A DNA stretch of 23,218 nucleotides from Spirogloea muscicola (taxonomy: Eukaryota > Streptophyta > Zygnematophyceae > Spirogloeales > Spirogloeaceae). Positions 1 through 23,218 of this stretch are shown in pieces (the stretch's first letter is position 1; each line of letters opens with the position of its first letter). The position numbers were made by a program, and so were the translations under genes. The stretch lies in assembly GCA_009602725.1 (NCBI GenBank), contig WELB01000054.1, forward strand, positions 234,269 to 257,486, read 5' to 3'. The notes under the pieces were generated by a model that did not search any database, was not told the DNA's origin, and worked only from the letters and a program-made list of their open reading frames with translations.

Positions 1-3000
1 GCCGCGGGCGCGCTCGCCGGCGGCATCGCCGCCTGCGCCCTGGCCCCCGGCGGCGACCTGCTGGCACTCGTCACCGGCGCGGGCCGCCTGCTGACGCTGA
101 CTGCGCCCGAGCTCGACGTTGTTGCGGAGGTCGACCTCCTCCAGCACGCCGCTGCCGCGCCGTCGGCGGCGACCACTCAGGTGCCCAGCTCTGCCACACC
201 GCCACCGAATCCATGGAGTGCGGTGGCAGCTATATGATGGGAGTAATATAAGAAGTCTGAAATCTATCACCGACAAAGAAGTAATAGAAAAAGTCAAATA
301 TTTCCTCTGGGCCGTCGGTGGCGTTGGCTGATCACGCGCGCTTCAGGTGGCAGCGGACGCGACGGCGGCGGCGGCGACTGTGGCGGAAGCAGACGAGCTG
401 GGTGCCGTGTGCATCAGCTGGCGCGGCGATGGCCGCTTCTTCGCCACGATCTCGGGGCCGGTCGGCGGCCGGCTCGTCCGCGTGTGGGAGGCCGACGGCT
501 GCCTGCTGCACTCGGCCGCTGGCGGCTTACACGGTGCGCCTGTGGCGTGGCAACCCTCAGGCTCGTTGATCGTCGCCGCAGCTGCTGGCGGTGCTGCCCT
601 CTTCTTTGAGCGCAACGGCCTGCAGCGGGCGCCTCCCCTTGACCTGCGGGGGCCCCCCGGCGCTGCCATCGTCGACCTCCAGTGGAGCTGCGACTCGGAG
701 TTGCTTGGCGCTGTGCTGCGTGGTCCTGCCTATGGCTGCATGCAGGCAAGGACCTCCCCTAAGCTCGCACAAACAGGTCGAGGCTACTACTGATCAGGGT
801 ATCCTAGTGTACTGTGTGTGTCTGTGATACTAGTGTGATGTGATGTCTGGTGTTCACTGGTGACACCTAGTCTGAGCATGAGACGGGCTTTTTGGACGAC
901 TGCGTGTGAAGATGTCGATGGACAGTGTATTCAGCTTCCCCCTGCACCATGCACCCCAAATTACAGAACTAGCTAACCCTGGACCTTAGACTCACGAAAC
1001 TGAAGCACCCATGATCTCTCTCTGACCCTGATTGTACGCCTGGCTTGCACACCCTGAACCTCCAAACTCCAAAGAACTTTGGGGTCTCCGGTCTGAGCCT
1101 CACTTCCTTAACGTTTGACTCATTGCGGAGTTTGTTGACTTGCAGGTTTGGCACCGTAGCAACTACCACTGGTACCTCAAAGCGGAGTGGCGGGCAGCGC
1201 CCAGCGATGGCCTACACGTGATGTGGGATGCTGAGCGGCCGCTGCGCCTGATGCTGTGGACAGAGGGCGGGGCAATGCGCCGCGTTGACCTCGCCTGGTC
1301 CTCGGCTGCCGCTGGCTGTGCGTCTGGCACGGCCGCTGTGGTTGACGGCGCTGACGTGCTCGTCACGCCGCTCGCACGTGTCATCGTGCCGCCGCCCATG
1401 GCGCTTGCCCGAACCCATTTTCGTGCACCCGTGCGCTGCTTGGACCTGGTCGCCACTGCGGGGGGCAGCTTGGAGCGGCTCGCAGCGGCCCTGGTGGATG
1501 GCTCGCTGGCGGTCACAGATGTCCTTGTTGACGAAGCTCAGGAGGCTGAGGATGAAGAGCGAGAGGTGGGAATGACGGCGTCCCTCGCCGCTGTGGGGCC
1601 GCTGCACCTTCCAGATGTAGCAGCGGACGAGGCCGGTGAAGTGGTCCACCTTGCGTGGCTCAGCTCGCAAAGGCTCCTGGTTGCTACGGCCTCCATGGCC
1701 GAGGACAGCGGTGGCACGGCTGCGTGGCGCCTTCTCCTGATTGAAGTTGCTCAAGACGTCGGCGGTTGCTGGTCCGGCACATTGGTGGCTCAGGCGGCAA
1801 TGAAAGCGCCGGTAGTGCGCATGGCCCAGGTATGGGACAGCGGCGGGTGCACCGCCGGCGCATTCGTGGAGCTCCAGGGTGGTGCACTAAAACGAATCTC
1901 TGCCGCAGCAAAGGCAGGCCTCCCCTTGCTGGATGCCTCGTCGGCGGTCCTGGCCACCCTGCCGTGCACCTGTTTGCAGCTCAGTGCGGTCGAGCTCGTG
2001 GGAGCGGCCGACAGCGGCGTGGTTGCTGTGGGACTGTCGGAGAGCGGCCAGCTGTACGCTGGGCAGGTTCTTGTTGCTGAGCGTTGCACGTCCTTTGTGC
2101 TGCACCGCGGCGATGCCGCCGCCGTTTTGGTTGCGGATCACAGCAGTGCCCAGGATACAGCCGCCATCGCAGCAGCCACGCTGCCGCACGCCTGGAGTAT
2201 TGTGTACCTGGCCGACGAGCGGCTCCATGTTGTGGACCTTGAGAGCGCGCTCTTCTCGACAGCACCTTGCGCTGGTGCAGAAGCAGAGGTGCAGGTCAGA
2301 GGAGAGAGGGGCCAAGCAAAGCAGCGGCCTGCGGGCACAACGCAGCCGGTGTGGGAGAAGGGTGCGCGCCTGGTGGCTGCTGCTCGCAGTGTCGGCTGTG
2401 CTGCCGCCAGCACTGTCGGCTGTGCCCCTGTGGTCCTGCAGACGCAGCGCGGCAGCCTGGAGACTGTCTTCCCACGATCGCTCGTCCTGCGCGGTATCGC
2501 AGCGCTGCTTCGCGCAGATGACATTGGCCACGCGCTTGCAGCAGCGCGGCGTCACCGCCTGGACCTCAATGTGCTCGTTGACGGCCTCGGTTGGCGGCAG
2601 TTCGTGGAGCGCGGCGCGGCGCACCTTGTTCAGCAGGCCAATTTGGCACATGTCACTGAGCTAGTCTGCGCGCTACGGCAGGACAACATTGTGACCGCCG
2701 GCGGCATCTACGTGGGCCTGCTGCTGCCACAGCCTGGCGACAATGATGATAATGACGGTGCGCCGCCTCCCGAGGGTAAGGTAACGGCAGTGTGCTCAGC
2801 CATCCGGCGCGCGCTAGAGGCAGAGGCGCCGGCCGGCCCAGCGCGCGAGGCATGCATCCTGACCACGCTGGCAAAGAGCGACCCACCAGAGTTGGAGGCG
2901 GCGCTGCATCGGATCAGGCGCCTGAGGGACGAGGAGCTGCTCGGCGACGCTGCTGCAATGCAAAGCTCTGACGGCGACGCTGCCCACTGTTTGCCGGTGC

Positions 3001-5113
3001 CGACCTCCGAGGATGTGGCAGGCAGAGCGGCGAGAGGGACCGTTGCTCCACCAATGGCAGAAGAAAGCGCAACGATCTGCACCAAAATGAGCGCGGAGGC
3101 TGCGCTGCGGCACCTCATGTGGCTTGCAGATGGTGATCGCGTCTTTGACGCCGCACTCGGCATGTATGACTGCCGCCTGGCAGCAATGGTGGCATCACTG
3201 AGCCAGAAGGACCCCGCTGAGATCCTGCCGCTCCTGCGCGAGCTCCAGTCGATGCCGCCGCCGCTCATGCGGGCCGCGATCGACCGTCGGCTCGGCCGGA
3301 TGGAGAGCGCTCTGCGGAACCTCGCCCAGGCCGGCAGCGACCACCTTGAGACCTGCCTGCAGCTCCTGCGCGACCACCCCCGGCTGTTTCCAGCCGCCAT
3401 TGCCATCTTTGCAGCGAGTAGCGGACGCACCGAGCAGGCAGGCGGCAGCAGCAGCGACGCTATGTCCCGGCAGCGTGTGCTGCAAGAGTGGGGCCAGCAC
3501 CTGCAGGAAGCGGAGCAGTTCCGGGAGGCTGCTGGTGCCTTCGTCGCGGCGGGGCTGCCAGACAGCGCGTTGGCGACGTGCCGAGCTGGGGGCTTGTGGA
3601 GGGGCGCCATGCTGCTTGCGAGCCGGCTCCAGATGCCACTGGACGAGCTCCGCGAGCTCCGCAGTGGCCTGCTGAAGGAGCTGCTTCACATGGGCAAGCA
3701 TGAGGAAGCTGCAAGGTCAGTTGTGAGTCATAGCTGGAAAGTACAGGGTCTGTGTTACATCTCGGGTCTGAGGTCCTGATACTTTTATATCAATCAAAGT
3801 GAGTACCTCATATCTGCTGCAATTGTTTTACGAGGCACCACAATATTGCAACGCTTACAGATGCTGTATGGACAGGATGGCGATGGAATACTGCGACGAC
3901 AAGGTGGGCACGGTTGAGCTGCTGGTGCAGGTGCACCACTGGGAGGAGGCGGCCCGCGTTGCCTGCGTGCACGGGCTGGACGAAGTTATGGATGGCATAA
4001 TTCGAGACAATGCCGTGGAAAGGGCGCATGACCTGTGCCGGAGCTGTGTGGAGGCCGTCGAGAAGGTAGGCAGGTATGTAGTGCAGTTTCAGGCACTCCG
4101 GCAGCGCCGCCGCCTGCTGGCGGAGAAGCTGGTGGAGGTGCAAGGCAGCAGAGGCGGAGATGACGGGATGGCAGACGACTCTGCGTCTGAGTCGGGCAGC
4201 AGTGTCAGCAATCTGAGCCTCTACACTCATGGGTGAGGGGCTAACATCCCCCATTGATGTAGTGCCCTCTTGATTCCAAGTTGCTACTCAGCTGCTTGTG
4301 TCTTCTGGTGCATGCTTGCCCTGATGCAAATCGACCCTTCTTGCCGCGTATGGCTTCAGGAGTCGAGCCACGGCGGCTACTTCTGAAACCGGCAGTGCCA
4401 CATCCGGCAAAAGGGCGCACCGCAAGCAGGCCAAGCTGGCAGCACGGGGGTTGTACCGCATTCGTGCAGGAAGGTGCATGCAGCTGTCTTCAATAGCCTA
4501 CTTGTTGCACGTTTTGGGGCTCATTGTGTTCACATATTGTCAAACTCATGTTGTCTTCTTCTTCTGTCTAATTTGTCTAGTTGCACAGCAGTTCTGCGAA
4601 CAGCGGACTGTCTTGCATTTGCTTCCATTCCTAAGAGTGAGTATACTGCCAGGTTCCAGAGTCGATGCAGAGCGAGAAACTTCACCTAGCAATTTCTGTG
4701 CATGGCTGTGGCTGCCCAGCCCTCACGAGGAGCAGGCGCTGGTAGAGCACTTGGTGGGCCTGGCTCCGGGCGCGGCGCTCAAGGAGGAGGTGGCACAGCT
4801 GCTCGACCTCCTCATCCTCCTGCAGGACGAGGACTTGGCAAGAAAGCTCCAGATGGCCCTCAATAAGCTGCTGACTAGCCACCTGGCCGCAGTGGCCAGT
4901 GTGGAGGCCGACCTGGCCACCGACATGACTGCGCCTCTTGCAGCAGGACACCCTGGTAGGGACGTCACTGGCTCCGCTGTGGTGGACAAGAGGAGCTGGC
5001 TGACTCCTCCAAGCAGAGCAGCCGATGTCAGCTGGGCACAGGCCATCCTGGAGCCTGTGCCTGGTGAAGCCGGCCCAGGGAACATGAAGCAGGGCAAGGT
5101 TGCATGGACGTGA
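1..5113 (+). CDS. ELP1: Elongator complex protein 1 (IKI3/IKAP family), 5'-partial, six exons
   Basis: ELP1 is the scaffold of the Elongator complex, which modifies the wobble uridine of tRNAs in the cytoplasm. Exons that keep one open frame: 1-180, 347-745, 1146-3715, 3876-4232, 4360-4473, 4720-5113 (stop TGA 5111-5113). They join to 1337 residues, close to the usual ~1300-1350; the start codon and first blades of the N-terminal beta-propeller lie upstream. Family hallmarks seen: VWHRSNYHWYLKAEW at about residues 194-208, the segment around ETVFPRSLVLRGIAALL and LDLNVLVDG (about 630-670) between propellers and helical solenoid, HHWEEAARVACVHG repeats in the C-terminal solenoid, then a basic stretch KRAHRKQAKLAAR leading into AGSPHEEQALVEHL, a conserved ELP1 C-terminal block in which basic residues contact tRNA. 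Splice sites are GT-AG except intron 2, which is GC-AG. The exon 6 end is the first stop; a further short C-terminal exon cannot be excluded. Confidence 0.95.
746..1145 (+). other. GC-AG intron of ELP1
   Basis: The donor reads CAG|GCAAGG and the acceptor TTGCAG|G. Joining 745 to 1146 keeps the frame and gives an uninterrupted family match across the junction (PAYGCMQ then VWHRSNYHWYLK), with no GT donor nearby that does the same. GC-AG introns with a strong CAG|GCAAG donor are a known minor class. Confidence 0.8.
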
Positions 5114-6100
5114 AGAAGAGATTGTCCTTCAGCTTGCAGGCAAGACATCACCTCAAGCTGATGCCTGAAGTGCACACGCATCTGCTGCGCTCCAGCTCAT
5201 TTGGCCTGCAGTTGTATGTGCTAAGGATTGTGGCGAGCACCATCTGCACCTTGTATCAGAAGCCTCAGCACAATTGTGCAACACTGAGGCAGTGTGCTGC
5301 TGCTGCAAGGGTGTTGATGGCCTGACCCACGTCACTAGGGACATTGACCGCATTGTCAACGCTGGGCCCTTGTATCATGAATGCCTCAGCACCTCCCTGC
5401 AGAATCATGTTGAGATTTACATACACGAGGAATGCGTTCACATGACAAGCTCATGATCCCGCCTGTTGTTACTTACTGTGGCAAGCATCAGCAGCCTGTG
5501 CTCTTGATTTGGAGTTTGATATTGCCAGCACCTGTCCATGTAAGCAGTCATCAAGTCATATGCCAGCCCTCGCCGTGTTGTTGAGCGCTGATTTGCTGTT
5601 GCTTCTCCTAGCTCAGCTTCCAGCAGCCTCTTGTCCATCTTGCATGCACTTGGCTGACCTTCACAGCAATTTTTACTTTCAGCAACCGGTTGCCAGGCAG
5701 TTGACGCCTTGATAAATAGGCGGCTGTGGCTTCACAGGCAGCAGCCCCAAGGTTGGTGTTATACCGCAATTGCTTATTCACATCTTCTGATATATTTGTA
5801 AGTTGATATTCAAATCCTGCAGACTCTGACACACTGTTGGATGTGTAATCTGTACACTTAGGTATAGGTATAGCAACTCTCTATTCCGCCAATGCTTCAG
5901 CAACGTCGGTGACATTTGTCTTCAGTACCTAGAACACAGACTAATCAGCAAGCCCATTTACTGACAGGTGTGGTGGCAGGGGTTTCTCAGCAGACCCCAA
6001 ATGTCTCAGCTGCCAACTGGAGGCCCGGGGCTACCGCTGAAGGCGGAGCACTCCTGCAAGGGCTAGGCATTTGGGCACACTACAATCTAAATGCTGAGAC
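5114..6100. other. ELP1 downstream spacer, no gene recognised
   Basis: The sequence drops in GC relative to the ELP1 exons and has only short ORFs without family resemblance. TGTAA, the chlorophyte polyadenylation signal, occurs at 5539-5543, 5797-5801 and 5844-5848; one of these could end the ELP1 transcript, but all lie more than 400 nt from the stop, so the assignment is weak. Confidence 0.4.
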
Positions 6101-6107
6101 GAAGGAC

Positions 6108-6208
6108 TCAGGGCTTGGGGCGCACCCCATCCATGCAGGCCGATGTCTGGAGGTCGCCCTTGCTGCGCAGCACACTGCCGTAGTACTGGCTCACGTCCTC
6201 ATGTGACA
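6108..6208 (-). pseudogene. Orphan exon resembling the N-terminus of arsenite methyltransferase (ArsM/AS3MT)
   Basis: The minus strand encodes EDVSQYYGSVLRSKGDLQ followed by TSACMDGVRPKP and a stop. The family N-terminus has the same pattern: a YYG, then VL, then DL-x-TSAC with a conserved cysteine, then RP-x-P. ArsM methylates arsenite with S-adenosylmethionine. A plausible acceptor (CCTCCAG) precedes the segment at 6209-6215. The next expected landmarks, a FYGCG motif about 20-30 residues later and the SAM-binding glycine loop, were not found on the minus strand between here and the ELP1 stop, and no clear N-terminal exon was seen upstream. I therefore read it as a broken relic rather than a working gene. 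A distant exon arrangement or chance similarity remain possible. Confidence 0.45.
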
Positions 6209-6612
6209 CTGGAGGCAATTCCGCCTGCCCTGTACGTGGCATCGTCCAGCCCTGCAGCTCAGGTCCAGGCCATGACTTGCAACGCGAAGCCCGCCTACGG
6301 GCGTCCCGCACGCTCACAATCGCCAACCCCGCCAGCTCTGCTTACTGTGAAGTTGGCTCCCAAGCTGGTCACCTTGCAAGCATCGGAGCTGCTGCCGTCG
6401 CCGCTGCGCAGGGCAGCAGCCCCGCTGCCATCGTGGTCAGCCGGCAGACGCGGCAGCTGAGACACCTGGGTTGCTTCCAGGATGCAGAAGACCTGGGAGC
6501 TTAAGCATTCAATGAGCAAGCCAAGCATAAAGCCAAGTTGATGACTTCATCAATCCCTGATGAACACTTAGTTATTACAGAAATGGTTGCTAAGATTCAA
6601 GTTGGTGCTTCT

Positions 6613-6635
6613 GTCGTGGGGCTTCCCCACGCGAC
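6613..6635. repeat. Isolated strong hairpin
   Basis: GTCGTGGGG, loop CTT, then CCCCACGCGAC: a TGGGG/CCCCA stem extended by GTC/GAC pairs around a small internal loop. It lies about 180 bp before the first clear retroelement fragment and is followed by CCTTGTCC, similar to the motif before the retroelement hairpins, so it may be a diverged copy. Confidence 0.45.
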
Positions 6636-6813
6636 CTTGTCCTTTTCCTTGAGCTGCCATAGAAGTTGTTCTGGGGATGGCCTTCCACCCACACCTTGTT
6701 CAGTGTTGTGGGCTCGCTTTCTAGAGTCTCGCCCCCTCTGGAAAGACCTCTTCTTTTCCCAGCCTCCAAACTTGGGACTTGGTGTTGTGTTGTTTAATTG
6801 ATGTCATGGCGAT

Positions 6814-6950
6814 GGCTGTGACTGGCCAGCCCAGAAATGAATGAACAAAGCCTGAAGGGGCCAGAAAAGCGCTAGACCAAAAAGCGACTCAAGTGGCTAC
6901 TGACTGCTCAACATCCCCTTCTGAGCAGCCGTAGATCAGAGAAAATGGTC
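6814..6950 (-). mobile_element. LINE-like 3' end fragment, family C, minus orientation
   Basis: The 3' terminal hairpin (GGCTG/CAGCC-type core, 6814-6833) is followed by ATGAACAAAG and an AAAAGCGCTAG block, then at 6920-6950 by the reverse complement of codons for the SDL-x-L-L C-terminal tail. The coding part is decayed. The fragment starts the repeat island. Confidence 0.65.
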
Positions 6951-7019
6951 TCCGGGTTGCGGGTTTTTCTTCCGCATCTTTCTTGCTCATGAAAGGCCCG
7001 GTCCTTGGCGTCCCTCCGG

Positions 7020-7290
7020 GTCGCCAAGTGTACAGGATGCCGCCTTGCAATGACCCCGCAGCGGTCCTTAGCTTCTGCCGTCCACTTACGTGCAGGTCGC
7101 GCCTTGGCTGCTGCTCCGCCTCCGGGTTCTGTCAGAGCGACGCTTTTCCGCCCTATTAGCTATTCTGATTTCCACACGCTGACAAGGGATATTGAGCGTC
7201 TTTTGCTGCCGTCTTGGAGACTTGTATCTTGCTTTTTGTGCCATACGGCCCTTAAAAAATTCCTTTGGGCTGGCCTCCCACAGCCATTGC
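7020..7290 (+). mobile_element. LINE-like 3' end fragment, family C, plus orientation
   Basis: A frameshifted coding remnant reads SLASAVHLRAGRALAAAP and SYSDFHTLTRD, recognisable as the C-terminus shared by the other copies. The 3' UTR follows from about 7190 and ends with the hairpin GGGCTGGCCTCCCACAGCC at 7267-7285. At least two frameshifts are needed to align it with intact copies. Confidence 0.7.
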
Positions 7291-7369
7291 CGTAATTTGG
7301 GAAGAGCTGTTTCCAGTGGTCAGCAGCCCCCGTCTTGATGACATCAGAAAGAAGCAAGCTCTCTTCTAA

Positions 7370-7826
7370 AACGAGAGAAGGCGCGCGGTGCGCATGATTG
7401 AAAGGGAGGCCAATTCTAGCCTTACAAATGTCCTGGTAATTGGGTAATGAGCTGGCTAAGGGGGACACTAGTATCCCCGAGTAAGCACATGCATATCTGA
7501 CAAGCTTTACTGAGGAGCCAAACCACCACCACGGAAGCCATTAGCCTGGGCTAATGCACGACCAGCACGTTGGTGAATCGCGAGTGCTTGGGAGCGCTGC
7601 AGACTCAATGATAGCCTCATCCTATAGCATGCAATGATGGCTTGCGGGACGCTAGAATGGCCTAAGCTACTCGCCCGACTACGTCGGCGGGCATCAACAT
7701 GCAGTGCCAGGCGATGGAGGAGGGCAGACCACTTCGGTCCATAGCCGCCGTATATGTCCATGGCGCACGGGAATAAGTGGTCGCCCCGGGGGTGGTCATT
7801 ATAGTGCCTCTAAAAGGATTGAAGAG
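7370..7826 (-). mobile_element. LINE-like fragment, family D, with endonuclease-like C-terminal domain
   Basis: On the minus strand the coding part (about 7826 down to 7507) reads RHYNDHPRGDHLFPCAMDIYG, a HALL-type helix region, then YRMRLSLSLQRSQALAIHQ and RAGRALAQANG. It aligns with the C-terminal half of the endonuclease-like domain in the copies at 8046 and 9187 (Y-x-DHP, AVDIHG, MRLAVSLQRS, RAGRALA). The UTR continues down to about 7370 and carries a different terminal hairpin (AGGCTA/TGGCCT with one G-U pair) seen again at 19975-20080. The frame ends with GGLAPQ and a stop instead of the usual tail, so the end is altered. Confidence 0.7.
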
Positions 7827-7839
7827 CTCTTTTGGCTGT

Positions 7840-8045
7840 CCACATGCGTGCAGGCCATCGCCTTGGCTGCTGCCCCCGGTTTTCGTCAGGGCGACGTCCA
7901 TCCGCCTGCTACTTACTCTGACTTGCACTTACTGACTCGAGGTTACTGAGAGAGCCCCCTTGCTGCCGTCTTAGCAATTAGTGTCTTGCTTTCTGCGCTA
8001 TCCAGCCCCTTCAGTCCTTGTCCATTCTTTTCGGGCTAGCCTCTC
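7840..8045 (+). mobile_element. LINE-like 3' end fragment, family C
   Basis: The last codons read ALAAAPGFRQGDVHPPATYS then DLHLLTRGY and stop at 7947-7949. The following ~95 nt UTR resembles that of the 7020 copy and ends in a degraded hairpin (GGGCTAGCCTCTCCGGG). The next fragment starts immediately, giving a head-to-tail pair. Confidence 0.7.
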
Positions 8046-8531
8046 CGGGAAAAAGAGCGCAAATACGCTGACCACCCGTTTGGCGACGAGTTCGCGGCCT
8101 TGGCGATCGACGTCCACGGGGCGTTCGGCAGCCGCTGGCTGGATCTCCTCCAGCGGCTTGCCCGTCAGGCTGTTGACCGGAGGTCGGGTCTGCCCGGGGC
8201 GCTGCCCGGCTTCAACGCCGCCGGGTCGCTCGCCCAAGTCTTTCGGATGCGCCTGGCAGTATCGTTCCAACGTTCCCTTGCCCTCGCAGTCCACACGCGC
8301 GCAGGACGCGCTCTGGCCGCCGCCTCCGGATCTCGGCGGAGCGCCTCCTTCCCCGCATCGAGCTATTCTGACCTGCTGTTGCTCACTCGTGGGTATTGAG
8401 CTTCCCTAGTGTGATGTTGTGTTTGGTAGAGTAGTCCTTCTTTGGCACCTCTTTCTTTGGCTTTGGACATTGTCCATTCTTTTTGGGCTGGCTTTGCCAG
8501 CCCCTCTTCTCTATGGGCGAGCCCTTTCTTC
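8046..8531 (+). mobile_element. LINE-like fragment, family B, endonuclease-like C-terminus plus complete 3' UTR
   Basis: The coding part is open from about 8046 to the stop at 8397-8399: EKERKYADHPFGDEF, ALAIDVHGAFGSRWLDLLQR, FRMRLAVSFQRSLALAV, RAGRALAAASG, and the tail SDLLLLTRGY. It is the cleanest family B representative. The UTR (8400-8531) contains CTTTGGACATTGTCCATTC, the perfect hairpin GGGCTGGC-TTT-GCCAGCCC (8485-8503), then CTATGGGCGAGCCCTTTCTTC. The reverse transcriptase core that should precede it is absent, so it is a 5'-truncated copy, non-functional by itself. Confidence 0.8.
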
Positions 8532-8826
8532 TCGCGCCTGGCCGTCTCGCTGCAGCGGTCGATGGCCCGTGCGCTGCACCTTCGTGCCGGCCGGGCTCTT
8601 GCTGCTAGCAGCCTCTGGCTCTGGCCTGGGGACCCACTTTCAGGACCCTAGCCCTCTGATTTGCGGCTGCTTAGCAGGGGTTACTGAGTGATTTGCAGCT
8701 GCTTTCTTTCTTTGTGTGCTTTGTTTTCTTAGCGCTTCCTCTGGCCCCCCCTTCTCGTACTTTGTTCATTCTTTTTTGGGCTGGCTTTTCCAGCCCCTAT
8801 CCTCAATGGGCGAGCCCTTCTCTTCT
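8532..8826 (+). mobile_element. LINE-like 3' end fragment, family A
   Basis: It directly abuts the CTTTCTTC end of the previous copy. The coding remnant reads LAVSLQRSMARALHLRAGRA and then shifts frame before the tail codons near 8660-8687. The UTR carries a TTAGCGCTTCC block, TTTGTTCATTCTTTTTT, the hairpin GGGCTGGCTTTTCCAGCCCC and TATCCTCAATGGGCGAGCCC, the family A signature. Confidence 0.75.
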
Positions 8827-8881
8827 CTTTCTTTCTCACAGCCACCACTCAATTTGGAAGCGCTGCCTTCGTTTAGAGGGG

Positions 8882-8932
8882 GGGCTGGGAGAGGCCAGCC
8901 CAAAAATAATGGACAAGGTCTGAAGGGGCCGG
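8882..8932 (-). repeat. Family C terminal hairpin repeat, minus orientation
   Basis: GGCTGGGAGAGGCCAGCCC followed by AAAAATAATGGACAAGGTCT and GAAGGGGCC matches the reverse complement of the family C 3' UTR end. No coding remnant was recognised beside it. Confidence 0.65.
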
Positions 8933-8982
8933 ATGCTAGAATTATACAGCTGCGCGAATGCCATCAAAGGCTTCGTAGCATC

Positions 8983-9186
8983 AGAAAGAGCTCGCCCATT
9001 GAGGATAGGGGCTGGAACAGATAGCCAAAAAAGAATGGACAAAGTACAAGAAGGGAGCCAGGGGAAGCGCTAAGAAAAACAAGCACAAGAAGAAACAAAG
9101 CAGCTACGAATGACTCAGTAATTCCTACTGAGCAGCCGCAGATCAGAGATGCTAGGGGCCTGGAAGTGGGTCCCCTGGACAGAGCC
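8983..9186 (-). mobile_element. Inverted 3' end of family A (left arm of a 204-bp inverted repeat)
   Basis: This arm is the reverse complement of 9754-9958 with about seven differences counted by eye. It contains, read on the minus strand, the end of the coding part (THFQAPSISDLRLLSRNY, stop at 9115-9117), the TTAGCGCTT block, the terminal hairpin (partly destroyed here) and GGGCGAGCTCTTTCT. It ends exactly where the plus-oriented endonuclease-domain fragment begins. Confidence 0.85.
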
Positions 9187-9958
9187 CCCCGGCATGGCTG
9201 CGGACGATGGCGAGAGGACGGCGGCCCACGACCGCCTCCGGGACGCGATGCACGGCATCCTGGTGGAGGCTGGCTTCGCGGTGGCAGCGGAGCACTCCGG
9301 CGTCATGCCGCTCCAGGACAGGGCCGACGGCTCCACGCTCGTCGCGTCGACCTGGTGGCCACCCCACAGGCCGGCGGGCCACGTCTGCTTCTGGACGTGG
9401 TGACTACCGACGCATTCGACCGCTCCCACCCAGCCCAGTCTGCCACCAAGGCTGGGTTTGCGGTCGCCTGCGCCGCTCTGGCAAAAGAGATCAAGTACGC
9501 CGACCATCCGCCGGAAGACGAGTCCTTCCCGTTGGCAGTTGACATCCATGGGGCACTGGGCGCTCGGTGGCTTGAGCTACTTAACCAGCTCGCCCGCCAC
9601 GCAATCGCCCGTCGCTTCCATGGTGAACCGGTAGTGTTTCCTGCAGCCGGGTCGCTGGCGCAAGTGTATCGCATGCGCTTGGCCGTCTCGCTGCAGAGGT
9701 CCATGGCCCGTGCGCTGCACCTTCGTGCCGGAAGAGCCCTAGCTGCTGCCTCTGGCTCTGTCCAGGGGACCCACTTCCAGGACCCTAGCATCTCTGATCT
9801 GCGGCTGCTCAGCAGGAATTACTGAGTCATTCGTAGCTGCTTTGTATCTTCTTGTGCTTGTTTTTCTTAGCGCTTCCCCTGGCTCCCTTCTCGTACTTTG
9901 TCCATTCTTTTTTGGGCTGGCTGTTCCAGCCCCTATCCTCAATGGGCGAGCTCTTTCT
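9187..9958 (+). mobile_element. LINE-like fragment, family A, with the longest endonuclease-like domain
   Basis: Longest coding remnant of the island. A first frame gives HDRLRDAMHGILVEAGFAVA, EHSGVMPLQDRADGS; near 9335-9350 the frame shifts and continues RVDLVATPQAGGPRLLLDVV then TTDAFDRSHPAQSATKAGFA, KEIKYADHPPEDESFPLAVD, IHGALGARWLELLNQLARH, MRLAVSLQRSMARALHLRA and the tail SDLRLLSRNY (stop 9823-9825). The D...(about 12)...DVVT followed by K-x-x-K-Y resembles the PD-(D/E)XK restriction-like endonuclease at the C-terminus of R2/NeSL/RandI-type non-LTR retrotransposon proteins; this is inferred from pattern, not a search. The UTR ends with GGGCTGGCTGTTCCAGCCCC and GGGCGAGCTCTTTCT. The frameshift and missing polymerase make it a pseudogene copy. 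Confidence 0.8.
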
Positions 9959-10069
9959 TCTTGATGGCTGAACGAACGCCGGGCTGCCGCGCCAGGCAGC
10001 GGCTGCGGTCAGCCACCCGACAAAGGGAAGGCACGCGCGGTGCACAAAGGGCCTAGCCGAGCCAGTATC

Positions 10070-10120
10070 CTGTACAGAGTATCCTGTACACTAGAAGCTA
10101 GTGCACCGAGTAGGGTGCAC
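10070..10120. repeat. 14-bp tandem duplication followed by two hairpins
   Basis: AGTATCCTGTACA occurs twice in tandem (about 10067-10092). It runs into CACTAG-AAG-CTAGTG (10089-10103) and then GTGCACC-GAGTAG-GGTGCAC (10101-10120), two perfect stems sharing three bases. No gene or known site explains them. Confidence 0.6.
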
Positions 10121-10170
10121 AGAAACAGAAGAGGCTCTTTCACAGGAGAGAGCTCTACTGAAAGCAAGCG

Positions 10171-10330
10171 TTGGCTGCAAAAGGCCAACCCAGCAGATAA
10201 GGACAAGGTCTATCTCGTCATCAACACCTAAGTGTAAAAGTCTTGGCAAAACAAATGGCTGCCACGATGGTCAGTTAGTAAACCAGGGACACAGCCACAA
10301 GTCGGAACAAGTAGCAGCTAGGGCATGCAA
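10171..10330 (-). mobile_element. Diverged LINE-like 3' end, minus orientation
   Basis: The hairpin GTTGGC-TGCAAAAG-GCCAAC (10170-10189) sits where other copies have GGCTG/CAGCC, followed by AAGGACAAGGTCT. At about 10271-10330 the minus strand encodes ALAATCSDLWLCPWFTN and stop, a decayed form of the SDL-x-L-L tail. Confidence 0.55.
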
Positions 10331-10449
10331 TCTTAAAGGCCAAAGCCCAAGGCTTTGAGGCTGGCTGCTCACCTTGCTGCCCCTGCCGCCAGGCCACAGC
10401 TCGTCGCAATAGCCGCTGGAGAAGAAAGACGCTTCCAAGAAAGCGCTGT

Positions 10450-10690
10450 GGCTGGGAGAGGCCAGCCCAGACAAAAAGAAAGGGCTCGCCCATTGAGGAT
10501 GGACAAAAAGCCCTGAACAAAGGGTCAAAGGGGCCAAGGAAAAGCGCTATGGCTAGCACACATGGCATCAAGCAGCTAAGCAACACTTAGTAAAAAGTAA
10601 TACTCAGGAACACTCTGTAACCCCTGCTAAGCAGCCGCAGGTCGGAAAAAATGGGCTCCTGGTAACGGGTCCCCTGGAGGAGGGCAAGCC
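10450..10690 (-). mobile_element. LINE-like 3' end, minus orientation, carrying a 23-bp nested insertion
   Basis: Hairpin GGCTGGGAGAGGCCAGCC at 10450-10468, AAAAGCGCTATGG block, and at about 10615-10690 the reverse complement of SDLRLLSRGY codons with a mutated stop region. Between two copies of GACAAAAAG (10470-10478 and 10502-10510) lies the 3' end of a family A element (CCTCAATGGGCGAGCCCTTT on the minus strand). Confidence 0.7.
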
Positions 10691-10794
10691 GCCAAGCCTC
10701 AATCGCCAGGTGGACGTCAATTTATTTGCAAGTGAGACAAACTCAGCTTCTACAGGCTTGTCGGCGTATCTATTTTCCAAACTTTCTTAGTCAA

Positions 10795-11060
10795 TTGGGC
10801 TGGCCTCTCACAGTCATCGACCCCCCTGCTTTGGGCGACAAAAGAAGAAGGCGCCTGATGCGCATGACATCATAGGGAGACGGAAAGGAACAGCTCTTCT
10901 CATGTAAGGCAATGGCTGTGAGAGGCCAGCCCAAAGGAATGTTCAAGGTCTGGAGGCCATGGAGAATGCTTCCCTTGGCCCCCTCTTGCACTTAGTTCTT
11001 TCTTTTGTGGGCTGGCCTTTTCGAGCCCCTATCCTCTATGGGCGAGCCCTTCTCATGGTG
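10795..11060. repeat. Cluster of terminal hairpin repeats in both orientations
   Basis: Three copies: plus-oriented GGGCTGGCCTCTCACAGTC near 10798, minus-oriented GGCTGTGAGAGGCCAGCCC at 10914-10932 with AAAGGAATGTTCAAGGTCT, and a plus-oriented family A end at about 10965-11056 with GGGCTGGCCTTTTCGAGCCC and CTATGGGCGAGCCCTTCTC. Coding remnants are not evident. Confidence 0.65.
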
Positions 11061-11097
11061 AGGCCAGCAGATGGAAAGCGCGTTCATATTGACTAGT

Positions 11098-11310
11098 GGC
11101 TGTGAGAGGCCAGCCCAAAGGAATGGACAAGGTCTGAAGGCAGCAGAGTGTTCAGCGCTTTTCGGCTCTCTCGACCCTTGCTGGCTTGCCTCTCTCGGCC
11201 CTTGCCGGCCTGGCTTCTACAAGGAAAGTGCTCGCCCATAGAGAAGAGGGGCTGGCAAAGCCAGCCTAAAGGAGGAAGGGCTCGCCCATTGAGGAGCCCC
11301 TAAAAACAAT
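11098..11310 (-). repeat. Terminal hairpin repeats (family C then family B), minus orientation
   Basis: GGCTGTGAGAGGCCAGCCC with AAAGGAATGGACAAGGTCT lies at 11098-11137. GTGCTCGCCCATAGAGAAG and the perfect B hairpin GGGGCTGGCAAAGCCAGCC lie at 11228-11267, followed by another truncated CTCGCCCATTGAGG end at 11281-11294. Confidence 0.7.
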
Positions 11311-11466
11311 GGCCCTCACCCCTTTGCAAGTGCTCTCTTCCTTCGTTCTTTTTTTCAGTACCAAAAACGCGACAACACAAGCGAAGCTCTTAAGATATAC
11401 CGTATGCGCCTGGCCGTCTCGCTGCAGAGGTCTATGGCCCGCGCGCTGCACCTTCGTGTCGGCAGA

Positions 11467-11751
11467 AGAAAGAAAGTGCTCGCCCATAGAGAAGAGGGGC
11501 TGGCAAAGCCAGCCGACAAACAATGGACAATGTCCAGAGCCAAAGAAAGAGGTGCCGAAAAAGGACTACTTTACCAAACTCGACAATACACTAGGGAAGC
11601 TCATTACCCGCGAGTGAGCAACATCAGGTCCGATCAGGAAAGAAAGGGCTCGCCCATTGAGGATAGGGGCTGAAAAAGCCAGCCCAAAAAAGAATGAACT
11701 AAGTGCGAGAAGGGGCCCAGGGGAAGCGCTAAGAAAAACAAGCACACAAAC
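11467..11751 (-). mobile_element. 285-bp nested insertion (family B end plus family A end), minus orientation
   Basis: CGGCAGA at 11460-11466 is repeated at 11752-11758 as a 7-bp target-site duplication. Inside, the family B 3' end (hairpin at 11495-11513, tail codons SDLMLLTRG read on the minus strand near 11605-11630) is followed by a family A 3' end (about 11640-11751, CTCGCCCATTGAGG and its hairpin). Confidence 0.75.
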
Positions 11752-11798
11752 CGGCAGAGCCCTCGCTGCTGCCTCTGGCTCTGGCCAGGGGACCACTT

Positions 11799-11877
11799 GG
11801 CCCCCTTCACGTACTTTGTTCATTCTTTTTTGGGCTGGCTTTTCCAGCCCCTATCCTCAATGGGCAAGCACTTTCTT
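11799..11877 (+). mobile_element. UTR-only nested insertion, family A
   Basis: The insert starts within the 3' UTR (GGCCCCCTTCACGTACTTTG), contains the hairpin GGGCTGGCTTTTCCAGCCCC, and ends CAATGGGCAAGCACTTTCTT. It interrupts the codons between GACCACTT and CCAGGAGCC of the host copy. Any target-site duplication is only about 3 bp (CTT). Confidence 0.65.
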
Positions 11878-11994
11878 CCAGGAGCCTAGCATCTCTGATC
11901 TGCGGCTGCTTAGCAGGGGTTACTGAGTGATTCGTAGCTGCTTTGTTTCTCTGTGTGCTTGTTCTTCTTCGCGCTTCCCCTGGCCCCCTTCTCG

Positions 11995-12610
11995 CGTCAC
12001 CACGGATCCCAGGGAGGCCATCACCGTCGCACCCTGGACATTGTGGGTGTACGACCTGGCGGAGGCCCACGAGCTTTGGTTGATGTGGTGGTGACTGAGG
12101 CATACAAGAGTTCCGCTTCCACACACATTGCTGGCCACGCAGTGGGAGGTGCTGAGCAGAAAAAGCTCCGACACTACTCAGACTACCCCCGCAGTGACCA
12201 CCTCCTCCCGGCCGCAATCGACACTTTCTGCTGCTTGGGTCCTCGCTTCCATACCCTACTCGAGAACATAGCGAGTCTGGGATATGCACGACGCGAGGAT
12301 GTGCTCCCAGCCCAGATGGGTATGCCGGCAGCCTATCTGTCATTTCTGCGACGTCGAGTGTCAACCTATCTGCAACGAGCTCAGGCGTATGCTCTGCATC
12401 AGGAAGCTGGTCGAGCCTTAGCTGCTGGCACAAGAGCTAGTCAATTGCCGTCCGGTATTTGAGCGTCAGCTAGCGACCTCTATGTGCTGACTCGTGGTTA
12501 CTGAGCGGGTCAGCTTAGCAGCAGGTGACGTACATTTGTCCAATGTGCTTGCCTTTTTACTTGGCCACACATGGCCTCCCCATCTCTTAATATACACGCA
12601 TTTCTTCTCG
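11995..12610 (+). mobile_element. LINE-like fragment, family E, endonuclease-like domain and 3' UTR
   Basis: Open from about 11995 to a premature TGA at 12460-12462: HHRRTLDIVGVRPGGGPRAL, VDVVVTEAYKSSASTHIAGH, KKLRHYSDYPRSDHLLPAAI, YARREDVLPAQMGMPAAYL, RRRVSTYLQRAQAYALHQEA. In the same frame after the stop, ASASDLYVLTRGY ends at 12502-12504, so a single nonsense change separates the body from the conserved tail. The D-x12-DVVVT pattern with K-x-x-x-Y matches the family A copy at low identity, marking a distinct family. The UTR (12505-12610) carries TACTTGGCCACACATGGCC, a GGCCA/TGGCC hairpin, and runs tail-to-tail into the next copy. Confidence 0.75.
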
Positions 12611-12740
12611 CAGAAGAAGTGCTCGCCCATAGAGAAGAGTGGCTGGCAAAGCCAGCCCAAAAAGAATGGACAATATTCCAAGCCAAAGAAAAAGGTGCCG
12701 AGAAAGAACTACACTACAGGCCATGCCTTTGGACTCGCGC
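12611..12740 (-). mobile_element. Family B' LINE-like 3' UTR, minus orientation
   Basis: AGAAGAAGTGCTCGCCCATA, hairpin TGGCTGGCAAAGCCAGCCC, AATGGACAATATTCC, AGCCAAAGAAAAAGGTGCCG and CTACAGGCCATGCCTTTGG reproduce the reverse complement of 13200-13330 almost throughout. It is a UTR-only copy. Confidence 0.75.
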
Positions 12741-12744
12741 TTTA

Positions 12745-12810
12745 TTCATTCTTTTCTGGGCTGGCTTTATCTTTATCCTCAATGGGCGAGCACTTTCTTC
12801 TTCTGAGAGG
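12745..12810 (+). repeat. Family A 3' terminus with collapsed hairpin
   Basis: TATTCATTCTTTTCTGGGCT then GGCTTTATCTTTATCCTC and AATGGGCGAGCACTTTCTTC. The right arm of the usual hairpin has been replaced, so the stem cannot form. Confidence 0.6.
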
Positions 12811-12825
12811 GCGAGGCAACTGCAT

Positions 12826-12975
12826 CCCCATCTTGGTGGCCGAGGAGGCAGGGTTGCCTTGGTCAAAAGCGGGGGTCGTGACCACGTCGGCAATGATGCG
12901 CCGGCCAGCCAAGCGTGTGAGGGCGACCAGGCCTCGTGTAGGGATGTGCGGGACATGGGGAGGGAGTGCGTGAGG
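12826..12975 (-). mobile_element. Endonuclease-like domain fragment of a LINE-like element
   Basis: On the minus strand the frame reads HIPTRGLVALTRLAGRRIIA, DVVTTPAFDQGNPASSATKM. It lines up with RVDLVATPQAGGPRLLLDVV and TTDAFDRSHPAQSATKAGFA of the 9187 copy, keeping DVVTT and SATK-x-G. The first acidic residue of the motif is replaced by glycine. No adjoining tail or UTR in the same orientation was found. Confidence 0.7.
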
Positions 12976-13053
12976 CACATGAGGAAGTGAGCGTAGGGGA
13001 GGCAATGACGACAAGGCAATGGAATGGAATGGGCGAGCCCTCTCTCTCAACAT

Positions 13054-13330
13054 TGGCGGCGGCCTCCGGCTTCCGTCAGGGCGACGTCTTTCCCCCGGCT
13101 AGCTACTCCGACTTGCATCTCCTGACTAGAGGTTACTGAGCGTCCTCTGGCTGTTCCAGTCCCTATCCTCAATGGGCGAGCTCTTTCTTCTGGCTGATGT
13201 TTTCGCCCTAGTCCAAAGGCATGGACTGTAGTGTAGTTCTTTTTCGGCTCCTCTTTCTTTGGCTTGGGATATTGTCCATTCTTTTTGTGCTGGCTTTGCC
13301 AGCCACTCTTCTCTATGGGCGAGCACATTC
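13054..13330 (+). mobile_element. Family B' LINE-like 3' end carrying a 35-bp nested insertion
   Basis: The tail LAAASGFRQGDVFPPASYSD and LHLLTRGY stops at 13135-13137. The UTR contains an insertion at 13154-13188 between two copies of TCTGGCTG, then CCTAGTCCAAAGGCATGGAC, TTTCGGCTCC, TTGGGATATTGTCCATTC, the hairpin GCTGGCTTTGCCAGC and CTATGGGCGAGCAC. A sister copy without the insertion is at 20459-20645 on the minus strand. Confidence 0.8.
13154..13188 (+). mobile_element. 35-bp insertion of the extreme 3' end of family A
   Basis: The insert is TTCCAGTCCCTATCCTCAAT followed by GGGCGAGCTCTTTCT, matching 9926-9958 but for about one base. It is flanked by TCTGGCTG at 13146-13153 and 13189-13196. 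The corresponding unoccupied site is at 20594-20601. Confidence 0.85.
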
Positions 13331-13639
13331 GATGGTATGGTACAGGTACAGTATATCGTGGACAGCCGTCCGGACAGCCGCCCTGACAGCCCGGTCAGCA
13401 CGGAATGGGGGACACCAGAAGATTTGTTGGCTGGGCGGCCGGGCGACGTCCTCCACGTCTTTCTGGAGCAGACGCGCACGAGCGCATCGCGGTACTCTAC
13501 TATTAGCACCCGACATTACGGCGGCCGGCGGCCGGCCAAAGGAAGAGGCTGCCTATGATTAATTGAGTTTGGGCCCAACTCTATACTAGCTGCTTCTTCT
13601 TCTTCCCTTGTTAGTGGTACGGATGAGGGGCCGGTCCCA

Positions 13640-13800
13640 TTATGTTTATGTTTTGACCCGTGGTTTACTGAGCGAAGTCAATCTGCTGTAGGTGATGTAG
13701 GTCTTCCGATGTGATTGCTTTGTACTTGGCCATTTGGCCTTCATTTGTTTCAAATACACGAATTGTCCCATAACGACGGGACAAGCTGGCCAGCTTGGAC
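13640..13800 (+). mobile_element. Family E LINE-like 3' end, decayed
   Basis: HYVYVLTRG then a shifted TTACTGAGCG corresponds to the family E tail (SDLYVLTRGY). The UTR has TTTGTACTTGGCCATTTGGC, CTTCATTTGTTTCAAATACA and CGAA, matching the family E UTRs at 18970 and 19429. Confidence 0.65.
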
Positions 13801-14123
13801 GGAAGAAGAAGTGTGCCTCCCAATTCAGTCTCACCATTGGACGGAAGCCCAATGGAGAGACGGAGCGGCTGCTTTAATGGACAAAGATGCCCGCTGATGT
13901 TCGTTTGGCCTGACCATTTTAGCAAAATGCTTTCCCTCGTGTTTGGCAGTAGGTAATTGCCATCAGCTGGGAGCTGCGTCATACTTGGCCACGATTTATT
14001 GCTGTAATTTGGCCTTCTGCATACACTTGCCTTTGCGCACTTCTTCTTTTTATCGCTTGTTGGAGGTTCCTTGTGAGGTTCCTTGTCATCTTCGTCATTC
14101 TTGCCGGCAAAGTACACAAGCAA
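13665..14123 (-). CDS. Hypothetical ORF, unrecognised
   Basis: A 152-codon minus-strand frame. The N-terminal 40 residues are charged (KNDEDDKEPHKEPPTSDKKK); the rest shows no motif I recognise. The C-terminal part is antisense to the family E retroelement UTR at 13660-13800, and a 12-bp tandem duplication (14063-14086) encodes the repeated KEP. No splice pattern, signal peptide or membrane segment is evident. It may be a chance frame; the sequence also fits no gene seen elsewhere in the window. Confidence 0.15.
   Translation of the reverse strand: MLVYFAGKNDEDDKEPHKEPPTSDKKKKCAKASVCRRPNYSNKSWPSMTQLPADGNYLLPNTRESILLKWSGQTNISGHLCPLKQPLRLSIGLPSNGETELGGTLLLPSKLASLSRRYGTIRVFETNEGQMAKYKAITSEDLHHLQQIDFAQ
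14063..14086. repeat. Perfect 12-bp tandem duplication
   Basis: GAGGTTCCTTGT is repeated twice without a spacer. Confidence 0.8.
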
Positions 14124-14321
14124 TAAAACCCAAACCTATATGTAACGGGCCAAAAGCAGAGGCTCCCCACTGCGCCCCATTTGTCACAAAGCCAACTGGC
14201 CGTCATTGTGGTAGTGTGTGCAAGCACGATGTCACCTAAACACTACTGAACCTGCCACTCTGCATTGCACGTCCAGGTCTTGGAGTGCACTTCGTGCCCT
14301 TCTTAGGCAAAGGGCATGGGG

Positions 14322-14379
14322 TCTAAGAGCTATAAGTGATCTTAGAGCACTTTGTTCTTAGAGCCACTGTGTCTAAGAA
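14322..14379. repeat. Two adjacent hairpins built from TCTAAGA/TCTTAGA
   Basis: TCTAAGA (14322-14328) pairs with TCTTAGA (14340-14346), and TTCTTAGA (14355-14362) pairs with TCTAAGAA (14372-14379). The second stem touches the 3' end of the family B' fragment that follows. Confidence 0.75.
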
Positions 14380-14500
14380 TGTGCTCGCCCATAGAGAAGA
14401 GTGGCTGGCAAAGCCAGCCCAAAAAGAATGGACAATATCCCAAGCTAAAGAAAGAGGAGCCGGAAAAGAACTACACTACAGTCCATGCCTTTTGGACTAA
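14376..14500 (-). mobile_element. Family B' LINE-like 3' UTR, minus orientation
   Basis: GTGCTCGCCCATAGAGAAG, hairpin TGGCTGGCAAAGCCAGCCC, AATGGACAATATCCCAAGC, AAAGAACTACACTACAGTCC and ATGCCTTTTGGACTA match 13200-13330 in reverse complement. No coding part is attached. Confidence 0.8.
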
Positions 14501-14599
14501 GGGGGTCTGTAGTACCCACGAAAGGTCACAAGGCGCCAGGCGGCCCGCGAAGGCAAACTGCCGCGCCGCCGGGATCAGAAATAAGCGCGGCCGAATTGA

Positions 14600-14645
14600 C
14601 GGGTGGCTGGGAGAAGCCAGCCCAAAAGGAATGGACAAGGTCAAA
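14600..14645 (-). repeat. Family C terminal hairpin, last copy of the left block
   Basis: GGCTGGGAGAAGCCAGCCC followed by AAAAGGAATGGACAAGGTC. Confidence 0.7.
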
Positions 14646-15622
14646 AGGAGCCGAATGGCGCAGAAAGCAGGGGACTAAGTGCAAAGACGACAAGGAGGAT
14701 CAGAGCACAAGCCCCTGCGGCATCTTCTTGGTGGCGCCGCTTCGCCATCGTCGGGCAAGAGGGGGCTGCTCCCCCCGCCCGTCCAAAGGTGCGTGTGGGC
14801 TGGCCGCTTCTCGCCACGACCGCCTCGAGCGGGCCGCCGCCACCCACCATCGCCGTTGGCAGTCGTGGTGGTGGGGGCCATGAAACGTGGGAGGGAGGGC
14901 CGGGCCCACCGCCGGGCAGGCGGCGATGGCGCGGGGGCGCGGCGAAAGGGGACGGAAGGTGCCGCCGGCGGCCAGGAGGTCCGCACGGAGCGCGGGGGCG
15001 GCGGGGCGTGCTGTCCCAAACCCCACGCGCGGCGCCCCACGGCGTCGCTCCGCAGAGGAGGATGTCCCGGCGCCCCCCAAATTAGTTTCTCCCCGTTCCT
15101 TTTGGCTCGTGATGAACACCTCCTACCTGTATGCATCTGGCTGGCATTTCACAGCCGATTCTTTAATATCAGCAGCCGCATTCTCCGTCCAATGAGCTTC
15201 TCACAGTCTGTACCTATAAGCTTGTCCACGGCCGCTTTCGCCCGGTACCAGCAGCCGTAGCCTCGGTCGTTCACAGAAGAGGCTCATCACTCGCCCGTCC
15301 CATCGCCCTCCACGCCGCCAGCGCCCAGCCGGCCCGCCCAGCTCCCACTCCCCACATACTCCTCATGACCCCGCTGCTGCTGCCGCCGCTCCACCCCACT
15401 TCCGTTGCCGCTGCGCACCGCCCAGCGCTCCACCTCAGCCCCTTGGCCTCGCCGCCGCGCTGCGCTTGCCACTTGGGTATCAGCAGTCCGCCACGCCAGC
15501 TGCGCCGCAAGCGCGAGGCGGCGAGGCACGGGAACTGGGCATCTGCGGCCCTCCGCAGCGGCCCTCCGCAGCCACTGCCTCGGGCCAGTCCCGCGCGGAA
15601 CCGGACTGCCCAGCTCGGCGGC
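14646..15622. other. GC-rich region upstream of the EXORDIUM-like gene, no gene recognised
   Basis: About 14700-15100 is very GC-rich and gives long frames on both strands with low-complexity, Arg/Gly/Pro/Ala-rich translations and no family resemblance, as expected from composition alone. It may contain the promoter and 5' UTR of the gene starting at 15623. An in-frame upstream ATG at 15365 exists, but it would bury the signal peptide. Confidence 0.5.
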
Positions 15623-18032
15623 ATGGCGGCTTCCCCGGCGAGCCTGGCGGGGCCTCTGGTCGTCCTCGCCATCATCCTCGCAGCATCTGGTAGCCCGGTG
15701 AGCCCACACCTCCTCGGTGCAGCTTTGCAGCCCCTTCGTAGCAGAGCGTGGCGATCGCTGGTTGAGCGCACCCTGGCTGCATGTATGTCCGTGTCGCTGA
15801 TGAAGATCTGTCTGCTCGCGTTGCCCTCTGCCTGCAGGCCCGAGCAGCTCATGGAGGCAACAATGCAGACAGTATGTCTGGCTAACCTTGAGCCTTCTGT
15901 ACGGGATGTGCACTACGAGCAGAGTCCCGGGCTGGCAAGATGTTTGCTTGCACTTGATGAAGATGGTACTCGTAGAAGTGGACCTAAATACGCATTGAAA
16001 TGAGTCTGATGCGGAACTCCTGGGGTCCCTGCGCAGTGGAGCCAATGAGAGGATCGACGCGCCGCCAGCTGATTGCTAGCAACTCATCTGCACTCTCGAA
16101 TCATGGCGGTCGAGTGTTCAACAACCCCATATCAATCAATATCGTATGGTATGACATGTCATCTGGATCTATGTTGATTGTGCTGTCATCTACTGATGTC
16201 ATGACAGATGGCTTCTAGGGGTTTTACTGTACAGCTACTAGCATGTCAGCACTTGCCTTCTGACCTCGAAACATATGAGGATCTGCAGGTATGGCCCGGA
16301 CTGGACGGCAGCCCAGAAATTCATCATCCTTGACTTCTTCAGCTCCATCTCCGCGTCTGCAAGCGCAGGAGCTCCTGAGGTCCTAATCTTGTGAATGCAC
16401 ATCCACGTGTGCATGCAAGCATATCTTTGTCCAGCTCAAGAAACTGGCCTCATATCTCCACAGCGTCACCTTCTTGAAAAGACACTGACGATACCTGCAC
16501 CCATCCATGCTCACAGCAGTGTCATCAGGCACATGCAGATGCTGATGCACTCCACCTGCTTGTCCCAGGTCAAAAGTTGGTGGAACATTGCTAGGCAGTA
16601 CTACAACAGCAAAGGCGCATATGTGACAGGGTTGGTCAAGCAAGGCTGGCAGTACAATGACACTGGATCATCTGGACTCATAAATGTGGCTCCTCAGGTG
16701 ATTAGAAGTCTATCCCATGCGTCACTGGAAAGCCTTGGACAACCACTTCCAATGTGGTTGTTGAGCCTCCGCAGCTTTTTCTCGACTGCTCTATTTTGTG
16801 TAAGCTCGCCTGTATTTAAGCCACACTAAGTCAAAGGGTGCATACATCGGCAAGCTTACGTCGTCCTGCCTTAATTATCTCCGAGATGTTCTGTGTCCAG
16901 ACAATACTCACGAATGTTCTGAAAAGGCAAGGCATCACGATGCCAGATATTTATGCGTTGCACCTCATCCTTACCAGCAGTACCGTGACCGTGAAGGACC
17001 CGCTAGCAGGAACCTTCTGCAAAGACGTGAGTGCTGGGTTCGTTGCTTCCTTCAGCCTCTTCACTGGCCAATGTTTGTATGTGAGCTGCACGACATCGAT
17101 GTGTGACACAAGCAACAGTTGCTCGTCTGGCTACTGACTTGAGCCTGTACTTGATTCTGCAGTACTGCGCTTTCCACAGCAAGATGAATATCAATGGAAG
17201 CGATACTGTAAGCATCAGATCATGTGGATGCTGATGTCGTGGCTAGCTCGCACTGGCTTGAGACGTTGTCCTTGCTTGATTGACTCATGTCCTGCCAAGA
17301 AGTTCGGCCAAATCAGGTCAGATCCTTCTTGACTGACGCATCTGTGCTCGTGCTCCAGATCTTCTCCTTTGTAGGCAACGCTGATACGCAGTGCCCAGGG
17401 TCAGTCTATTCCTTTCAAACCCTGGCATGCTGCAGTTGATGTGCGGATGTATGTAATACAGAAGGAATACGCACAGAGGTAGTATGTGCAAGATCTGGTT
17501 TGTGAAGTAGCCGCTGACAATCTGCTCCGCGGTCATCATCACAGGCAGTGCTCTCAGGATTACACCAGCGCTCCTAGCCCCAACAGCGACATGGGAGTGG
17601 ATGCCATGATAAGCCTGCTTGGTGGTCAGCTGTCTGCCACTGCGTCAGATGCAGATATGAACGCTTGGTACGGCGCGAATGGCAAGGAAGGCAACGATCT
17701 TTGCCAGTACACATATGGCAGCTTCTTGACGGCCAGCAATGGTGCATCCTACAACTTGAATGGCATCAACAACAGGTAAACCTGACTCCTCAAATGTGGG
17801 GATGGCGGTGTTGATGGACTAGGACCCCTCCTGCTGGCAGCTGACATCTCATTCTCTCATTCTGAGTAGATGCTCACAGACTCCGCTAGCGTGGCCGAAG
17901 CACGGTATTTGCCTGCTCAAAATCCTCTTGTCAAAATCACTAACCTGGCCTTTGTTGGCAATCACTTGCAGGAAGTTTGTTGTGCAGCAAATGTATAATC
18001 CCACCACTGCACAGTGCGCATCAACTGCATGA
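15623..18032 (+). CDS. EXORDIUM-like (PHI-1 family) secreted protein, ten exons
   Basis: Plant EXORDIUM proteins are secreted, apoplastic and linked to growth and carbon status; biochemical activity is unknown. Exons 15623-15697, 15838-15871, 16037-16148, 16289-16379, 16569-16697, 16901-17026, 17163-17207, 17359-17399, 17545-17775, 17972-18032 join in frame to 314 residues, the usual family size. Exon 2 and the exon 3 acceptor are the least certain. Residues 1-22 form a signal peptide (PLVVLAIILAAS). Family blocks in order: NHGGRVFNNPISINIVWYGP (about 56-76), DWTAAQKFIILDFFSSIS, VKSWWNIARQYYNSKGAYVT, LHLILTSSTVTV, FCKDYCAFH, FSFVGNADTQCPG, SPNSDMGVDAMISLLG, MNAWYG, SYNLNGINNRKFVVQQMYNP. Where many plant members have GHEIAE, this protein has GGQLSA, losing the histidine and glutamates. 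Retroelement fragments lie on both sides but not inside it. Confidence 0.88.
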
Positions 18033-18309
18033 TACCCCTGTCGCATATAGATTTCCAAATAGAACGGGCCTTCTCTTCCCTCGATCTGATGTGGGGATGG
18101 ACACTTGCAGCATTGCTTTCCTTGCCATCTTAGCATATGCTGCACCAGCAGCATGCTGCCTGGGTTGTCATGCGCAAATAGCCGGCGCGCAAGTGGTCAT
18201 AAACAGAAATTGCACATCATGTTACGATTGATAAGTAGGACTGGGGCACTTTGAAGCTACACAGGAGTTGGCTTAGAACGCCCCCAGTAGCTTGCCCTGC
18301 CAGTCCACT

Positions 18310-18361
18310 TGTAACGTTGGACATTGCAGTGTCAGTGCCCGTTGCTTGTAACGTTTTGTAA
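18310..18361 (+). terminator. Probable polyadenylation region of the EXORDIUM-like gene
   Basis: Three TGTAA signals (18310-18314, 18347-18351, 18357-18361) lie about 280-330 nt after the stop. UGUAA is the chlorophyte polyadenylation signal. Two occur within the repeated context CTTGTAACGTT. Confidence 0.6.
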
Positions 18362-18529
18362 GTGAAGCATACCTGCATGTATGTAGTGGAGGTAGTATAG
18401 CTACAACACGGCAGAGTACTTGTTTGTTTCCAATTGTAGATAGTAGCAACTCATGCTGATATACCTTGAGAGCAGGTTGTGCATGTTCGGATGCCATTGA
18501 ATATGTGTGAGGCCCCAGTCGGCACTTCC

Positions 18530-18975
18530 GGCCCTCTTTCCTTCCCCCCTCCATTCCTCCTGCCACTGCTGGTGCCTCACTCCTCTAGCAGCCGGCCCTC
18601 CCTTTCCCCTCCGCCATCCCTCCTCCTGCCACTGCTGCCAGGCCAGGTCGACAAGGCCCCCCTCATCGGCACTTCCGGCCATCCTTCCNCCGAGGTATGC
18701 AGCCCGGCATGAGCGGACGAGCGGGCGCAGGCCGAGACAGGCAGCTAGGGCTCTTCCGGCACGAAGGTGCAGCGCACGGCTGGCGAGCAATTCTTATCCG
18801 GCTGGCGAGTTCAGAACCCGCGCCCCCTTCCCGGCAGCTCTCTAGCAGCTCCAGCAGGACAGGGTGTCAAGGCCCCAATCGTGGCACAGCCCCCTCTCAC
18901 AGCCCTCTTCCCCCCCCCCCACCCCTCCATTCCTCCTGGCACTGCTGCTGCCTCACTCCACTAGCAGCTCCAGTA
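18530..18975. repeat. Pyrimidine-rich degenerate direct repeats with one N
   Basis: A motif of the form CCTCCATTCCTCCTGCCACT then GCTG-x-TGCCTCACTCC-x-CTAGCAG occurs at about 18549-18595 and 18915-18970, with a partial copy at 18608-18645. An ambiguous base is at 18689. The translations are low-complexity and no gene is supported. Confidence 0.6.
18715..18790 (-). mobile_element. Short LINE-like coding fragment
   Basis: The minus strand reads LASRALHLRAGRALAA, the segment that precedes the tail in family A. The flanking sequence on both sides is unrelated, so only about 60-75 bp are preserved. Confidence 0.65.
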
Positions 18976-19065
18976 GCTGCTAGATGCTAGCTGCTACGTC
19001 ATAAGATGTGCTTTCCTTTGTACTTGGCCATACTGGCCTTCGATTGTTTCAAATACACGAAATTC
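18970..19065 (+). repeat. Family E 3' UTR copy
   Basis: TGCTAGATGCTAGCTGCTAC then GTCATAAGATGTGCTTTCC, TTTGTACTTGGCCATACTGG, CCTTCGATTGTTTCAAATAC. It is repeated almost base for base at 19429-19516. Confidence 0.8.
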
Positions 19066-19076
19066 CTCACTTCCCG

Positions 19077-19260
19077 GCAGCTAGTCTGTCGGATCTGAGA
19101 CTACTCACTCGTACCTACTGAGTGATCCATCCTCCCCCTGTTTTGCCATAGCATCCTCCGGCCCCTTCGTAGCTGCTAATCGCTTGTAGGCCCCCTCCAA
19201 ACCTTTTGTCCATTCTTTTTGGGCAGCCCTTGCCCCCATTGGGAGTGCCACTTCTTCTTC
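19077..19260 (+). mobile_element. LINE-like 3' end with a distinct hairpin (family F)
   Basis: ASLSDLRLLTRTY stops at 19119-19121. The UTR ends CCTTTTGTCCATTC, TTTTT, then the hairpin GGGCA-GCCCT-TGCCC (19220-19234), CCCATTGGGAGTGCC and ACTTCTTCTTC. The stem differs from family A/B in several bases but still pairs. Confidence 0.7.
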
Positions 19261-19339
19261 GTTTGGAACAGCCACACTACCGTTTCCTCTGATCCGTCTT
19301 TGGCGCCTGGCGGGTCGTCGCCGTGGGCGGTTCAGCAAC

Positions 19340-19427
19340 CCTAGGGCTTAGGATTAGGGTTTCGCCGCCGCCGGGGGAGGCGGCATCATGGCCGGCGCCG
19401 TGGCGGCGCTGGCGGCGGCGCCGCCTN
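19340..19427 (+). other. Possible truncated 5' end of a gene with a telo-box-like sequence
   Basis: AACCCTAGGGCTTAGG and ATTAGGGTTTCG contain the plant telo-box core (AGGGTTT). About 35 bp later ATG (19388) opens MAGAVAALAAAPP in GCG-rich codons, then an N at 19427, after which family E UTR sequence begins. It could be a first exon cut by an insertion or by an assembly join. Confidence 0.3.
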
Positions 19428-19428
19428 T

Positions 19429-19526
19429 GCTAGATGCTAGTTGCTACGTCATAAGATGTGCTTACCTTTGTACTTGGCCATACTGGCCTTCGATTGTTTC
19501 AAATACACGAAATTCACCTCACTTCT
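19429..19526 (+). repeat. Second family E 3' UTR copy
   Basis: Near-identical to 18970-19065 including the GGCCA-TAC-TGGCC hairpin. It runs tail-to-tail into a minus-oriented family A copy through TTTCACAGCAGCAGAAGAAG. Confidence 0.8.
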
Positions 19527-19536
19527 TTCACAGCAG

Positions 19537-19925
19537 CAGAAGAAGGGCTCGCCCATTGAGGATAGGGGCTGGACAAGCCAGCCCAAAAAAGAATAAACAA
19601 AGAACGAGAAGGGGGCCAGAGGAAGCCAGAGGAAACGCTAAGAAACCAAAGCACACAAAGAAAGTAAGCAGCTACAGAAGAAGGCTCGCCCATAGAGAAA
19701 GAGGGGCTGGCAAAGCCAGCCCAAAAAGAATGGACAATGTCCAAAGCCGAAGACTGAGATGCCGAGGAAGGACTCCTCTACCCTACCAATCACGACAACA
19801 TACTAGGGAAGCTCAGTACCCGCGAGTGAGCAAGGGGGCTGGGGCTGGAAGAGGATAGGGGCTGGAAAAACCAGCCCAAAAAAGAATGAACAAAGTACGA
19901 GAAGGGGGCCAGAGGAAGCGCTCAC
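19537..19925 (-). mobile_element. Three consecutive LINE-like 3' ends (A, B, A), minus orientation
   Basis: Family A at 19537-19677 (hairpin GGGCTGGACAAGCCAGCCC, internal 10-bp duplication GCCAGAGGAA), family B at 19678-19837 (hairpin GGGGCTGGCAAAGCCAGCCC; tail codons LLTRGY with stop read on the minus strand near 19815-19835), family A again from about 19838-19925 (hairpin GGGGCTGGAAAAACCAGCCC). Confidence 0.75.
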
Positions 19926-19974
19926 AGCCCTCTTCAAGGGCTGGAGAATCAACCAACATCGCAACGCATGCGCC

Positions 19975-20080
19975 CGTCCGTCTGTCTTCCATGGGCATTT
20001 TTGTAAGGCTAGGATTGGCCTCCCATTCAATTTCATGCGCACCGCGCGCCTTCTCTCTTCCATGGGCGAGCACTGTCTTC
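19975..20080 (+). repeat. Family D 3' UTR copy
   Basis: TTTTGTAAGGCTAGGATTGG, CCTCCCATTCAATTTCATGC, GCACCGCGCGCCTTCTCTC and CATGGGCGAGCACTGTCTTC. Most of it is the reverse complement of 7370-7440. The AGGCTA/TGGCCT hairpin is kept with a changed loop. Confidence 0.75.
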
Positions 20081-20084
20081 TCCA

Positions 20085-20310
20085 GCGGTCCATGGCCTCC
20101 GCCTTGCATCTGCGTGCTGGCCGTTACCAGAAGACCACTTGTCCCACCTGCGGCTGCTTAGCAGGGGTTACAGAGTGTTTCGTTGCTGCTTGATTTCCTG
20201 AGTGCTTGAAGCGTTATCTAGCTGCAGCCTCTGGCTTTCGTCAAGGGGACTGGTTTCCGGTGGCTAGTCTTCCTGACTTGCGGCTGCTGACTAGAGGTTA
20301 TTAAGTCGAT
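20085..20310 (+). mobile_element. Two LINE-like C-terminal coding remnants
   Basis: The first reads LQRSMASALHLRAGR then jumps by deletion to the tail codons (HLRLLSRGY, shifted) at about 20140-20170. The second reads RYLAAASGFRQGDWFPVASL then PDLRLLTRGY with a TAA stop at 20302-20304, following a short UTR-like stretch. Confidence 0.7.
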
Positions 20311-20378
20311 AGTCTAAGTAACAAGGTCCGGAAGGGGCCAGAAATCCGTAACTCTGTCAGAAGAGCTTAAGGGGCACG

Positions 20379-20425
20379 GGCGGTGAAAAGCAGCCCAGAA
20401 TATTGGAACAAGGCTCAAAGGGCCG
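20379..20425 (-). repeat. Diverged family C terminal hairpin
   Basis: GGGCGGTGAAAAGCAGCCC followed by AGAATATTGGAACAAGGCTC, matching the family C order in the minus orientation with a weakened stem. Confidence 0.45.
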
Positions 20426-20458
20426 CAGGGCTGGCAAAAGAAAGTGCCTCTCCTAATA

Positions 20459-20645
20459 ACAAAGTGCTCGCCCATAGAGAAGAGTGGCTGGCAAAGCCAG
20501 CCCGAAAAGAACGGACAATATCCCAAGCCAAAGAAAGAGGTGCCGAAAAAGAACTGCACTACAGTCCATGCCTGTGGACTAGGACTAAGACATCAGCCAG
20601 AGGACGCTCAGCAACCTCTAGTCAGGAGATGCAAGACTCCCAATA
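20459..20645 (-). mobile_element. Family B' LINE-like 3' end, minus orientation (unoccupied sister of 13054-13330)
   Basis: The terminal hairpin TGGCTGGCAAAGCCAGCCC is at 20485-20503. Going up in coordinate, the UTR matches 13330-13137 in reverse and reaches the tail codons (DLHLLTRGC in place of RGY) at about 20605-20640. At 20594-20601 CAGCCAGA is continuous, where the 13054 copy has the 35-bp insertion. Confidence 0.8.
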
Positions 20646-20652
20646 GGGGCAA

Positions 20653-20930
20653 GGGCTGTAAAAAGCTAGCCCGAAAAGAATTGAGAAGGTCCGAATGGGC
20701 CACGAAAGCCACAGCTATGCAAGGACCACGAGGGATGGTCATTAAGCATCCCCTCGTTACTCGAAACTTTTCTCCGGATGGGATGATGACTGTCGAAGAA
20801 GTAGCCTATATTCTTTCAAACCATCGCCCCCTCTTCATAAGCTAATAATAGTCTTCCAAAGTGAGCGTTGGCTGTGAAAGGAGAAGGAGAAGCGGCTCTT
20901 TCAGACGAACAAGACTGGTAAAGAGTGATG
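20653..20930. other. Diverged hairpin repeats and an unrecognised short frame
   Basis: GGGCTGTAAAAAGCTAGCCC then GAAAAGAATTGAGAAGGTCC (20653-20695) is a family C-like hairpin. A plus frame then encodes RGMVIKHPLVTRNF and SPDGMMTVEEVAYIL before a TAA at 20843-20845; the amino acid composition is ordinary but I recognise no family. Confidence 0.35.
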
Positions 20931-21246
20931 GAGGGACTAAGTGGCCAAGTACAAAGACAAGCACACTACAGACGTACATCGCCGACTGCTTCGCCGACCC
21001 GCTCAATAATTACGGGTCAGCAAGCAGAGGTTGCTACTCGATGTTCGAATACAAAACGGCCATTATATGCCCTCCTGCCACCATAATAAGCCTGACCAGC
21101 AAAGCACGAGCCTGAGCTCGCTGCAGATAGGCTGATACACGAACGCGCAAGAACGATGAAGATGCTGCCGACAAGCGCATCTCAGCAGGAAGCACATCCT
21201 CACGTCGTGTATATTCTAAAGCCGCAACAGCAAGTTCAGTCTTCAC
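20930..21246 (-). mobile_element. LINE-like fragment, family E, minus orientation
   Basis: The minus strand reads AALEYTRREDVLPAEMRLSA, LRVRVSAYLQRAQARALLVR, close to the family E copy (YARREDVLPAQMGMPAAYL, RRRVSTYLQRAQAYAL). After a frame change the tail SSNLCLLTRNY stops at 21003-21005, and the UTR reaches CTTTGTACTTGGCCACTTAG. This is the last fragment of the island, 81 bp from the GNAT stop. Confidence 0.75.
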
Positions 21247-21326
21247 TCACTTGCTTGGTGAGTACGTCGTGGTATGTAACAGACGGTCACACGAAGTGCA
21301 AGTCTTGAGCATAAGAGCCACAACAT

Positions 21327-23218
21327 TCACAGTCTCGTGAACAGGAGCAGAGGGGTTCCCAACAAGGACCCACTTGTCATGCCCTCCGCCAGTGTCGCTT
21401 GCCCTGCAGCCTGTCCATGTATTCCCCAGAAAATCACATTTTATGAGCGAGATTGAGTACCACAGAGGAAAGGCGGCATGCTGCTTTGATGGCCGTTTGA
21501 AGGGGGCTGTGCCTACCTCAAAGCCACTGGTGTAATATAGAGCTTGGGCTGCTTCATTGCTGGCATTGACATGTACGTACAAGTCCACCAGGCCTGCAGA
21601 CCACCCACAGTAAGGATTGAAGAACCTTGGGAGCAGCCTGGCTGGCAACTTTTACAAACGAGACGCTGCGGCCAGGCTCTCACCCCATTCAGCTGCTGCT
21701 TCAAGGGCCACCTGCACCATGCTATAAGCCACCCCTTCTCTCCGAGCATGCTGCGCCACACACAAATTTGCAATGTAACCGCACTTCCTTCGCTGCCTTG
21801 GGGCGGCATTGATGGCACTGAGGCCCAGCTTCCTTTGCGCCTATACAAAGTGCAACAGTTGTGGTTGTGCTTTGGGTCAACATCCTTCGTCGCTTGTTTG
21901 AAGTGGCATGTCAGTCCCATTAGCAATTTCAGGGACCACTGCAAACAGAAGGTCAAGGAAGTGCAATGGCAGTGCAACAGCTAGTGAAGACAAGAGTAAC
22001 AGAAAGATGCCCTGCGCATGCAAGAGAGACCCTATGCTACACTTACCCCACACAACATCTCTCCTGGCGATAATTGCCTAATGCTCACATCGAGCGTCCC
22101 AAGCATCCTCTCAAGCATGCTGCTTTGAGTTCCTTGCTCATTCACGAGGGGCACTGCCATCTGCACAATCTCCAGATTTCCTTTCGACAAGCGTAGAGTC
22201 AGGAATAGTCAGGCACCTGCTACTTCTATCGTGCATCTGCCATTTTTCATTATTTGCATATTGTTGATGCATTGGGACTGCAGTTGCGGGGGCCATTCGG
22301 AGATACTATTAGATAACCAGGGTACGTGGACCAGGAAAGAGTACCGCAATGAAGCATGTACTCTTCAGGAAGCGAGCATGCGTTCCATTTGTTCTGAGTT
22401 TCAGGGCTCGAAATTCCTATCGCACACAAGCCAGATTGCAGCAACCCACCAAGCAATCATCACGGCTGGGCATGTTGCGGTAATTCTGTCGAAAAATTCA
22501 CTGAAAATGGCTGCGAGCCTTGAATACTCATCACACCTGCTCTGCGAACTTCTTCTTGAAGCTGTCCACATATCTGCAGCCAAAGGGTAACTTTTTGATT
22601 TCAACGAGACTTCCACGTGATTTGCATGACTTGTGTTTGCCAACAACCATAAGTGCGTGTCGCCTGCTCCTCGCAGACCTACAGAGCATTCTGCAAAGCA
22701 CTTGTCGACCTCGGCAAACGCTGCTGACGTAGAGTGCCCACTGCAACATGGAGTGACAGACCTCAGGCAAAGTGACCTCCAAGACTCGCGGCGGGCTAGC
22801 TCTGCACCAACCTGACGTAAGGCTGCTCCTCGCAGTATGTTTCGGCACGGAGCCAGGCTGCGGCCTGCATGGCAGGCAGCCTTCAAGTCGACGAGTGAGG
22901 CTGAAGGCTGTGCTACATGGGCATGTCAGCTGACGACCCCTTGCTCACTGACGACTTTTGGTGGCTGGCAGGCTGCCGGCCGCTCACCCAGTAGTCCTCG
23001 TCTGACCGCGCCTCTTGCAGCACGTAGCCGTCGAAGACCCGCCGCGCCTGCCGCCTCGTCTCCTGCTGCCGCGGGCCATCGCTCAGCTCGGCCGCGAGGG
23101 CGTCATTGCTGGCTTCGAGAGCGGCCGCGGCGCCTCCCTGCCCGTCTCCACGCCCCGCCTGGGGCTTCCCCGCAGACGGCTGCGCCGCCAGCGCGCCGGC
23201 AGCGGCGGCGGCGGCGGC
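21327..23218 (-). CDS. GNAT-family N-acetyltransferase (plant/algal type), 5'-partial, eight exons
   Basis: GNAT enzymes transfer an acetyl group from acetyl-CoA to an amine; the substrate here cannot be read from sequence. Minus-strand exons in coding order: 23218-22988, 22864-22812, 22573-22537, 22416-22362, 22180-22047, 21840-21684, 21593-21517, 21410-21327 (stop TGA 21329-21327). All junctions are GT-AG and phases agree, giving 275 visible residues. Residues 1-58 are Ala/Gly/Gln-rich, possibly the end of a plastid transit peptide. Then RRVFDGYVLQEARSDEDYW, AAAWLRAETYCEEQPYVR, YVDSFKKKFAEQEFRALKLR, MLGTLDVSIRQLSPGE, the acetyl-CoA motif A region GYIANLCVAQHARREGVA (191-208, R-R-x-G-x-A), motif B LYVHVNASNEAAQALYYTSG (227-246), and a C-terminus LLGTPLLLFTRL. 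The 205-nt intron between 22046 and 21841 has a weak acceptor (TTGTATAG). The start codon lies beyond the window edge. Confidence 0.88.

Follow-up and report, generated by a model that had tools for sequence, protein, structure and literature searches.

The window (the whole stretch of 23,218 nucleotides of Spirogloea muscicola DNA analysed) carries copies of the repeat families A, B and B', and an open frame at 1119-3776 with Pfam matches to domains of ELP1, an elongator subunit. The feature under study lies in the ORF end and 3' UTR of a family B' copy (13110-13330, plus strand), which was delimited from the letters, repeat families D8 and D12, inverted repeats I3 and I5 and a search for B' copies. 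At 13154-13188 (plus strand) this copy is interrupted by 35 bp, TTCCAGTCCCTATCCTCAATGGGCGAGCTCTTTCT, the last bases of family A. An earlier note on this DNA had described the insert as bracketed by a duplicated octamer, and direct reading of the letters gave TCTGGCTG at both 13146-13153 and 13189-13196 (plus strand). The octamer begins 7 nt past the apparent B' stop codon, TGA (13137-13139). The likely donor subfamily is represented by the 3' end of the family A copy at 9914-9960 (plus strand; GGGCTGGCTG-TTCCAG...GAGCTCTTTCTTC), identified from the letters and an RNA fold of 9880-9960.

In the best ungapped placement 34 of the 35 insert bases equal family A 9924-9958; the earlier estimate of about one differing base was right, and the donor coordinates given with it (9926-9958) are replaced by these. 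The 10 bases preceding the donor segment are GGGCTGGCTG and those preceding the insert CCTCTGGCTG, with CTGGCTG common to both, and the last 7 nt of the left octamer copy are thus the family A sequence immediately upstream of the inserted part. Microhomology at the 5' junction had been noted before as GGCTG (5 nt); it is present, and extends over 7 nt.

The unoccupied site, one uninterrupted octamer, was read directly on the minus strand of a sister B' copy at 20594-20601, where it had been reported. Zero bases separate GGCTG from the ATGT-like sequence after it in any of the 20 B' loci read (L001-L020, with the sister as L001); at L006 and L014 the fuzzy site match landed elsewhere, and the empty site of each was read from its own letters. 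A search with the empty site as query gave 40 scored matches (sister included) of about 2149 candidates, each with at least 160 of the 187 query bases and continuous across the site, in a sample biased to empty sites by a query that was itself an empty copy. With the filled site as query the window copy was the sole continuous 100% match among 40 scored of 1757 candidates.

These searches bear on the opposite history, in which the 35 bp were ancestral to B' and most copies lost them by deletion between the TCTGGCTG repeats. Such repeats could mediate a deletion, and in two places, C27 (75%) and C118 (76%), a diverged alignment spans the insert, as judged from match coordinates only. Against this, the 35 bp are the tail of a different family, and the B' copies sampled, most of which the earlier note would have expected to be filled after a loss, are uninterrupted (20/20 read and 40/40 scored, in a sample that the query biased to empty sites). 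Loss is very improbable.

Two tail-only inserts besides this one, of 23 and 28 bp, lie in the window. The 23-bp insert (10479-10501, minus strand; locus L140) has a target-site duplication (TSD) of 9 bp, CTTTTTGTC on the minus strand, with one copy past its 3' end (10470-10478) and the other ahead of its 5' end (10502-10510), both from the letters and the TSD scan. The 28-bp insert (11271-11298, minus strand; W11289- in the TSD scan) lies within a family B tail, with 3 nt of filler and a TSD of 6 bp, TTTAGG on the minus strand (11265-11270 and 11299-11304); a 6-bp TSD alone is weak, and the interrupted B sequence supports taking these 28 bp as a probable insertion. At two tail-like pieces of the window, 20062-20080 and 13029-13048, the scan gave no TSD of at least 6 bp outside pure C/T sequence.

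The donor family

Long open reading frames were found in the family A copies L201 (1558 aa) and L203 (1350 aa); a third copy, L202, is nearly half N. An RVT_1 domain was detected in L201 (E 1.8e-17) and L203 (E 8.4e-16), and the solved-structure matches of L203 at E <= 0.01 were three R2 proteins alone (E 7e-7 to 1e-6). To judge from these matches, the reverse transcriptase (RT) of family A is R2-like. Ahead of it stands a C2H2-like pattern, e.g. CQLCQRTFTTRSGRSNHQRTC, with Pfam zinc-finger matches under the cut-off, and past it a Cys-His pattern, CECGERGTEPGELAAHVLRC; the RLE pattern used did not match. The C-terminal region gave no Pfam match (window fragment) and no solved-structure match up to E 10 (C-terminal 330 aa of L203). 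From the architecture we infer a restriction-like endonuclease. Insertion at one 28S rRNA site, as for R2 proper, was not seen, TSDs and 3' flanks varying by locus.

The RNA fold of the last 81 nt (9880-9960) beat 199 of 200 shuffles (z = -3.17), with a predicted outer stem, GUCCAUU/AAUGGGC, enclosing a hairpin, GGGCUGG/CCAGCCC. On this predicted fold the shortest inserts described below would therefore be just the last arm of the structure and the CUUUCUUC end. Family A also has an inverted repeat of 162 bp in the window (9025-9186 and 9754-9915; 98% complementary, 567 bp apart). Double-tail copies, in which ...GGGCGAGCCTTCTTC is followed by TATYCTCAATGGGCGAGC or a near variant, were seen at L096, L122, L139, L153, L207 and L220, and the double-tail junction has 10 exact copies genome-wide; they may reflect either the insertion of one tail into another or a template jump in reverse transcription.

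Tail-only copies with one 3' end across the genome

In the genome (153 Mb in 471 contigs) a 20-mer of the family A tail was matched exactly at 2931 places and the terminal 19-mer, ATGGGCGAGCNCTTTCTTC, at 3326; the reversed control of each gave 0. Genome-wide pattern searches returned 196 copies of the terminal core without the usual bases 10-14 nt above ATGGG and 84 tails without the bases of the hairpin's 5' arm (reversed-pattern controls 0), counts that are rough both ways, the excluded-base design losing true cases and letting indel tails through. Tails with the full hairpin and the terminal part lost numbered 33, vs 84 and 196 for the 5'-side patterns, in a comparison with 4 excluded bases each in windows that differ in length and base make-up and with small-indel copies counted in all. 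The 196- and 84-copy patterns themselves demand most of the 3' end, so the 3' asymmetry depends on the count of 33.

Among the first 60 of 100 listed places with the terminal 19-mer, 20 tails had no homology to longer element copies more than 60 nt above ATGGG, which leaves about 80 bp of element at most; L043, L045 and L071 may be diverged rather than truncated, and L039, L068 and L072 were scored long although short by eye. By a simpler measure with short references 26 of the 60 tails had less than 45 nt. The hairpin was found within 16 nt of ATGGG in 16/97 copies read from the 196-copy set and 12/40 from the 84-copy set, upper figures obtained by fuzzy match; such hairpin-close copies include real short inserts, and L206 was a false alarm, the hairpin there being part of the target.

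The smallest clean inserts are of 17 bp, a floor imposed by the search core, and shorter ones could exist. Two were L087, with a TSD of 12-13 bp, GTTGTTAACGCT, and L206, with the TSD GCCCAAAAAG. The L206 insert interrupts an antisense copy of family B, and the unbroken form of that copy occurs in the window. A 23-bp insert at L123 has a 13-bp TSD, CTATGCTAAGGGG, and L156 a 19-bp TSD, TCTTTCAATTTAAGGGAAT.

A scan of the genome for family A tails flanked by direct repeats, which the earlier note had proposed, was made with the TSD taken as the longest stretch shared without mismatch by the two flanks, the 5' one ending close to the first base of the element and the 3' one beginning at most 16 nt after ...CTT. 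Pure C/T matches were excluded, 97/196 and 40/84 copies were read, and the same measure on mispaired loci served as control. A TSD of at least 7 bp was found in 20/97 copies vs 3.5% of 2883 mispaired pairs (p 1.9e-10), and one of at least 8 bp in 17/97 vs 1.35% (p 2.3e-14); at a threshold of at least 6 bp the figures were 30/97 and 7.6%. With the 16 hairpin-bearing copies removed, TSDs of at least 7 bp remained in 17/81. The signal in the hairpin-cut set was weak (at least 7 bp in 5/40 vs 4.4%, p 0.03; at least 10 bp in 3/40 vs 0.5%). An initial, less strict test that kept C/T repeats gave no excess for longer tails (at least 7 bp in 2/34 vs 4.7%), 17 of these 34 having matched the whole 90-nt reference, with their true 5' end outside the stretch compared, and a small one for 26 shorter tails (4/26 vs 5.4%). 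Because TSDs of at least 7 bp occur in just 20/97 copies (30/97 at 6 bp or more), most tail-only copies are unproven as insertions, and may be decayed, inserted with no TSD, of other origin, or tails with indels. Tail-only insertion is not a one-off, and the 35 bp are most likely one case of a genome-wide class.

Chance drift or conversion of B' into this sequence, with no insertion at all, is hardly credible beside the 34/35 identity to family A, the exact 8-bp duplication and a genome-wide class of the same anatomy; no evidence favouring it was found.

The 5' junctions were scanned in 141 loci, i.e. the 97 and 40 copies read and 4 window sites. TSDs of at least 7 bp were present in 26, of which 8 had 5' filler and 18 had none. 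Target and element overlapped by at least 2 nt in 12 of the 18 no-filler loci, where 2000 permutations of targets and cut points gave 2.6 such loci on average and never more than 7, and the suggestion that the 5' end was joined by annealing was borne out as plausible. The overlaps of 9-16 nt at L163, L162, L190 and L198 arise within the element and were not trusted; when the doubtful L163 was dropped, 11 of 17 no-filler loci overlapped by at least 2 nt. The 7-nt CTGGCTG of the window locus is larger than the overlap at every other trusted junction. At L150, L145, L120 and L100 the filler duplicates target sequence close by or the end of the cDNA, which would fit joining that slipped and started again.

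Fillers that copy nearby target sequence, as at L150, L145 and L120, would also be in keeping with microhomology-driven template switching in DNA repair or replication, by which 35 bp of an A tail were copied and synthesis returned 8 bp upstream. An example template, the tail at 9924-9958, lies in the same orientation 3.2 kb away, and the switch would have had 7 nt of microhomology at entry and about 3 nt (TCT) at return. Template switching predicts neither a common end of the inserts at the 3' terminus of the element throughout the genome nor TSDs of up to 19-20 bp, and 3'-truncated pieces are the fewer (33). We consider it quite improbable as the source of the insert.

The idea that cuts concentrate at the foot of the tail hairpin, where the RT would pause, was dropped as unsupported. 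Above ATGGG, the exact match in the 100 copies listed ranged from 0 to 9 nt and was most often 9 nt long (24/100). The hypothesis was given up because 10 of these 24 are ambiguous, with TTCTTC directly before TAT and a position-9 C that may be target-derived, and because the pattern counts (196, 84, 11 and 15) are not comparable as rates, their excluded bases differing in a C/T-rich flank.

Origin and meaning of the insert

At the window locus the insert ends at the element's 3' terminus, is flanked by an 8-bp TSD and has an empty site in related copies, all as in target-primed reverse transcription (TPRT). The 35 bp probably represent a LINE insertion of the 3' tail alone, a very short cDNA having been captured in the course of TPRT. 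An extremely 5'-truncated target-primed insertion was also the earlier interpretation, and both the fit of this locus and the genome-wide excess of TSDs over mispaired controls support it.

We infer an RNA intermediate, a nick and the following order of events. In the B' 3' UTR, the family A protein would nick the bottom strand where TCTGGCTG begins, and the freed 3' end would prime reverse transcription at the 3' terminus of the A RNA (...CUUUCUUC). After about 35-42 nt, the cDNA of the hairpin arm GGGCTGGCTG would anneal through CTGGCTG to the displaced overhang TCTGGCTG. Annealing would stop reverse transcription, fix the 5' junction and prime the second strand, and the 8-bp duplication would remain. 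The duplication, the 5' junction and the length of the insert would all follow from the capture of nascent cDNA by this overhang once the complementary stretch had been copied.

The octamer of other B' copies may bear A insertions of greater length. In the filled-site search, A tails were joined to the same B' downstream sequence in C60, C416, C23, C2, C35 and C67 (query 38-139 or 38-141, 82-94%). In C2 and C23 the upstream B' match ends at the octamer, 98 and 211 bp ahead of the downstream match: C2 matched query 15-44 and then 38-139, which leaves about 140 bp of A, and C23 matched 1-44 and then 38-141, which leaves about 250 bp, both by match coordinates only. At C109 the window's 5' junction is present (query 1-81, 91%), with about 110 bp extra before B' resumes. 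Candidate A insertions of differing length at or near the octamer past the B' stop were placed, by match coordinates, at C2:356667-356893, C23:907452-907815, C60:491556-491752 and C109:244537-244934. Among 229 distinct tails in the loci read, the window tail alone precedes TCTGGCTGATG; those of L109 and L199 precede TCTGGCT. The octamer just past the B' stop codon is a possible favoured target of family A, and the filled-site matches in these other places would fit either recurrent insertion at such a site or relatedness among the copies.

The same pieces could be read as stages of shortening, in which a longer A insertion at the octamer was later reduced to 35 bp by deletion between the CTGGCTG of the target and that of the hairpin arm. 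Such a deletion would leave exactly the 7 nt common at the 5' junction, and longer A pieces do appear in the same B' bracket (about 140 bp in C2 and 250 bp in C23, by match coordinates), with C109 having the window's 5' junction and about 110 bp more. Yet the lengths in C2 and C23 differ, and a common ancestor would need several deletions sharing one left edge, whereas no deletion is needed if the insertions were independent and each was cut at a 5' point of its own. Nor does shortening explain the class, as at L087, L123, L156 and L206 the TSD is 10-19 bp long and the overlap just 0-2 nt. Later shortening is unlikely, and capture of a short cDNA by TPRT is preferred.

Truncated R2 and R1 elements in Drosophila 28S genes are described as products of TPRT whose 3' end is constant and whose 5' end varies; their R2 junctions mostly have 1-5 bases assignable to either target or element, others having non-templated or duplicated target bases, and the authors proposed that the cDNA anneals to the top strand once this has been cleaved (PMC2718515). 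Family A resembles truncated Drosophila R2 in its 5' junction pattern and fixed 3' end, and differs from R2, with its one 28S site, in varied targets and TSDs of about 6-20 bp; no inserts of 17-35 bp are given for R2 or R1 in the portion of that report used here (PMC2718515). For ZfL2-1 and Nimb-2_DR, truncated inserts had 5' junctions with microhomology or with additional nucleotides, and annealing of a target overhang to nascent LINE DNA was proposed as the source of truncated copies (PMC4245944). The junction classes of family A, with overlap, filler and few blunt ends, are like theirs, although those elements belong to other LINE clades and were studied in cultured cells, and L2-clade TSDs are 3-5 bp (PMC4245944). 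In Blattella, R2-like elements occur outside the 28S site, as family A inserts do, and truncated R2 copies are common; truncation was studied there within 456 bp of the R2 5' end, whereas the family A case concerns the extreme 3' tail (PMC7650587). The present genome has LINE copies nested within LINE copies, as reported for copies of the Zepp LINE in the green alga Coccomyxa (PMC3446292).

In its R2-like RT and CTTTCTTC end, family A differs from Zepp, which is L1-like and carries poly(A). That LINE copies can be 5'-truncated and joined by microhomology is known already, and tail-only inserts are the extreme end of that known process; what seems unusual here is the shortness and apparent commonness of the inserts. 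A literature search, short of a full review and drawing on parts of the reports, found no R2-like LINE for which TPRT inserts of 17-35 bp are described as a class.

More tentatively, tail-only integration may be a major product of this R2-like LINE, cDNA of about 17 nt being capturable before the RT has left the structured 3' end of the RNA. Each nick by family A would then end as a longer copy or as a tag of 17-80 bp, and tags would seed targets and microhomologies for more insertions, including repeated hits past the B' stop. Should the recurrent use of the B' octamer be real, an R2-like element would partly target the 3' UTR of another LINE.

Inserts of 17-35 bp fall under the length cut-offs of most repeat annotation, and counts of LINE integrations, and the range of their lengths, may therefore be underestimated. 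Thousands of copies with one exact terminal core would permit measurement of how early cDNA is captured and how 5' junctions form, and the same genome would show how many target nicks end as minimal scars. The scar in the B' 3' UTR would indicate how short a retrotransposon insertion can be and yet keep its usual TSD.
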